DNA of 64,000 bases from assembly GCF_009806555.1 (NCBI RefSeq), contig NZ_VUOK01000040.1, forward strand, positions 186,001 through 250,000. The letters run 5' to 3'. The notes under the pieces were generated by a model. It was not told the DNA's origin. It saw nothing but the letters and a program-made list of their open reading frames with translations, and searched no databases. Below, one piece after another: positions 1 to 64,000 of this stretch. The translations under genes and the position numbers were made by a program. The stretch is from Methylobacterium sp. 2A (lineage in GTDB: Bacteria > Pseudomonadota > Alphaproteobacteria > Rhizobiales > Beijerinckiaceae). The first letter of the stretch is position 1; every line of letters starts with the position of its first letter.

Positions 1-1
1 C

Positions 2-1174
2 GGCCTCGCCCTCGCGCTGCTGTCCGGCACGGCGCTCCTGCCGGTGCCCGCCTCGGCGCAGCAATCCTCCGGCCAAGGCACGCTCACACAGGTGGCGCGC
101 TTCGACCATCAGGTGACGGGCATAACCGTGAGCAAGGACGGGCGCATCTTCGTGAATTTCCCCCGCTGGAGCGAGGATGCCCCGGTCTCGGTCGCCGAGC
201 TGAAGGACGGCAAGCCCGTGCCCTTCCCGAATGAGGACTGGAACAGCTGGCGCAACGCGAAATCCGACACCATCGACCCCAAGACCCACTTCGTCTGCGT
301 CCAGAGCGTCGTGACCGATCAGCAGGACAGGCTCTGGGTGGTCGACGCGGCCGCGCCCGCCATGGCGCATGTCATCAAGGACGGACCCAAGCTCGTCGGC
401 ATCGACCTGAAGACCAACACGGTGGTGAAGACCATCCCGTTCGACACCAGCACTGTCCTGCAGGCCTCCTACATCAACGATGTGCGCATCGCGCCAGACG
501 GGAAGACCGCCTACCTGACCGATTCCGGCGCCGAGGGCGCGCTGATCGTCGTGGATCTCGACAGCGGCTCGGCCAAGCGCGTGCTCTCCGGCCACACCTC
601 GACCATGCCGGACAAGAGCGTGACGGTTCAGTATGACGGCAAGCCGCTGCGCCGCCCCGACGGGCGCGGCGTGGAATTCTCGGCGGACGGCATCGCCCTC
701 TCGCCCGACGGCAAGACGCTGTATTGGCAGGCGATCAAGGGCAAGACGCTCTACAGCCTGCCGACCGACGCGCTCACCGGCTGGGCCACCTCGTCCTTCG
801 TGCCCGAGATGCTGAGCGACCGGACGCTGAGTGGCAAGATCACGACCGTCGGCGAGAATGGCCCCGCCGACGGCCTGCTGATCGCCCGCAAGGACGGGCG
901 GATGTACGTGACCTCGCCGCAGGACAACGCCGTGAAGGTGCGCGACCTGTCGCAGACGGGATCGAGCCTCACCACCCTGGTCCAGGATCCGCGGCTGCGC
1001 TGGCCCGACACGTTCAGCGAGGGGCCGGACGGCACGATCTACGTGACGACCTCGCACATCCAGGATTCGGCCGATTACAAGCCCGGCGCGCCGATCAGCC
1101 TGCCGACGGAGCTGTGGGCAATCAAGTCCGGCCCGGGCGACGTCACGGGCTCGACCGGCGGCGCGGCGCGCTGA
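2..1174 (+). CDS. Secreted major royal jelly/yellow-family (SMP-30-like) protein, 5' truncated
   Basis: The reading frame is open to the left edge. The first visible residues (GLALALLSGTALLPVPASA) are the hydrophobic core and A-S-A cleavage site of a signal peptide, so the true start lies outside the window and the GTG at 44 is internal. The mature part carries features of the yellow/MRJP beta-propeller family: LWVVDA near the start, then blade-like repeats such as DVRIAPDGKTAYLTDS and GIALSPDGKTLYW. It is probably periplasmic. Bacterial members are mostly uncharacterised and related to gluconolactonase-like propellers, so the substrate is unknown. It converges on the hydrolase gene with only 10 bp between the stop codons. 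Family assignment is fairly secure; function is not. Confidence 0.8.
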   Translation, partial: GLALALLSGTALLPVPASAQQSSGQGTLTQVARFDHQVTGITVSKDGRIFVNFPRWSEDAPVSVAELKDGKPVPFPNEDWNSWRNAKSDTIDPKTHFVCVQSVVTDQQDRLWVVDAAAPAMAHVIKDGPKLVGIDLKTNTVVKTIPFDTSTVLQASYINDVRIAPDGKTAYLTDSGAEGALIVVDLDSGSAKRVLSGHTSTMPDKSVTVQYDGKPLRRPDGRGVEFSADGIALSPDGKTLYWQAIKGKTLYSLPTDALTGWATSSFVPEMLSDRTLSGKITTVGENGPADGLLIARKDGRMYVTSPQDNAVKVRDLSQTGSSLTTLVQDPRLRWPDTFSEGPDGTIYVTTSHIQDSADYKPGAPISLPTELWAIKSGPGDVTGSTGGAAR

Positions 1175-1184
1175 AGCGCGATGC

Positions 1185-2753
1185 TCAACGCGGCGGCGCG
1201 GTCTCCGCATGGTGGCCGAACAGCGGGGTCTCGGCGGCCGCATTGACGATCACCGCGACATCGGCCGGCAGCAGAAAGCCCTCCGCCTGGGCGGCGCGGG
1301 CCGCCGTGCGGACGCGGTTCTCGTAATCCTGCCGGCTGGTGTAGCGCTCGGCCAGTGACGGAAGGCCGGTGTCGTTCCCGTCGCGGCTGCGCGCGAACGG
1401 CTGATAGGTCCCGACCAGCGAGCAGGTGAATTTGGCGAGCGGCGCGTTCTGGCCGCCGTAGACGCCCAGCGGGACTGCGATATCGGGCAGCCGCACGCCG
1501 CCGATCGGGTTTCCGTCCGCGTCGCGCTGGGGAACCTGCACGATCGCGTCCGGAAGCGCTTTCGGCGCCTGCAGGACGTTCGGATCCCCGGGGGCGGGCT
1601 GCAGCGGCATCAGCCGCGTCGCGGGCGGCGGCGCGTTGCGCGCCACCCAATCGTCCAGCCGCTCGAGCGTCGCCCGGGCGACGGGCGCCCAGTCGAGCCG
1701 ACCGGGCGGGCGCGTGCAGCTCTCCGTCTTGACCACGGTAACGTGCGAGGCGCCGGCGACGTCGTACATCCGCACATTGGCGGGCAGAGGGAGGTCCGCG
1801 GTGCCGTGCGCGCCTGTCCGGCCGAGCGACGCACGCAGCGAGGCGTAATCCACCGTCGAATTGAGCAGCATCATCTTGGGCGGCACTTCCCCGCGCGCCT
1901 CGACCGTCTTGACGATCTCGCCGATCGTCAACGGACCGTCATTCACGCCCGGGAATTCGGGATCGGCGAAATTGGGTGTCTTGTCGCCGCTCGAAAGAGG
2001 CCCGGTGCCGGATTGCAGGATCGGCAGCAAGCCGGCGCCCGACACGAAGACGTGCAGGCCGTCGAACACCCGCCGCCCCTCTGCGACGTTGAAGCCGTGC
2101 AGCAGAAAGGTCTTCAGGAACCGGCCGTCCTGGGATTTGCCGGTGGCGAGCGTCCGGTTGATGGTCCCGGCGAGCGGGTTGCGCGTCCCCGCGGCATCGG
2201 CCGCCGCGTGGGCGAGGAAATCCGCCGTGTCGCGCACGATGGCGAAGCCGACACCCTCGACGAAGCGCCGCTTCCCATCCGCATCGGTGAAGGCCGGCAG
2301 CTCCGCCCCGCGGCCGAGTTCCCAATAGACCTCGGCCACCGCATAGCCGCGATCCTCCAGGAAGCCGGTGCCGGGCTCAAGGTTGCCCGATTGCATCGGG
2401 AGGGTGCGGGGGCTGTTGTAGAGCGCGTTCGCGTAGGCGTTCCCGCGATTTGGCACGTCGATCAGGAGCGCGCCGTTGCCGGCGGCGGGATCGGCCGGGA
2501 CGAACAGGATGATGCGCGCCGCGTAGGCGACCTTGCCGTCCGGGGTGCGCTCGGCCTTGTCGAGGTCGGGGATGCCGCCCGCATCGGGCGCAAGTTCCCC
2601 ATGCACCGTTCCGTCGAGCCGGAGGTAATCTCCCGCCGCGAACGTGCCGTAGGGGTGTCGGTCCGTGATTTCGAGGCGGGTCACCGCGGCCCGCGCGGCG
2701 CTCCCGCACAAGGCGAAGGCGATCAGCGTGGCCGCGCTCAGAAGGCGTTCCAT
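1185..2753 (-). CDS. Secreted alpha/beta hydrolase (Abhydrolase_10-like domain)
   Basis: A 522-residue protein with a signal peptide (MERLLSAATLIAFALCGSAARA). It resembles the large exported hydrolase family in which the nucleophile lies in a G-x-S-Q-x-G-R motif; here GKSQDGRFL places Ser207 as the likely nucleophile. Further along, LLNSTVDY and AGASHVTV are candidate positions for the acid and the histidine. The substrate is unknown; esters or amides are likely from the fold. The upstream 190 bp hold no other gene. The start ATG is followed at once by a basic then hydrophobic leader, which supports it. Confidence 0.8.
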   Translation of the reverse strand: MERLLSAATLIAFALCGSAARAAVTRLEITDRHPYGTFAAGDYLRLDGTVHGELAPDAGGIPDLDKAERTPDGKVAYAARIILFVPADPAAGNGALLIDVPNRGNAYANALYNSPRTLPMQSGNLEPGTGFLEDRGYAVAEVYWELGRGAELPAFTDADGKRRFVEGVGFAIVRDTADFLAHAAADAAGTRNPLAGTINRTLATGKSQDGRFLKTFLLHGFNVAEGRRVFDGLHVFVSGAGLLPILQSGTGPLSSGDKTPNFADPEFPGVNDGPLTIGEIVKTVEARGEVPPKMMLLNSTVDYASLRASLGRTGAHGTADLPLPANVRMYDVAGASHVTVVKTESCTRPPGRLDWAPVARATLERLDDWVARNAPPPATRLMPLQPAPGDPNVLQAPKALPDAIVQVPQRDADGNPIGGVRLPDIAVPLGVYGGQNAPLAKFTCSLVGTYQPFARSRDGNDTGLPSLAERYTSRQDYENRVRTAARAAQAEGFLLPADVAVIVNAAAETPLFGHHAETAPPR

Positions 2754-2944
2754 GGCGATTCCCGTGCCGGTCCGGCCTCCTCCGAGCCGGATCTCACCGC
2801 GACCATCGCCGCGGCCGCCCGCCTGCGCAAGCGAAGGGAGAGGCTACGCCGTAACGTCTGGTTGTTCGTCGTCCCCGATCGCCCTGCCGACGATGCGACG
2901 CCAGCCGACCCGGTGACCGTCGTTCGGCGCGGATCGCATCGTGC

Positions 2945-3220
2945 TCAAGGATGCGGCGCGGGCGAGAAGCGGGCGGGCTCCGGCCCGTGGATACTCCGCG
3001 GCAGGATACGGCTGCCCTTCGCGCTCAGGAACCAGAGACCCGCCGTCCCGTCACCGGACCGTCTGGGCCGGACCAGCCCCCGCGCGAGAAGGGAGCGCAC
3101 GGTGCGCATTTCCCAGGGGCCGGGCGACGGCAGGGCGCCCTCGCGCTCCAATCGGCGCAGCATTATCTGCTGCGCCGGGGTAAGGGCGCGCCAAGCCGGG
3201 GACAGTTCAGACTCTGCCAT
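2945..3220 (-). CDS. Small hypothetical protein, possibly winged-helix-like
   Basis: A 91-residue protein with no family I recognise. Its composition is protein-like: LTPAQQIMLRRLEREG followed by MRTVRSLLARGLV and a strand-like GLWFLSAKG, in the order expected of a small winged helix that reads out as helix-helix-wing. The C-terminus is proline-rich and probably disordered. No strong Shine-Dalgarno sequence precedes the ATG. Opposite-strand frames over the same bases look like shadows. A role as a small DNA-binding protein is only a guess from the helix pattern. Confidence 0.45.
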   Translation of the reverse strand: MAESELSPAWRALTPAQQIMLRRLEREGALPSPGPWEMRTVRSLLARGLVRPRRSGDGTAGLWFLSAKGSRILPRSIHGPEPARFSPAPHP

Positions 3221-3511
3221 GACAGATTGGAACTAATCCAATGTGCGGCGCGCTGACAAGACGAATGGCCGCGCGCCTCGCTGCGAAGTGATAGACTTAC
3301 GGCTTGGGCCATCAGGGCAGCCTCGGTCGGGCTGAGTCTCACCGCCGAGCAGCCTCACGGATCGCCCTGACGCAGGGAAGAGCGGCTTCGCCGCGTCTTC
3401 CCCGCTCTGCAGGATGGGAACGGTGATGCGGAAGGCGATCCTGACCGTCAGGGAGTGCCGAAAGCGCGTCATACCCCGGAACGGCGCCGCCTGCTCAACA
3501 CCCTAGCCCAT

Positions 3512-3658
3512 ATGGGCGCGCTCGCCATCGCCCGGGGCTTCGTCGAGGCGAAGGGCGGCACCGTTACGGCGGCGAATTGGGGCGATCGCAGGGGAGCCTG
3601 CTTCACCATGACCCCGCCGGTTCCCAACCGGGTCGCGCTGCAAGTCATCGCGGCCTGA
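3512..3658 (+). pseudogene. C-terminal remnant of a sensor histidine kinase (KdpD-like)
   Basis: The last ~48 residues read MGALAIARGFVEAKGGTV...AANWGDRRGACFTM. This matches the end of a HATPase_c domain, where an intact kinase has G-L-G-L-A-I-x-R-x-F-V-E-A-x-G-G followed by A-A-N-R and a final F-T-I-x-L-P. The G-L-G-L part of the G2 box is damaged, and nothing upstream encodes the phosphoacceptor helix, N box or G1 box. The piece therefore cannot be an active kinase. Wording of the motif is closest to KdpD, but other hybrid kinases share it. Confidence 0.6.
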
Positions 3659-3670
3659 TCGGCCCGGCCG

Positions 3671-5017
3671 TCAATGCGCTCCCCCGACGAACACGAACTT
3701 GAACAGGAAGATCGCGGCGATCACCCACACCACCGGCTTCACCTCCCGCGCCCGGCCGGTGAGGAGCTTGAGCGCCGCGTAGGTGATGAAGCCGCAGGAG
3801 ACCCCGGTGGCGATCGAGTAGGTGAACGGCATGAGCAGCGCGGTCACGCAGGCCGGGATCACCTCGGTGCGATCGTCCCAGTCGAGATCGGCCAGGTCGC
3901 GCAGCATCAGGCAGGCGACGTAGAACAGGGCCGGTGCGGTCGCGTAGGGTGGCACCGCCGCCGCCAGCGGGGCGAAGAACAGGCAGGCCAGGAACAGGGC
4001 CGCCACCGTCACGGCGGTGAGCCCGGTCCTTCCCCCCTCCTCCACCCCGGAGGCGCTCTCGAGATACGCGGTGGTGCTCGACGTTCCGAGCAGCGAGCCC
4101 GCGAAGACCGAGACGGAATCGGCCATCAGCGCCCGGTCGAGGCGACGCATTCGGCCCTCCGTGAGCAGACCCGCGCGGTTGGCTACGCCCATCAGCGTAC
4201 CGGTGGCGTCGAACAGCTCGACCAGGAACAGGACGAGGATCACGTTCAGCAGACCGCCCGAAAGCGCGCCCGGGATATCGAGCGCGAACAGCGTCGGGGC
4301 GATGGAGGGCGGCAGAGAGACGAGGCCCTGGAAACTGTTGCCCGCCACGGCGAAGCTGAGGACGGTGACCGCGAGGATGCTGGACAGCAGCGCCGCCCGT
4401 ACCTTTCGGGCCGATAGAACGGCGACCATGAGAAAGCCGATCACCGCCAGCACGACCGCGGGCTTGTGCAGGTCGCCGAGGGTGACGAAGGTCGCCGGGC
4501 TCGCCGCGACGACACCGGCATTCCTCAGGGCGATGATCGCCAGGAACAGCCCGATCCCCGCCGTGATCGCGATGCGCATGGAGGGCGGGATTCCATCGAC
4601 GATGATCGCCCGCAAGCCGGTCAGCGTGACGATCAGGAAGCACAGGCCGGAGATGAACACTGCCCCGAGGGCGGCCGGCCAGGAAAAGCCGAGGCCCTGC
4701 ACCACCACGTAGGTGAAATAGGCGTTGAGCCCCATCCCGGGCGCGAGGGCGATCGGATAATTGGCGTAGAGCCCCATGATCGCCGAGCCGAGAGCCGCCA
4801 CGAGGCAGGTCGCCACGAACACGGCGCCCCGGGGCATGCCGGCATCGGCCAGGATGCTGGGGTTGACGAAGACGATGTAGGCCATCGTCAGGAAGGTGGT
4901 CAGACCCGCCAGCAGCTCGGTGCGGACGGTGGTGCCGTGCTCGGCGAGCCGGAAGGTGCGTTCCAGAAGGCCGCCTGGGTTTGGCGCGGGCGAGACCGCG
5001 CCTCGCTTCATGTCCAT
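3671..5017 (-). CDS. NCS2/AzgA-type purine permease
   Basis: A polytopic membrane protein of about 448 residues of the adenine/guanine/hypoxanthine permease group. The N-terminus has [21 protein letters not shown], then [13 protein letters not shown], a hallmark of AzgA/GhxP-like proteins; a late [10 protein letters not shown] motif also fits. It should import a purine base by proton symport. The ATG at 5017 is chosen because GAGG lies 7 nt upstream; an ATG at 5038 and one at 5011 (ATGA overlap with the upstream stop) are alternatives. It overlaps the end of the molybdopterin dehydrogenase gene, so import and oxidation are probably co-transcribed. The exact base carried (xanthine, hypoxanthine, guanine or adenine) cannot be told from sequence. 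Confidence 0.88.
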
Positions 5018-7752
5018 GCCGCGTCCTCGCTCAGGCATGTCGCGACGGCCCGATAGATCCGGTCCGGCGCGAACGGCGTCGCCGTGAGCCGCGCCCCGGT
5101 GGCGTCGCGGATCGCGTTTCCGAGCGCCGCCGCGACCGGATTGTAGGGCGATTCGCTCATCGACTTCGCGCCCAGCGGCCCGACGCTATCGTACGTCTCG
5201 GCGAAGAGGACCTGCGTGTCCGGGACATCGGCGCAGGCGGGGACGTGGTAATCGCGGAAGACCTGCGTGACGACCCGGCCCTCGCCGTCGATGCGGACAT
5301 CCTCGTAGAGCGCGGCGCCGATCGCCTGCGCGACGCCGCCCTCCACTTGGCCGCGGCACTGCATCGGGTTGATGACGCGGCCGGCATCGGCGGCGTGGAT
5401 GCTGCGCAGGATGCGCACTTCCCCGGTCTGCGGCCGGACGGCCACCCGGAAGGCCTGGACGTTGAACGACACCGAGCGCGGGCTGCCGTCGGCGCGTCCA
5501 TCGGCTTCGAGCGGTCCGAGCGCGGCGAGCGCGAGCGGGCCGTGCGGGGTCTCGACCGCGTCGCCGGTTAACCGGCACGCCTCGGCCGCCGAGCCGGACA
5601 ATTCGGCCGCGCGCGCAAGGATTTGCTCCGCCAGAGCCTCGGCGGCCCGCAGAACCGCGAGGCCGCCAACTACGGTGCCGGTGCTGCCATAGGCGCCCGT
5701 GTCGTGGCCGACCGCGTCCGTGTCGGCGCCGAGGATCCGGACGCGTTCGGGATCGGCGCGCAACGAAGAGGCCGCGATCTGGCGATGCACCGTGATCGTC
5801 CCATTGCCGAACTCGGCGGTGCCGACCCTGACGGTGTAGCTGCCGTCCGCCTCCAGGGCCGCCCGGGCATCGGCGAAGTGGCCGCGGGGCGGGATCGTGT
5901 CGATCATCGCCATCGCCATGCCGGTGCCGGCGCGCCAGCCGGGCTCCGGCTCGGGCCCGGGGTCGGATCGCAGGGCCGCCTCCACCAGATCCAGGCACTG
6001 GTCGAGTCCGTAGCTGCCGAACACCACGTCGTGCGGCTCCAGGCTGTTCGACACCATGGCGTCGCCCGGCCTTACGGCGTTGCGGCGACGCAGGCTGAAC
6101 GGATCCAGGTCGAGACGCCGGGCGACCTCGTCCAGGGCGGATTCGAGGGCGAAGACCGTCTGGCTCAGACCGTATCCCCGGAAGGCGCCGGCCGGCACCG
6201 TATGGGTGTAGACCGCGCGTCCCGCGACGCGCTTGTTCGGGCAGGCATAGGCGGCCAGCACCTCGTTGCAGCCGTGGTGGATCACCCCGCCCGCATGGTT
6301 GCCGTAGGCGCCCGTATCGGAGAGCACGGCGAGGTCGATGGCAGTGAGCGTCCCGTCCCGGCGGGCGCCGACCGTAACCGTGACCCGCATCGGGTGGCGC
6401 GTCGTGGTCGCGGTGAACTGCTCCTGCCGGGTCAGCTCCCAGCGCACCGGGCGGCCGGTTCGCAGCACCGCCAGGGCAACGAGGTCTTCGGTCAGCATCT
6501 CCTGCTTGCCGCCGAACCCGCCGCCGACCCGACCGCAGACGACGCGCACGGCGTCCTGCTCCAGGCCGAACAGGTCGCACAGGGCGTCGCGCGTGAGGAA
6601 CGGCACCTGGCTGCTGGTGCGCAGCGTCAGGCGGCCGTCAGCATCGCGCCAGCCGATGCAGCCATGGGTCTCCAGAGCCGCGTGCTGGACGCGCTGGGAC
6701 AGGAACGTCTCCGTGTAGACGATGTCGGCGGCGGCAAGCCCCGCCGCGACGTCGCCGATCTCGCCATGGACCTCCGCGGCAAGGTTCGGGTGACGCCCGA
6801 GCGGCGGCGCGTCGGCGCCGGGTGGTTCGCCGCGTTCGTGGACCCGCGGGGCATCCGCTTCGAGGGCGCGCGCCGGATCGAGCAGGGGGGGCCGAACCTC
6901 ATAGGTCACGCGCAGCGCCCGGCAGCCGGCCTCGGCGGCCGCCTCGGTCTCGGCGACCACCGCGGCGACCCGCTGGCCGACGAAGCGCAGGATCGGATCG
7001 AGCACGCGCGTATCGGCGGCATCGTCCCGGGGGTCCTGGTGGCGGCCGGTCGAGAAGCGGCGGGCCGGAGCATCCGCGTGGGTGAGGATGGCGACGACGC
7101 CGGGAATCGCCGCCGCCGCGGACACGTCGATCGCCACGATGCGGGCATGGGCGTGCGGCGAGCGCAGGACTTTGAGGTGGAGGGCTTCCCCGGGTGGGAG
7201 GTCGAGGGTGAAAGGCGCCCGTCCGGAAACCACGAGCGGCGCCGCCGGTGCAGGCACGTTCCGCCCCACGGGATCGCCGCCCGCCCCTACGCCCGCCGCA
7301 TGGCCGACCCCCGCGATCGCGTCCCGGATTGCGCGATAGCCGGTGCAGCGGCAGAGGTTGCCCTTCAACGCGGTGCCGAGGTCCCGCCGCTGACCCTGGT
7401 CGAGGGCGGCCGCGGTCATGATCATGCCCGGCGTGCAGAAGCCGCACTGGAAACCCTGCGCGGCCAGGAACGCGGCCTGCATCGGATGCAGCGCCCGAGG
7501 CGCATCCTCGCCCGTCCGGCATGGGCCGGCGAGCCCCTCGATGGTGGTCACGCTCCGGCCCTCGGCGCGGAAGGCCGGGATCAGGCAGCTATGCACTGGC
7601 TCGCCATCGAGATGGATCGTGCAGGCGCCGCAATCGCCCGCATCACAGCCTTTCTTGACGCCGAACCACCCGGCCTCGCGCAGGTAGGTGCGCAGGCATT
7701 GGCCGGGCCGCGGCTCGGCCTCGTGTGCGGTTCCGTTGATCGTCAGATGCAT
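5008..7752 (-). CDS. Fused [2Fe-2S]/molybdopterin dehydrogenase, xanthine dehydrogenase family
   Basis: A 914-residue cytoplasmic protein of the xanthine/aldehyde oxidoreductase family. Residues 1-75 form a plant-type 2Fe-2S domain with Cys36, 41, 44 and 56; residues 80-150 form the second cluster domain with Cys103, 106, 134 and 136. From about residue 180 the molybdenum subunit follows, with GGGFGGKQ, a later AFRGYG loop and a C-terminal GAKSMSESP region where the catalytic Glu is expected. This small-plus-large fusion resembles the domain order of Desulfovibrio aldehyde oxidoreductase, but here FAD is supplied by the adjacent upstream gene (10-bp overlap). A GGGAGAGGGCGG ribosome site precedes the ATG. 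The purine permease downstream makes xanthine/hypoxanthine the likely substrate; an aldehyde or other heterocycle is possible. Confidence 0.88.
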
Positions 7753-8573
7753 GATCCGCCCTCTCCCAGGGCGTCGCGGATCTCCCGGGCGAGGAGACCG
7801 GTGACGTGGCGCCGCCAGTCGGGACGGCCATGAACGTCATCGTGGTAGAGGGCGTCGGGGATCGCGGCGGCGATGGCCTGGGCCAGGGCCGCATCGTCGG
7901 GCAGGCCGTCGAAGGCGAGGCGGATCGGCCGGCGAACCGCGGCCGTCACGGTGAGCGCGACGGCGCCGCTGGCCTCCAGCGTACCGATCAGGAGCGCCCC
8001 GGATCGGCCGGCCGGGCTCAGGCTGATGCGCCGGAACGCCGTCCGCCGCATCAGAGCCTCCGTCGGGATGTGCAGGCCGCGCAGGATCTCGCCGGGGCGC
8101 AGGGCGTTGCGCCGGGGACCGAGCACGAAATCCATCGCGGGCAGATCCCGCTCGGCCCCATCCGCCGACCAGATCGTGCAACGCGCGTCCAGCGCCGCAG
8201 CCAGCGCGGTCATCGGCCCGGCCGGAAGGGCGAGGCAGAGATTGCCGCCCACGGTCGCGGTGTTCCAGATCTTGAACGAGCCGAGAAGCGCGCGGCAGCA
8301 CTGCCCGATCAGAGGCGCTGCGCTCCAGGCGGGCGGGAGATCGAGCCGGTCGAGCTGCGCGAAGGTGCAGGTCGCCGCGAGCGTCAGGCCGTCCGGTCCG
8401 ATCGCGTGCGGCGACCATCCGAGACTCGTCAAGTCGACAAGGCGGCGCGTCGTGAGCTGCGGCTCGGAGAACAGCCACGTCCCGCCCGCGAGGCAGGCAT
8501 CGCCGTCCTGCCAGGACGGCAGCTGCGATCGGCTTCGCGGCCGGAGAACGGTCTCGACGGTGTTGAGATCCAT
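7743..8573 (-). CDS. FAD-binding subunit of the molybdenum dehydrogenase (XDH FAD domain)
   Basis: A 276-residue CoxM/XdhB-like protein. It has AGGTWL near the N-terminus (FAD pyrophosphate loop), [14 protein letters not shown] in the middle (the second FAD-binding motif), and a C-terminal CO-dehydrogenase flavoprotein-like domain. It would pass electrons from the iron-sulphur clusters of the fused partner to NAD or another acceptor. It is the first gene of a tightly overlapping three-gene unit with the fused dehydrogenase and the permease, and diverges from the broken uricase gene. Confidence 0.85.
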
Positions 8574-8720
8574 ATGGCTCGCTATCCGGCAGGGGGATTC
8601 GAGCGACGCACTATGCGTGCCGGTCCGCGGACCCGGTCAAGTCGAGGCACGGCCGGCCAGGCTTGGGACCTCGGGGATCGCGTCCTAAGCTCCGCCCGAC
8701 CCCTCCAACCGGCGATCACC

Positions 8721-9497
8721 ATGCCGCTGACGGCCGCGCGCTTCGGAAAGGAGCGCGTTCGGGTGATGCGGCTCGCCCGCGACGGCGACAACCGGGCCTG
8801 CATCGCGACCGACAGCGTGAAGAACATCGTCAACGTGACGGCGGCCCGGAATCTCACGCTCGACGCGGAATCGTTCGTCGGTACGGTGGCGCGCGTGCTC
8901 CTCGAAACCTATCCGCAGGTCGCTTCGGTCTCGATCGAGGCCGAAGAGACGCGGTGGCTGCGCCACGCCGTCGATGGTCTGCCGCATGGTCAAACCTTCA
9001 CCCGCGACGGGAACGGCTTCGGCCTCGTGGCCGATCGCGCCGGATCGACCCTCCGCTCGGGTCTGCGCGGCTTCACCTTCATGAAGACCACGCAGTGCGG
9101 CTGGACCGGATTCGTCGATGACCCGTACCGCACCCTGCCCGCGATACGACCGACCGGATCGCCGCCACCAGCGCGGACGCCGCCTGGTCCTGGTCGGCGA
9201 AGCCGGCCGATTACGGGATTGTGAACACCCGCATCCTCGCGATCCTGCTGCGGGTATGTGGCACCACCTGAAGCCGGGGCATCCAGGACAGCCTGTACCG
9301 GATGGGCGAGGCCGCGCTCGCCGAGGTCCCGGAACTGGCCGACATCGCCTTCGTGATGCCGAACAAGCATGATGCCGAACAAGCATGATGTGCCGACCGA
9401 TCTGAGACCGTTCGGTCTCGACCACGGCGGCGCCGTTTTCCTGCCGACCGACGAGCCGTATCGCCGGATCGAGACGACGATCGGCCGTCGCGACTGA
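8721..9497 (+). pseudogene. Uricase (urate oxidase) pseudogene with several lesions
   Basis: Three consecutive pieces match urate oxidase: LTAARFGKERVRVMRLARDGD, then ATDSVKNIVNV through FMKTTQ...GF, then DTTDRIAATSADAAWSW, SRGIQDSLYRMGEA, FVMPNKH and a final FGLDHGGAVFLPTDEP. They cannot be read as one protein. About 30 residues normally found between R-D-G-D and E-G-D-N appear deleted near 8784-8792. A single-base shift occurs near 9138-9143. An in-frame TGA sits at 9269-9271. A 16-bp tandem duplication (9355-9370 and 9371-9386) shifts the frame again. The active-site region ATDS is still visible. It lies divergent from an intact purine dehydrogenase gene, so urate oxidation has been lost here. 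Confidence 0.9.
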
Positions 9498-9806
9498 CCG
9501 TCTGCGAGGCACGACGGTGCCCGGATCACCGGAGCCAGCCAGGTACGCTCTGCGACAGGGTCGGGAGCGACGCAATCATAAGGCGAACTTGCATCAAAGA
9601 TGCTCGTGATGCGCGAAGATCAAGAGTCGATCTGTGCTCCCTTAACTCGGATGTAAGAGCTGCGGATCATAGGGAATGCTTACGCATCGGGCATCCATGC
9701 GCGGCGCATTGCAAAACAGATCAATTCTGCGCCGCGTGATCAGGCTCGATTTCGGTGTGGACGCGCTTGGCGGGTGGGCGCGTCTTCCTGATCCTCGGAG
9801 AGAACC
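9498..9806. other. Intergenic stretch with no gene seen
   Basis: About 310 bp between the uricase remnant and the chemoreceptor. I see no coding pattern, no tRNA-like fold and no clear promoter consensus. The last bases hold the GGAGAG ribosome site of the chemoreceptor gene. Confidence 0.6.
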
Positions 9807-11291
9807 ATGTTTGCGCGCCTGGCCAGACGGCGGGATCAGCGTGCCAAGCTCGCGGCCTTGAGCCGCTCGCTGGCGACGATCGAATTCGCGTTGAACGGCA
9901 CCATCCTGGATGCCAACCCGAATTTCCTGGCCGCCATGGGCTACAGCCTCAACGAGATCCGGGGCCGCCATCACAGCCTGTTCGTGGAGCCCGCGTTCCG
10001 GGAGAGTGCGGCCTATCTGCAGTTCTGGGAATGCCTTCGGCGCGGCGAATACCAGACGGCCGAGTATAAGCGCATCGCCAAAGGCGGCCGCGAGGTCTGG
10101 ATCCAAGCCACCTACAATCCCGTCTTCAACGCCGCCGGCAAGCCGACCAAGATCGTCAAATTCGCCACCGACATCACGGCCGAGAAGTTGCTCGCGCTGG
10201 ATCTCGAAGGGCAGATCCAGGCCCTGCACCGCTCGCAGGCCGTCATCGCCTTCTCACTCGACGGCACGATCGTGAGCGCCAACCAAAACTTTCTGGGGGC
10301 GGTCGGGTACCGGCTCGATGAGATCGTGGGCCGTCACCACAGCCTGTTCGTCAGCGAAGCCGAACGTTCGAGCGAGGCGTATCGCGCGTTCTGGGCGGCG
10401 CTCGGACGCGCGGAATTCCAGTCCGGCGCATTCAAGCGCGTGGCCAAGGGCGGCCGCGAAATCTGGATTCAGGCGACCTACAATCCGATCACCGACGGGG
10501 AGGGGCGACCGATCCGCGTCGTGAAGTTCGCGACCGACATCACCGCTCAGGTGAAGGAGCGCGAGCGACGGGCAGAGGTCCAGAAGGCGGTCGCCACCGA
10601 ACTCGATGCGATCGGTGGCGCTGTCGAGGAGGTGAGCCAGCAGACGCGCGATGCGGCCAAAACCGTGGGCCGCGTCTCGGATGATATCCGGTCGGTGGCG
10701 ACCGGTTCGGAGCAACTGGCGTTCTCGGTGAACGAGATCAGCCAGCAGGTGAGTCACGCGGCCGGCGTCGCCGGGCAGGCCGTCGAGCAGGCACAGCGCA
10801 CGGGCCAGATCGTCTCCGGCCTGAGCGACCAGGCGACGCAGATCGGGGCCGTGGTCGGACTGATCTCCGGCATCGCCGCCCAGACCAACCTCCTCGCGTT
10901 GAACGCCACGATCGAGGCGGCGCGCGCCGGCGAAGCCGGGCGCGGCTTCGCCATCGTCGCCAGCGAGGTGAAGACCCTGGCGCTTCAGACCGGACGCGCC
11001 ACCGATGAGATCCGCGAGCAGATCGCCGCGACGCAGTCGACGACCCGCGAAGCCGTGGTCGCGATCGGTACCATCCGGGACACGATCGAAACGTTGAACG
11101 CCGTTTCGTCGGCGATCGCATCGGCGGTGGAAGAGCAATCCGTGGTGACCCGGGAAATGTCGAGCAGCTTGCAGACCGCTTACGGTGGCGTGGCTGCGAT
11201 CACCTCGGGCATGAATACGATCGCCGAAGCGAGCACGCGCCTCGACCAAGCGACCCGCCACGTGCGGGAGGCGTCACGATCGATGGGCTGA
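9807..11291 (+). CDS. Soluble methyl-accepting chemotaxis protein with two PAS domains
   Basis: A 494-residue cytoplasmic chemoreceptor without membrane segments. Two near-identical PAS domains (about 17-130 and 139-250) each begin with an [15 protein letters not shown] or [19 protein letters not shown] strand and end with a PAC-like WIQATYNP...KFATDIT segment, so they arose by internal duplication. A signalling domain follows, with the conserved hairpin tip [26 protein letters not shown] pairs of this type often bind haem or flavin and sense oxygen or redox state, as in Aer or BdlA, but no haem ligand can be named with confidence. GGAGAG lies just upstream of the ATG. It converges on the histidine kinase gene. 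Confidence 0.92.
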
Positions 11292-11309
11292 GATCCCGGC
11301 TCCGTGCGG

Positions 11310-11351
11310 GACCCCTGATCTCGGCGGCGGGAACCGGCCGGAGATCGGGTC
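11310..11351. terminator. Possible bidirectional terminator between convergent genes
   Basis: GACCC-CT-GATCTC pairs with GAGATCGGGTC around an 18-nt loop, between the stops of the chemoreceptor and the kinase gene. There is a two-base bulge and no T tract, so its strength is doubtful. Confidence 0.35.
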
Positions 11352-12069
11352 AGTTCGCCTCACCGGTCTCGTTCGCGCCGCCCTCGTCGATGACACGGCC
11401 GATCCGCGGTACGAGCGGGAGACGCATCGTGCATCGCAAGCCGTCTGTTTCAAAGGCGAGGTCGATCCGGGCATTCAGCTCATAGCGCAGCATGTCGTTC
11501 AGCACCTGCATGCCGAAGCCTTGTCGCGCCGGTCGGGCCACATCTTTGCCGCCCGTCTCCTTCCAGATCAGCGTCAGATCGCCCGGTTGCCCGGTGGAGC
11601 GGTCATCGACCGCCCAGATGACCTCGACCTTGCCTTCGGACAATCCGAAGGCGCCGTGTTCGATTGCGTTGCTGCAGAGTTCATGCACGGCCAGCGCCAT
11701 GACCTGCCCGGCTTTGGGCCGGAGACGGATCGTTGGACCCGCCAGTTCCGCCTGATCGCCCTCGCGGATCAGATGGACCATCAGTTCGTCCGAGATCAGC
11801 GAGTGCAGGTTGATCTCGCCCGATATGTCCAGGCCGATCCGCGCGCGGGCGATCGCATCGAGGCGACCTTCCAGATGGGTCGCATAGCTCTCGACGCTCT
11901 CCGCGGTGTCGGCAGAGAGGCGCAGCACCGCGCGCAGCATCGCCATCGTGTCGCGCAGGCTATGACGGAGCCCGTCCGGCATCCCGCGCGCATCCAGAAG
12001 ATGCCTCAGCCGCGCGTTGTCGGCCTCGAGCGCGTCCACGCGCGCGTCGCCCCCTTGATTCTGTGCCAT
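11350..12069 (-). CDS. HWE-family sensor histidine kinase, no input domain
   Basis: A 239-residue cytosolic kinase. The HWE signature is present: the N box VHELCSNAIEHGA (His129, Asn134), the W-x-E of the G1 region (IWKETGG) and a G2-like GFGMQVL. The dimerisation helix LRHSLRDTMAMLRAV offers His36 as phosphoacceptor; it differs from the usual N-H-R-V-K-N form. No PAS, GAF or membrane segment precedes it, so it must receive its signal from a partner or be regulated through the short N-terminal coiled coil (DALEADNARLRHLLD). The ATG at 12069 is preferred over 12120 because GGAGAAGG lies 5 nt upstream. No response regulator is adjacent. HWE kinases often feed light, stress or general-stress pathways in this order. 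Confidence 0.85.
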   Translation of the reverse strand: MAQNQGGDARVDALEADNARLRHLLDARGMPDGLRHSLRDTMAMLRAVLRLSADTAESVESYATHLEGRLDAIARARIGLDISGEINLHSLISDELMVHLIREGDQAELAGPTIRLRPKAGQVMALAVHELCSNAIEHGAFGLSEGKVEVIWAVDDRSTGQPGDLTLIWKETGGKDVARPARQGFGMQVLNDMLRYELNARIDLAFETDGLRCTMRLPLVPRIGRVIDEGGANETGEAN

Positions 12070-12607
12070 GCAGGCCTTCTCCGGGCGAAAAGCCGCGATG
12101 ATGCGTCTGGCTCCAGACACGAGCGTGATGCCTGCACGACCATCACGTGTTCAAAATATACGGTCAACCACATCCCGCCGATCAATCGGCCACCTGTGAC
12201 CTGCGGGCGGTGCGACGTTTTTGACATTCCGGTCTCGGCCGGGGCGGACCGTCCGGCCTCGCCCTGCGAGTGCCTGATCGTGGGGTTCGCGGTTCATGGG
12301 AGCACCGCTCAGGATTTCGCCCCGGCTCCGGCATCGCTGCCCGAAGGAAAAGTGCGCCGTCCTCGCCGCTTCGCGATTCGTCTTATGCAGACGAGAATCC
12401 CAATCTGAGGCTTAATTTTTTATATTTGTACCACTATTTCGAGATACTCGAGATTACATACTTGAAAATACAACTAGATTTAGGCAAATCAGCTAATTGA
12501 ACGCCGATCGTTGAGAAAAAGAATTTTGCCAAAAGCGAACGCTTGAGGTAAGGGGCCAGTTTAAATCTGCTCGATGTCATGTCGTTGCAGGAACAGGTTG
12601 TCGGATC
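12070..12607. other. Intergenic region with an AT-rich patch (about 12410-12545)
   Basis: No gene is visible in this 540-bp gap. From about 12410 the base composition falls sharply, with runs such as TTAATTTTTTATATTTG and CTTGAAAATACAACTAG, unlike the rest of the window. It leads into a glycosyltransferase gene that is itself less GC-rich. The patch may hold the promoter of that gene and may mark acquired DNA. Confidence 0.6.
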
Positions 12608-13768
12608 ATGAAGTCGCCCAAACAGACGATCTGCTTATCGATGATTGTCAAGAACGAGGCCCACGTCATCCGGCGCTGCCTCGACACGGTCAGACCAGTT
12701 ATCGATCATTGGGTGATCGTCGATACCGGTTCCACGGACGGAACCCAGGATATCATCCGTTCCGCGCTGGCGGATATGCCCGGTTCGCTGGTGGAACGGC
12801 CTTGGGTCGATTTCGCCCATAACCGGAGCGAGGCGCTGCGCCTAGCCCGCCCGCATGCGACTTACACGCTGATTATCGATGCCGACGACGAACTGGTCAT
12901 CCCGGCCGGCTTCACGATGCCGAAGCTCGATGCCCCGGCTTACAACTTCACGATCCTGGACAGCTTCACGCGCTACCCGCGCACGCAGTTGGTCAGCAAC
13001 GCGTATCCCTGGCGCTATCGCGGCGTCCTGCATGAATTCATTGATTGCCCGGGGGCACCCTGGCGAAGTTCTCTGCCTCTGGCGATGCGACGCGGGGAAG
13101 ACGGCGCCCGGCATCTCGATACCAAAACCTACGCGCGTGATGCCGTGATCCTGGAGAAGGCCCTGGAAACGGAGACGGATCCATTTCTCATTGCCCGGTA
13201 CACGTTCTATCTGGCGCAAAGCTATCGAGACACCAGCGACTATAGCAACGCATTGAAATATTATTTGAAACGGGCCGAGCTCGGATACTGGGATGAGGAA
13301 GTTTATATCAGTCTGCTCAGCGCTGCCTACATCATGGAAGCCGCGGACGACTCCGTCGAAAGCGTTTTAGCCGTGTATGACCGCGCGATCGCGACGCGGC
13401 CGGAACGCGCCGAGGCGCGCCATGGGGCGAGCCGCTTCTGCCGGCGGAAGCGCAGGTTCGTCGAAGGGTTCTACTACGCCGAGGCTGGGCTACCTCCGAA
13501 GATGGCGAGTGATGGCCTTTTCACCCAGGTCTGGATCTATCAGTACGGTCTGCAAGATGAATTCGCGGTCAGCGCTTTCAACACGAGCCAATACCGCGCT
13601 TGTCTAGGGGCTTGCCTCGACATTCTTGCGAAGCCGGATGTGCCTGACGATGTGCGCACGCGCATTTCGAAATTGGCGCGTGAAGCGCTCGGGAAGATGG
13701 TGGATCCGATCTGGGGATTCGCCAAATCATCCTATCAGACGCAGTTCATGCCGCTCTGGCAATTCTGA
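12608..13768 (+). CDS. Family 2 glycosyltransferase with TPR-like C-terminus
   Basis: A 386-residue GT-A fold protein. The N-terminus has CLSMIVKNEAHVIRRCL, then IVDTGSTDGTQDII and the metal/nucleotide-sugar site IIDADDE. The second half (from about 190) is helical with TPR-like repeats (ARYTFYLAQSYRDTSDYSNALKYY), a layout seen in bacterial tetratricopeptide glycosyltransferases. It probably modifies a surface polysaccharide or protein. Codon use is less GC-rich than in neighbours (for example TTATTT and GTTTATATCAGT), and the AT-rich upstream patch suggests transfer. No other polysaccharide genes are adjacent; gmd lies about 11 kb away. A GC-rich inverted repeat at 13778-13810 follows the stop. 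Confidence 0.82.
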   Translation: MKSPKQTICLSMIVKNEAHVIRRCLDTVRPVIDHWVIVDTGSTDGTQDIIRSALADMPGSLVERPWVDFAHNRSEALRLARPHATYTLIIDADDELVIPAGFTMPKLDAPAYNFTILDSFTRYPRTQLVSNAYPWRYRGVLHEFIDCPGAPWRSSLPLAMRRGEDGARHLDTKTYARDAVILEKALETETDPFLIARYTFYLAQSYRDTSDYSNALKYYLKRAELGYWDEEVYISLLSAAYIMEAADDSVESVLAVYDRAIATRPERAEARHGASRFCRRKRRFVEGFYYAEAGLPPKMASDGLFTQVWIYQYGLQDEFAVSAFNTSQYRACLGACLDILAKPDVPDDVRTRISKLAREALGKMVDPIWGFAKSSYQTQFMPLWQF

Positions 13769-14130
13769 TCGCCACGCCGGCCCCGATTCTCGCGTCGACG
13801 TACGGGGCCGCCGCGGAATGGAGCCCCTAATCGCAGCCCGTACCGTCCGTACTGCGCACTGCCACCGCAGAAACGGGGCGCGGTCGCCGTGGGGGCTGAG
13901 GCACCCGATCACGACGACCATCGCGTTATAGGCAAGGATGACCGGAAATATACTGACTCATCTTTGCGGCAAGAGTATAGAAAATTTGTCTCGCGATGTT
14001 TCCGGCCAAACGGGATGGCTTCAGCCATCAAAATGCCCGATTGATCGATTGAATTCATAATGCTGAACGCCGGCGGTGCCCGTCGCCCCGGCGGCTCCCC
14101 AACATCGCGACGCGGACAAGCCCTGAAACG
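13769..14130. other. Intergenic region, GC-rich inverted repeat at 13778-13810
   Basis: About 360 bp without a supported gene. CGGCCCCG and CGGGGCCG form an 8-bp stem shortly after the glycosyltransferase stop and may end transcription, although no T tract follows. The middle (13935-14060) is moderately AT-rich and is the likely promoter area of the RND operon, but no clear consensus boxes stand out. Confidence 0.5.
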
Positions 14131-17100
14131 ATGGCTGCAATCGTTCGACTGGCCCTCCTGCGCCCCTACACCTTCGTCGTGATGTCGATCCTGATCCTGA
14201 TCTTCGGGATCCTGTCGGTCTTTCGCACCCCCACCGATATCTTCCCCAGTATCGGCATCCCGGTGATCAGCGTCGTGTGGCAGTATACCGGCCTGCCGCC
14301 GGAAGATATGTCGGGCCGCATCGTGTCCGTGTTCGAGCGCTCCCTCACCACCACGGTGAACGATATCGAGCACATCGAATCCCAGTCGGTTCCGGGCTAC
14401 GGCATCGTCAAGATCTTCTTCCAGCCGAGCGTGAACATCACGGCCGCGCAGGCGCAGGTCACCGCCATCTCGCAGACGCAGCTCAAGCAGCTGCCGCCCG
14501 GCATCACGCCGCCGCTGATGCTCGCCTACAACGCGTCGAGCGTGCCGATCATCCAGCTGGCCCTGTCGAGCGACACGCTCTCGCAGACGGCCCTCAACGA
14601 TCTGGCCATGAACTTCATCCGGCCGCAGCTCGCCACGGTGCCGGGCGCCCAGCTGCCCTATGCCTATGGCGGCGCCGCGCGGCAGGTGCAGATCGACCTC
14701 GATCAATCGGCCTTGCACGCCCACGGCCTGTCGGCGGCCGATGTCGGCGCGGCGCTCGCCCGGCAGAACCTGATCACGCCGGTCGGCACCCAGAAGATCG
14801 GGACCTACGAGTGGATCGTCGATCTGAACGACTCGCCCAAGACCGTGGAGGCGTTCAACGACCTGCCCGTGAAGGTGGTCAACGGAGCCGTCGTATTCAT
14901 GCGCGACGTCGCGCATGTCCATAACGGCTCGCCGCCGCAGACCAATGTCGTCCAGCTCGACGGCAAGAAGGGCGTGCTGATGTCGGTCCTCAAGATCGGC
15001 AACGCCTCGACGCTCGACATCATCGCCGGCGTGAAGGCGCGGCTGCCGGCGATCCAGGCCACGCTGCCTCCGGGCGTCGATCTCAAATACGTCGCCGATC
15101 AGTCCGGCTTCGTGAAGGATTCGGTGGTGGCCGTGGTGCGGGAGGGCGTCATCGCGGCCGCGCTGACCGGGTTCATGATCCTAGTCTTTCTCGGCAGCTG
15201 GCGCTCGACGCTGATCATTACGGTGTCGATCCCGTTGGCGGTGCTGTGCTCGCTGATCGCCCTCTCGGTGCTCGGTCAGACCATCAACGTCATGACGCTC
15301 GGCGGCCTCGCCCTCGCCGTCGGCATCCTGGTCGACGACGCGACCGTGACGATCGAGAACATCAACCGGCACATGGAGGAATTCGGCGAGGACATCGTCA
15401 CGGCGATCACCCGGGGCGCCCAGGAGATCATGCCGCCGGCCACCATCGCGCTGTTCTGCATCTGCATCGCCTTCGCGCCGCTGCTGGCGCTCGGCGGCGT
15501 GGCGGGATTCCTGTTCAGGCCGCTGGCCATGGCGGTGGTGTTCGCCATGATCGCCTCCTACGTGCTGACCTACACGGTGGTGCCGACCCTGGCGCGCTAC
15601 CTGCTGGCCAGCCACGCCCACGGTCACGCAGATCATGCCGCGCCCGGATTCTTCGGCCGATTCCAGCGGGGCTTCGAGCGCCGCTTCGAGAGCCTGCGGC
15701 AGGGCTATCTCGGCTTGTTGGCCCTCGCCCTGGCGCATCGGCGCGTCTTCGCCGGCGGCTTCCTCCTCGCCGTGGGTCTGTCCTTCGGGCTACTCCCCTA
15801 TCTCGGCCGGGACTTCTTCCCGTCGATCGAGTCCGACGCCCTGCGCCTCCACGTCCGCGCGCCCACGGGCACGCGCATCGAGGAGATGACGGCGCTGACC
15901 GGGCGGATCGAGGCCCGCATCCGCGCCCTGCTGCCCGCCGGCCGCGTCACGAGCGTGGTGAACAACATCGGCCTGCCGATCAGCGGCATCAACATCTCCT
16001 ACGGCAACAGCGGCACGATCGGCACCTTCGATGCCGACATGCTGGTGACCATGACCGAGGGTGAGGCTTCGCCTGCAGAACTCACCCGTGAGCTGCGCGC
16101 ACGCCTGCCGCTGGATTTCCCCGGCGTGACCGTCTCGTTCCTGCCGGCGGACATCGTCAGCCAGATCCTCAACTTCGGCTCGCCCGCGGCCCTCGACGTG
16201 CAGATCGCCGGCGCCGACACCGAGGCCAACCGCGCCTACGCCTACACGCTGCTGTCACGGATCCGGCATGTGGCCGGCGTCGCCGATGCCCGGATCCAGG
16301 AGCAGTCGAAGAACCCGGCCTTGCACGTCGACTTCAACCGGGCGCTCGCCGGCGTCGTCGGACTGACGGAGGGGGATGCCGCGACCAGCATCCAGGCGAG
16401 CCTGTCGGGCAGCACGCAGACGGCGCCGACCTACTGGCTCGACCCACGCAACGGCGTCTCCTACCCGGTCTCGGTCCAGACACCCCAATACGCGATCGAC
16501 ACGCTCGGCGACCTCAACAATCTGCCGATCACGGCCGCGCGCTCCACACAACTCCTCGGCGGCCTGTCGACGATCGCGCCGGAGCCGCTGAGCGCCGTGG
16601 TGACGCATTACAACGTGATGCACACGGTCAACATCCTGGCCGCCGCCCAGAGCCGTGATCTCGGCGGCACCGCGGCCGACATCCAGCAGATCATCGACGC
16701 CACGAAGGACGCTCTGCCGAAGGGCTCGACCGTTTCGGTGCGCGGCCAAGTGGTCACGATGGCGAACGCCTATCGGGATCTGCTGGTCGGTCTCGGCTTC
16801 TCGATCGTGCTGATCTACCTGCTGATCGTGATCAACTTCCAGTCCTGGGTCGATCCGTTCGTGATCATCATGGCGCTGCCCGCCGCGCTTGCCGGCATCG
16901 TCTGGATGCTGTTCGTGACGCAGACGCATGTCTCCGTCCCGGCACTCACGGGCGCGATCATGTGCATGGGCGTGGCGACAGCCAATTCGATCCTCGTCAT
17001 CAGCTTCGCTCGGGAACAGCTGGCCGCGGGCCTGACTGCGCGCGACGCTGCCCTGGCGGCGGGCGCGACGCGGCTGCGGCCGGTGATCATGACCGCGCTC

Positions 17101-17301
17101 GCCATGGTGATCGGCATGCTCCCGATGGCGATCGAGCCCGGCCAGAACGCGCCGCTCGGCCGCGCCGTGATCGGTGGCCTGCTCTTTGCCACCACGGCGA
17201 CGCTGTTCTTCGTCCCCGTCGTCTTCAGCATCGTCCACGGTCGTGCCCGGACCCGGAACGATGCCGCCCTCTCCGGTGCCCTCCCCTCCCCGTCCGTCTG
17301 A
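14131..17301 (+). CDS. RND efflux permease (AcrB/HAE-type)
   Basis: A 1056-residue inner-membrane proton antiporter with the RND layout: one helix at the N-terminus (TFVVMSILILIFGILSVF), a large periplasmic loop starting PTDIFPSIGIPVISV, a block of helices, a second periplasmic loop and a final helix block. The proton-relay region LAVGILVDDATVTIEN keeps the paired aspartates of TM4. It would form a tripartite pump with the adaptor 12 bp downstream. The permease-before-adaptor order is less common than the reverse, and no outer-membrane channel gene is nearby, so a shared TolC-like protein must serve. Substrate is unknown. No heavy-metal motifs typical of CzcA/CusA are evident. Confidence 0.92.
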   Translation: MAAIVRLALLRPYTFVVMSILILIFGILSVFRTPTDIFPSIGIPVISVVWQYTGLPPEDMSGRIVSVFERSLTTTVNDIEHIESQSVPGYGIVKIFFQPSVNITAAQAQVTAISQTQLKQLPPGITPPLMLAYNASSVPIIQLALSSDTLSQTALNDLAMNFIRPQLATVPGAQLPYAYGGAARQVQIDLDQSALHAHGLSAADVGAALARQNLITPVGTQKIGTYEWIVDLNDSPKTVEAFNDLPVKVVNGAVVFMRDVAHVHNGSPPQTNVVQLDGKKGVLMSVLKIGNASTLDIIAGVKARLPAIQATLPPGVDLKYVADQSGFVKDSVVAVVREGVIAAALTGFMILVFLGSWRSTLIITVSIPLAVLCSLIALSVLGQTINVMTLGGLALAVGILVDDATVTIENINRHMEEFGEDIVTAITRGAQEIMPPATIALFCICIAFAPLLALGGVAGFLFRPLAMAVVFAMIASYVLTYTVVPTLARYLLASHAHGHADHAAPGFFGRFQRGFERRFESLRQGYLGLLALALAHRRVFAGGFLLAVGLSFGLLPYLGRDFFPSIESDALRLHVRAPTGTRIEEMTALTGRIEARIRALLPAGRVTSVVNNIGLPISGINISYGNSGTIGTFDADMLVTMTEGEASPAELTRELRARLPLDFPGVTVSFLPADIVSQILNFGSPAALDVQIAGADTEANRAYAYTLLSRIRHVAGVADARIQEQSKNPALHVDFNRALAGVVGLTEGDAATSIQASLSGSTQTAPTYWLDPRNGVSYPVSVQTPQYAIDTLGDLNNLPITAARSTQLLGGLSTIAPEPLSAVVTHYNVMHTVNILAAAQSRDLGGTAADIQQIIDATKDALPKGSTVSVRGQVVTMANAYRDLLVGLGFSIVLIYLLIVINFQSWVDPFVIIMALPAALAGIVWMLFVTQTHVSVPALTGAIMCMGVATANSILVISFAREQLAAGLTARDAALAAGATRLRPVIMTALAMVIGMLPMAIEPGQNAPLGRAVIGGLLFATTATLFFVPVVFSIVHGRARTRNDAALSGALPSPSV

Positions 17302-17313
17302 GCTGGATCATCC

Positions 17314-18531
17314 ATGGATTCCGTCGAGCCTCCGAAGCCCAAAGCGGCGAAGGTCGTCGTGCTCCTGTGTGGGGTCGGGGCCGGAGCTGCGGCGCTGGCC
17401 TATCTCGGCATCGCCGATCGCGCGAAGGGGATGCAGGAGATCGTGGCCTGGACCGAGAAGCAGGCCATTCCGACGGTACGGGTGATCCAGGCGCAGCGTG
17501 GCCCCCGGGATCAGGACCTGACGCTCCCCGGCACGCTCAACGCCTTCTACACCGGCTCGCTCTACGCCCGTGCCAGCGGCTACGTGACGGCTTGGCACAA
17601 GGATATCGGCGCGCGCGTGCGCAAGGACGAGGTTCTGGTCGACATCTCGGCCCCCGACCTCGACCAGCAGCTCCTGGAAGCGCGCGCCACGCTGGTTCAG
17701 CTTCAGGCTGCGGTGCAGCAGGCCCAGGCAAATGCCGATCTCAGCGAGGCCACCAACAAGCGTACCGCCCGGCTCGTGACTCAGGGCTGGTCCAGCGAGG
17801 AGCGGGGGGATACCGACCGCTTCACCGCGGCCTCGCGCATGGCGGCTCTGGCCATCGCCAAGGCCAATCTCGTGGCCCAACAGGCTGTGGTCAGCCGCCT
17901 GGAGGAGCTGACGCGCTTCAAGCAGATCAAGGCGCCCTTCGACGGCGTCGTCACCGCCCGCGCGGTCGATCTCGGCGATCTCCTGACGGCCGGGGGAACC
18001 TCGGGCCGGCCGCTTTACAGAGTGTCTGACATCCACCGGATGCGCGTCTTCGTGAACGTGCCGCAGGCGTTCCTGGCGGTGATGAAGCCCGGCCTCAAGG
18101 CGTCGCTGCATGTCCCCGGCCAGGAGGCGTCCTTCTCCGCCGAACTCACCTCGACGGCCAATGCCGTCACGGAGGAGTCCCGGCAGGGTCTGGTCGAGCT
18201 GCAGGCGGATAATCCCGATGGCGCCCTCTGGCCGGGTGCCTTCGTCGAGGTGCAGTTCCACATCCCGTCGAGCCCCGACACCCTGCGGATCCCCGCCACC
18301 GCACTCCTGTTCAATCGCAACGGCACGCAGGTGGCCGAAGTCCAGGACGATCACACCGTGGCGCTGCGCACGGTGAAGCTCGGTCGCAACCTCGGCAACG
18401 AGGTCGAGATCCAGAGCGGGGTGACGCTGACGCAGCGGCTCGTCGACAACCCGCTCGAATTCCTGAAGTCCGGCGACGTGGTCCGGATCGCGGGCGAATC
18501 CGCCATCCCGCGGACGGCTTCGGCCGAGTGA
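17314..18531 (+). CDS. RND periplasmic adaptor (membrane fusion) subunit
   Basis: A 405-residue adaptor. It has an N-terminal anchor (VVVLLCGVGAGAAALAYLGI), then a barrel-sandwich/lipoyl half (GSLYARASGYVTAWHKDIGARVRKDE), a coiled-coil hairpin (LDQQLLEARATLVQLQAAVQQAQ), the second lipoyl half (FKQIKAPFDGVVTARAVDLGD) and a C-terminal beta-barrel (IPATALLFNRNGTQVAEV). It links the permease to an outer-membrane channel. It lies 12 bp behind the permease gene and is certainly co-transcribed with it. Confidence 0.92.
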   Translation: MDSVEPPKPKAAKVVVLLCGVGAGAAALAYLGIADRAKGMQEIVAWTEKQAIPTVRVIQAQRGPRDQDLTLPGTLNAFYTGSLYARASGYVTAWHKDIGARVRKDEVLVDISAPDLDQQLLEARATLVQLQAAVQQAQANADLSEATNKRTARLVTQGWSSEERGDTDRFTAASRMAALAIAKANLVAQQAVVSRLEELTRFKQIKAPFDGVVTARAVDLGDLLTAGGTSGRPLYRVSDIHRMRVFVNVPQAFLAVMKPGLKASLHVPGQEASFSAELTSTANAVTEESRQGLVELQADNPDGALWPGAFVEVQFHIPSSPDTLRIPATALLFNRNGTQVAEVQDDHTVALRTVKLGRNLGNEVEIQSGVTLTQRLVDNPLEFLKSGDVVRIAGESAIPRTASAE

Positions 18532-18646
18532 ACCGCCGCACGTTCGGTCGATCCGGCCGGAACGACATATGTTGTGTCTGCCGTCGGATATACCTTCGGC
18601 TTGGCCCGGAACATGGTCATCATGGCTCGGTTTTCCTGAATAATAC

Positions 18647-18661
18647 ACGAGACAATCTCGT
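18647..18661. promoter_or_regulatory. Short perfect inverted repeat ACGAGA-CAA-TCTCGT
   Basis: A 6-3-6 perfect inverted repeat lies about 24 bp upstream of the glycine-rich protein start, inside an AT-rich patch (ATAATACACGAGACAATCTCGTATATTTGG). Its position suits a repressor or activator operator; no regulator is identified. Confidence 0.35.
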
Positions 18662-18684
18662 ATATTTGGCATCGGGAATCGGTC

Positions 18685-18990
18685 ATGAACGCTGGATTTG
18701 TCCGCGCACGCGTTTGCACCGCGCTCCTGCTCACCGCCGCCATCGGTAGCGCCTCCGCCCAGGCCGCCGGTGGTGATACCGGTGCGGGTGCAAGCGGTGG
18801 TGCAGATCGTGGTGCGGGTACGAGCGGCGGACCGATTGGTTCGACGGGATCCCGGACCGGAGGCCCGACGAATGCGGGGCGCAGCGGGACATCGGGCGAT
18901 CACGTCGGGCCGGGCACGACCGACCCGCGCGGGACAGGCGGTTCCATGGGCGGCGGCGCCGGCAGCCCGACCGGCACGACCGAGCGGTAA
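18685..18990 (+). CDS. Small secreted Gly/Thr/Ser-rich protein
   Basis: A 101-residue protein with a signal peptide (ARVCTALLLTAAIGSASAQA) followed by a low-complexity tail of Gly, Thr, Ser and Ala in short repeats (GADRGAGTSGGPIGSTG). No cysteine or hydrophobic segment remains after cleavage, so it is likely a disordered periplasmic or extracellular protein. No family is recognised. The frame is supported by the leader, by lack of rare codons and by the AT-rich promoter-like region upstream. Confidence 0.6.
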   Translation: MNAGFVRARVCTALLLTAAIGSASAQAAGGDTGAGASGGADRGAGTSGGPIGSTGSRTGGPTNAGRSGTSGDHVGPGTTDPRGTGGSMGGGAGSPTGTTER

Positions 18991-19366
18991 CGCGCGCCGC
19001 TCGGCTTTGCCGCCGGTCGGCTGTTGCAGCGCGGTGATCCAGCGCCGGATCTCGCTCACGGTGTCGGTCGGCCGAACCGCATATCTGCCTGCGCGGCGGA
19101 CTGGCCGGTCGCGGCGAGCGGTTGCTCATGCGGGTCCGGGCAGGCTTCCGCGGCGTCCTGCCGGATCGGCGCGGGGCTGGCGGCTCCCCGAAACCGCCCA
19201 GCCGCTACGACAGGCGTCAAAGGGCTAGGGCGACGCCTGCGGCCGCACAGGGGTCCGCGCATGCCGCCAGCGCCGGGGCCTGCCGGGACCCTTGTCCGGG
19301 ATCCGCTAACCCGTCCTTCGGCCCTCGCCTAACCGTGGCCGCCCGTGATGTGGAGGGAGTGCAGGC
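18991..19366. other. Intergenic region with only weak reading frames
   Basis: About 375 bp. Minus-strand frames here (for example one reading SEIRRWITALQQPTGGKAERR near 18990-19060) look partly protein-like but lack a complete start-to-stop unit without a frameshift, so no gene is called. Confidence 0.4.
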
Positions 19367-19585
19367 GTGGCGGATCAATCGGTGCGGAAGGCGGGTCGGC
19401 TGAAACGGCTCTGGCCGGTTCGCGCCGCGGCGCTGCCACCGGCGCCGCGAATTCCCGCGCCGGCCGCTCCGGCGGAGCCTCCGCCGCTGCGGAGCCTGAC
19501 CGCGGGTGAGTTGATCGCCATGGCCCGTCAAGCCCGAGCACGACGCGATGCCGGGGATCCGCCTCGATCCGCCGACGTTTCCTAA
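19367..19585 (+). CDS. Small hypothetical proline/arginine-rich protein
   Basis: A 72-residue frame from a GTG preceded by GGAGGGA at good spacing. The product is basic at the N-terminus, proline-rich in the middle (AAALPPAPRIPAPAAPAEPPP) and ends with a helical segment (LTAGELIAMARQARARRDAGD). No family is recognised. The good ribosome site is the main support. Confidence 0.4.
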   Translation: MADQSVRKAGRLKRLWPVRAAALPPAPRIPAPAAPAEPPPLRSLTAGELIAMARQARARRDAGDPPRSADVS

Positions 19586-19615
19586 GCGAAGAGGCACGTC
19601 GCCGGGAGTTGGGCT

Positions 19616-19708
19616 GTGGGGCTGCTCGCGTTCATTGTCTTCGTCTGTCCCTGGATGGGCATCGCAGGCCTGCTCTGGCTGAGGCACCGGCAGGCTCGAC
19701 CTCTCTGA
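19616..19708 (+). CDS. Putative 30-residue single-helix membrane protein
   Basis: A GTG at 19616, with GGGAG about 7 nt upstream, opens a frame of 30 codons. It reads as one hydrophobic helix (LLAFIVFVCPWMGIAGLLWL) followed by a short basic tail (RHRQARPL). This topology is typical of bacterial small membrane proteins. It follows the preceding small gene by 30 bp and could share its transcript. Nothing is known of its function, and chance cannot be ruled out. Confidence 0.35.
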   Translation: MGLLAFIVFVCPWMGIAGLLWLRHRQARPL

Positions 19709-20035
19709 GCGCGAGGGCTGAGCCTGGCTGGCGGCGGCTGCAGATCGATGCGGCGCGAGTCGGCCCTGTCAGAGAACCCGCTCTATTGGAGCTGGATTTC
19801 CGGGATCATAGTTCCCATCCCGAATCGGTCCGGGTCAATTTTCTTCGATGAAAGTTATTCATTGCAGATCGGGTCATTTTCCTCTCTGATAACGACGTAA
19901 TATGAAGTCATAAAACGTAGTATTTCCATTTCGTGTGCCGACTTCGAGTGGTGATCTGTAGAAATCAACCCTCGAACGGAGCCGGAAAAATTTGATTCTC
20001 TCGGCCTATCGCGATAAGCGCAGGCACGACAAGAC
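19709..20035. other. Intergenic region, AT-richer, upstream of a chemoreceptor
   Basis: About 325 bp with several AT-rich runs (TCAATTTTCTTCGATGAAAGTTATTC and TAATATGAAGTCATAAAACG). It probably holds the promoter of the chemoreceptor gene. A flagellar-type TAAA-N15-GCCGATAA box was looked for and not found. No gene is seen. Confidence 0.5.
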
Positions 20036-20050
20036 GTGGAATCATTTCGG

Positions 20051-21760
20051 ATGGCGTCCCCCGAGCACGGCCGCGCGCGACAATCTACGATCAACCTGCG
20101 GTCGATCATCATCGGCTCCGCGATCGCGCTGTTTTTCATCTCCATCGGAATCGGCACGTTCGCGGTCTTCCGCATCGGCCTCATCAACGAGACCAATCGG
20201 TCGATCGCCGGCGAGGTTCGGGCCGTGACGATCCTGGGCACCATGAAGCAGCTCAGCCAGGAACTGCGTGCCCTCGACGTCCTGGCTCATCACGCACAAA
20301 CCGACGCCGCGCGGCAGGATTTCCGCACCCGGATCGGCAAGGCGCAGGAGGCCTTCTCGGGGGCCTGGAGCGCTTACGCGCCCACCGTCATCGGGGCGGA
20401 TGAGCAGCGGCTCGCCCACAGCCTGCGCGAGGCGTGGCAGCACTTCCTCGCGGTTGAGGCGGAGGCCGCGGCGCTCGACCGGGCCGGCGAACGCGAATTG
20501 GCCGACGTGGTGTTCGCCACCGCCCTTCAGAACGACGCGGCTGTCTTCAGTCAGGCGGTCGATACCGTTCTGGGCTACCGTCAGGCCCGGGCCTTCGAAC
20601 AGACCGCGATGGCGGATTCGGTCGGCGATGCCTCCCGGATTGCGGTGATCGTCGCGGTCGCGGTCGCCGCCGTCCTGACGCTCGGAATCGTCTGGTTCAT
20701 CCTGCGCCGGGTCGCGGCACCGATCGCCCGGATGACCCGCGCGATGGAGCAGCTCGCCGAGAACGACCTCGCCGTCGCCGTCCCCTCCGACGCGCGGGGC
20801 GACGAGATCGGCGCCATGGCCGGTGCGCTGCGGGTGTTCAAGGACAACATGCTGCGCAGCCAGGCCATGGAGGCGGAAGCCGCGCAGCTTCGCGCGCAGG
20901 CGGACGAACAGCGCCGGACGGTGATGCGTGAGATGGCGCAGAGCTTCGAGGCCTCCGTGGGCGCCATCGTCGGCACGGTCACGACGGCGGCCGTCGAACT
21001 CCGCGGGTCGGCGGATCAGATGAGCCGGGTGGCAGGCGAGACGGCGAACCAGTCGACCAGCGTGGCCGGCGCGGCCGAACAGGCGCAATCCAATGTCCGG
21101 ATGATCGCCGCGGCGGCCGACCAACTCGGCACGTCGGTTCAGGAGATCGGGCGGCAGGCCGAGAAGACCGCCGCGATGGCCAACGGCGCCGCCGCCGACG
21201 CGGCGCAGACCACCGGACTGGTCCAGGCGCTCAACGGTGCCGCCGAACAGATCGGGGACGTCGTCCGGATGATCGCCAAGATCGCGGCTCAGACCAATCT
21301 CCTGGCCCTCAACGCGGCCATCGAGGCGGCCCGGGCCGGCGAAGCCGGTCGGGGATTCGCCGTGGTGGCCGCCGAGGTGAAGGTCCTTGCAGGGCAGACC
21401 AAGCAGGCGACCGACGCCATCACGCGCCATGTCGACGTGATCCAGGGCTCCACCGCTTCGGCGGTGGCGGCGATCACGGGCATCACCACCCGGATCGAGG
21501 ACATGAGCCGGGCGGCCGCCTCCATCGCGGCGGCCGTCGAGGAGCAGGGCGCCGCCACGCAGGAGATCGTGCACAACATCACCCAGGCTGCGCAGGGCAC
21601 CGGCGAGGTCAGCACGCACATCGCCGGGGTGGCCGGCACCGCCGAGAAGGCCGGGACGACGGCCGACACGGTGCTGACCGCCGCGAGCGCCCTGTCACGC
21701 GATGCCGAACGCCTGGGCGCCGAGGTCGCCCGCTTCCTTCAGACGATCCGCGCCGCCTGA
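20051..21760 (+). CDS. Membrane methyl-accepting chemotaxis protein
   Basis: About 569 residues from the ATG at 20051; a GTG at 20036 in the same frame is possible. TM1 ([22 protein letters not shown]) and TM2 ([22 protein letters not shown]) enclose a roughly 150-residue helical periplasmic domain of four-helix-bundle type. A HAMP domain ([21 protein letters not shown]) and the signalling domain follow, with the tip [23 protein letters not shown]. There is no C-terminal CheR-docking pentapeptide: the protein ends TIRAA. The gene for a periplasmic sugar-type binding protein starts 35 bp downstream, suggesting that this receptor senses the loaded binding protein. Confidence 0.92.
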
Positions 21761-21795
21761 GACCGCGCCGGACCAGACACGCCGGACCCGACATC

Positions 21796-22782
21796 ATGAA
21801 CCGATCACCTTGGACGCGTGCTCCCATCCGGATCCGCTCGGCTCTCCCCGCCGCATCCGACCCGGTGCGGTGGGCGATGGCGGCGCTCCTCGCCATCGTG
21901 GTTTCGGGATCGACCATGGCGGGGGCGACGACCCTCGGCGTGACGATGATCCCCCCGGTCGCGTTCACGCAGCTGCTGCACGATCGGATTGCGGAACACG
22001 CCAAGTCCCGCGGCGTGGCCGTCCAGTTCGCCTATGCGCCCGAGCGCGCGGGCGATCAGCAGATCGCGCAGGTTCGGTCCTTCATCGACGCGAAGGTGGA
22101 TGCGCTGCTGGTCATGCCGGTCGATGCGGCGGCGAACGCCACCATCACCCGGCTCGCACGGGAGGCCGATATCCCGCTGGTCTACTTCAACAACGGGCCG
22201 AGGGAGGACTGGTTTCCCGGGCGCGTGGCCTTCGTCCTGCCGAACGATCTGGTCGCGGGGCGCCTTCAGATGCGCAAGCTCGCACAGATGCTGGACGGAA
22301 CCGGTTCCGTCGCGATCCTCTCGGGGCATCCGTCGCATTTCGGATCGGTGTTGCGCACGCAGGGCGTGAAGGAGGTGATGCGCGAGTTTCCGAATCTGCG
22401 CCTTGCCGCAGAGGCCCCGGCGGATTGGGACCGCGCGAAGGCCCGCGCGATCGTCGCCGGATGGCTCGCCCAAGGCATGTCGATCGCGGCGATCGCCGCC
22501 AACAACGATGAAATGGCGCTCGGCGCCGCCGAAGCCGTCGAGGCGGCGGGCATCCCGGCCGGACGCATCCTGATCGGCGGCGTCGACGCCATCCCGGATG
22601 CCATCGCGGCGATGCAGCAGAAGCGCCTGGCGGTGACCATCCATCAGGATGCCGCGATCCAGGGCGCCAAGGCGGTGGACGACGCCCTCGCGCTCATCCG
22701 GCATGAACCGGTGCAGCAATACGATTGGGCGCCGTTCGAACTGGTCACCGATCGGATGTCCACCGCCCACTTCGCCAAATAG
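21796..22782 (+). CDS. Periplasmic substrate-binding protein, sugar (RbsB/Peripla_BP_4) type
   Basis: A 328-residue protein with an N-terminal hydrophobic leader (WAMAALLAIVVSGSTMAGA) and the type I binding-protein fold: LGVTMIPPVAFTQLL, QIAQVRSFIDAKVDALLVMPVDAAA, IPLVYFNNGPREDW, and a hinge region with SIAAIAANNDEMALGAAEAVEAAG. This family binds pentoses, autoinducer-2 and similar ligands. No ABC permease or ATPase is near, and it directly follows a chemoreceptor gene, so a sensing role is more likely than transport alone. The ligand is unknown. A strong terminator hairpin follows the stop. Confidence 0.85.
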   Translation: MNRSPWTRAPIRIRSALPAASDPVRWAMAALLAIVVSGSTMAGATTLGVTMIPPVAFTQLLHDRIAEHAKSRGVAVQFAYAPERAGDQQIAQVRSFIDAKVDALLVMPVDAAANATITRLAREADIPLVYFNNGPREDWFPGRVAFVLPNDLVAGRLQMRKLAQMLDGTGSVAILSGHPSHFGSVLRTQGVKEVMREFPNLRLAAEAPADWDRAKARAIVAGWLAQGMSIAAIAANNDEMALGAAEAVEAAGIPAGRILIGGVDAIPDAIAAMQQKRLAVTIHQDAAIQGAKAVDDALALIRHEPVQQYDWAPFELVTDRMSTAHFAK

Positions 22783-22817
22783 CCGAGGGCGCTCCTCTGT
22801 CCGGGGAGCGCCCTCGG
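22783..22817. terminator. Bidirectional terminator hairpin
   Basis: CCGAGGGCGCTCC (22783-22795) and GGAGCGCCCTCGG (22805-22817) form a perfect 13-bp stem with a 9-nt loop. It lies exactly between the convergent stops of the binding-protein and aldehyde dehydrogenase genes, so it can serve both. Confidence 0.75.
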
Positions 22818-22823
22818 GCCCGC

Positions 22824-24305
22824 TCAGCGCATGACGAACGGGTTTTCGGGCGCGTCGCGGCTGGTGGAGATCCAGACGCTCTTGGTCTCCAGGTATTCAC
22901 GGATCGATTCGAGGCCGCTCTCGCGACCGATGCCGGAGCGCTTCATGCCGCCGAACGGCATCATGTAGCTCACGGCCCGGTACGTGTTCACCCAGACCGT
23001 GCCGGCCCGCAGCCCCTTCGATAGGCGCATGGCCCGGCCGATATCCTGGGTCCAGACGCCCGCGGCGAGCCCGTAGATCACGTCGTTGCCGATCTTCAGC
23101 GCCTCGGCCTCGTCCTCGAAGCCGATGATCGACAGGACCGGGCCGAACACCTCCTCCTGGGCGATGCGCATGTCGTTGGTGACGCCGGTGAAGATCGTCG
23201 GCTCGACGAACTGGCCGCCGAGCACCCCGGGTCCGGAAGCGGGATTGCCGCCGAAGACGCAGCGGGCACCCTCGCTCTTGGCGAGCGCGATGTAGTCGAG
23301 AACCTTGGCGTATTGGGGCGGCGTGGTGATCGGGCCGATATTGGTGTCGGCCTGCATCGGGTCGCCGAGTTTGGCGGTGCGGGCGAGTTCGACCAGCCGC
23401 TCGGTGAATTCCTGGCGGATGCTGTTCTGCACCAGCAGCCGCGAGCCGGCGATGCAGGTCTGCCCGGTCGCCGCGAAGATGCCTGAGATCGCGCCCGCGG
23501 CCGCGGCCTTCAGGTCGGCATCGGCGAACACGATGTTGGGTGATTTGCCGCCGAGTTCCAGCGACACGCGCTTGATCTGGCGCGCGGCCGCCTCGTAGAC
23601 CTTGGCGCCGGTGACGTCCGAGCCCGTGAAGGTGATCTTGGCGACGTCCGGGTGCTCGACGATCGCGCTGCCCGCTTCGCCGCCGAAGCCGGTCACGACG
23701 TTGAACATCCCGTCGGGCAGCCCGGCCTCCTTGGTCAGACGCGCGAATTCGAGGGTGCTGGCGGAGGCGAACTCGGAGGGCTTCACCACCACGGCGCAGC
23801 CGGCCGCCAAGGCCGGGGCGCATTTCCAGGCCACGAACAGCAGCGGCGAGTTCCAGGCGGTCAGCGCGCCCACGACGCCCACCGGCTCGTGCCGCGTGAA
23901 CGCGAAGGTCTCGGGCTTGTCGATCGGAATCTGCGCGCCCTCGACCTTGTCGGCGAGGCCGGCGTAGTACCACCACCATTCCGGCTGGTAGCGGGTCTGG
24001 CCGTACATCTCGGCGAAGAGCTTGCCGTTGTCGCGGACCTCGACTTCGGCCAGCGCCTTTGCCTCACGCTCGGCGAGATCGCCGATCCGCCGCAGGATCT
24101 TGCCGCGGGCCGAGGCGGTCATGGTCGCCCAGGGGCCGTCCCACATGGCGCGCTTGGCGGCCGCTACCGCGCGGTCGACATCCGCCCGGGATGCGCGCGG
24201 GATCCTGGCCCAGGGCTCGCCCCGATAGGGATCGATCGACTCGAACCAAGAGCCTTCGATCGGGTCGACCGACTGGCCATCGATGTAGAGCTGATAGGTC
24301 TTCAC
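22824..24305 (-). CDS. NAD(P)-dependent aldehyde dehydrogenase
   Basis: A 493-residue ALDH-superfamily enzyme oxidising an aldehyde to an acid. The general base Glu250 ([10 protein letters not shown]) and nucleophile Cys284 (GQTCIAGSR) are in place, as are the N-terminal WNSPLLF motif and the C-terminal PFGGMKRSGIGRE. The frame stays open far upstream into gmd, but the start is placed at a GTG (24305) with GGAGAGG 6 nt upstream. The substrate is unclear; overall form is of the broad-specificity or gamma-aminobutyraldehyde/betaine-aldehyde-like kind. It follows gmd on the same strand with a 65-bp gap. Confidence 0.88.
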   Translation of the reverse strand: MKTYQLYIDGQSVDPIEGSWFESIDPYRGEPWARIPRASRADVDRAVAAAKRAMWDGPWATMTASARGKILRRIGDLAEREAKALAEVEVRDNGKLFAEMYGQTRYQPEWWWYYAGLADKVEGAQIPIDKPETFAFTRHEPVGVVGALTAWNSPLLFVAWKCAPALAAGCAVVVKPSEFASASTLEFARLTKEAGLPDGMFNVVTGFGGEAGSAIVEHPDVAKITFTGSDVTGAKVYEAAARQIKRVSLELGGKSPNIVFADADLKAAAAGAISGIFAATGQTCIAGSRLLVQNSIRQEFTERLVELARTAKLGDPMQADTNIGPITTPPQYAKVLDYIALAKSEGARCVFGGNPASGPGVLGGQFVEPTIFTGVTNDMRIAQEEVFGPVLSIIGFEDEAEALKIGNDVIYGLAAGVWTQDIGRAMRLSKGLRAGTVWVNTYRAVSYMMPFGGMKRSGIGRESGLESIREYLETKSVWISTSRDAPENPFVMR

Positions 24306-24370
24306 AACGCGCCTCTCCGTCAGCGGATGCGCGTCATATGGACCGGATTCGGGCGGTGCGCGAGGGCCTG

Positions 24371-25408
<1,038 letters not shown>

Positions 25409-25510
25409 TCAAGGCGAGGGCGTTGCCGCGCAACAGCTTGGCCGGCGGAAAGAGGCGCAGGATCGCAGCCGCCGGGCGAGGCCGGCATCGAGTGCCCGGC
25501 GCGCCGGTGC

Positions 25511-26437
25511 CTATGGTCGGCCCACCCAGTCGCTCACGCCCGCGATCGTCCGGAACTCCTCCAGCGCATGAACCCGGGCTTCCGGCAGCGCGGACCTGGC
25601 CATGGTGGCGAGGGCATGTCCGGGGCCGAGTTCCAGAACCTGATCGGCTCCGTACTCGCGGCAGGCCTCCAGACAGGCCGCCCAGTCGATCGCGGTTGAG
25701 ATCTGCCTCGCCAGCTTGTCCATCCCGTCTTCGCTGCGGAACACGAATGTGCCGTCGAGCCCGCTCACAAGGCGCGGCGACCCGGGCGGCGGACGCCGAA
25801 CGGCCGTCTCGTTGAGTGCGGTGCGGAACGCCGCCGTGGCCTCGGCCAGCAAGGGCGTGTGCGACGGCGTGCGGACCGGAAGGAGTACGGCCCGCTGTGC
25901 TCCGCGCGCGCGCGCCGCGCGACACAGCGCCTCCAGCGCGTCGCACGCGCCCCCGACCACGCCGCTATCCGGGGCGTTGCGGATGGCCAGATGGCACCCA
26001 TGCTGCTCAGCCAGCGCTTCGAGCGCGACGAGCCCGAGGCCCCGGACGCCCGCGAGCCCGAACCCGGCGCCGGTCGCCGCATCCATGGCCTCCGCCCGCC
26101 GCGCTGCGAGCGTCAGCACGTCGTTCGGCTCGAACCGTCCGGCGACGCCCCAGGCCGCGAGATCGCCGATGCTGTAACCCGCCACGATAAGGCGGCCGGC
26201 TCCGGCGGCACCCAACGCCCGCCAGCCGGCCAGGGCTGCCACGCAGCACAGGATCTGACCGGTCCGGTTCTCGTGCAGGGCGCTGCCGCCCGCGCGCACG
26301 ACATCGCGCGGGTCGGCACCATCGAGGAGTGGCTTGGCGGCCGCGAAGATGGCCTGGGCCTCCGGGTGGTCGGCCGTCAGGTCGAACATGCCCGGATGCT
26401 GGCCGCCCTGGCCGGACAGGAGCAGCGCCAGCGTCAT
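25511..26437 (-). CDS. mdcH: Malonate decarboxylase epsilon subunit (malonyl transferase)
   Basis: A 308-residue acyltransferase of the FabD type. LLSGQGGQHPGMF opens the protein, the nucleophilic Ser lies in GYSIGD (FabD proteins have G-H-S-x-G), and a histidine in TPSHTPLL is the partner. MdcH loads malonyl from malonyl-CoA onto the acyl carrier subunit MdcC to start the decarboxylation cycle. It is the last gene of the mdc operon and overlaps mdcG by an ATGA. Confidence 0.9.
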   Translation of the reverse strand: MTLALLLSGQGGQHPGMFDLTADHPEAQAIFAAAKPLLDGADPRDVVRAGGSALHENRTGQILCCVAALAGWRALGAAGAGRLIVAGYSIGDLAAWGVAGRFEPNDVLTLAARRAEAMDAATGAGFGLAGVRGLGLVALEALAEQHGCHLAIRNAPDSGVVGGACDALEALCRAARARGAQRAVLLPVRTPSHTPLLAEATAAFRTALNETAVRRPPPGSPRLVSGLDGTFVFRSEDGMDKLARQISTAIDWAACLEACREYGADQVLELGPGHALATMARSALPEARVHALEEFRTIAGVSDWVGRP

Positions 26438-27093
26438 GGGTTCACCGGTTCACGCAAGCCGGCGACGGGCCTGAGCGTGACGCCGTCGAGGCCCTTGGCC
26501 AGGACCGACCCGCCCTCCGCCGCGTCGCGCAGTTCGCGCCAGTGGAGGCCAGAGCCGTTCGGAAGCAGGATCTCCCCGTCGATGCGCATCGGAGCCTTTC
26601 CCGCGATGGCGTCGAGGCCGTCGAGCAGACCGACCGGAACCGGCTCAGGACAGGGCCAGAGCAGATCGAGATCCGAGGCCGCGCTGAGATAGGTGAGGCC
26701 GGTCACGGCCTGCCAGAGCAGGCTGCCGAAGGGGCGCGGCACGACGCCGTGGTCGCGTCCGAGCGCGAGGAGCGCCGCGAGCGTCGGGCGCCAAGCCACC
26801 GGGGCGTGATCGCCGGCCTCAGAGAGATTGGGGGCCGTGATCGGCGTCAGTGCGGCGGCCGGAAGAGCGAGACCGATCCGCCGCTTGCCGTCCGCGGGCG
26901 GCATCGGCAATCCGAGCGGGATGAGTGCGCTGCTTTCCCCCGGCACGCGCCGCCGCACGATCAGCGGGCGGCCCGCTTCGGCCCATTCTCCGAGATGCCG
27001 CAGGCCCGCGAGATCCGGCCGGGTCTCCAGCCATGCCGCCCAGGCTGCCGGATCGACCCTGACGAGATCGTGCCGCCCAGGAGTCTCAGCCAA
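26434..27093 (-). CDS. mdcG: Malonate decarboxylase holo-ACP synthase (phosphoribosyl-dephospho-CoA transferase)
   Basis: A roughly 219-residue nucleotidyltransferase that attaches the 2'-(5''-triphosphoribosyl)-3'-dephospho-CoA group to MdcC. The metal-binding acidic pair is visible in ASDLDLLW, with PRPFGSLLWQAVTGL before it, as in the MdcG family. No good ATG exists; a TTG at 27093 just behind the mdcE stop, with GAGG 6 nt upstream, gives the family's usual length, so I place the start there. The N-terminus RHDLVRVDPAAW supports this. MdcG needs the product of MdcB, whose gene is not in this window. Confidence 0.85.
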   Translation of the reverse strand: MAETPGRHDLVRVDPAAWAAWLETRPDLAGLRHLGEWAEAGRPLIVRRRVPGESSALIPLGLPMPPADGKRRIGLALPAAALTPITAPNLSEAGDHAPVAWRPTLAALLALGRDHGVVPRPFGSLLWQAVTGLTYLSAASDLDLLWPCPEPVPVGLLDGLDAIAGKAPMRIDGEILLPNGSGLHWRELRDAAEGGSVLAKGLDGVTLRPVAGLREPVNP

Positions 27094-27101
27094 GGCCGGC
27101 C

Positions 27102-27818
27102 TCAGCTGCGCCGGGCCTGATCGATGACGGCCCCGGCGACATCGCGTGCGACCGGGCGGCCACCGCGCTCGGCACCGAGGCGGTCCCGGGCGTCGCCCGG
27201 TTCCATCCCGGCGATCAGGTCGCGGATCTGAGCATCCAATGGTTTGCCCGGGTCGAGCACGACGTGAACCGCGCCGGTCGCCACCATGTTGTCGAGGCCC
27301 GGGGCGAAGACCGGCGTCGATTTCGCCATCTCCTCGAGCTTGTCGAGGGGCAGCTTGGTCACCCGGGCGACCGAGGGCAGGTCCATCACGCTCGGATTGG
27401 CCCCGGGCAGAGCCGCCAGGATTCGGGTCGCCAGCGCCGTCGCGATGAAGGCGCCCGCGGCCGAGTGGCCGTAGATCAGCCCGATCGTCGGGTGGCCGGA
27501 CCGATCCGCCAGCAGCAACGCCTTGGCGAGATGGGCCAGGCACTCGTTCAGCCCCAGCAACTCGTCCCGCCGGCTCATGCGCTGGCTGTCGGAATCGACC
27601 GCCACCAGGATCGGCCCCCGATCGCCCGCCCGGATGGCGTCGAGCACGGACCGCGACAGGTGAAGCGCCCCGTCGACCCCGAGCGGCGTATCGCCGTCGA
27701 TGCCGACGACGGCGATCCGGCCTTCCGCGAACGGCCCGCTCCCGCTCACCAGCCCATCCCTGACCGTAACGTCATGGCCGTCCGGAAAGAGCGAGGCGAG
27801 GATGTCAGCGAGCGTCAT
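27102..27818 (-). CDS. mdcE: Malonate decarboxylase gamma subunit
   Basis: A 238-residue crotonase/carboxyltransferase-fold subunit. It contains AVDSDSQRMSRRDELLGLNECLAHLAKAL and GLIYGHSAAGAFIATALA, the glycine-rich region that helps form the oxyanion hole with MdcD. Together MdcD and MdcE decarboxylate malonyl-S-ACP to acetyl-S-ACP. The ATG at 27818 overlaps the mdcD end by 14 bp. The apparent frame is open further upstream, but that part is only a shadow of mdcD. Confidence 0.92.
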   Translation of the reverse strand: MTLADILASLFPDGHDVTVRDGLVSGSGPFAEGRIAVVGIDGDTPLGVDGALHLSRSVLDAIRAGDRGPILVAVDSDSQRMSRRDELLGLNECLAHLAKALLLADRSGHPTIGLIYGHSAAGAFIATALATRILAALPGANPSVMDLPSVARVTKLPLDKLEEMAKSTPVFAPGLDNMVATGAVHVVLDPGKPLDAQIRDLIAGMEPGDARDRLGAERGGRPVARDVAGAVIDQARRS

Positions 27819-28734
27819 GGTCCGCCTCCCGCACCCGGGCCACGGTCGCGTCGAACGCGTCCGTATCCATCGCCGGCACCGCTTCCGGGTCGTTGACGCC
27901 GAGCCGCCGCCAGAGATCCGTCGCGTCACGGCAATCGCCGAAGCGCGCGATCCGGTCCTCGAGCCGCGCCTGCTCGGCCGCCAGGGTTTCGAGATCGAAG
28001 GCCGGAGCCCGGCCGATCAGATCGAGGGCAGCCCGCCGGAAGGCCGAGACCGTATCGGCGCAGAAGGCGTCGGCCCCGCCGGTCAGACGGCGGTGCTTGC
28101 CGCCCATCGTCCGCCACACCAGTGCCCGGTCGCGGGAATCGAATTCCTCCGCACCCTTGTTGGTCTCGATCACCTCCGGTCCGGAGACCGAGATGCGGCC
28201 GCCCTCGGAGACGGCGAGCCGCGAGCAGGTGCCGGCGATCAGACCGCCGCCACCGTAGCAGCCGGCCCGGCCGCCGATCAGCCCGATCACGGGGATGCCG
28301 GCCGCGCGGACCTCCACGATCGCCCGCATGGTCTCGGCGATGGCCGTCTCGCCGGCATTGGCCTCCTGCAGGCGGACGCCGCCGGTGTCGAACAGGATCA
28401 GCACCGCCCTGGGCTTCAGCTCCAAAGCGGCGCGCAGCAGACCGACCAGCTTGGCGCCGTGAATCTCGCCGAAGGCGCCGCCCATGAAGCGGCCCTCCTG
28501 GGCGGCGATCAGCACCGGAGCGCCGTCGAGGGCCGCGCGGCCGACCACGATGCCGTCGTCGAAGGCGCGCGGCAGGTCGAAGAGTGGCAGGTGCGGGCTC
28601 ATCCGCCGCTCGGTCGGCGGCAGGAATTCCTGAACCGTGCCCGGGTCGGCGAGCGCCACCACGCGCTGGCGGGCGGTCGCCTCGTACCAGCTGAGGGCGT
28701 CCGGATCGATACTCGCGGCGCGGTCGCCAGCCAT
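27805..28734 (-). CDS. mdcD: Malonate decarboxylase beta subunit
   Basis: A 309-residue carboxyltransferase-like subunit. The N-terminal half has SWYEATARQRV and the middle LIAAQEGRFMGGAFGEIHGAK; LILFDTGGVRLQEANAGE and GGRAGCYGGGGLIAG follow, all hallmarks of MdcD. It pairs with MdcE in the decarboxylation step. The ATG at 28734 lies 2 nt behind the mdcC stop, so translation is coupled. Confidence 0.92.
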   Translation of the reverse strand: MAGDRAASIDPDALSWYEATARQRVVALADPGTVQEFLPPTERRMSPHLPLFDLPRAFDDGIVVGRAALDGAPVLIAAQEGRFMGGAFGEIHGAKLVGLLRAALELKPRAVLILFDTGGVRLQEANAGETAIAETMRAIVEVRAAGIPVIGLIGGRAGCYGGGGLIAGTCSRLAVSEGGRISVSGPEVIETNKGAEEFDSRDRALVWRTMGGKHRRLTGGADAFCADTVSAFRRAALDLIGRAPAFDLETLAAEQARLEDRIARFGDCRDATDLWRRLGVNDPEAVPAMDTDAFDATVARVREADHDAR

Positions 28735-28736
28735 GA

Positions 28737-29045
28737 TCAGGCCTCCATCAGCCGGGCGCCCTGGAGCAGGCGCAGCGACACGGTATCGGGGCGGGCGCCG
28801 CCGTCGTTGATGCTGATCCGGATGCCGCCGGGCTGCGCCCGGGCGACGAAATCCGCGACCACCGCCTCCCAGACGTCGCCGTAGCCGGCAATCGGCGTCT
28901 CGACGGCGACCTCGCAGGTGTCCGGCGGCAGGACCCGCTCGAGGAGGACTTCCAGGTTGCCGGAGGCGACAACGCCGGTGAGCGCATTCGGCACGGAGCC
29001 GGACAGCGGCTTCTTCGTGGTGTGGCGGAAGGTCAGGGATTCCAT
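28737..29045 (-). CDS. mdcC: Malonate decarboxylase acyl carrier protein (delta subunit)
   Basis: A 102-residue carrier subunit that bears the phosphoribosyl-dephospho-CoA prosthetic group on a serine. The conserved region GVVASGNLEVLLERV contains the likely modified Ser. The start ATG at 29045 is supported by AAGGAA 7 nt upstream and by the family-typical MESLTFRH beginning. It sits between mdcA and mdcD; a short hairpin-containing gap separates it from mdcA. Confidence 0.9.
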   Translation of the reverse strand: MESLTFRHTTKKPLSGSVPNALTGVVASGNLEVLLERVLPPDTCEVAVETPIAGYGDVWEAVVADFVARAQPGGIRISINDGGARPDTVSLRLLQGARLMEA

Positions 29046-29071
29046 CCGACTGTTCCTTGAAAGGCGCCTCT

Positions 29072-29088
29072 CCTCCCCCGCGGGGAGG
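29072..29088. repeat. Small GC hairpin in the mdcA-mdcC gap
   Basis: CCTCCCC-CGC-GGGGAGG forms a perfect 7-bp stem within the 62-bp gap between mdcA and mdcC. The wording CTCTCCTCCCCCGCGGGGAGGGG resembles the dispersed hairpin family also seen at 37304-37343. It may protect or attenuate the transcript. Confidence 0.45.
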
Positions 29089-29107
29089 GGAACTCTTGCG
29101 ATCGGAT

Positions 29108-30754
29108 TTACCAATTCCGGAACTTCGCCGGCGGCTCGTAGAGGCCGCCCGACCAGTGCACCAGATCCTTGATCGACTTTGCGGCCAGTAACGCCCGGTC
29201 GGCGTCCAGCGGCTCGATGCCGAGATCTTCCGGCCGGCGGATGATGCCCCGGCCGCGCAGCTCTTCGACCTTCGCCCGGTCACGGCCGCGGCCGACCTCG
29301 GTATAGCCGGCCACCCCCCGGATCGCCTGCTCGCGCTCGTCGGCATCCCGACAGAGCAGGAGGTTGGCGATACCTTCCTCGGTGACGATGTGGGTGACGT
29401 CGTCGGCGTAGATCATGACCGGCGCCAGTTCGAGGCCGATCTTTTTGGCGAGTTCCAGCGCGTCGAGCTTCTCGACGAAGGTCGGCACCAGCTTGTCGCC
29501 AAAAGTCTCGACCAGCTGCACGACCAGCTTGCGCCCGCGCATGAGCGCCGGGTCGCCGACGATCAGCCCCTCGCGGCCCGCCTTCATCCAGGCATCGGAC
29601 GGGTGCCGGCGTCCGTGGGGATCGGAGCCCATGTTGGGCGCGCCGCCGAAGCCGGCGACCCGCGACTGCGTCACCGTCGAGGAATGGCCCATCAGGTCGA
29701 TCTGGAGCGTCGCGCCGATGAACATGTCGCAGGCGTAGAGGCCGGCCGTCTGGCAGAAGGCGCGGTTCGAGCGCAGGCTTCCATCGGGGCCGGTGAAGAA
29801 GATGTCGGGCCGCTCGCGGATGTAGCGATCCATGCCGACCTCGGAGCCGAAGCAGTGGACCTGCTTCACCCAGCCGGACTCGATCGCCGGAATCAGCGTC
29901 GGATGCGGATTGAGCGCCCAATGGGTGGCGATCTTGCCCTTCAGCCCGAGCTTTTCCCCATAGGTCGGCAGCAGCAGCTCGATTGCCGCCGTGCCGAACC
30001 CGATCCCGTGGTTGAGGCGGCGGATGCCGTATTCCGCATAAATCCCCTTGATCGCCATCATGGCGATCAGGATCTGGGTCTCGGTCATGGCCGCCGGATC
30101 GCGGGTGAACAGCGGCTCGACGTAGAACGGCCTGTCGGCCTCGACCACGAAATCCACGCGGTCGCCGGGGATGTCGACCCGGGGCACCCGGTCAACGATC
30201 TGGTTGACCTGCGCGACCACGACGCCGTTCTTGAAGGCGGTCGCCTCCACGACGGTCGGCGTGTCCTCGGTGTTGGGGCCCGTGTAGAGATTGCCGTCCC
30301 GATCGGCCGAGACGCCGGCGATCAGCGCCACGTTGGGCGTCAGGTCGATGAAGTAGCGGGCGAAGAGTTCGAGGTAGGTATGCACCGCGCCGAGTTCGAT
30401 CTGGCCGCCATACAGCATCTTCGCGATGCGGGCGCCCTGCGGGCCGGAATAGGAATAATCGAGCCGCCTGGCGATGCCGGTCTCGAACACGTCCAGGTGC
30501 TCCGGCAGCACGATGCCGGACTGGACCATATGGAGATTGTGGACCTTGCCGGGATCGCAGGCGCTGAGGCCGCGGGCGAGGCAATCGGCCTGTTTCTGGT
30601 TGTCGCCTTCGAGACAGACGCGATCCCCGGGCCGCAGGATCGCTTCGAGCAGGTCGACCACGGCGCTGGCCGGCACGATTTTGCCTTCGGCATGGGCGCG
30701 CCCCGCCTCGATGCGAACATCGCGGGCCTGCCTCTCGCCACGCCACTCGGTCAT
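29108..30754 (-). CDS. mdcA: Malonate decarboxylase alpha subunit (acetyl-S-ACP:malonate ACP transferase)
   Basis: A 548-residue CoA-transferase-like subunit that exchanges acetyl for malonyl on the carrier protein. Recognisable segments are LRPGDRVCLEGDNQKQADCLARGL, VHNLHMVQSGIVLPEHLDVF and FIGATLQIDLMGHSSTVTQ. Full family length. It is the first gene of the operon, with GAGGAG 7 nt before the ATG. The usual next gene, mdcB, is absent and mdcC follows directly. The promoter region is shared with the divergent madL gene. Confidence 0.94.
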   Translation of the reverse strand: MTEWRGERQARDVRIEAGRAHAEGKIVPASAVVDLLEAILRPGDRVCLEGDNQKQADCLARGLSACDPGKVHNLHMVQSGIVLPEHLDVFETGIARRLDYSYSGPQGARIAKMLYGGQIELGAVHTYLELFARYFIDLTPNVALIAGVSADRDGNLYTGPNTEDTPTVVEATAFKNGVVVAQVNQIVDRVPRVDIPGDRVDFVVEADRPFYVEPLFTRDPAAMTETQILIAMMAIKGIYAEYGIRRLNHGIGFGTAAIELLLPTYGEKLGLKGKIATHWALNPHPTLIPAIESGWVKQVHCFGSEVGMDRYIRERPDIFFTGPDGSLRSNRAFCQTAGLYACDMFIGATLQIDLMGHSSTVTQSRVAGFGGAPNMGSDPHGRRHPSDAWMKAGREGLIVGDPALMRGRKLVVQLVETFGDKLVPTFVEKLDALELAKKIGLELAPVMIYADDVTHIVTEEGIANLLLCRDADEREQAIRGVAGYTEVGRGRDRAKVEELRGRGIIRRPEDLGIEPLDADRALLAAKSIKDLVHWSGGLYEPPAKFRNW

Positions 30755-30981
30755 TCGCGCGCTCCTCGTGGGTATGCCGGATTGTAGATAGCGCGTGAAG
30801 TGGTATTTTCAAACCGACTGTTATCACGGTTTCGTATACGGGATTGTCAATCTGTCAACATCCTGCATACTCGTCGAAACGGCCCATGCGCCGCATCGGG
30901 AAGGAGACGCTCCATGTCGAGCGGGTCGAGACAGGCGCCGTCATGCGCCCGATTTCCGGCCGTGACAGGGGGACAACGTTC
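30755..30981. promoter_or_regulatory. Divergent control region between mdcA and madL
   Basis: This 227-bp region must drive both the decarboxylase operon and the transporter genes. It is locally AT-rich. Two direct TGTCAA hexamers lie at 30845-30850 and 30853-30858, 8 bp apart; read on the minus strand the first is TTGACA, a possible -35 box for mdcA, with TGATAA-like bases about 18 nt downstream. GTATAC at 30834-30839 is a small palindrome. The GntR protein encoded downstream of madM is the natural candidate to bind here. Boxes are inferred by eye. Confidence 0.4.
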
Positions 30982-31440
30982 ATGATTGTCCTCGGTGTCG
31001 CGCTCCTGGCCGCCTGTACGCTGATCGGCGTGTATCTCGGCGACCTCCTCGGCCTCCTCCTCGGCGTGAAGGCCAATGTCGGCGGCGTCGGCATCGCGAT
31101 GATCCTGCTCATCGCGGCACGTCTCTGGCTCTCCCGGCGCGGCCGCCTGACCAAGGGCGTCCAGTTCGGCGTCGAGTTCTGGGCCGGCATGTACATTCCG
31201 ATCGTGGTCGCCATGGCGGCCCAGCAGAACGTGGTCGCCGCCATGAGCGGCGGGCCGATCGTGCTGATCGCCGCGACGGGCTCGTTGGTCCTGTGCTTCG
31301 GCGCCGTGGCCCTGCTGAGCCGGATCGGCCGCCGCGATCCCGGCAGCGCTACCGTCGAGCATGGCGGCTCCGTGATCGAGGGGGATGCGGAACCGGCGGC
31401 AATCGGTCGGCCCGCTGTCTCTCAGGCCGGACGGGAGTAA
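30982..31440 (+). CDS. madL: Malonate transporter subunit MadL
   Basis: A 152-residue membrane protein with four or five helices, beginning MIVLGVALLAACTLIGVYLGDLLGLLLGV... and containing GGVGIAMILLIAARLWL and EFWAGMYIPIVVAMAAQQNV, as in MadL/MdcL. Works with MadM as a two-subunit sodium- or proton-coupled malonate importer. The ATG at 30982 is chosen for the AGGGGGA site upstream; the frame extends further but without support. MadM begins 5 bp after its stop. Confidence 0.9.
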   Translation: MIVLGVALLAACTLIGVYLGDLLGLLLGVKANVGGVGIAMILLIAARLWLSRRGRLTKGVQFGVEFWAGMYIPIVVAMAAQQNVVAAMSGGPIVLIAATGSLVLCFGAVALLSRIGRRDPGSATVEHGGSVIEGDAEPAAIGRPAVSQAGRE

Positions 31441-31445
31441 GCGCC

Positions 31446-32222
31446 ATGGACCACACGATCTGGCACGGCGTCGAGCACGTCTTCGTCGAGCAGAGCCTCG
31501 TGGCCGCCTTCGCGGTGGTCGGCGCGCTGATCCTCGTCTCGAACTACGCCGCCAAGCACCTGACCAACGGGCGGGTCCACGGGTCCGCCATCGCCATCGT
31601 GCTGGGCCTCGTGCTGGCCTATGTCGGCGGGCTCTATACCGGCGGGAAGAAGGGGCTCGCCGACATCCCGGCGCTGGCCGGCATCGGCCTGATGGGCGGG
31701 GCGATGCTGCGCGATTTCGCCATCGTGGCGACGGCCTTCGAGGTGGACGTCATCGAGGCCCGGCGGGCGGGCCTTCTGGGCGTGCTCGCCCTGGCCCTCG
31801 GGACGATCCTGCCCTTCATCGTCGGCACGCTCACGGCCGTGGCCTTCGGATACCACGATGCGGTCTCGATCACGACGATCGGCGCCGGCGCGATCACCTA
31901 CATCGTCGGCCCCGTGACCGGGGCGGCGATCGGCGCGGATTCGACCGTCATGGCCCTCTCGATCGCGACCGGCGTGACCAAGGCCGTGATGGTGATGGTC
32001 GGCACGCCCCTGGTGGCGCGGCTGATCGGGCTCGACAATCCGCGCTCGGCGATGGCGTATGGCGGGCTCATGGGAACCGTCAGCGGTGTCGCCGGCGGAC
32101 TCGCCGCGACCGATCCCAAGCTGGTCCCGTATGGCGCGCTCACGGCGACGTTTCATACCGGCATCGGATGTTTGGTCGGGCCGTCGATCCTGTTCCTGGC
32201 CGTGCGGGCGCTGGTCGGCTGA
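31446..32222 (+). CDS. madM: Malonate transporter subunit MadM
   Basis: A 258-residue polytopic inner-membrane protein with about eight helices. Typical MadM segments include GGKKGLADIPALAGIGLMGGAMLRDFAIV, TTIGAGAITYIVGPVTGAAIGADS and the late LTATFHTGIGCLVGPS. It forms the malonate carrier with MadL. It is followed after 112 bp by the GntR regulator in the same direction. Confidence 0.92.
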   Translation: MDHTIWHGVEHVFVEQSLVAAFAVVGALILVSNYAAKHLTNGRVHGSAIAIVLGLVLAYVGGLYTGGKKGLADIPALAGIGLMGGAMLRDFAIVATAFEVDVIEARRAGLLGVLALALGTILPFIVGTLTAVAFGYHDAVSITTIGAGAITYIVGPVTGAAIGADSTVMALSIATGVTKAVMVMVGTPLVARLIGLDNPRSAMAYGGLMGTVSGVAGGLAATDPKLVPYGALTATFHTGIGCLVGPSILFLAVRALVG

Positions 32223-32334
32223 CCGATGTTCCGGGTGCGTTGAGCCCCACGATCCGGTGGATGAGGAGGGAGGACTGCTTCGTTTGCCCCATGGACTTGA
32301 AGCCGCGGCCCGCGGATTGGTCTAGGATCGGCGG

Positions 32335-33003
32335 ATGCACGGCGACTTTCAGAAGATCGACACCGGATTGCTGTCGGACCGGATCCGCGATGCCCTCACC
32401 GACGCCATCGCGTCGGGCTCGATCGCGGCCGGCACGGCCCTCGACGAGCAGAACCTCGCGCAGCGCTACGGCGCCTCGCGCACACCGGTGCGGGAGGCCC
32501 TTCGGCAGCTCGCGGCCTCGGGGCTCGTGGAGATCCGGCCCCGCCGGGGCGTCGTCGTCGCGCGGCTGACGCCGCAGCGCATCGCCGACATGTTCGAGAC
32601 GACTGCCGAGATCGAGGCGATGTGCGCGCGCCTCGCCACCTATCGGATGACGCCCCTCGAACGGGGCCAGCTGATGGAGCTGCACGCGGAGTCCGCGATC
32701 GCGGTCCGGGACGGCGACCTCGACGCCTATGATCGCTTCAACCGCGCCTTCCACGAGGCGCTCTACACGGCGACCCATAACGGCTTCATGGCCGATCAGG
32801 CGCTGGCAATCCGCGAGCGGCTGGCCGCGTTCCGCCGGACGCAGCTGCGCCATGCCGACCGGATCCGCCGCTCTCACGACGAGCACGGCGAGATCCTGAC
32901 GGCGATCGCCGAGGGCGACGGCGAGACGGCCGCCCGGCGGATGCGGGCGCACATGCTGCGGGCCGCGGTGGCGCTGGGGCGGTACATCGCGGAACACGGC
33001 TGA
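32335..33003 (+). CDS. GntR-family (FCD domain) regulator, probably of malonate genes
   Basis: A 222-residue regulator. An N-terminal winged helix-turn-helix (LAQRYGASRTPVREALRQLAASGLVEIRPRRGVVV) is followed by an all-helical FCD ligand domain with conserved metal-site histidines (FNRAFHEALYTATHN; SHDEHGEILTAI). Known malonate clusters are commonly controlled by such a protein (MdcY), which releases DNA on binding malonate, and its place behind madLM fits. Expected target is the mdcA-madL gap. The ligand is inferred from context only. Confidence 0.85.
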   Translation: MHGDFQKIDTGLLSDRIRDALTDAIASGSIAAGTALDEQNLAQRYGASRTPVREALRQLAASGLVEIRPRRGVVVARLTPQRIADMFETTAEIEAMCARLATYRMTPLERGQLMELHAESAIAVRDGDLDAYDRFNRAFHEALYTATHNGFMADQALAIRERLAAFRRTQLRHADRIRRSHDEHGEILTAIAEGDGETAARRMRAHMLRAAVALGRYIAEHG

Positions 33004-33014
33004 AGGCGAGGCAT

Positions 33015-33134
33015 CGGCGGCCCTGCGAGGCTTGCTGCACGTGCCAGCACGTCCGGTCCAGGGGCCGCACCGTTCGAGCCGCCGAGATTTCGACGTCCGC
33101 AGCCGAGCGTTCGTCGCAGACGGATCGATCGCCG
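33015..33134 (-). ncRNA. Possible 6S RNA (ssrS) locus downstream of zapA
   Basis: In many proteobacteria 6S RNA lies just downstream of zapA. Here the 165-bp gap behind zapA, read on the minus strand, can fold into a rod: CTGCGA (33119-33114) with TCGCAG (33028-33023), GGCTGC with GCAGC and GCC just inside, and an outer CGGC/GCCG. Internal loops separate these short stems, as in 6S RNA. I could not recognise the conserved 6S bubble sequence, so this rests on position and a hand fold. Confidence 0.28.
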
Positions 33135-33168
33135 AAGCGGTGGGCCGGCAATTCTCGACGGCGCTCCG

Positions 33169-33540
33169 TCAGCCCCGTACCCCGGCGCCGCCGAGCGCCT
33201 CCGCGAGCTTGCCGATCCGCTCGGCCGCCCGGCCGATCCCCGCCGCGGCCCGGTCCGCATCCTCCGTCCGCCCCCGCTCCGCCGCCTCGGCGGCGGCCCG
33301 CAGCGTGGCGACCTCCGCTTCGAGTCCGGCCAGCCGTCCGCGCAACTCCGCCAGCTCGTCCGCGATGGTCAGCGCGGCCATCACCTGCAGGCGCATGTCG
33401 CCGATCTCGCCGAAGCTCTTGCGCATCTCGCCGATGCGTCCGTCCAGCGTCGCGGCGAGCTCGGCGAGATGCGCTTCCTCGCCCTCGCCGCAGGCCATGC
33501 GGTAGCTGCGGCCGTCGATGGTCACGTTGATCTGCGGCAA
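33169..33540 (-). CDS. zapA: Cell division protein ZapA
   Basis: A 123-residue Z-ring associated protein. The N-terminus [21 protein letters not shown] is the ZapA beta-hairpin/helix fold, followed by [36 protein letters not shown] and a long coiled coil. It cross-links FtsZ filaments. The start is a TTG at 33540 with GGAG 6 nt upstream, since no ATG suits. DUF4164 sits directly upstream, as usual in this order. Confidence 0.88.
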
Positions 33541-33581
33541 GGATGGCTCCGGGGGCGGCTCCGAGGGTCGTGACGTCGGGA

Positions 33582-33866
33582 TCAGGCGCGCCCGAGAACG
33601 TCCTGAACGGTCTGGATCGCCCGGTCGAGGCGGTGCCCGACCTCGCCGGTCGTCGCGGTCACCTCCGCCAGCCGGGCGCTGGCCGCGTCGAGGGCGGCGG
33701 CGAGGCGTGCGCGATCCTCGTCCATCAGCGCCAGCTCGGCGTCCCGGTCGTCCGGCAACGCGGCCTTCTCCAGGCGATGCTGAACCACGGCGTCCATGCG
33801 GTTCACGGCCGCCTCGAGCCGGGCGAGCGCCGCGTCGATCACGCTGGTTTCGGTCTCTTCGGCCAT
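33582..33866 (-). CDS. DUF4164 coiled-coil protein
   Basis: A 94-residue helical protein ([27 protein letters not shown]..., then [39 protein letters not shown]). Proteins of this family occur almost only in Hyphomicrobiales, directly upstream of zapA, so a role in division is likely but unproved. The ATG at 33866 begins MAEETETS as in homologues; the longer frame upstream is not supported. Confidence 0.8.
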
Positions 33867-34322
33867 GATTGTCCGTTCGTCGAGCGCGCAAGCTTTCGAT
33901 CGAATGCCGACGGAATTCCAGCGCAAAATTGCGTCCCGGGTCCGGACCGCGTCGGCGCGCAAATCAAGCGTCGCGATCCCTGTTTATTGGTCGGTGAATC
34001 GAAGGTCTTTGTTACCGGGACGCGTTTGACAGGTCGGGGCGCCATGTTAGACAGCCGCGCGCTCCCGAGAGGGACCGCGCGCAGTAGGCCGGATCGCCGG
34101 TCCGTGACAGTCCCGAGGCCTCAGCCGGCACCGTTCGCTCCGACGGTTGCGGGCGGCAGAGCCCGGCCTCTCAGGGCCCGGTTCATCGCCGGTTCAAGCC
34201 CGCCCGTCCAGATCCGCGCGACCATGATCTGCGCGACTTGGGGCGGGCGTCGGGACCAGCCGCAAGCCCCGCACAGCGCGGTGACGCGCGGTCGAGGGCC
34301 GCATCAGGTAAGGAGTGACGCC
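33867..34322. other. Leader region of gap
   Basis: About 455 bp between divergent DUF4164 and gap. It contains the promoter candidate at 34026-34053 and, in the presumed leader, an inverted GCGCGC pair around 34056-34082. No gene is supported. Confidence 0.5.
34026..34053 (+). promoter_or_regulatory. Sigma-70-like promoter candidate for gap
   Basis: TTGACA (34026-34031) is a perfect -35 box, followed after 16 bp by TAGACA (34048-34053). If used, the transcript would carry a leader of about 260 nt before the GTG of gap. No other good pair was seen closer. Confidence 0.45.
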
Positions 34323-35327
34323 GTGACGAAGGTTGCCATCAACGGGTTCGGCCGCATCGGCCGCAACGTCCTGCGCGCGATCGCGGAAGCCGGCCGCAGC
34401 GACATCGAGGTCGTGGCGATCAACGATCTCGGCCCGGTGGAGACCAACGCGCACCTCCTCCGCTTCGACTCCGTGCATGGCCGCTTCCCCGGTGAGGTCG
34501 CGGTGGACGGCGAGTTCCTGGTGGTGAACGGCAAGCGCATCAAGGTCACCGCCGTGCGCAACCCGGCCGAGCTGCCGCATCGCGATCTCGGCGTCGACAT
34601 CGCGCTCGAATGCACCGGCATCTTCACCTCGAAGGACAAGGCCAAGGCCCATCTCGACGCCGGCGCCAAGCGCGTGCTCGTCTCGGCCCCGGCCGACGGC
34701 GCGGATCTGACGGTGGTCTACGGCGTCAATCACGACAAGCTGACCGGCGAGCATCTCGTGGTCTCGAACGCCTCCTGCACCACGAACTGCCTCGCCCCCG
34801 TGGCGAAGGTGCTGGACGAGGCCGTGGGCATCGAGCGCGGCTTCATGACCACGATCCACTCCTACACCAACGACCAGCCGTCGCTGGACCAGATGCACAA
34901 GGATCTCTACCGCGCCCGCGCCGCGGCGCTCTCGATGATCCCGACCTCGACCGGCGCCGCCAAGGCGGTCGGCCTCGTCCTGCCGGAGCTGAAGGGCAAG
35001 CTCGACGGGACCGCGATCCGCGTTCCGACCCCGAACGTCTCGGCGGTCGATCTCGTGTTCACGGCCAAGCGCGCGACCTCGGTCCAGGAGATCAACGATG
35101 CCATCAAGGCCGCCGCCGCGGGCCCGCTCAAGGGCGTGCTCGGCGTGACCGACCGGCCGAACGTCTCCATCGACTTCAACCACGACCCGCATTCGTCGAC
35201 CTTCCACCTCGACCAGACCAAGGTCATGGACGGCACCTTCGTGCGCATCCTGTCCTGGTACGACAACGAGTGGGGCTTCTCGAACCGCATGGCCGATACC
35301 GCCGTGGCGATGGCCAAACTCATCTGA
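34323..35327 (+). CDS. gap: Glyceraldehyde-3-phosphate dehydrogenase
   Basis: A 334-residue GAPDH, interconverting glyceraldehyde-3-phosphate and 1,3-bisphosphoglycerate. N-terminal NAD loop [16 protein letters not shown], catalytic Cys152 in [12 protein letters not shown], and the C-terminal [13 protein letters not shown] are intact. Start GTG at 34323, with AAGGAG 7 nt upstream, begins the protein as usual; the longer open frame is a false extension. Followed by a 17-bp hairpin, a membrane coiled-coil gene and pgk. Transketolase, often upstream in related genomes, is not here. Confidence 0.97.
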
Positions 35328-35335
35328 GTCGGCTT

Positions 35336-35376
35336 GCGAACGGCCGCCGTCCCGTGACAGGACGGCGGCCGTTCGC
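35336..35376. terminator. Very strong hairpin behind gap
   Basis: GCGAACGGCCGCCGTCC (35336-35352) and GGACGGCGGCCGTTCGC (35360-35376) form a perfect 17-bp stem with a 7-nt loop, 9 nt after the gap stop. No T tract follows. It should end or strongly attenuate transcription, or stabilise the gap mRNA, before the next gene. Confidence 0.75.
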
Positions 35377-35417
35377 CCGATCGGGCGGCCTCATCACGAA
35401 CCGGGAACTCGCCAGGG

Positions 35418-35873
35418 ATGACCGACGCTTCGCAGGCCCCGTCGACCGCACCGAATACGGCCACGCCGAAGGCCGTGCCGCCCGCCCCTCTTCCGCCGCC
35501 GGCCGCCGCTGCACCGTCCAACGCCCTTCCGGCGAACCAGCTCTTCGATCAGCTCGCGCGGATCGAGGACAAATGTTCGCGGATCGAGGACAAGTATGCC
35601 CGGTCCGAGGCCTTGCTGTCGCGCGTCGAGGACAAGGTCGAGAACGCGACCAGCCGGATGAACGAATCCGCCCGGCAGACCGATCTCGCGGCCCTCCGGG
35701 CGGAGATGCGTGGGATCGCGGAGCGGACGCGGCGGCTTCCCGGGACCGGCGCGTTGGTCCTGACCGCCGTGATCACCGCCATCCTGACCGTCGTGCTGAT
35801 GGTCGCGGTGGAACGGTTGAATCTCGTTCGGCTCCTGCCGCAGCCGGCCGCGATCGGCACGACCGCCCAGTAA
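35418..35873 (+). CDS. Tail-anchored coiled-coil membrane protein of unknown function
   Basis: A 151-residue protein: a proline/alanine-rich disordered start (1-40), a coiled coil (42-105) with repeated RIEDK/RVEDK heptads, and one C-terminal helix (109-131, [24 protein letters not shown]) with a short tail. This is a C-tail-anchored layout with the coiled coil in the cytoplasm. It lies between gap and pgk, 23 bp before the latter, so it is probably translated from the pgk transcript. No family is recognised; a link to glycolytic enzymes is suggested only by position. Confidence 0.75.
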
Positions 35874-35896
35874 TCCACCGACCGACACAGGACCCC

Positions 35897-37093
35897 ATGA
35901 GCGCCTTCCGCACCCTCGACGATGCCGGCTCCCTCAAGGGCAAGCGGGTTCTGATGCGCGTCGATCTCAACGTGCCCATGGAGAACGGGCGCGTCACCGA
36001 CGCGACCCGCATCGAGCGCGTGGCGCCGACGATCCGCGAAGTCGCCGAGCAGGGCGCGAAGGTGATCCTGCTGGCGCATTTCGGCCGGCCGAAGGGCAAG
36101 CGCGAGCCGAAGGACTCCCTGGAGCCGGTGGTTCCGGCGCTCGGCAAAGCCCTGGGCCGCTCGGTTGCCTTCGCGCCGGACTGCATCGGTGAGGAAGCCG
36201 CGAAGGCGGTGGCGGCGCTGAAGGACGGCGACGTGCTGCTCCTCGAGAACACCCGCTTCCACGCGGGCGAGGAGAAGAACGAGGCGGCCTTTGCCGATGC
36301 GCTGGCGGCGAACGGCGACGTCTACGTCAACGAGGCCTTCTCGGCGGCACACCGCGCCCATGCCTCCACGGAGGGTCTGGCGCACCGCCTGCCGGCCTAT
36401 GCCGGTCGCGAGATGCAGGCCGAGCTCGACGCCCTGACCAAGGGCCTGGAATCGCCGCAACGCCCGGTGATTGCTCTGGTCGGCGGTGCCAAGGTGTCAT
36501 CCAAGATCGACCTCCTCGAAAATCTCGTCGCCAAGGTCGACATGCTGGTGATCGGCGGCGGCATGGCCAACACGTTCCTGCACGCGCAGGGCAAGGCGGT
36601 CGGCAAGTCGCTGTGCGAGAAGGATCTCGCCGAGACCGCCACCCGCATCCTGGCCGCCGCCGAGAAGGCCGGCTGCCGGATCATCCTGCCGGTGGATGCG
36701 GTGGCCGCCACGGAGTTCAAGGCCCAGGCGCCGCACGAGACGGTGCCGGTCGATGCCGTGCCGGAAGCCAGCATGATCCTCGATGCCGGCCCGCGCTCGG
36801 TCGCCGAGATCAACGCTGCGATCGACAGCGCCAAGACGCTCGTCTGGAACGGCCCCCTGGGTGCCTTCGAACTGGCCCCCTTCGACGCCGCCACGGTGGC
36901 CGCCGCCAAGCATGCGGCGTCGCGCACGAAGGCCGGGCAGCTGGTCTCGGTGGCGGGCGGCGGCGACACGGTCGCGGCCCTCAACCACGCGGGCGTGGCC
37001 GGGGATTTCACCTACGTGTCCACCGCGGGCGGCGCTTTCCTCGAATGGCTGGAGGGCAAGGCCCTGCCGGGCGTCGAGGCCCTGCGAGGCTGA
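35897..37093 (+). CDS. pgk: Phosphoglycerate kinase
   Basis: A 398-residue enzyme transferring phosphate between 1,3-bisphosphoglycerate and ADP. Seen are [20 protein letters not shown], the substrate site [38 protein letters not shown] and the nucleotide-binding [13 protein letters not shown] near the end. Full length. The ATG at 35897 follows the coiled-coil gene by 23 bp. Confidence 0.97.
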
Positions 37094-37454
37094 GGCGCGC
37101 CGCCGCGATCGTCGGTCGCTCCTCCCGGCAGCCGGGATTCTCGCGATGATGGGGCGCCGACCGGCTTGCGTCGCGCCCGCCCGCAAAGCCGGCGGACGCG
37201 TACGGGTTGAGTGTGAGCGCTCTCCGCCGGAGTGGCCGCCGGTTCGGCTCAAGAGAGCGCGTTGCGTCAGCGGCGCGGGCACGCTCGATCCTGAACGTCC
37301 TCGTCCCTCACCCCGACCCTCTTCCCGTCCGGAGAGGGGGAAGATCGTGCCCGTCAAACGCGTCGGCGCGCGACTGTCGTGCACCATGTGCGAAGCGATC
37401 GGGCACGGCTCCGAGCCATCAACCGATAAACAGAAACCCTCATCCTCAACCGTG
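37094..37454. other. Convergent intergenic region with a REP-like hairpin
   Basis: About 360 bp between the stops of pgk and the CoA-transferase gene. Apart from the hairpin at 37304-37343 nothing was recognised, and overlapping frames look like noise. Confidence 0.5.
37304..37343. repeat. REP-like intergenic hairpin element
   Basis: TCCCTCACCCCGACCCTCTTCCCGTCCGGAGAGGGGGAAG has the form of the dispersed CCCTC-ACCCCGACCCTCTCCCC-loop-GGGGAGAGG elements common in proteobacterial intergenic DNA. The CCTCT...AGAGG arms pair across the CCGTCC loop. It may also act as terminator between the convergent genes. Confidence 0.5.
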
Positions 37455-38993
37455 TTACTGCGCGGCGGCCTGCGTGGGCGCCAACATGCTGCCGGTCTCG
37501 CGCACGCGGCTGTGCCACGACAGCGCCTCCTCGATCAGGTGCGGCGTGTGGCCCTGCCGGGACAAGGCGCGGTCGTAATAATCTTGCAGCGCGTCGCGAT
37601 AGAGCGGGTGGACGCAGGCATCCAGGATCGCCCTCGCGCGCTCCCGTGGGGCGAGCTCGCGCAGATCGGCGAGGCCGTTTTCCGTCACCACCACGTCCAC
37701 GTCGTGCTCGGTGTGATCGACATGGCTGACCATCGGGACCACGCAGGACAGCGTCCCGTTCCGGGCGACGGATTTCGTGACGAAGACCGAGAGGTAGGCG
37801 TTGCGTGCGAAGTCGCCGGAGCCGCCGATGCCGTTCATCATGTGGGTGCCGCCCACATGGGTGGAATTGACGTTGCCGTAGAGATCGAATTCCAGCGCGG
37901 TGTTGATTGCGATGATGCCCAGCCGGCGGATGACCTCGGGGTGGTTGGAGATCTCCTGCGGGCGCAGGATCAGGTGGGGCTTGTAGCGCGCGATGGCCTC
38001 CATCACCTGCTCGCCCCGCGTTTCCGACAGGGTGATGGAGGAGCCCGAGGCGAAGGTGAGCTTGCCCGCATCGAACAGGTCGAAGGTCGAATCCTGCAGC
38101 ACCTCGGAATACATGGTCAGATCATGGAACGGGCTGTCGATGAAGCCGGTCATCACCGCATTCGCGATGGTGCCGATGCCCGCCTGGAGCGGCTGCAGGC
38201 TCGTCGTCAGGCGGCCCTTGCTCACCTCACGCTCGAGGAACCCCATGAGATGACCGGCAATCGCAGCGGTCTCCGCGTCCGGCGGCAGCACGGTGGAGGC
38301 CGAATCGCGCTTCTCAGTGATGACGATGGCCGCGATCTTCTCCGGGGGCACGGGGATGAAGGGGAGTCCCACGCGGCTCTGCGCGCTCACCACCGGGATC
38401 GGCTCGCGGAACGGCCGGCGGGTTGGGATGTAGATGTCGTGCAGACCCTCCAGCGCCATCGGCTGCGACAGGTTGATCTCGACGATGACCTTCTTCGCCA
38501 GGATGGCGAAGGACGCGGAATTGCCGACCGAGGTGGTCGGGATGATGCCGCCATCGGCGGTGATCCCCACGGCCTCCACCACCGCCACGTCCAGCGGTCC
38601 GAGCTGATCGGTTCGCAGATGCTCGACCGTTTCGGACAGGTGCTGGTCGATGAACATCACCTCGCCGGCGTTGATCGCCCGGCGCAGGGTCGGGTCGGCC
38701 TGGAACGGCATCCGGCGGGCGAGGACGTGTGCCTCCGCGAGCTGCTTGTCGAGGTCGTTGCCGAGGGAAGCGCCCGTCACCAGGGTAATCGAGAACGGCG
38801 CATGTCGGGCCCGTGCCGCGAGCGCCACCGGAACCGCCTTGGCCTCGCCGGCTCGGGTAAAGCCGCTCATGCCGACCATCATGCCGTCCGTGATATGGCC
38901 TGCGGCCTCCTCGGCCGAGACGACCCTGTCGCGCAGGCGAGGGCAACGGATGCGTTCCCCTACCGCGTGCGGATCCGCTGCATGCGGACTCAT
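37455..38993 (-). CDS. Acetyl-CoA hydrolase/succinyl-CoA:acetate CoA-transferase family protein
   Basis: A 512-residue class I CoA-transferase-like enzyme of the AarC/Cat1 group. Seen are DGMMVGMSGFTRAGEAKAVP, the loop GITADGGIIPTTSVGNSASF, the conserved RPQEISNHPEVIRRLGIIAINTALE block (which should carry the catalytic Glu), GGTHMMNGIGGSGDFARNAY and the terminal VVTENGLADLRELAPRERA. It likely moves CoA between succinyl-CoA or another acyl-CoA and acetate. Acetate made by malonate decarboxylase a few genes away is one source. ATG at 38993 is chosen because GAGGAGGG lies 5 nt upstream. Confidence 0.88.
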   Translation of the reverse strand: MSPHAADPHAVGERIRCPRLRDRVVSAEEAAGHITDGMMVGMSGFTRAGEAKAVPVALAARARHAPFSITLVTGASLGNDLDKQLAEAHVLARRMPFQADPTLRRAINAGEVMFIDQHLSETVEHLRTDQLGPLDVAVVEAVGITADGGIIPTTSVGNSASFAILAKKVIVEINLSQPMALEGLHDIYIPTRRPFREPIPVVSAQSRVGLPFIPVPPEKIAAIVITEKRDSASTVLPPDAETAAIAGHLMGFLEREVSKGRLTTSLQPLQAGIGTIANAVMTGFIDSPFHDLTMYSEVLQDSTFDLFDAGKLTFASGSSITLSETRGEQVMEAIARYKPHLILRPQEISNHPEVIRRLGIIAINTALEFDLYGNVNSTHVGGTHMMNGIGGSGDFARNAYLSVFVTKSVARNGTLSCVVPMVSHVDHTEHDVDVVVTENGLADLRELAPRERARAILDACVHPLYRDALQDYYDRALSRQGHTPHLIEEALSWHSRVRETGSMLAPTQAAAQ

Positions 38994-39400
38994 GGCATCC
39001 CTCCTCAGGCTGTTCCGGTCACGCCCGCCCTCGATGCACATTAGGCTGAGATTCATCCGGTCACGAACGCTGCCGTGATCGGGTTGTCATGCAGCTCAAG
39101 CATGACTCGCGTCGAGCGGTGTCGAGACCCGACGCAGGCGCATCGATTCGCGCGGTGATGTCCGCTTCGCCCGGCCCGTGGTGAAGGCGTGCCGTCCCGG
39201 GGCCGAACCGGCCGGGTTTGCCGTCCGGCTGGCCCGAACCCGCCCGCCTCCCGCCGGCCTCATGTAGTGTATTGGAAACGCACGCTGTTCTTCGAAGATG
39301 ACGGTTTCCCTCGCCCACCACATGCTCTAGATCGGCCGGACTTTGATCGGGCCGTTGCCGCCCTGGCCCGAAGCGACCCCTCACTGGAAGGCATGAGAGC
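38994..39400. other. Divergent promoter region of the CoA-transferase gene and fba
   Basis: About 405 bp. No gene was supported. A weak TAGTGTATTGGAAACG segment near 39264 is locally less GC-rich and may belong to the fba promoter. Confidence 0.4.
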
Positions 39401-40471
39401 ATGGCACGCATCACCCTCAGGCAGCTTCTGGATCATGCGGCCGAGCACGAGTACGGCGTGCCCGCCTTCAACCTGAACAACATGGAACAGGGGCTCGCCA
39501 TCATGGCGGCCGCCGACGCCACGGATTCTCCGGTGATCCTCCAGGCGAGCCGCGGAGCCCGCGCCTACGCCAACGATGTGGTGCTGGCCAAGCTGATCGA
39601 CGGTCTCGTCGAGATCTACCCGCACATCCCGGTCTGCATGCATCTCGACCACGGCAACAACGAAGCCACCTGCGCCACCGCGATCCAGTACGGCTTCACC
39701 TCGGTGATGATGGACGGCTCTCTCAAGGCCGACGGCAAGACGCCGGCCGACTACAACTACAACGTCGAGATCACCCGCAACGTGACCAAGATGGCCCATT
39801 GGGCCGGCGTCTCCGTCGAGGGCGAGCTCGGCGTGCTCGGCTCGCTGGAGAGCGGCCAGGGCGAGGCCGAGGACGGCCACGGCGCCGAGGGCACCCTGAG
39901 CCACGACCAGCTCCTCACCGATCCGGACGAGGCGGTGAAGTTCGTCGAGGCCACCAAGGTCGATGCTCTGGCCGTGGCGATGGGCACGAGTCACGGCGCC
40001 TACAAGTTCACCCGCAAGCCCGATGGCGAGGTGCTGGCGATGAACGTGATCGAGGAGATCCACCGGCGCCTGCCGACGACCCACCTCGTCATGCACGGCT
40101 CCTCGTCGGTCCCGCAGGACCTCCAGGACATCATCAACCAGTATGGCGGCCAGATGAAGCCGACCTGGGGCGTGCCGGTCGAGGAGATCCAGCGCGGCAT
40201 CAAGCACGGCGTGCGCAAGATCAACATCGACACCGACAACCGGATGGCGATGACGGGTCAGATCCGGAAGGTGCTGACCGAAAACCCGTCGGAATTCGAC
40301 CCGCGCAAGTACCTGAAGCCCGCCATGGAGGCGATGACCAAGCTCTGCAAGCAGCGCTTCGAGGAGTTCGGCACGGCCGGCAAGGGCTCGAAGATCCGTC
40401 CGATCTCGGTGGCCGAAATGGCCAAGCGCTACGCGAGCGGCGCGCTCGATCCGAAGATCGGCGCGCGCTGA
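39401..40471 (+). CDS. fba: Class II fructose-bisphosphate aldolase
   Basis: A 356-residue zinc aldolase of the Calvin-cycle/glycolysis type. It begins [29 protein letters not shown]; the zinc ligand histidines lie in CMHLDHGNN and later [16 protein letters not shown] and the [12 protein letters not shown] segment complete the active site. It cleaves fructose-1,6-bisphosphate reversibly and may also act on sedoheptulose-1,7-bisphosphate. A ThiE-like gene follows 19 bp later. Confidence 0.95.
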
Positions 40472-40490
40472 GAGCGTCCGGGCCGTCGCG

Positions 40491-41138
40491 ATGAGTAACG
40501 ATACGCGTCTCGCCCTGCTCGGGCCGCATGGCCTCGACGCGGCCGGCACGGAGGCTTTCGTGGCGGCCCTCCGTGCCGCCTGCGGCGCGGGCGACGTGGC
40601 GGCCGTGATCCTGCGTCTCGCCGCCACCGACGAGCGCGGGCTCACCGCGCAGGTCAAGCAGGTGGCGCCGGTGGCCCAGGAGCACGGGGCGGCGCTGGTG
40701 GTGGCCTGCCCGGGCTTCACCGGCGATCTCGCGACGGTGGCGATCCGCGGCGGCGCCGACGGCGTCCATATCGACAAGCCCCGCGACCTGAGGGACATCC
40801 GGGACCGGTTGCGGGACGGCCGCATCCTGGGGGTCGGCGGCACGGAGACCAAGCACGCCGCCATGGAAGCCGGCGAAGCCGGGGTCGATTACCTGATGTT
40901 CGGCGGCCTCTATCCGGACGGCGTGGCGCCCGACGCCGAGACGGTGCTGGCGCGTGTCGCGTGGTGGGCCGAGATTTTTGAGACGCCGTGCATCGCCGTC
41001 GCGACGAGCGCCGACACCATCGGCCCCCTCGCCGCGACGGGCGCGGAGTTCATCGGGCTTGAGAGCGGGCTCTGGCTGTCCGATCCCGCCGCCGTCGGTC
41101 AAGCGCAGAACGCGCTCTCGCGGGGGCCGGCGCGATGA
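40491..41138 (+). CDS. Thiamine-phosphate synthase-like (ThiE/TenI) protein
   Basis: A 215-residue TIM-barrel protein of the ThiE family: AQVKQVAPVAQEHGAALVVAC, GGADGVHIDKP, ILGVGGTETKHAAMEAGEAGVDYLMFGGLYPDGVAP and a final GAEFIGLESGLW. The central motifs (H-I-D and D-Y-L-M-F-G) match, but several residues of true ThiE diphosphate sites are altered, so a TenI-like or diverged role is possible. It sits in an fba-thiE-Sel1 unit and overlaps the next gene by an ATGA. Confidence 0.78.
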   Translation: MSNDTRLALLGPHGLDAAGTEAFVAALRAACGAGDVAAVILRLAATDERGLTAQVKQVAPVAQEHGAALVVACPGFTGDLATVAIRGGADGVHIDKPRDLRDIRDRLRDGRILGVGGTETKHAAMEAGEAGVDYLMFGGLYPDGVAPDAETVLARVAWWAEIFETPCIAVATSADTIGPLAATGAEFIGLESGLWLSDPAAVGQAQNALSRGPAR

Positions 41139-42178
41139 GGCGCGCGATCTATCCCGCGCTCGCCCTCGTCGGCGCGCTGTGGGCTGTGCCGACCTGGGCA
41201 GCCGGTCCGAGCGATCCGTCGAAGGGCGCGTCACAGCCGATCGGCTCGCCCAATGCCGGACCCGGCAAGAAGCCGATGCCGGAACTACCGAGCCCCTACA
41301 CGCCGAACTACACCCGCGGCGCGGTCCCGCCCGCTAACGGCCAGCCGGCGGATCTCGCCTATGGCGCGTATCAGCGCGGGCAGTACGTCACCGCCTTCCG
41401 GGAGGCAACCAAGCGCATCGAGGCGAACCCCAAGGACGCCGCCGCGATGACGCTGCTGGGTGAGCTGTACAACCAGGGTCTCGGAGTGAAGCAGGATCCG
41501 GTCAAAGCCGCCGATTGGTATCGTCTGGCTGCGGCTCAGAACGATGCCGCCGCCATGTCGTCCCTGGGTCTGATGGCGCTCGACGGCCGCGGCATGCCGA
41601 AAGATGCGAAGGCCGGTCGTCGCTGGCTGGAACAGGCGACAGCCCACGGCTCACCCACGGCAGCCTACAATCTCGGATTGATCCTGCTCGGAACGGGCAC
41701 TCCGGCAGACGAGGCGGCCGCGGCCGCGCAATTCCGCAAGGCGGCCGATGCCGAGATCGGCCCGGCGCAGCACGATCTGGGCGTGCTCTACCTCCAGGGC
41801 CGCGGCGTGCCCAAGGATGCCAGCAAGGCGGCATCCCTGTTCCGGCGTGGCGCCGACAATGGCGATCTGGCCAGCGAGATCGAGTACGCCATCCTGCTGT
41901 TCAACGGGAACGGCGTCACCAAGGACGAGCGTTCGGCGGCTCGCTACTTCCTGCACGCCGCCTCGCGGGGGAACGCGATCGCGCAGAATCGCATCGCGCG
42001 GCTCTACGCGGTCGGCCGCGGGGTGACCAAGAATCCGGTCGAGGCCGCCGCCTGGAATCTCGCTGCGGCGGGCCAGGGTCTGTCGGATGCGTGGCTGGAT
42101 CAGACCCTCTCGGGCCTCTCCGCGGACGAACGGGCACGCGCCGAGCGGCTCGCCAACGAGCGGATCGAGCAGCGCTGA
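41135..42178 (+). CDS. Exported Sel1-repeat protein
   Basis: A 347-residue protein with a signal peptide (AIYPALALVGALWAVPTWA), a proline-rich linker, then about six Sel1/TPR-like repeats with the pattern A-x-x-x-L-G-x-L-Y-x-x-G-x-G-V-x-x-D (LLGELYNQGLGVKQD, LGLMALDGRGMPKD, LGVLYLQGRGVPKD, IARLYAVGRGVTKN). Such proteins act as periplasmic scaffolds, for example in exopolysaccharide or signalling complexes. Translationally coupled to the ThiE-like gene. Confidence 0.85.
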   Translation: MRRAIYPALALVGALWAVPTWAAGPSDPSKGASQPIGSPNAGPGKKPMPELPSPYTPNYTRGAVPPANGQPADLAYGAYQRGQYVTAFREATKRIEANPKDAAAMTLLGELYNQGLGVKQDPVKAADWYRLAAAQNDAAAMSSLGLMALDGRGMPKDAKAGRRWLEQATAHGSPTAAYNLGLILLGTGTPADEAAAAAQFRKAADAEIGPAQHDLGVLYLQGRGVPKDASKAASLFRRGADNGDLASEIEYAILLFNGNGVTKDERSAARYFLHAASRGNAIAQNRIARLYAVGRGVTKNPVEAAAWNLAAAGQGLSDAWLDQTLSGLSADERARAERLANERIEQR

Positions 42179-42182
42179 GGCG

Positions 42183-42623
42183 CTATCCCTCGGCCTTCGA
42201 CCAGTCGACGCCGGCTTCCAGTTCCGGCAGCAGGACGACGCTCTCCTGCTCGTTCGGATCGGTCCGGGCGATCACGGCCGTGACCGGCTCGGATTGGCTG
42301 CGGTTGTAGGGCAGGTGCGGCACGTCCGCGGCGATGTAGACGAACTCGCCAGCCCCCGCGATCGCATGATGCTCCAGGCGCTCGCCCCAGAAGCAGCCCG
42401 ACACACCCGACAGGACGTAGATCGCGGTCTCGTGCGATTCGTGCTTGTGCGCGTGCGCGCGCTCGCCGGGGGGAATTTCCAGCAGCTGCATGTGCAGCGC
42501 CTTCGAGCCGACCGCCTCGGCCGAGATCGCCGGACGGTAGAGGTGCCCCTGCTTGCCGCGGAACGGGGCGCTCTCACGCACCACGCGCAGCCCCCCCTCC
42601 GGGGTATCGGAACCGAAACTCAT
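42183..42623 (-). CDS. Cupin-domain protein
   Basis: A 146-residue single-domain cupin. LLEIPPGERAHAHKHESHETAIYVLSG carries the metal-binding H-x-H-x(3)-H-x-x-x-x-E-type motif 1, and GEFVYIAADVPHLPYN forms motif 2. Probably an enzyme or sensor acting on a small metabolite. It overlaps the AhpD-like gene upstream by an ATGA, so both belong to one operon with DUF779. Confidence 0.85.
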   Translation of the reverse strand: MSFGSDTPEGGLRVVRESAPFRGKQGHLYRPAISAEAVGSKALHMQLLEIPPGERAHAHKHESHETAIYVLSGVSGCFWGERLEHHAIAGAGEFVYIAADVPHLPYNRSQSEPVTAVIARTDPNEQESVVLLPELEAGVDWSKAEG

Positions 42624-43033
42624 GCGCCCTCTCCCACCCTGAAGGCGGAATCGACGGGAAGCTGCATGCCGTTCACCAGCGCATTGGTCTGGTTCGCCAT
42701 GCCGACCACCGCCAGGAACTCGCCGTGCTGCTCTGGCGTCAAGCCCTTCGCCCGCGCCGCGGCCGTGTGCGAGTGGATGCAGTAGGGGCAGCCATTCGCG
42801 ATCGAGACCGCGATATAGACCAGTTCCTTGGTCAGCGGATCGAGCGTCCCGGGTCCCATGACGGCCTTGAGCCCGGTCCAGGTCCGCTCCAGCAGGGCGG
42901 GATCGTTGGCGAGTCCCCGCCAGAAATTGTTGATGAACTCCGAGCCGCGGGTGGTCCGGATATCCGCGAAGACCGCTCGGACTCGCGGATCCGCCTCGGC
43001 TTCGGCATCACTCAGAAGCGTCACAGTTGCCAT
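42620..43033 (-). CDS. Carboxymuconolactone decarboxylase/AhpD-like protein
   Basis: A 137-residue all-helical protein. Glu70, Cys82, Cys85 and His89 fit the AhpD redox signature E-x11-C-x2-C-x3-H (GCPYCIHSHT). A peroxidase- or disulphide-type activity is therefore more likely than lactone decarboxylation. Lies 11 bp behind DUF779 on the same strand and is coupled to the cupin gene; possible job is protection or repair in aldehyde/alcohol oxidation. Confidence 0.86.
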   Translation of the reverse strand: MATVTLLSDAEAEADPRVRAVFADIRTTRGSEFINNFWRGLANDPALLERTWTGLKAVMGPGTLDPLTKELVYIAVSIANGCPYCIHSHTAAARAKGLTPEQHGEFLAVVGMANQTNALVNGMQLPVDSAFRVGEGA

Positions 43034-43044
43034 GGGTGGCTCCG

Positions 43045-43470
43045 TCAGAGCTTGCAGGCGCCTTCCAGAGCGCGGTTCTCGGCGTCCGAGAACAGGCGCG
43101 AGCGGATATGGAACCGCTTCTCTCGGCCATTCTCAAGCGAGAACATGCCGCCGCGGCCCGGCACCACGTCCAGGATCAGGTGCGTGTGCTTCCAGACCCC
43201 GAATTGCGACCGGCTGATGTAGAAATCCGCACCGCCGACCTGGCCGAGATGCACGTCGCCGTCGCCGACGAGGAAGTCGCCGACCGGGTAGCACATCGGC
43301 GAGGAGCCATCGCAGCAGCCGCCCGACTGGTGGAACATCACCGGGCCGTACTCGGCGCGAAGTTCCTCGATGAGCTCCAGGGCCTTCGGCGTCGCGGTGA
43401 CCCGCAGCGGCGTGCCGTCGGCACCGACCTGCTCGGCGGTCGTGGCCTCGCTCCCTGCATTCAGGCCCAT
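43045..43470 (-). CDS. DUF779 cysteine-rich protein
   Basis: A 141-residue protein of family DUF779. The hallmark FHQSGGCCDGSSPMCYP supplies Cys52, Cys53 and Cys60; GGADFYISRSQFGVWKHT follows. Members are strongly linked with AldB/ExaC-type aldehyde dehydrogenase genes, and one lies 0.86 kb away here on the same strand. The cysteine cluster suggests metal or redox chemistry, but the function is unknown. Confidence 0.88.
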   Translation of the reverse strand: MGLNAGSEATTAEQVGADGTPLRVTATPKALELIEELRAEYGPVMFHQSGGCCDGSSPMCYPVGDFLVGDGDVHLGQVGGADFYISRSQFGVWKHTHLILDVVPGRGGMFSLENGREKRFHIRSRLFSDAENRALEGACKL

Positions 43471-43634
43471 GCAATCCTCCTCAACACGATGATCGATATG
43501 CGTGCGCAGCGCAGGATTTCCACATTCGCGTCACCAGAACAGCCAAGCTGGTGCCAAATCCCTCAGGACCGCGTTGCTCGCCGAGAATGCGCCCCATCGG
43601 GGCGACTTGGAGAGCCCTGCAGGCTGATCGCATC

Positions 43635-43931
43635 ATGAAACCACGAAAAGCCGCCCCTTGTCTGGCCGTCGTCCTCGCCGCGATCCTGGCGGGTCCGGCC
43701 AGCGCGGATCCGCTGACGCTGCGGGTCCAGCCCCGGACCCAGCCGCTGTTCCTCCAACACGCATGGCATGTCGCCGGGAACCCGAACGTCACACCCGATA
43801 ACCCGATGGGCGTCGTCGGCTGGGATGGGCCGCCCGACGACGTGCCGAGCGTGAGCGCCGATGCCGGCCCGATGCCGCCCGGCTCCATCGCCAACGTGCC
43901 CTTCGAGGGTTTCGGGTACGGCGTCTATTGA
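43635..43931 (+). CDS. Small secreted protein of unknown function
   Basis: A 98-residue protein with a signal peptide (AAPCLAVVLAAILAGPASA) and a mature part of about 75 residues without cysteine, rich in Pro, Asp and Gly (NPNVTPDNPMGVVGWDGPPDDVPS). The following gene starts at a TTG that overlaps its stop codon, so the two are coupled. They lie between DUF779 and the aldehyde dehydrogenase, on the opposite strand. Not recognised. Confidence 0.6.
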   Translation: MKPRKAAPCLAVVLAAILAGPASADPLTLRVQPRTQPLFLQHAWHVAGNPNVTPDNPMGVVGWDGPPDDVPSVSADAGPMPPGSIANVPFEGFGYGVY

Positions 43932-44254
43932 TCGGCCGGTCGATCCTGGTGCTCGCGGCGCTGGCGAGCGTTCCCGCCCTGGGGCGCGAGGCTGTCGATG
44001 CGCCCGCACACGCAGCTGAGCTGCGGACCTGTCTGAACCATGTCGAATGGGTGGCGCCGCCCGATGCCGTGATTGCGGACCGGTCAACGTTCTGCGCCTG
44101 CTATGCCGAGGGGGCAGTGAGGGCGCGCCTTTGGGAGCTTGAGCGGGCCGAGGCCAATCAGGGCGAGGAGGTCCGCCACCCCGTGGCCGGCCGCACGATC
44201 AGTCTCCACGACCGGAAATCGGCTGCGATCGCCGCATCGTGCCTGAAGCACTGA
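43928..44254 (+). CDS. Small exported cysteine-containing protein
   Basis: A 108-residue protein with a leader (SILVLAALASVPALG) and cysteines in RTCLNHVEW, STFCACYAEG and a final AASCLKH. The four-cysteine helical pattern suggests a small periplasmic domain held by two disulphides. The start is a TTG overlapping the previous stop codon. A terminator follows at 44270. No family recognised; its operon partner is also a secreted protein. Confidence 0.6.
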   Translation: MIGRSILVLAALASVPALGREAVDAPAHAAELRTCLNHVEWVAPPDAVIADRSTFCACYAEGAVRARLWELERAEANQGEEVRHPVAGRTISLHDRKSAAIAASCLKH

Positions 44255-44269
44255 CGCCAGCTTCGAAAA

Positions 44270-44293
44270 AGCCCCGGCCTTGCGGCTGGGGCT
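44270..44293. terminator. Terminator hairpin
   Basis: AGCCCCGGCC-TTGC-GGCTGGGGCT forms a 10-bp stem with one G-T pair and a 4-nt loop, 15 nt after the stop of the small exported protein and 34 bp from the convergent aldehyde dehydrogenase stop. AAAAA precedes it, so read from the minus strand it ends in TTTTT and is a textbook terminator for the dehydrogenase gene. Confidence 0.8.
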
Positions 44294-44327
44294 GAAGTTG
44301 TCTCGGGGGATCAACCCGGGAAGAAGC

Positions 44328-45851
44328 TCAGAAGAAGCCGAGCTTCTTGGCCGAGTAGCTGACCAGCATGTTCTTGGTCTGCTGGTAGTGATCGAGCATC
44401 ATCTTGTGGGTCTCGCGGCCGATGCCGGACTGCTTGTAGCCGCCGAAGGCCGCGTGGGCCGGGTAGGCGTGGTAGCAGTTCGTCCAGACGCGGCCGGCCT
44501 GGATCGCCCGGCCGAAGCGGTAGGCGCGGGTCCCATCGCGGGTCCAGACGCCGGCGCCGAGGCCGTAGAGCGTGTCGTTGGCGATGGAGAGCGCCTCGGC
44601 ATCGTCCTTGAAGGTCGTGACCGACAGGACCGGCCCGAAAATCTCCTCCTGGAAGATGCGCATCTTGTTGTGGCCGCGGAACACCGTCGGCTTCACGTAG
44701 AAGCCCTCGGCGAACTCGCCGTCCTTGACGTTGCGCTCGCCGCCCGTGAGCAGCTGAGCCCCCTCCTGCCGGCCGATGTCGATATAGGAGAGGATCTTCT
44801 CCATCTGCTCGCCCGAGGCCTGGGCGCCGATCATCGTGGCCGGATCCAGCGGCGAGCCCTGCGTGATCGCCTCGACGCGCTTCACCGCCCGCTCGATGAA
44901 GCGATCGTAGATCGATTCGTGGACCAGCGCCCGGCTCGGGCAGGTGCAGACCTCGCCCTGGTTCAGGGCAAACATCGTGAAGCCTTCCAGCGCCTTGTCG
45001 AAGAAGTCGTCGTCCTCGTTGGCCACGTCGGCGAAGAAGATATTGGGCGACTTTCCGCCGAGCTCCAGCGTCACCGGGATCAGGTTCTGCGAGGCGTATT
45101 GCATGATGAGGCGGCCGGTGGTCGTCTCGCCCGTGAAGGCGATCTTGGCGATCCGCGGCGACGAGGCGAGCGGCTTGCCGGCCTCCAGGCCGAAGCCGTT
45201 GACGATGTTGAGCACGCCCGGGGGCAGCAGGTCGCCGATCAACTCGGCCAGCACCAGCACGGAGGCCGGGGTCTGCTCGGCGGGTTTCAGGACCACACAG
45301 TTTCCGGCCGCCAGCGCGGGCGCCAGCTTCCACACCGCCATCAGGATCGGGAAGTTCCACGGGATGATCTGGCCGACGACGCCCAGCGGCTCGTGGAAGT
45401 GGTAGGCGACCGTGTCGTGATCGATCTCGGAGATCGAGCCCTCCTGCGCCCGCACGCAGCCGGCGAAGTAGCGGAAATGATCGATCGCCAGCGGGATGTC
45501 GGCGTTGGTGGTCTCGCGGATCGGCTTGCCGTTGTCCCAGGTCTCGGCCAGCGCGAGAAGGTCGAGATTCTCCTCCATCCGGTCGGCCATCTTGAGGAGG
45601 ATGCGGGCGCGCTCGGCCGGCGCCGTCCGGCCCCAGGCTTCGCGGGCGGCGTGGGCGGCATCCAGCGCCTTCTCGACGTCCTGCGCGTCGGAGCGGGCGA
45701 CCTCGCAGATCACCTTGCCGGTGATCGGCGAGGTATTCTCGAAATAGCGGCCGGCCGCAGGGGCGACCCACTGGCCGCCGATGAAGTTCTCGTAGCGGGC
45801 GGAGAAGGGCGACCTGACCTTGGAGTCGCCGAGGAATTCCGGCTTGTTCAT
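44328..45851 (-). CDS. exaC: NAD-dependent aldehyde dehydrogenase, ExaC/AldB type
   Basis: A 507-residue aldehyde dehydrogenase, long enough and with the wording ([27 protein letters not shown] at the start; [17 protein letters not shown] at the end) of the ExaC/AldB group that oxidises acetaldehyde in ethanol use. Glu263 ([10 protein letters not shown]) and Cys302 ([11 protein letters not shown]) are in place; the extra Cys304 is usual for this group. The DUF779 gene nearby is its common companion. Upstream lies a direct repeat GGCTTTTGGCC that may be regulatory. Symbol given from group resemblance. Confidence 0.88.
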
Positions 45852-46158
45852 CGCTCTGTTCCCTCCATTGGCCCCGGCCTCGCGAACCGCGGCTCTTAGG
45901 CTTTAGCTGACGCTCGGGCGGCCGCTTCGCGGGCCGCATCCAGTTCCGCTATGGTCACAGCCAATGGCTTTTGGCCTGTCGAATCAAGGTGGACTTTTGG
46001 CCAGTGCGCGAGTGACGGGATCCTACGCCGATCCGATCCTGATCGCGAGGGGACAATGACGGGCGCGGTTCCTGTCGTGGAAAGCGTCGGTTTTCTGACG
46101 CTGCAACGACGTTCCGCGCCGGAAAACTGCATCGAGCGGATGCCTGCGAACAGAGCGA
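45852..46158. other. Upstream region of exaC with repeats
   Basis: About 305 bp. GGCTTTTGGCC (45964-45974) recurs as GGACTTTTGGCCA about 29 bp on (45992-46004). AGCGTC-N8-GACGCT is a perfect 6-bp inverted repeat at 46083-46102. A minus-strand frame ends HWPKVHLDSTGQKPLAVTIAELD; it looks slightly protein-like but has no clear start. Confidence 0.45.
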
Positions 46159-46506
46159 TCACCGCATCAGGGCGAGCGGCAGCGTCAGCGCGGCGAGCGG
46201 AATCGCCGCCAGGGCCGCGGCCCGGAGCGCTGTCGGCCGATACGCGATCAAGGCGACCACGGCGAGCGCCGAGCCGGTGAGCGAGCCGATCCACTGGACG
46301 GGACCGAAACACCAGCCGACGGATGTGACCGCGGCGGCGAAGGACAGTCCGAGACCCGACCAGCCGGCCGCGCGCAACCCCCTGATCCGGGATCGGGCGA
46401 CCGGTGTGCGGATCACCGCCCGGTGATGCCGATCCTGGCTCAAGGCGAGGGCAGAGAAGCCCGAGAAGGCGAGCAGGAGGCTCAGCAACAGGGCCGGCGC
46501 GGTCAC
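46159..46506 (-). CDS. DUF3325 small membrane protein
   Basis: A 115-residue protein with three hydrophobic helices (LLLSLLLAFSGFSALAL, SGLGLSFAAAVTSVGWCFG, LTGSALAVVALIAYRP) and a conserved QDRHHRAV motif after the first. This is the DUF3325 family, found with PepSY membrane proteins in siderophore-iron loci. GTG start overlaps the stop of the PepSY gene by 4 bp. Confidence 0.8.
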   Translation of the reverse strand: MTAPALLLSLLLAFSGFSALALSQDRHHRAVIRTPVARSRIRGLRAAGWSGLGLSFAAAVTSVGWCFGPVQWIGSLTGSALAVVALIAYRPTALRAAALAAIPLAALTLPLALMR

Positions 46507-48023
46507 GCTTCAGCCGTCCCATGCAGGCGCTCCTTGGCCGGGCGCCGTGCGAGCGCACGCCGCCCCGCGAGCCGCGCCGCGAGAAACAGCAGCAGACCCA
46601 GGAGCGCCATGGCACCATCGAAGCCCACGAACCGGACCTGGCCAGCGGTCATGGAATCGATCACCGGAATTGCCAGGAAGGCGAAGGCCGGCACGGTCAG
46701 AGCGATCGACCAAGCCCGCGGCCGCGGGTAGAGTGCGGACGCCATAGCCGCCAGCACCCAGACGGTGAAGAACGCCCCGACCTCCCAATCCGCCCGAGCG
46801 TCGAGCGTGACGGGGAGCAACCGATTGGCGAGGAAGTAGGCGGCGAGGCCCGTAGGAAGTCCGGCGATGGTGCCGAGATTGAGGATGCGGACGAGGCGCA
46901 GGCCAAGACCCTCCGGAGCGGCGTTCTTCGGAGCCCGCGCGACGGTCCAGAGCACGAGCCCCGTCGCCACCGTGCCGGCCCCCATGAGGCCGCAGAGGAA
47001 GAACAGGAACCGCAGCGGCGCGGCCGCAAAATGCGCCTCATGCAGGCCGATCATCACGGCACCGGTCCGCGTGGCCGCACCGGCCTCGCCCACACGTCCG
47101 AGTTCCACGCCGGTCGCCGCATCGTAGGCGATCTGGGGATGCAGATGGGCGAGGCCCGGCGGTTCCTCGAAATAGGCGGTCACGGTCGCTGCCGCGTCGC
47201 CCGGATTCGAGACCGTTACGTGTTCGGGCGTCTCGCCGGTCGCCGCAATGGCGCGCGACACGATCTCACCGAGGGGCAGCCCCGCGCCCGGCCGCCCGGC
47301 CGGCGGGCGGCCGGCGATCATGAGGCCCGCATCCGCGTAGTACCGCCGGATATCGCCGTGGTAGCCCGTCTTCACCGCCCAGGGCATCAGCATCGACGCG
47401 AGCGTGACGAGGCCCGTATAGACGATCATCAGGTGAAACGGCAGCGCGAGGACCCCCATGACGTTGTGCGCGTCGAGCCAGCCGCGTTGCGCCGAGCGGT
47501 CACGCCGGAAGGTGAAGAAGTCGGCGAAGATCCGGCGGTGGGTCACGATCCCGGATATGAGCGCGATCAACAGGATCATCGCGCAGGCGGAGACGATCCA
47601 CCGCCCCCAGATCGGCGGCATGTTCAGCTCGAAGTGGAAACGGTAGAGAAAATCGCCGCCGCGTGTGTCCCGCACCGTCGAGCGCTCGCCGGTCGCCGGA
47701 TCGAGCAGAGCGTGATGGAACGGGCCGCCGATCGTCTGCCACCAGTAGACCTCGACAGCCGTCATGTCGGCGTTCGGCAGCTTGATGGACCAACCCGCGG
47801 CCTCGGGCATCGTCTTTCGGAGGAACGTTCCCGCACCGGTCGCCGCGGCGACGGGATCGGGTATCGCGTCCGGCAGTTCCGGCCGCATCCAGTGCGAGAT
47901 CTCGGTCCGGTAGTAGCTGGCAGTGCCCGTGACGAAGATCGCGAACAGGACCCAGCCCACCACGAGGCCCGACCACGTATGCAGCCATGCCATCGACTGG
48001 CGGAAGCTTTTCGGCCGGTTCAC
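46503..48023 (-). CDS. PepSY-associated iron-regulated inner-membrane protein
   Basis: A 506-residue polytopic protein of the PepSY_TM family (FhuF/PiuB-like). It has TM1 with a histidine (MAWLHTWSGLVVGWVLFAIFVTG), a periplasmic loop, two further helix pairs with HNVMGVLALPFHLMIVYTG and IGLHEAHFAAAPLRFLFFLCG, and more helices at the end. The histidines suggest haem binding, as in ferric-siderophore reductases. GTG start at 48023 overlaps the DUF3649 stop. Likely reduces or handles ferric siderophore in the periplasm. Confidence 0.88.
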   Translation of the reverse strand: MNRPKSFRQSMAWLHTWSGLVVGWVLFAIFVTGTASYYRTEISHWMRPELPDAIPDPVAAATGAGTFLRKTMPEAAGWSIKLPNADMTAVEVYWWQTIGGPFHHALLDPATGERSTVRDTRGGDFLYRFHFELNMPPIWGRWIVSACAMILLIALISGIVTHRRIFADFFTFRRDRSAQRGWLDAHNVMGVLALPFHLMIVYTGLVTLASMLMPWAVKTGYHGDIRRYYADAGLMIAGRPPAGRPGAGLPLGEIVSRAIAATGETPEHVTVSNPGDAAATVTAYFEEPPGLAHLHPQIAYDAATGVELGRVGEAGAATRTGAVMIGLHEAHFAAAPLRFLFFLCGLMGAGTVATGLVLWTVARAPKNAAPEGLGLRLVRILNLGTIAGLPTGLAAYFLANRLLPVTLDARADWEVGAFFTVWVLAAMASALYPRPRAWSIALTVPAFAFLAIPVIDSMTAGQVRFVGFDGAMALLGLLLFLAARLAGRRALARRPAKERLHGTAEA

Positions 48024-48346
48024 GCGGCACCCCCGGCCTGAAACGCGCCCGCGCACCACAAGGCGGCGATCAGCGACGCTGCGGCCAGTCCCAGGACCAG
48101 GGCGGCACGCCCGACGGTTCGGGCGGCGAAAACCCAGATCACCGCCGCTGCCATGATGGCGAAGCTCGCGATCATGCCGGTCGATACGGCCTCGGGCCTG
48201 GCGACTGGGAGAACCAATGCCAGCAGCGCGCTCGCCAGGGCGGCGACCCCGTATCCCCCCACGATGGCCAGGAGGACCCGGGCAGCGACCGCCAGCCGAT
48301 ACGCGCGCACCGTGCCTCGACGGGCGTTCACTCCACCGGCGCTCAT
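48020..48346 (-). CDS. DUF3649 small membrane protein
   Basis: A 108-residue protein with three helices, including RLAVAARVLLAIVGGYGVAALASALLALVLP and MIASFAIMAAAVIWVFAAR. This matches the DUF3649 family, described as iron-transporter associated. It is the first gene of the DUF3649-PepSY-DUF3325 unit. A TonB-dependent receptor is the usual upstream partner but none is within this window. The ATG at 48346 is used; the longer frame has no support. Confidence 0.82.
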   Translation of the reverse strand: MSAGGVNARRGTVRAYRLAVAARVLLAIVGGYGVAALASALLALVLPVARPEAVSTGMIASFAIMAAAVIWVFAARTVGRAALVLGLAAASLIAALWCAGAFQAGGAA

Positions 48347-48620
48347 GGCGCCACCTCGCGTATCCGTGAACCCATGCCGCGACCTAATCGCGACCGCCGG
48401 GATGGCGCAACGGCTATGTTCCGGAACGATTCCAGTGAAGCGATAAGGACTTAGAACGAGTCTGAACTGTCCGTGCGTAACACCATGGAAGACCGGGAAG
48501 GCCCGCTCGGCCAGACAGCCCCTCATCCGGAGGGGGATGCACGACCGACATCGACGAACAGGTCGGGTCGATCACCGCACGCGAGACGACGGCAGGATCG
48601 TACGCAGGCAGCAAGGGGCC

Positions 48621-48869
48621 TCAGCGCCCGGACGGTGAAGCGACGCGGCCCGGCTCGGAGCGGTGCAGCGCCAGCGCCGCATCCCGCGCACTCGGCGGCA
48701 GATCGGCACCCGGTTTGACGATCAGCAACGGCGATTCGTTCGTCGACCGATCGTGCTCATGGCCCCGGGCGTAGCCGGCATTGATCCCGGCATAGAAGCC
48801 CGTGAAATCCCCGGCACGGGCCACGCCGGGGAGGGCGAGGAGAAGCATCGAAAGCAGAATACGGCGCAT
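48621..48869 (-). CDS. Small exported protein, outer-membrane-barrel-like N-terminus
   Basis: An 82-residue protein with a signal peptide (ILLSMLLLALPGVARA) followed by GDFTGFYAGINAGYARG, the standard opening strand of Rhizobiales small porins (Omp25/31-like). The barrel then stops: the rest is polar and ends PGRVASPSGR. Either a shortened relic of such a barrel or a small periplasmic protein that kept the motif. Confidence 0.55.
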   Translation of the reverse strand: MRRILLSMLLLALPGVARAGDFTGFYAGINAGYARGHEHDRSTNESPLLIVKPGADLPPSARDAALALHRSEPGRVASPSGR

Positions 48870-48965
48870 CGCGGACTCTGAAAACGAAGTGAGCGACGGC
48901 TCCGACCGGAACCGCCGCCCTCTTCTCTCCGTGCGGATCGCGGCGGCAAAGCGGCCGCGATCGCC

Positions 48966-49739
48966 TTAGTCTTCGACGTTGATGCTCTGGGCTTCGCGGC
49001 CCTTCTGACCCTCGACCACGCCGAGGGTGACCTGCTGCCCCTCGGCCAGCGAATCGAGGCCGGCACGGGACAGGGCCGAGCGATGGACGAACACGTCCTT
49101 GCCGCCGTCATTCACCGAGACGAAGCCGAAGCCCTTGGCCGGGTCGTACCACTTCACGGTGCCGGTCATCTCCACGGAGGGACCGCTGGCGAAGCGGCCA
49201 CCGCCGCCGCCGCCACCACCATAGCCGCCACCGCCGCCACCATAGCCGCCGCCGGCCGCGCCGTAGCCGCCGGTGCGCGGACGGAACTCGCGGCGCGGCG
49301 CAGGTGCCTCGGCCGTGGACGTGTCGACGCTCGTGACGCTGGTGACCTGCGGGCCCTTCTGACCCTGTGCCGTGGTCACCGTCAGGCGGGTTCCCGGCAT
49401 CAGATCCGCATGGCCGGCTGCCTCGACGGCGCGGATGTGAAGGAAGGCGTCGCCGCCGCCGTCACCCAGCTCGACGAAGCCGAAGCCCTTCTCCTTGTTG
49501 AACCACTTGACCGTAGCATCCCGCTCCGGCCCGGAAGCGACCGGTGCCGCGCCCCGGGACGGACCACGGTCGAACCCACCGCCGCCGCCGCCGTAGCCGC
49601 CGCCACCGCCCCCGAAACCACCACCGCCGTACCCGCCGCCGAATCCGCCGCTGGGAGGAGCCTGGTCAGGCCATCTCGGCTCGCCACTCTCGTCGAAGCC
49701 GCGCTTCTGCGGCCCTCTGAAATCACGACCACGTCCCAT
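48966..49739 (-). CDS. Protein with two cold-shock domains and Gly-rich linkers
   Basis: A 257-residue nucleic-acid-binding protein. Residues 30-60 are Gly/Tyr/Phe-rich (GGGYGGGGF), then cold-shock domain 1 (TVKWFNKEKGFGFVELGDGGGDAFLH), a second Gly/Tyr stretch (about 145-180) and cold-shock domain 2 (GTVKWYDPAKGFGFVSVNDGGKDVFVH). Both RNP1 motifs are intact. Double-CSD proteins are usual in alphaproteobacteria, but the long GGYGGG tracts, like RNA-binding low-complexity regions, are notable. It could act as an RNA chaperone under cold or stationary conditions. Confidence 0.93.
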   Translation of the reverse strand: MGRGRDFRGPQKRGFDESGEPRWPDQAPPSGGFGGGYGGGGFGGGGGGYGGGGGGFDRGPSRGAAPVASGPERDATVKWFNKEKGFGFVELGDGGGDAFLHIRAVEAAGHADLMPGTRLTVTTAQGQKGPQVTSVTSVDTSTAEAPAPRREFRPRTGGYGAAGGGYGGGGGGYGGGGGGGGRFASGPSVEMTGTVKWYDPAKGFGFVSVNDGGKDVFVHRSALSRAGLDSLAEGQQVTLGVVEGQKGREAQSINVED

Positions 49740-50052
49740 AGAAAGCTCGCAAAAACCGTCCGCCGCCCTTGTCTCGAATACCGCGTGCGCGCCATCCCAG
49801 ACAGCCCACGCCCCGCACTATCATTACCCCAGGTCGCGGTAACCAAGAATAACGCCCCAGTCCTGACGCAATCGGGCCTTGACCGCAAGGACCTTCTTGG
49901 CTCAAACGCGCCCGTTTCGTTACTTTCTTGCGGTCAACAACGCAGGCACCGCACGCTGCCCGACACAATCTTTCGCATGTGAGAGAACGTGTTAGCGAAG
50001 CGCAAACGGTCCCCGGGTAGCGTCGGTGCCGCCTCCCGCATTGCGACCGGCC
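49740..50052. other. Divergent leader of the cold-shock gene and the receiver gene
   Basis: About 310 bp with no gene. TTGACCGCAAG on the minus strand near 49930 and GGGTAATGATAG near 49830 are possible promoter parts for the cold-shock gene, which may thus have a long leader as in other csp genes. Not resolved by eye. Confidence 0.35.
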
Positions 50053-50526
50053 ATGATCGCGACCCCGACCTTCCCCGATCTTTCGGCCCTTGTCGTCGAC
50101 GAGAGCCTCTACATTCGTCGAATCGTGCGCGACATGCTGATGCGCGTCGGCATCAAGCGGGTTCTGGAGGCGCCGGACGGTGCGGAGGCGCTGGGCGTCC
50201 TGGCGGAGAGCAAGCCCGACATCAGCATCATCGACTGGGATCTGTCGATCCTGTCGGGCGAGGAGTTCATCCGCCTCGCGCGCACGCCCACGACCTCGCC
50301 CTGCCCCACCATTCCGATCATCCTGATGCTCGCCCAGCCCCGCCGGAACGTCGTGGACCGCGCGGTGGCGCTCGGCGTCAACGAGATCATCGCCAAGCCC
50401 TTCTCACCCAAGACCCTCTGGTCGCGCCTCGACGAGGTGATCAACCGCCCCCGCCCCTACTCCCAGGTGAAAAGCCTCCTGCGTCCGATCCCGCGCCGGG
50501 CCGGAATGATGAAGGCGGTCGCCTGA
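50053..50526 (+). CDS. Single-domain response regulator (receiver)
   Basis: A 157-residue CheY-like receiver with a short basic C-terminal tail. Acidic pair Asp16/Glu17 (VVDESLY), phosphoacceptor Asp61 (IIDWDLSILSGEEF), and Lys115 (AKPFSP) are present; the usual Thr/Ser position reads LMLAQ, an alteration that can change dephosphorylation. There is no output domain. No kinase is adjacent. Start at 50053 chosen over 50026 to begin just before the beta-1 strand. Confidence 0.8.
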   Translation: MIATPTFPDLSALVVDESLYIRRIVRDMLMRVGIKRVLEAPDGAEALGVLAESKPDISIIDWDLSILSGEEFIRLARTPTTSPCPTIPIILMLAQPRRNVVDRAVALGVNEIIAKPFSPKTLWSRLDEVINRPRPYSQVKSLLRPIPRRAGMMKAVA

Positions 50527-50637
50527 TCGCGGGCGGCGATCGGACGTTGCAGTTCCCTGCCGAGCCTGTAGGGTCATAAGTCAGTTCAGGCCGAGCACCG
50601 CGCTCCCGGCCGACCCGAAGGATCGACGGCCGCGCCG

Positions 50638-51720
50638 ATGAGGGACGAGACCGCCGCGGCCGCGCCGTCCCGAATCCAGATCGGCGCAGCGCCGCCCCAA
50701 CCGCCCGGCCCGCTGACGGGCCGCGAGCGCCGTCGCCCGGCCTACGGGGCGCTGGACCTTGGCACCAACAATTGCCGCCTGCTGATCGCCGAGCCGACCT
50801 TCAGCGGTTTCCGCGTGATCGACGCGTTCTCGCGGATCGTCCGGCTCGGCGAGGGCCTCGGCACCTCCGACCGGCTGAACGAGGCCGCGATCGAGCGCAC
50901 CGTCGAGGCCCTGCGCATCTGCCGGACCAAGATGCAGGCCCGGGGCGTGCAGCGGGCCAAGGTGATCGCTACGGAAGCGTGCAGGCTCGCGGTGAACGGG
51001 GCAGATTTCGTCGAGCGTGTCCGCCGGGGCGTGGGCCTCGACCTTGAGATCGTCGATCGCCAGACCGAGGCCTATCTCGCTGTCACCGGTTGCGCGGCGC
51101 TCGCCGACCCGCTCGCCGAATCGGTCGTGATCTTCGATATCGGCGGCGGCTCCACGGAGATCGCGTGGCTCGACGGCGCGGCCGCCAACCCATCGACTGA
51201 CCCGACGCTTCGGATCCGGGCTTGGGATTCCCTCCCCGTGGGTGTCGTGACTTTGGCCGAGCGCCACGGCGGTGCCGAGGTCACCCGGCGCATGTTCGAG
51301 GGCATGGTCGAGGAAGTGGCCGAGAAGCTCTCGCCCTTCGCGATCCGGGCAGCGGCGGCCGCGACGGCGTCGCACTTCCACCTTCTCGGCACGTCGGGCA
51401 CCGTCACGACGATCGCCGCCATGCATCTGCGGCTCGCGCGTTACGAGCGGCGACGCGTCGACGGCCTGTGGATGAACGACGCCGCCGTCACCACCGCCAT
51501 CGACGACCTGCTCGACACGCGGCTGGAACAGCGGGCCGACAATCCCTGCATCGGCCGCGACCGGGCCGACCTCGTGCTTGCCGGCTGCGCGATCCTGGAG
51601 GCGATCCGTCGGGCCTTCCCGTCCGACCGCCTGCGGATCGCCGACCGGGGTCTGCGCGAAGGCCTGCTGATGAACATGATGCGGGAGGACGGGGTCTGGA
51701 ACCGGAAGGCAGTTCGATGA
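50638..51720 (+). CDS. Ppx/GppA phosphatase-family protein
   Basis: A 360-residue ASKHA-fold enzyme: [16 protein letters not shown] (phosphate loop 1), [27 protein letters not shown] (phosphate loop 2) and [13 protein letters not shown]. It hydrolyses polyphosphate or pppGpp. It is shorter than E. coli Ppx, lacking the C-terminal HD-like half, as is common in this order. It is followed closely by rlmE, the usual alphaproteobacterial pairing. Confidence 0.92.
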
Positions 51721-51760
51721 AGGCATTGCCGATGGCGGCATCGCCGATGAGAGCAGCACG

Positions 51761-52486
51761 ATGAGCGACCGGCGCGGTGGGGCGAGTTCCGGCGGTGGTG
51801 TGCGCGGGGAACTGAAGCAGCGGGTCAAGACCGGCCGCGGACGAACCCTGTCGCAGAAGCGCTGGCTGGAGCGTCAGCTCAACGATCCCTACGTGGCCCG
51901 GGCCAAGCGCGAGGGCTACCGGTCCCGCGCGGCCTACAAGCTCATCGAAATCGATGAGCGCTACAAGTTGCTGCGACCCGGTCAGAGGATCGTCGACCTC
52001 GGCGCGGCACCGGGGGGCTGGTCGCAGGTCGCCGCGCGGGTGGTGGGTCCCTCCGGCAAGGTCGTCGGCATCGATCTCCTCGAGATCGAGCCGATGGCCG
52101 GTGTCGCGTTCATCACGCTGGACTTCCTCGATCCAGAAGCACCGGCCACGCTGACCGCGCTGCTCGGCGGCCCCGCCGATCTCGTGATGTCCGACATGGC
52201 GGCCAACGCGACCGGGCACAAGAAGACCGACCATCTGCGCATCATCGGCCTCGCCGAGACGGCCGCGGAATTTGCCCGCGAGGTGCTCGGGCCGGGGGGG
52301 GCCTATCTCGCCAAGGTGCTGCAGGGCGGCACCGAGGGGGCGCTGCTGAACGACCTGAAGCGCGACTTCGCCGTGGTGCGCCACGTGAAGCCGGCGGCGA
52401 GCCGGGCTGATTCGAGCGAACTCTACGTGCTGGCGACCGGCTATCGCGGGCCGCAGGGCGGCACCCGCTCCTCAGACGAGGGCTGA
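51761..52486 (+). CDS. rlmE: 23S rRNA 2'-O-ribose U2552 methyltransferase
   Basis: A 241-residue FtsJ/RrmJ enzyme. The K-D-K-E tetrad is visible: Lys in SRAAYKL, Asp in VMSDMAAN, Lys in YLAKVLQGG and Glu in [12 protein letters not shown]; the SAM loop is [13 protein letters not shown]. It methylates the ribose of U2552 in the A-loop during 50S maturation. A basic N-terminal extension of about 40 residues precedes the fold. Lies 40 bp after the ppx gene. Confidence 0.95.
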
Positions 52487-52497
52487 GCGCGACCACG

Positions 52498-53250
52498 ATG
52501 CTGGCCGCCTGGGCGCTGTCGCTGCTCAATCCGGCGCCTTTGGGCCTGCGACGGCGGGGTTACGTCCGGCAGAGCGGATTGCTCCACGCCCGGTCGCGCC
52601 GCTGCCGCGCCGCCTGGGCACCGCATCTGGAGCGGGCGCGGCGCGTGATCGCCGCCGCCGCCGAGGCGACAGCGCAGCGTGGGCATGCCGTCATCCTCGG
52701 CTCCGGGCTTCTCGACGACGTGCCCCTGGACCGCCTCGCCGCTCTCTTTGCCCGCGTGACCCTGGTGGATGCGGTCCATCCCTGGCCGGCGCGATGGGCG
52801 GCCGGGCGTCACCCCAATGTCCGCTTGGTGACCGCTGAGATCAGCGCGGGCCTGACCGGGGGCTCGGCCGCGTTCTGTGCGGGGGCCGATCTGATCGTCT
52901 CAGCCAACCTGCTGTCGCAGATCCCGATCGTGCCGCTCGATGTCTATGAGGCAAGGGGCCGGGAAGCGCCGCCCGGCCTCGGTGCGCATCTGATCGAGAC
53001 CCATCTTGCAGCCCTCGACGCCGTCGCACGGGGGGCTGGGCGAGTCTGCCTGATCACCGACACGGTCCAGCGTGAGGAGGTTCGCGCCGGCCGGATCACC
53101 GACAGTCTCGATCTGATGTTCGGGGTCGCCCTCCCCCCGCCGGAGGCGGCATGGGACTGGGACATCGCACCCTTCGGCGAGGTCGGCCGCGGGCACCGTC
53201 TGATCCACCGGGTCCACGCCTATCCCGATTGGCGCGCCGCTCGGGCGTGA
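52498..53250 (+). CDS. Methyltransferase-like protein of unknown function
   Basis: A 250-residue protein 11 bp behind rlmE, so co-transcribed. VILGSGLLDDVPLDRLAALFARVTLVDAVHPWPARW resembles a SAM-binding Rossmann start (G-x-G, then an acidic residue ending beta-2), and ADLIVSANLLSQIPI fits the position of the substrate or motif IV region. No family name is secure. A second step on rRNA is possible from context. Confidence 0.6.
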   Translation: MLAAWALSLLNPAPLGLRRRGYVRQSGLLHARSRRCRAAWAPHLERARRVIAAAAEATAQRGHAVILGSGLLDDVPLDRLAALFARVTLVDAVHPWPARWAAGRHPNVRLVTAEISAGLTGGSAAFCAGADLIVSANLLSQIPIVPLDVYEARGREAPPGLGAHLIETHLAALDAVARGAGRVCLITDTVQREEVRAGRITDSLDLMFGVALPPPEAAWDWDIAPFGEVGRGHRLIHRVHAYPDWRAARA

Positions 53251-53262
53251 CCACCGCGTAAG

Positions 53263-53298
53263 CGAAGGGCCGCCCCGATTGCCCGGAGCGGCCCTTCG
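53263..53298. terminator. Bidirectional terminator
   Basis: CGAAGGGCCGC (53263-53273) and GCGGCCCTTCG (53288-53298) form a perfect 11-bp stem with a 14-nt loop, between the convergent stops of the methyltransferase-like and DUF4167 genes. Confidence 0.75.
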
Positions 53299-53325
53299 AC
53301 GTCACCGATCGGGATCGGTTTCGAC

Positions 53326-54444
53326 TTATTCGGTCGCTGCGTCCTCGGCGGACGTGCGGGCCTCGCCCTCCTCCGCCACGCTCTCGAAGCGCGGGCGGCG
53401 GCGCCGACGCGGCTTGGCGGCCGGAGCCTCCTCGGCAGCGGCTTCCGGCTCCGGACCCGCCGGCGGCTCGGCCGCCGGGGCGGGCCGGGCCGGGGCCATC
53501 AGGAAGGCCGGCAGGCCGGCCGGATCCTCGGCGGCGACGGGCGTCGCTTCGCGGCGGCGTTCGCGCCGGGGGGCGGATTCCGCCCGTGCAGCCTCGCTGC
53601 GGGGAGCCCGCTCCGGGCGTGCCTCCGAGCGAGGCTCCTGCCGGGTTTCTTGCCGGGTCTCTTGCCGGGCCTCCTGGCGTGGTTCCGCGCGCATGGTCTC
53701 CCCGCGCCCGTTATCGTAGCGGCCCTGATCGGCCCGGACATCCTGGCGGTTCTCCGGCCGGCTCTCTTGGCGGCTCTCTTGGCGGTTCTCCTGGAACCCC
53801 TCCTGCCGGTTGTCGCCGCGCTCCTGCCGATAGTCCGGCCGGCCGTAATCCTGACGGTCCTGCCGGTTGGCCTGCCGCTCCTGCCGGTAGTCCGGGCGCT
53901 GGTAATCCGGCCGCTGGTAATCCTGGCGCGGCTGGTCCTGCCGGCGGTAGTCCTGGCGGCCATTGTTGTCGAAGCGACGCTGGTCGCGGTTCTGGAACCG
54001 GTCCCGGTTCGGGCGTCCGTCCTGATTCAGGTCGCCGCGCGTCTCGTAGGGCTGAGGCTGCTGGCTCGGATCGCCGTCGTCGTAGCCGTTATAGGCGTGG
54101 CCGTTCTGGGACGCGCCGTTGCCCTGACCGTCCTCGTCACCCTCGTCCAACTCGTCGTCGTAGGGTCGACTGGCATAACCGCCTGTATTGGCAGGACGAG
54201 TCTGCTCCTGAGCACCGGAGACAATCCGGAAATAGTGCTCACCGTGCTGAAAATAGTTCTCGGCAGCAACCGGATCGCCCGCCGCCAGCGCATCGCGCGC
54301 GAGCTGGGCGTATTTGTCGGCGATGTGCTGTGCGGTGCCGCGGATTTTGACGTCGGGACCGTTGGATTCGTACGAGCGCGTCAGCGGGTTCGGACCTTTC
54401 GGCCGATTCCGGCCGCGCATCCGTCGATTCTGGTTTGGTCTCAT
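53326..54444 (-). CDS. DUF4167 protein with long disordered R/Q/D/Y-rich tail
   Basis: A 372-residue protein. The N-terminal 90 residues (MRPNQNRRMRGRNRPKGPNPLTRSYESNGPDVKIRGTA.. to NYFQHGEHYFRI) are the DUF4167 domain, restricted to alphaproteobacteria. A long tail follows with repeats such as QDYQRPDYQRPDYR and NRQESRQESRPENRQ, then a basic end (RRRRRPRF). The composition suggests an RNA-binding, phase-separating protein. It normally neighbours prmC-prfA, as here, hinting at a role in translation. Confidence 0.9.
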   Translation of the reverse strand: MRPNQNRRMRGRNRPKGPNPLTRSYESNGPDVKIRGTAQHIADKYAQLARDALAAGDPVAAENYFQHGEHYFRIVSGAQEQTRPANTGGYASRPYDDELDEGDEDGQGNGASQNGHAYNGYDDGDPSQQPQPYETRGDLNQDGRPNRDRFQNRDQRRFDNNGRQDYRRQDQPRQDYQRPDYQRPDYRQERQANRQDRQDYGRPDYRQERGDNRQEGFQENRQESRQESRPENRQDVRADQGRYDNGRGETMRAEPRQEARQETRQETRQEPRSEARPERAPRSEAARAESAPRRERRREATPVAAEDPAGLPAFLMAPARPAPAAEPPAGPEPEAAAEEAPAAKPRRRRRPRFESVAEEGEARTSAEDAATE

Positions 54445-54916
54445 CGGTCTGTAATGACCCTCGTTCACGCAAACGACTGTCTTCGGAGGCGCCCGATCGG
54501 GAGTTCGAGACGCGAACCGGTCAAGCGCACCCGGCGGCGCCGCGCGTGTGGCCGCACAGCGACCGTCGCGTCTGTCTGACCATCCCTCGCACCGCGTGCC
54601 CGGGCCAGGCACCGGAAACCAGCTGATTGTCAGGTTCGAGTGCAGTTAAACCGCCGCGCCGTCACGCGCGCTCTGGTCCAACGGTTTGGGGATCAGCGAA
54701 CCCATCGGCGACCTGTGGTCGTCACCGACCATAGCGTTGTCCGTCTTAACGAACCGTTCGCGATCTTCAAGTCAACACTAGCGTTCCCCGGCTCAGGCAA
54801 CAAGCATTTTTTCGACGCGACGGCGCTCTGTCGAAGTGGGGGCCGCTCGGGCCCAAGAGAGCGCGCCTATAAGAGCGACGCGCCGCGCCTTGATTGCGGC
54901 GCGGTCGAGCCGGGAT
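54445..54916. other. Intergenic region upstream of the DUF4167 gene
   Basis: About 470 bp without a supported gene. TTGACT at 54776-54771 (minus strand) could be a -35 box, with TTAAGA about 20 nt further, for the DUF4167 gene; spacing is long. A GC-rich inverted segment (GCGCCGCGCCTTGATTGCGGCGCGG, about 54880-54904) lies just after the prmC stop and may be its terminator. Confidence 0.4.
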
Positions 54917-55834
54917 CTATCGGAGCCCGGGCCTGACTTGGGGATCCCGAGAGGCTTTGGGAAGGCCGAAGCACAAGACGCGATCGTGGCCGGCCAGATC
55001 GCGGGTCAGGCCGCGATCCGTGAAGCCGGCCGCAGCGGCAAGGCCGCGGACCGCTGCCGCCTGATCGTAGCCGATCTCGAGGGCGAGCGCTCCGCCAGGA
55101 GCGAGAAGGTTCCGCATCCGGACGCCATCGAGGATGCGTCTGTAGGCATCGAGGCCGTCGGCTCCGCCGTCGAGGGCCGCCAGCGGATCGTGCATCCGCA
55201 CCTCCCGATGCAGCCCAGGGATGACGTCGCGCGCGATATAGGGTGGGTTCGAGACCACGAGATCGAAAGTTCCCTGGATCGCGTCGCACCAATCCGCCGC
55301 GGCGAAGGCCGAGCGTCTACCGAATCCGTTCGCCACGATATTGTGTCGTGCCGTTGCGAGCGCCGCCGCCGAACGGTCGAGCCCGATCCCGAAGGCGCGG
55401 GGAAGCTCGCTGAGAAGTGCCGCCAGGATGCAGCCCGAGCCGGTACCGAGGTCGAGACAGCGCAGCGGCGCGCTCCGGTCCGGTACGGTCGCGAGTGCGG
55501 CCTCGACCAGGATCTCGGTATCGGGCCGCGGGACCAGGGTCTCGGGTGCGAGCCGGATGGGCAACCCCCAGAACTCCCAGCTGCCGAGGATGCGGGCAAC
55601 CGGCTCGCCGGACAGGCGCCGAGCCAGGGCGGCATCCAGCGCGGCCGCTTCGCCATCGTCCAGGGGACGATCCCCGGCGAGGAGCAGGTCGCGGGCCTCA
55701 AGCCCGAGGATCCCGAGCAGCAGGAAGCGGGCATCGCCCACCGCTTGGCCGAGGCCGCCCGCCTCCAGCGCCGCCGTGCAATGCCGCAGGGCGGCGCGGC
55801 GGGTCAGGCCCCGGCTCGATCCCGACATCGCCAC
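54917..55834 (-). CDS. prmC: Release factor glutamine N5-methyltransferase
   Basis: A 305-residue SAM-dependent enzyme that methylates the Gln of the GGQ motif in PrfA, whose gene is 5 bp upstream. The N-terminal helical domain has LSGEPVARILGSWEFWGL, the SAM loop is CLDLGTGSGCILAALL and the catalytic N-P-P-Y lies in VVSNPPYIARDV. Start GTG at 55834 or ATG at 55828. Confidence 0.93.
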   Translation of the reverse strand: MAMSGSSRGLTRRAALRHCTAALEAGGLGQAVGDARFLLLGILGLEARDLLLAGDRPLDDGEAAALDAALARRLSGEPVARILGSWEFWGLPIRLAPETLVPRPDTEILVEAALATVPDRSAPLRCLDLGTGSGCILAALLSELPRAFGIGLDRSAAALATARHNIVANGFGRRSAFAAADWCDAIQGTFDLVVSNPPYIARDVIPGLHREVRMHDPLAALDGGADGLDAYRRILDGVRMRNLLAPGGALALEIGYDQAAAVRGLAAAAGFTDRGLTRDLAGHDRVLCFGLPKASRDPQVRPGLR

Positions 55835-55839
55835 GCCGC

Positions 55840-56925
55840 TCAGGCCATGCCCTCGGCCGCGAGCAGTTCGGCCTGATGCTCGGTGATGAGCGCGTCCACC
55901 ACCTCGTCGAGGGCGGTCCCGGCCATCACTTCCTCGAGCTTGTAGAGGGTCAGGTTGATCCGGTGATCGGTCACGCGCCCCTGCGGGAAATTGTAGGTGC
56001 GGATGCGCTCGCTGCGGTCGCCCGAGCCGACCTGAGCCTTGCGGTCGGCCGCCCGGGCGGAATCCTTGGCGCTCCGCTCGGCCTCGTAGAGCCGGGCGCG
56101 CAGCAGCGCCATGGCGCGGGCGCGGTTCTTGTGCTGCGACCGCTCCTCCTGAACGAACACCACGATGCCCGTCGGCAGATGGGTGATGCGGATCGCCGAT
56201 TCCGTCTTGTTCACGTGCTGGCCGCCCGCACCCTGGGCGCGCATCGTGTCGATCTTCAGATCCGCGTCGTTGACGTGGATGTCGACCTCCTCGGCCTCGG
56301 GCAGCACCGCCACGGTGGCGGCGGAGGTGTGGATCCGCCCCTGCGTCTCCGTGTCGGGCACGCGCTGCACCCGGTGGGCGCCGCTCTCGTATTTGAGGCG
56401 CGCGAACACGCCCCGGCCCTTCACCTCGGCCACGACCTCCCGGAAGCCGCCGACCGTGCCCTCGCTCTCGGAGATGACCTCGACCCGCCAGCCCTTCGAC
56501 TCGGCATATTTCGCGTACATGCGGAACAGGTCGCCGGCGAAGAGCGCCGCCTCGTCACCGCCGGTTCCGGCGCGGACTTCCAGGATGGCGCTCTTCTCGT
56601 CGGCCGCGTCCTTGGGCAGCAGCAGGAGCTGCAGGTCGCGATGCGCCGCCTCCAGCGCGGCCTGCGCCTCCGGCTTCTCCTCGGCCGCGAGCGCCCGCAT
56701 CTCGGCATCGGTGCCCGGCTCGTCGATCAAAGCCTCGACGCCGGCGAGGTTCTCCAGGGAGGCCCGATAGTGGCGGATCGCCGCCACGACGGGATCGAGA
56801 TCGGACAGCTCGCGCGAGAGCTGGACCACGGTGTCCGGGTCGCCCTCGCCCGAGGCGAGCTGCGCCGTGACGATATCGTGCCGCGCCAGGATGGCGTCGA
56901 GGCGCTCGGTGGGAAAGGGGATCAT
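55840..56925 (-). CDS. prfA: Peptide chain release factor 1
   Basis: A 361-residue class I release factor. The codon-recognition region and the peptidyl-tRNA hydrolysis loop [24 protein letters not shown] (GGQ) are both present; the C-terminal [11 protein letters not shown] block is typical. It terminates translation at UAA and UAG. Forms an operon with prmC, which modifies its GGQ Gln. Confidence 0.96.
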
Positions 56926-57138
56926 CGCCCGTGTTTCTAGAGCTCTGTGCGCGGCGTCCCGGTCGGGGCGCGGATCACGTCTCGGACGCGGAAAGGTGTT
57001 GGTCCGCAGGTTCGAGACCTGGCGTCCAGTTCTCCTCCACGCGTCTCCCGTTCGAGAGCGAGACCCGCGGCGCGCCGCCCGAGAGCGTCGTGGCGTTGCC
57101 GTACAACCCCGACCGGATATCCGGCAAGGGTCCAGCTT

Positions 57139-59400
57139 CTAGATAGGGACGCCGTTTGCATGCGCGAAGGCGGTGAGCGCCGGGCGCAGGGAATCGCCAT
57201 CGTGCATCCGGGCCATCTCGGTGTCGATGAGTTCGGCGACCGCCTTGGCGTCGAGACTCAGCACCATCGCCTTGACCGGTCCGATGGCGGCCGGCGACAT
57301 CGACAGGTCCCGGTAGCCGAGGCCGATCAGCGCCATCGCGTCGAGGGGGCGGCCGCCAATCTCACCGCAGACCGTCACCGGGCAGCCGGCGGCGTTCGAC
57401 CGCTCGGCGATCAACCGGAACGCCCTGAGCGCCGCGACGCTGAGCGGATCGAACCGGTTGGCCACCCGGCGATTCTCGCGATCCACCGCGAACAGGAACT
57501 GCATCAGGTCGTTCGAGCCGACCGACAGGAAGTCGGCCTCCCGGGCGATCTCGTCGATCTGGAACAGCAGCGAGGGCACTTCGATCATCGCGCCCAGCCG
57601 GCAATCGGTCGGAAGCGCGTAGCCGTGGCGCTTGAGATAGGCCTTCTCGCGCTCGACGATGCCGCGGGCGCGGACGAACTCGTCCACCGTGGCGACCATC
57701 GGGAACATGATCTTGAGCGGGTCGCCGTTCGCCGCCTTCAGGAGCGCGCGGAGCTGCATCCGCAGCAAAGCCGGCCGGTCGAGGCCGATGCGGATCGCCC
57801 GCCAGCCGAGCGCCGGGTTCTCCTCCTCGAGCTTGGCCATGTAGGGCAGGATCTTGTCGCCGCCGATATCGAGGGTGCGCACCGTCACGGGCTTGCCCTT
57901 CGAGGCGGCGAACACCTTGCGGTAGAGTTCCTGCTGCTCGGCGGCCGAGGGCATGCGCTGCGCCACCATGAATTGCAGCTCGGTGCGGAACAGGCCGACG
58001 CCCTCGGCGCCGGTCTCCTCCAGATGGCTGAAATCCACCAGCAGCCCGGCATTGAGGTGCAGCCCGACCCGCACCCCGTCGCGGGTCCGGGCCGGCACGT
58101 CGCGCAGCGCCCGGTACTGCTCCTGCCGGCGGGCGCGTAGCCGCACCATCTCGGCATAGGCGGCCTCGACCTCGGGGCCGGGCCGGACATGGATCTCGCC
58201 CGCCACACCGTCGACGATGATGGCATCGCCCGCGTCGCAGAGCGCCGCGGCGTTCTCCACCTCGCCCACGGCCGGGATGCCCAGCGCCCGGGCGACGATG
58301 GCGACATGGCTGGTCGGGCCGCCCTCCTCCAGCACGATGCCGCGCAGCGTCGAGGCCTCGTAGTCGAGGAGCGCCGCTGGACCCATGGTCCGGGCCACCA
58401 GGATGGCATTCTCGGGCAGGACCAGCACCCCAGCCGCCTCGGGGCCGATCAGGGCGCGCAGCAGCCGGTTGGCCAAGTCGTCGAGATCGTGCAGCCGCTC
58501 CCGCAGGTACGGATCGGACTGCCGCAACATCTTGGCGCGGTTGTCCGACTGGACCCGCTCGACCGCCGCTTCCGCGGTCAGGCCGGAGGCCACCGCCTCG
58601 CGCATGCGCCGGAGCCAGCCCTTGTCGTGGGCGAACATCCGGACGGTCTCCAGCACCTCGCGGGATTCCGCCGTGCCGATCCGGTCGCCGCGCTCCACCA
58701 GGGCGTCGATCGCCGAGCGCACCTCCTCGATCGCCTCGTCAAGCCGGGCGACCTCGCGCTCGACGTTCTCGGCGATCAGCGTCTTCACGACGACGCGGGG
58801 CTCGTGCAGCACCACGTAGCCGAGGCCGATCCCATCGGCGAGGGCGATGCCCCGGGCCAGGACCGGGCGGCGGGCGGCAGTGCCGGCATCCGGTGCCAGC
58901 CCCTCCAGCTCGCCCGAGGCGATCATCTCCGAGAGCACCATGGCGGTGGTCTGGAGCGCCTCGATCTCCTCCTCGGAATAGACCCGGTAGGTCCTGTTCT
59001 GAACGGTCAGGACGCCGAGCGTGTTGCCGGCGCGCAGCAGCGGCACCCCGAGGAAGGCGTGATAGGCCTCTTCGCCGGTCTCCGGCCGGTACGAGAAGGC
59101 CGGGTGGTTCTGGGCGTCGGAGAGGGAAAGCGGCTCGGCCGTGCGGGCGATGAGGCCGACGAGGCCCTCGTCGGTGCGCATCCGGGTCTGGTGGACCGCC
59201 TCGCGGTTCAGGCCCTCGGTGGCGAACAGCTCAAGGGTGTTGTCATCCCGCAAGACGTAGACCGAGCAGACCTCGGCCACGACGTTGGCGGCGATCAGGA
59301 CGACGATGCGGTCGAGGCGCGCCTGGGGGCTGACCGGCTCCGCCATCGCTTCGCGGAGGCGGCGCAGCAGCAGGCGCGGGCCTCCGGGCGCAGCGGGCAT
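57139..59400 (-). CDS. ptsP: Nitrogen-related PTS enzyme I (PtsP)
   Basis: About 753 residues from the ATG at 59400 (a GTG at 59445 is in frame). An N-terminal GAF domain (about 25-160: CSVYVLRDDNTLELFATEGLN...LGVPLLRAGNTLGVLTVQN) precedes enzyme I. Phospho-histidine 365 is in GGPTSHVAIVARALG; the PEP-binding C-terminal barrel has VRTLDIGGDK, EVPSLLF and CGEIGG. It starts the PTS-Ntr phosphorelay (PtsP-NPr-EIIA-Ntr), which adjusts carbon, nitrogen and potassium balance; the GAF domain usually senses glutamine. Follows lysC on the same strand. Confidence 0.95.
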   Translation of the reverse strand: MPAAPGGPRLLLRRLREAMAEPVSPQARLDRIVVLIAANVVAEVCSVYVLRDDNTLELFATEGLNREAVHQTRMRTDEGLVGLIARTAEPLSLSDAQNHPAFSYRPETGEEAYHAFLGVPLLRAGNTLGVLTVQNRTYRVYSEEEIEALQTTAMVLSEMIASGELEGLAPDAGTAARRPVLARGIALADGIGLGYVVLHEPRVVVKTLIAENVEREVARLDEAIEEVRSAIDALVERGDRIGTAESREVLETVRMFAHDKGWLRRMREAVASGLTAEAAVERVQSDNRAKMLRQSDPYLRERLHDLDDLANRLLRALIGPEAAGVLVLPENAILVARTMGPAALLDYEASTLRGIVLEEGGPTSHVAIVARALGIPAVGEVENAAALCDAGDAIIVDGVAGEIHVRPGPEVEAAYAEMVRLRARRQEQYRALRDVPARTRDGVRVGLHLNAGLLVDFSHLEETGAEGVGLFRTELQFMVAQRMPSAAEQQELYRKVFAASKGKPVTVRTLDIGGDKILPYMAKLEEENPALGWRAIRIGLDRPALLRMQLRALLKAANGDPLKIMFPMVATVDEFVRARGIVEREKAYLKRHGYALPTDCRLGAMIEVPSLLFQIDEIAREADFLSVGSNDLMQFLFAVDRENRRVANRFDPLSVAALRAFRLIAERSNAAGCPVTVCGEIGGRPLDAMALIGLGYRDLSMSPAAIGPVKAMVLSLDAKAVAELIDTEMARMHDGDSLRPALTAFAHANGVPI

Positions 59401-59589
59401 CGTTTCGTCGTTCCAGCGTCGGTGAGCGGCCTTGGCGTCGACCACCCTGCAACCTTGGCGCCAAGCTCGGGACGGCCGGCGCCGGATGGACCGTGCCGCA
59501 CGCTCCAGACACGCTCTGGGATCGGCGAAACGGCCCGCGACAGTTCAGGTCACACCATGCGCCCTGATCGAAACCGCGTCGTCCCAGGC

Positions 59590-60825
59590 TCAGGCCTGAT
59601 CAAGGCCGTATAGCGAGTGGAGCGTGCGGACGGCAAGCTCCGTGTAGGCGGCCTCGATCAACACGGAGAACTTGATCTCCGAGGTGGTGATCGCGCGGAT
59701 GTTGATTCCCTTCTCGGCGAGCGCCCGGAACGCCTTGGCGGCGACGCCCGCGTGGCTGCGCATGCCGACGCCGATCGCCGAGACCTTCACCACATCGGTG
59801 GCGCCCTCGATCTGCGCGTAGCCGATCTGCGTCCGCGCCTCGTCGAGGATCTTCCGGGCACGATCGTATTCGGCGGACGGGACCGTGAAGGTCATGTCGG
59901 TGGTCGACTGGTCGCCCGACACGGTCTGGATGATCATGTCGACGTTGATGTTGGCGTCGGCCAGCGGGCCGAAGATCGCGGCGGCGACGCCGGGGCTGTC
60001 CTTGACCTTGCGCAGGGTGATCTGGGCCTCGTCCCGGGAAAAGGCGATCCCGGTGATGATCTGCTGTTCCACGATGTCGTCCTCGTCGCAGATGAGGGTG
60101 CCCGGGCGCGCGGCGTCCGGCGGATCGAAGGAGGAGCGCACGGTCGTCGGCACCCGGTGGACCATGGCGAGCTCCACCGAGCGCACCTGCAGCACCTTGG
60201 CCCCCAGCGAGGCCATCTCCAGCATCTCCTCGAAGGTGACCCGCTCCATACGGCGGGCCTTCGGCACGATGCGCGGATCCGTGGTGTAGACCCCGTCCAC
60301 GTCCGTGTAGATGTCGCAGCGCTCGGCGCCGATCGCGGCCGCCACCGCTACCGCGGAGGTGTCGGAGCCGCCGCGGCCCAGCGTCGTCACCCGGCCGGTC
60401 TCGGCATGGATGCCCTGGAAGCCCGCGATCACGGCGACCTCGCCCTTGGCGAATCCGGCTTCGAGGTTCTTCGGGTCGATCTCGGCGATGCGGGCCGAGC
60501 CGTGCGCGTCCGAGGTCACGACCGGGATCTGCCAGCCCTGCCAGGAGCGGGCCTTCAGCCCGTCCTTCTGCAGCGCGATCGCCAGGAGGCCGGCGGTGAC
60601 AAGCTCACCCGAGGCGACGACGGCGTCGTATTCTTTCGGATCGTAGAGCGGGTTGGCGTCCTTGACCCAGTCGACCAGTTCGTTGGTCTTGCCCGACATG
60701 GCCGAGACGATCACGGCGACGTCGTAGCCGGCCGCCACCTCGCGGGCGACGTGGCGCGCCACGTTGCGGATGCGATCGACGTTGGCGACGGAGGTGCCGC
60801 CGAATTTCATCACCAGACGGGGCAT
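59590..60825 (-). CDS. lysC: Aspartate kinase
   Basis: A 411-residue enzyme phosphorylating aspartate, the first step to Lys, Thr, Met and diaminopimelate. The start PRLVMKFGGTSVANVDRI and GRGGSDTSAVAVAAAI form the kinase active site; two ACT domains at the end (FSRDEAQITLRKVKDSPGVAAAIF and KVSAIGVGMRSHAGVAAKAF) give feedback control by lysine and/or threonine. The ATG at 60825 is used; the upstream extension is noise. Pairing with ptsP is usual in this order. Confidence 0.95.
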   Translation of the reverse strand: MPRLVMKFGGTSVANVDRIRNVARHVAREVAAGYDVAVIVSAMSGKTNELVDWVKDANPLYDPKEYDAVVASGELVTAGLLAIALQKDGLKARSWQGWQIPVVTSDAHGSARIAEIDPKNLEAGFAKGEVAVIAGFQGIHAETGRVTTLGRGGSDTSAVAVAAAIGAERCDIYTDVDGVYTTDPRIVPKARRMERVTFEEMLEMASLGAKVLQVRSVELAMVHRVPTTVRSSFDPPDAARPGTLICDEDDIVEQQIITGIAFSRDEAQITLRKVKDSPGVAAAIFGPLADANINVDMIIQTVSGDQSTTDMTFTVPSAEYDRARKILDEARTQIGYAQIEGATDVVKVSAIGVGMRSHAGVAAKAFRALAEKGINIRAITTSEIKFSVLIEAAYTELAVRTLHSLYGLDQA

Positions 60826-61043
60826 GGTCTCTCGATCGCGGGGTCCCGATGGCGCGGGTTCTTCGAAAGCTGCTGGACAGAACCGAAGCGGGTCGGTCCC
60901 AAGGGTGTGGGGCGGGTACAAGCGGCTCGGTAAGGTGTCAACAACCGGCCAAGCAGGACGCCCCGATGGCGCCTGCACGCCGCGGCGACTCCGATGACGC
61001 CGTCGTGCTAAGGCGCAGGCAGACTTTCGAGGACGGGACGCGC

Positions 61044-61805
61044 ATGGACAGGGCAGCCACGGATCGCGGCAATGGCGGATTCGTCGACCACGGCGAGGTT
61101 GCCCGCTTCGATGCGCTCGCTGCGACGTGGTGGGACGAGGCCGGGCCGATGCGGGTGCTGCACCGCTTCAACCCGGTGCGACTCGCCTATCTCCGCGACT
61201 TCCTCTGCCGCCATCACGGACGCGATCCGCGCGCGCCCTTCCCGCTCCATGGCCTCACGATCTGCGATGTCGGCTGCGGCGGCGGCGTGCTGTCGGAGCC
61301 GCTGGCCCGGCTCGGCGCGACCGTGACGGGGCTGGACCCGGCCGAGCAGAACATCGCGGTGGCCCGATCCCATGCCGAGGCGGCGGGCGTGCCGGTCACG
61401 TATCGCGGCGAGACGATCGAGGCGGTCGTGGCCGCGGGCGAAAGCTTCGACGCCGTGCTGATCATGGAGGTCGTCGAGCACGTCTCCGACATGCCGGCCT
61501 TCGTGCGCACGGCCTGCGCGGCGGTGAAGCCGGGCGGGATGCTGTTCGCCGCGACGCTCAACCGGACGATGCGCTCCTTCGCGCTCGCGATCGTGGGCGC
61601 AGAGTACGTCCTCGGCTGGCTGCCTCGGGGCACGCACAAGTGGGAAAAATTCGTGACGCCGGACGAGCTCGGCCGCGCGATCCAGGCGGGCGGCCTGTCG
61701 GTGACCGATACGGTCGGCGTGGTCTACAACCCGCTGACCGACGGCTGGCGCACCGGCCGCGACAAGGCGGTGAACTACATGGTCGCAGCCGAGCGGCGGA
61801 ACTGA
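61044..61805 (+). CDS. ubiG: Ubiquinone biosynthesis O-methyltransferase
   Basis: A 253-residue SAM methyltransferase. FDALAATWWDEAGPMRVLHRFNPVRLAYLRD is the classic UbiG opening; CDVGCGGGVLSEPLARLGATVTGLDPA binds SAM; MEVVEHV and GWLPRGTHKWEKFVTPDEL complete the family pattern. It carries out two O-methylations in ubiquinone synthesis. Divergent from lysC, as in related genomes. ATG at 61044. Confidence 0.95.
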   Translation: MDRAATDRGNGGFVDHGEVARFDALAATWWDEAGPMRVLHRFNPVRLAYLRDFLCRHHGRDPRAPFPLHGLTICDVGCGGGVLSEPLARLGATVTGLDPAEQNIAVARSHAEAAGVPVTYRGETIEAVVAAGESFDAVLIMEVVEHVSDMPAFVRTACAAVKPGGMLFAATLNRTMRSFALAIVGAEYVLGWLPRGTHKWEKFVTPDELGRAIQAGGLSVTDTVGVVYNPLTDGWRTGRDKAVNYMVAAERRN

Positions 61806-61851
61806 ACTGCGCTCCCCCTTCGCCGTTGGCACTCCGGCGGAGACGACGGCG

Positions 61852-62421
61852 ATGCTCGAGAAGATACCCAGCGTTGTGGGCGAAGCCCTGTCGGGCCTGA
61901 GGGCCGGCATCGAGAAGACGGCGTTCCACGAAGTCTTTCCGGACGTTCCGGCCTCGCTCACGCTGAGCAGTTCCGCCTTCGCCGATGGGGCCGCGATGCC
62001 GGCCCGCTTCACCGCGGATGGCGCGGGTGTGTCGCCGCCGCTCGCCTGGAGCGGCCTGCCGCCGGGCACGGAATCCCTGGTGCTTCTGGTGGAGGATGCC
62101 GGCAGCCCGACGCCGCATCCGCTGGTCCATCTGATCGCCTGGAATCTCCCCGCCGGTCTGGCCGGCCTGGGCGAAGGGGATGTCTCGAAGCCCGCCACCG
62201 ATCCGAGCCTTCCGCTCGGTCGGAACAGCTTCCTGCAGACGGCCTGGCTTCCGCCGGATCCGCCCAGCGGTCACGGCCAGCACGCATATCTGTTCCAGAT
62301 CTATGCCCTGCGTCAGCGCCTCGACCTCGCGGAAAATCCGGGTCGCGGGACTCTTCTCAAGGCGATGGAAGGCCTCGTCGCGGCCAAGGGCATGCTGATC
62401 GGAACTTACGCGCGTGCATGA
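61852..62421 (+). CDS. YbhB/YbcL-family (PEBP, Raf kinase inhibitor-like) protein
   Basis: A 189-residue phosphatidylethanolamine-binding-fold protein. Seen are MPARFTADGAGVSPPLAWSGLP, LVLLVEDAGSP...HPLVHLIAWNLP and the final HAYLFQIYALRQRLDL. About 40 extra residues precede the fold. These cytoplasmic proteins bind anionic ligands; the role is unknown. Confidence 0.9.
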   Translation: MLEKIPSVVGEALSGLRAGIEKTAFHEVFPDVPASLTLSSSAFADGAAMPARFTADGAGVSPPLAWSGLPPGTESLVLLVEDAGSPTPHPLVHLIAWNLPAGLAGLGEGDVSKPATDPSLPLGRNSFLQTAWLPPDPPSGHGQHAYLFQIYALRQRLDLAENPGRGTLLKAMEGLVAAKGMLIGTYARA

Positions 62422-62468
62422 ATGTCAACGGATTTCGCTCGATATGGGCGAGAACCTCACGCAATGCG

Positions 62469-62497
62469 TTGTGCCAAGGTTGGAGTGCTTCTAGTAT
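62469..62497 (+). promoter_or_regulatory. Sigma-70-like promoter candidate for the PAS gene
   Basis: TTGTGC (62469-62474) and TAGTAT (62492-62497) are spaced by exactly 17 bp, about 60 bp upstream of the PAS-protein start, in an otherwise featureless gap. Confidence 0.45.
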
Positions 62498-62556
62498 TGC
62501 TCTGAGCATCCCCGAGGTCGGGCAGCACCTTCGAAGCGTGATGGGAGAGCAGGCCT

Positions 62557-63177
62557 GTGGGGGTCGACGCGCGGCCAAGGCGGCGGGGCAGTGAACGTGT
62601 GGCACGCGCGCTCGCCGCGTCGGATGTCGGCACCTGGGAATGGCATCTCGACGACGGGGTCCTGCGCTGCGACGCGGTCGCGGCGGCGATGCTTGGTGTG
62701 CCCCGGGCCCGGGGCGACCGCGGCAGCACCTTCGCGGTACTGCTCGACCGCGTCCATCCGGACGATCAACCACGGATCGGTTCGCTGATCGACGACCGCC
62801 GCCGGCGAGGCGGCCTGTTCGTGGCCCGATTCCGGACGGTTCCGGAGGCCGATGACGTGCGGTGGGTTCTGGCACGCGGGCGCTTCAATCGGGATGCCGG
62901 GGATCGCGTTGGCGAGGCGCGCGGGATCGTCATCGATGTGACGGCGAGCAGCCAGGATGGCTTTCTCGACGACGCCGCCTTCTCGGCCGCGGAGGACGCG
63001 ACCGGCGGACTCGATCGGGTGGCCGAGCTGGCGCTGATGCTGTTCGAGTCGGCGGCCTCGAACCTGCGCCAGCAGGAGTTCGATCGGCTCAAGCCGGTGC
63101 TCGACGTCCTGCTGCACGAGATCGGGCGTCAGCTCGTGGAGCTTCCGCCTACCGCGCATCTCGACATCATTCACTGA
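62557..63177 (+). CDS. PAS-domain protein
   Basis: A 206-residue cytoplasmic protein. Residues 20-130 are a PAS/PAC domain (SDVGTWEWHLDDGVLRCDAVAAAML...VHPDDQ...WVLARGRF...ARGIVIDVT). The rest is helical (DRVAELALMLFESAASNLRQQ...VLDVLLHEIGRQLVEL) and lacks kinase or cyclase motifs, so it may be a stand-alone sensor that acts through a partner. Start GTG at 62557 with GGGAGAG upstream. Confidence 0.8.
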   Translation: MGVDARPRRRGSERVARALAASDVGTWEWHLDDGVLRCDAVAAAMLGVPRARGDRGSTFAVLLDRVHPDDQPRIGSLIDDRRRRGGLFVARFRTVPEADDVRWVLARGRFNRDAGDRVGEARGIVIDVTASSQDGFLDDAAFSAAEDATGGLDRVAELALMLFESAASNLRQQEFDRLKPVLDVLLHEIGRQLVELPPTAHLDIIH

Positions 63178-63341
63178 GCCTCATGACCCGGCTGCGCCTT
63201 GCCTTGCCGTGGGGAATCCTGATATGGCGGCGCCATTCCGCGATGCGTGTGCCGTGATCGCCGGACGCGAGCGCGCGTCCAGCCCCGCGACGACGTTCCC
63301 GATACACTTTCCATGGACGGCCCTCCGGGCTCGAGAGACCG

Positions 63342-63467
63342 ATGAAGATCCGCAACTCCCTCAAGTCCCTGCGCGGCCGCCACCGGGACAACCAGCTCGT
63401 GCGCCGCAAGGGCCGGGTCTACGTGATCAACAAGACCCAGAAGCGCTTCAAGGCTCGTCAGGGCTGA
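63342..63467 (+). CDS. rpmJ: 50S ribosomal protein L36, zinc-free type
   Basis: A 41-residue basic protein: [19 protein letters not shown] then [22 protein letters not shown]. The layout is L36, and the four Zn ligands of the C+ form are absent, so this is the C-minus (YkgO-like) version that most alphaproteobacteria carry. GAGAG precedes the ATG. A terminator follows. Confidence 0.93.
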
Positions 63468-63498
63468 GCCAAACAGTCTGGCCAAGGTCGGACTCCTG

Positions 63499-63528
63499 CA
63501 GCCGCTCCCGCTTGGGCGCGGCTGTTTT
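63499..63528 (+). terminator. Rho-independent terminator of the L36 gene
   Basis: CAGCCGC (63499-63505) pairs with GCGGCTG (63518-63524) around a 12-nt loop and is followed by TTTT, about 30 nt after the stop codon. Confidence 0.7.
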
Positions 63529-63586
63529 CGCATGCGCGGCACCGCGGCGCGTTGACGGGTCGGTCGGCGGGGCACACTCTGGCGGC

Positions 63587-64000
63587 ATGATGCCGGCCCG
63601 CCTCCTCGCCGCCCTGGTCTGCCTCTCGGCGCTGACTGCCGCGTCACCCGCTGCACGGGCGGCGCCGGAGCCGAATCGCCAGGGTCGCACGGCGCCGGAA
63701 GCGAAGCCCGCGCCGAAGCCCCCGAGCCTCGACGATCTGTTCGCCCGCCTGCGCGCCAGCGAGGATCCGGTCGAGGCCAAGGGCATCGCGCGGCTCATCG
63801 AGCGGCGCCTCGCCGGTTCTGGCAGCCCGACCGCCGACCTTCTGACGGATCGTGCCCGTCAGGCCGTCACGGCGCACGACTTCCCCCTCGCGGCCGAGCT
63901 GATGGACCGCGTGACAGCCCTTGAGCCCGACTGGTCGGAGGGCTGGAATCGGCGCGCCACGGTGTTCTGGCTGCTGACCGACAAGGACGATGCGATCGGC
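63587..64000 (+). CDS. Exported TPR-type protein, 3' truncated
   Basis: The frame is open to the right edge, 138 codons seen. A signal peptide (LLAALVCLSALTAASPAARA) is followed by a proline-rich linker and helical repeats (SLDDLFARLRASEDPVEAKGIARLIERRL, then DFPLAAELMDRVTALEPDWSEGWNRRATVFWL) that read as tetratricopeptide motifs. Exported TPR proteins of this form follow the L36 gene in related genomes. Function unknown. Confidence 0.75.
   Translation, partial: MMPARLLAALVCLSALTAASPAARAAPEPNRQGRTAPEAKPAPKPPSLDDLFARLRASEDPVEAKGIARLIERRLAGSGSPTADLLTDRARQAVTAHDFPLAAELMDRVTALEPDWSEGWNRRATVFWLLTDKDDAIG

Follow-up and report, generated by a model that had tools for sequence, protein, structure and literature searches.

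A decayed urate oxidase gene beside a xanthine-dehydrogenase-like operon, and an intact second uricase of different ancestry elsewhere in the genome of Methylobacterium sp. 2A

The stretch of DNA analysed here (the window; 64,000 nucleotides, G000:C56:186001-250000) comes from Methylobacterium sp. 2A (G000), which has a 6.4-Mb genome in 67 contigs. Within it, a urate oxidase pseudogene lies divergent from the gene for the FAD-binding subunit of a molybdenum hydroxylase and is followed by two genes that anchor the synteny with relatives. The features of this locus are the following.

3671-5038, minus strand: purine-type permease (Xan_ur_permease), intact, from a profile match.
5008-7752, minus strand: fused [2Fe-2S] and molybdopterin subunit of 914 aa, intact and xanthine-dehydrogenase-like, from profile matches.
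7743-8573, minus strand: FAD-binding subunit of the molybdenum hydroxylase, intact, the divergent neighbour of the pseudogene, from PF00941.
8721-9498, plus strand: urate oxidase pseudogene, the resident (xdh-side) copy, from PF01014, tblastn and tree placement.
8721-9224, plus strand: longest ORF remaining in the uricase frame, 167 aa, with its tail in shifted wording and the first stop at 9222-9224.
8780-8790, plus strand: junction of a 75-bp in-frame deletion (25 codons); query positions 581-588 are common to both halves of the match.
9020-9023, plus strand: 9-bp in-frame deletion with its junction at ~9021/9022, from the rows of the uricase alignment.
9138-9144, plus strand: frameshift by a net gain of two bases, from comparison with all four sister genes.
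9269-9271, plus strand: TGA that reads in the shifted uricase frame; all four sister genes have a tyrosine codon at this place.
9354-9390, plus strand: 16-bp tandem duplication (2.3 copies, 100% matched), which returns the reading to the first frame.
9807-11291, plus strand: PAS/methyl-accepting chemotaxis protein, the downstream synteny anchor, from a profile match and the synteny of relatives.
11350-12120, minus strand: HWE histidine kinase, a further synteny anchor, from a profile match and the synteny of relatives.

Homology to uricase extends over most of the length of the enzyme, in keeping with a first-pass annotation that had found the uricase wording clear throughout. The PF01014 profile matches the window at 8781-9011 and 9143-9370, and a tblastn search with the intact paralogue described below recovered the pseudogene in three pieces, 8721-9140, 9143-9370 and 9372-9488 (64%, 68% and 72% identity, respectively), which span paralogue residues 3-280 with a joint E value of 7e-97. 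The gene bears five lesions of four kinds, more than one of which breaks the frame. At least four had been proposed, a count that was borne out, and the 9-bp in-frame deletion is the one that had been overlooked. The remaining lesions were where the annotation had placed them, with corrections: the deletion near 8790 removes 75 bp, or 25 codons, not ~30 residues; the shift near 9140, read as one base, adds two bases net relative to the four sister genes, which in frame terms is the same as minus one; the TGA at 9269 is present but lies in the shifted frame, and translation from 8721 ends earlier, at 9222-9224; and the tandem duplication extends over 9354-9390 rather than 9355-9386. The suggestion that the duplication restores the first frame proved right, as the 2 and 16 bases together bring the reading back and the ends are co-linear, with the stop of the co-linear end at 9496-9498. 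An imperfect short direct repeat lies at both edges of the 75-bp deletion in the sister genes and in the intact paralogue, and slippage is therefore a plausible cause of that deletion. Across 43 intact sequences, 101 uricase columns are invariant, and the pseudogene departs in 18 of these, 8 having gone with the 75-bp deletion and 10 being substituted; the same test, applied to 21 of these intact rows against the rest, gave 0-3 departures each.

The broken ORF is also represented by P0241 (153 aa), which comes from a separate 2,899-base contig and equals the window ORF from the second residue of P0241 to the stop. It spans only both deletions and the shift, with the TGA and the duplication beyond its end, and it may derive from reads that are not independent. 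In the search with the 167-aa ORF, the next protein after P0241 by E value (among the best 120 of 147) was the intact uricase that is also nearest by score, with 72, 84 and 80% identity piecewise (among the best 120 of 161 proteins compared). The five lesions of four kinds and the recurrence of the broken ORF support the annotation's view that a uricase gene has decayed here, as opposed to a sequencing error. The adjoining FAD-subunit protein has a 100% identical match on five contigs, the longest of 6.38 Mb, and further genomes of this species are therefore probably in the database.

The genes next to the pseudogene had been described as intact purine genes. They are open and full-length, but the fused Fe-S/molybdopterin protein scores 505 of the 780 bits set for XdhA and reaches none of the listed equivalog cut-offs, and the genome holds no match to TIGR02965 over its cut-off. 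The protein is best described as a molybdenum hydroxylase that resembles xanthine dehydrogenase but is not proven to be one. Synteny shows that the gene order uricase-FAD-Mo is conserved, and the FAD subunit is matched at E ≤ 1e-30 in 92 of the 111 genomes of the genus. The annotation had proposed a comparison with close relatives, and an intact uricase orthologue indeed occupies the same site in all four sister genomes (G080, G087, G089 and G092).

The loss of uricase beside the purine genes, as the annotation had pictured it, does not hold for the genome. A second, intact uricase of 282 aa is encoded at G000:C10:64104-64952, with an NCBIfam equivalog score of 272 bits against a cut-off of 168. 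Thus one of the two substitutes named for a genome-wide search, another uricase or HpxO, is present; for HpxO, the best match in the genome reached 165 of 500 bits, below a cut-off that no control genome exceeded either. The genome contains no PuuD-type Urate_ox_N domain, for which the positive control was found in Caulobacter. The second uricase adjoins genes for a UraD-HiuH fusion, an NCS2-type permease and a purine-type ABC transporter, all named from reading the sequence and not from a profile call. Because this uricase is intact, urate use has probably not been lost despite the pseudogene, with the second enzyme presumably expressed and working. A broken uricase at this locus does not imply absent urate use.

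The second cluster is part of a segment of ~48 kb, bounded at one end by a tRNA-Arg gene (C10:66352-66428). Homology to G092, G089, G087 and G034 starts at the 3' end of this gene or up to 4 bases from it, so that the junction falls where that of a tRNA-anchored island would. In G034 (putatively M. phyllostachyos), the sequences matching C10:1307-18220 and C10 from position 66352 lie only ~1.3 kb apart; the ~48-kb segment is absent from this corresponding site, and G034's own second cluster is found away from it, on contigs C28 (close to the contig end) and C38. Among the matches listed, with 40 candidates scored per genome, those of the sisters to the right flank of the segment begin at L005:11349-11353; what is listed to the left of that start is each sister's xdh-side uricase, plus one permease match of 68% in G087. 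The tRNA end has no second match of at least 14 bases in G000:C10:1-84000, and no integrase was noticed by eye among the ORFs of the segment. In G087, 54 bp of the tRNA end recur ~15 kb away, at L192:18294-18347. The tRNA-Arg site is likely to be an integration hotspot.

Two further observations concern the surroundings of this tRNA gene. A near-palindromic dispersed repeat of ~180-200 bp, which folds as one long hairpin, lies at L005:14627-14830 (G000:C10 at ~69.6 kb); among the matches listed, it has dozens of copies at 78-91% identity in six relatives, and none lies in the window at a threshold of 1e-5. On the 3' side of the tRNA-Arg(ACG) gene itself (C10:66352-66428, equal to L005:11353-11429), the DNA differs between G000 and each of G034, G087, G089 and G092.

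A uricase match, fragments included, is present in 89 of the 111 genus genomes, 42 of which contributed the 44 rows of our uricase tree. The pseudogene groups with the xdh-side uricases of the four sisters (100/99), which are also the genomes that G000 joins in the tree of the xdh-like subunit (100/99), while the intact copy groups with the second uricase of G034 (100/99). A branch with support 95/94 sets the 19 native rows, the pseudogene among them, apart from the rest, with G096 next to them. The same genome therefore holds a broken resident gene and an intact second copy of different ancestry. A recent, lineage-specific duplication of the two G000 uricases was rejected (AU p 9e-89; the AU-tested groups were chosen after an earlier tree, and their p-values are indicative). 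Each of the four sisters has a single uricase match, and the UraD-HiuH fusion is matched in them only partially (best E 1.2e-47).

The second copy of G088 groups with those of G041, G082, G086 and G090 (100/100), and this placement conflicts with the xdh-like tree; its grouping with G000 and G034, which was chosen afterwards, is opposed by an AU p of 5e-61. The conflict argues for at least one transfer among these species. The synonymous distances are not decisive for transfer: dS to G034 is low for the second-copy genes (0.13-0.23), but of ten core genes (0.19-0.84) four are equally low, at 0.19-0.23, the others falling at 0.47-0.84.

The dN/dS of the pseudogene against the sisters is 0.17-0.23, compared with 0.13-0.21 for pairs of sisters, and its dN to four outgroups is above that of G080 by 0.007-0.022 (over 249 codons for the pseudogene and 278 for G080). 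A dN/dS near that of the sisters, together with so small an excess of dN, indicates that most of the divergence would have accumulated while the gene still worked, before its death. The decay looks recent.

The fate of the site was then compared across relatives, with states coded by hand, in all 27 genomes whose FAD subunit is at least 71% identical to that of the window; G035 falls in the outgroup, which leaves a clade of 26. An intact uricase stands beside the FAD gene in 18 of the 26, and the 8 that have no intact copy at the site are G000, G034, G041, G082, G083, G088, G090 and G096. All 8 have a uricase elsewhere, compared with 1 of the 18 that retain the site-copy. This one genome, G086, holds both copies intact, which suggests that gain can precede loss. 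Two of the codings call for caution. The uricase of G096 lies 1.6 kb from the FAD gene, with UraD-HiuH between them, and branches beside the native clade, so its coding as a lost site-copy is doubtful; with G096 left out, a uricase is found elsewhere in 7 of 7. The second copy of G083 lies ~10 kb from the FAD gene, and its coding is soft. Fisher's test, which ignores shared ancestry, gave 5.8e-6; leaving out G096 raised this to 1.7e-5, and leaving out both G096 and G083 to 5.2e-5. A phylogenetic pair test had 4 usable pairs, of which 3 or 4 were as expected (median p 0.125), and 3 pairs when G096 was omitted (p 0.25); once kinship is corrected for, the sample is too small for the association to reach significance.

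Relics of different sizes persist at up to five of the other sites that have no intact copy. G041 keeps the first ~155 codons and G082 much the same part in a far more decayed form, and the two relics could stem from one common truncation. The last ~40 codons remain in G090, joined to the spacer. Smaller remains comprise a 172-bp stretch in G034 (E 5e-10) and, in G088, the spacer with two scraps of 22 bp and 37 bp. The site in G083 gave a single 22-bp match, and that in G096 gave none. Among five control sites, four gave no match and one gave a 35-bp match, and shuffled sequences produced a relic-like match at 1e-3 in 5 of 100 trials for G034 and 1 of 100 for G088. The two smallest relics, those of G034 and G088, are weak because shuffles and one control site also give matches.

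Other genomes illustrate further fates of these genes. G023 (L181) and G019 (L183) contain uricase fragments only, beside an NCS2-type permease, and no second uricase match, so here the gene has been lost without being replaced. The second cluster of G088 is itself damaged: its UraD-HiuH fusion (L173:5962-6268) is reduced to two pieces, residues 1-38 and 213-294, an indication that the incoming cluster decays too.

We consider it probable that the resident uricase of G000 decayed once it had become redundant, as a case of xenologous replacement. The ancestor would have carried a uricase divergent from the xdh-like operon, as the four sister species still do. The lineage would then have acquired a second uricase of another clade, by horizontal transfer, along with the UraD-HiuH fusion, the NCS2 permease and the purine-type ABC transporter, a cluster whose present place is the ~48-kb segment against the tRNA-Arg gene. 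With urate oxidation doubly covered, purifying selection on the resident copy would have lapsed, and that copy could then have gathered its deletions, shift, stop and duplication. From the relatives of G000 and from the state of the pseudogene, we infer that the second copy arrived before the decay.

Four other readings were weighed. In the first, the common ancestor of the clade already had both loci and its descendant species differ in which one they kept, with no transfer into the G000 lineage. Such differential loss would sit well with the closest second copy being that of G034, the next branch out, and with the low dS shared by some core genes, and G086 shows that both copies can be held; yet it requires that the second cluster was lost in all four sisters and came to lie in different places in G000 and G034, and the second copy of the near relative G088 is on another branch (AU p 5e-61, for the grouping picked afterwards). 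We regard it as unlikely. Somewhat less likely still is a loss that came first, in which the resident gene died in a urate-free niche and the second copy was taken up later. The two intact genes of G086 fit acquisition first better, as do the nearly full length of the pseudogene and its little excess dN, and neither amounts to proof; on the side of an early loss are the lack of any record of the order of events in G000 and the existence of loss without replacement in G023 and G019.

It is very improbable that the remnant still has a use, whether in encoding a truncated protein or through sequence that also belongs to the promoter region of the divergent xdh-like operon. The 167-aa ORF persists, and the spacer by the FAD gene can still be made out in genomes that have lost the body of the uricase (G090, G088), but 25 first-half residues are missing from the ORF, as is the entire second half with its conserved PNKH wording, and a scan of window positions 3000-13000 found no Rfam family at gathering score. 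Least credible of all is an assembly or sequencing artefact, for although the genome is a draft in 67 contigs, tandem duplications can arise in assembly and the TGA and duplication lie outside the coverage of the second contig, the lesions are five and of four kinds, 10 invariant positions are altered by substitution and a separate contig repeats the ORF with both deletions and the shift.

The xenologous replacement proposed for G000 may be one instance of a wider pattern, in which a mobile urate cluster, made up of an ABC importer, an NCS2 permease, a uricase and UraD-HiuH, has repeatedly taken the place of the xdh-side uricase, with redundancy preceding decay and with stages that run from two intact genes, through a wreck with five lesions, to scraps of 22-37 bp. 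We put this forward tentatively, as a plausible pattern that we would stop just short of calling probable. If true, the clade would be a natural clock for the death of an enzyme gene after redundancy created by transfer. Such graded, related genomes make it testable whether resident genes die before or after the transferred counterpart arrives. The mechanisms of pseudogenization in M. leprae have reportedly been the subject of a published study. Among open-licence PMC papers, none was found on this replacement for the Methylobacterium uricase. The process is already known, and the clade is a well-staged example of it.

Set against known systems, the two G000 genes stand in different relations to urate oxidase. 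The pseudogene is a former member of the family (PF01014, TIGR03383) whose five breaks make a full enzyme impossible, while the second copy aligns with solved uricase structures, among them 7f2v (residues 2-280) and 1vax (residues 5-280). The segment that carries the second copy resembles a tRNA-anchored genomic island in that it ends at the 3' end of tRNA-Arg and in that G087 has a copy of the tRNA end; it differs in that G000 shows no far-side repeat of the tRNA end and no integrase was seen by eye. The closest parallel to the replacement is the loss-reacquisition cycle described for E. coli enzymes, in which loss is argued to precede regain (PMC13322260). Both cases pair a broken resident gene in a conserved neighbourhood with a diverged, intact counterpart in a variable one. 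Unlike the E. coli case as it is presented there, the Methylobacterium case plays out between species of one genus and has left relics of graded size, and the relative that holds both copies leans towards gain before loss.
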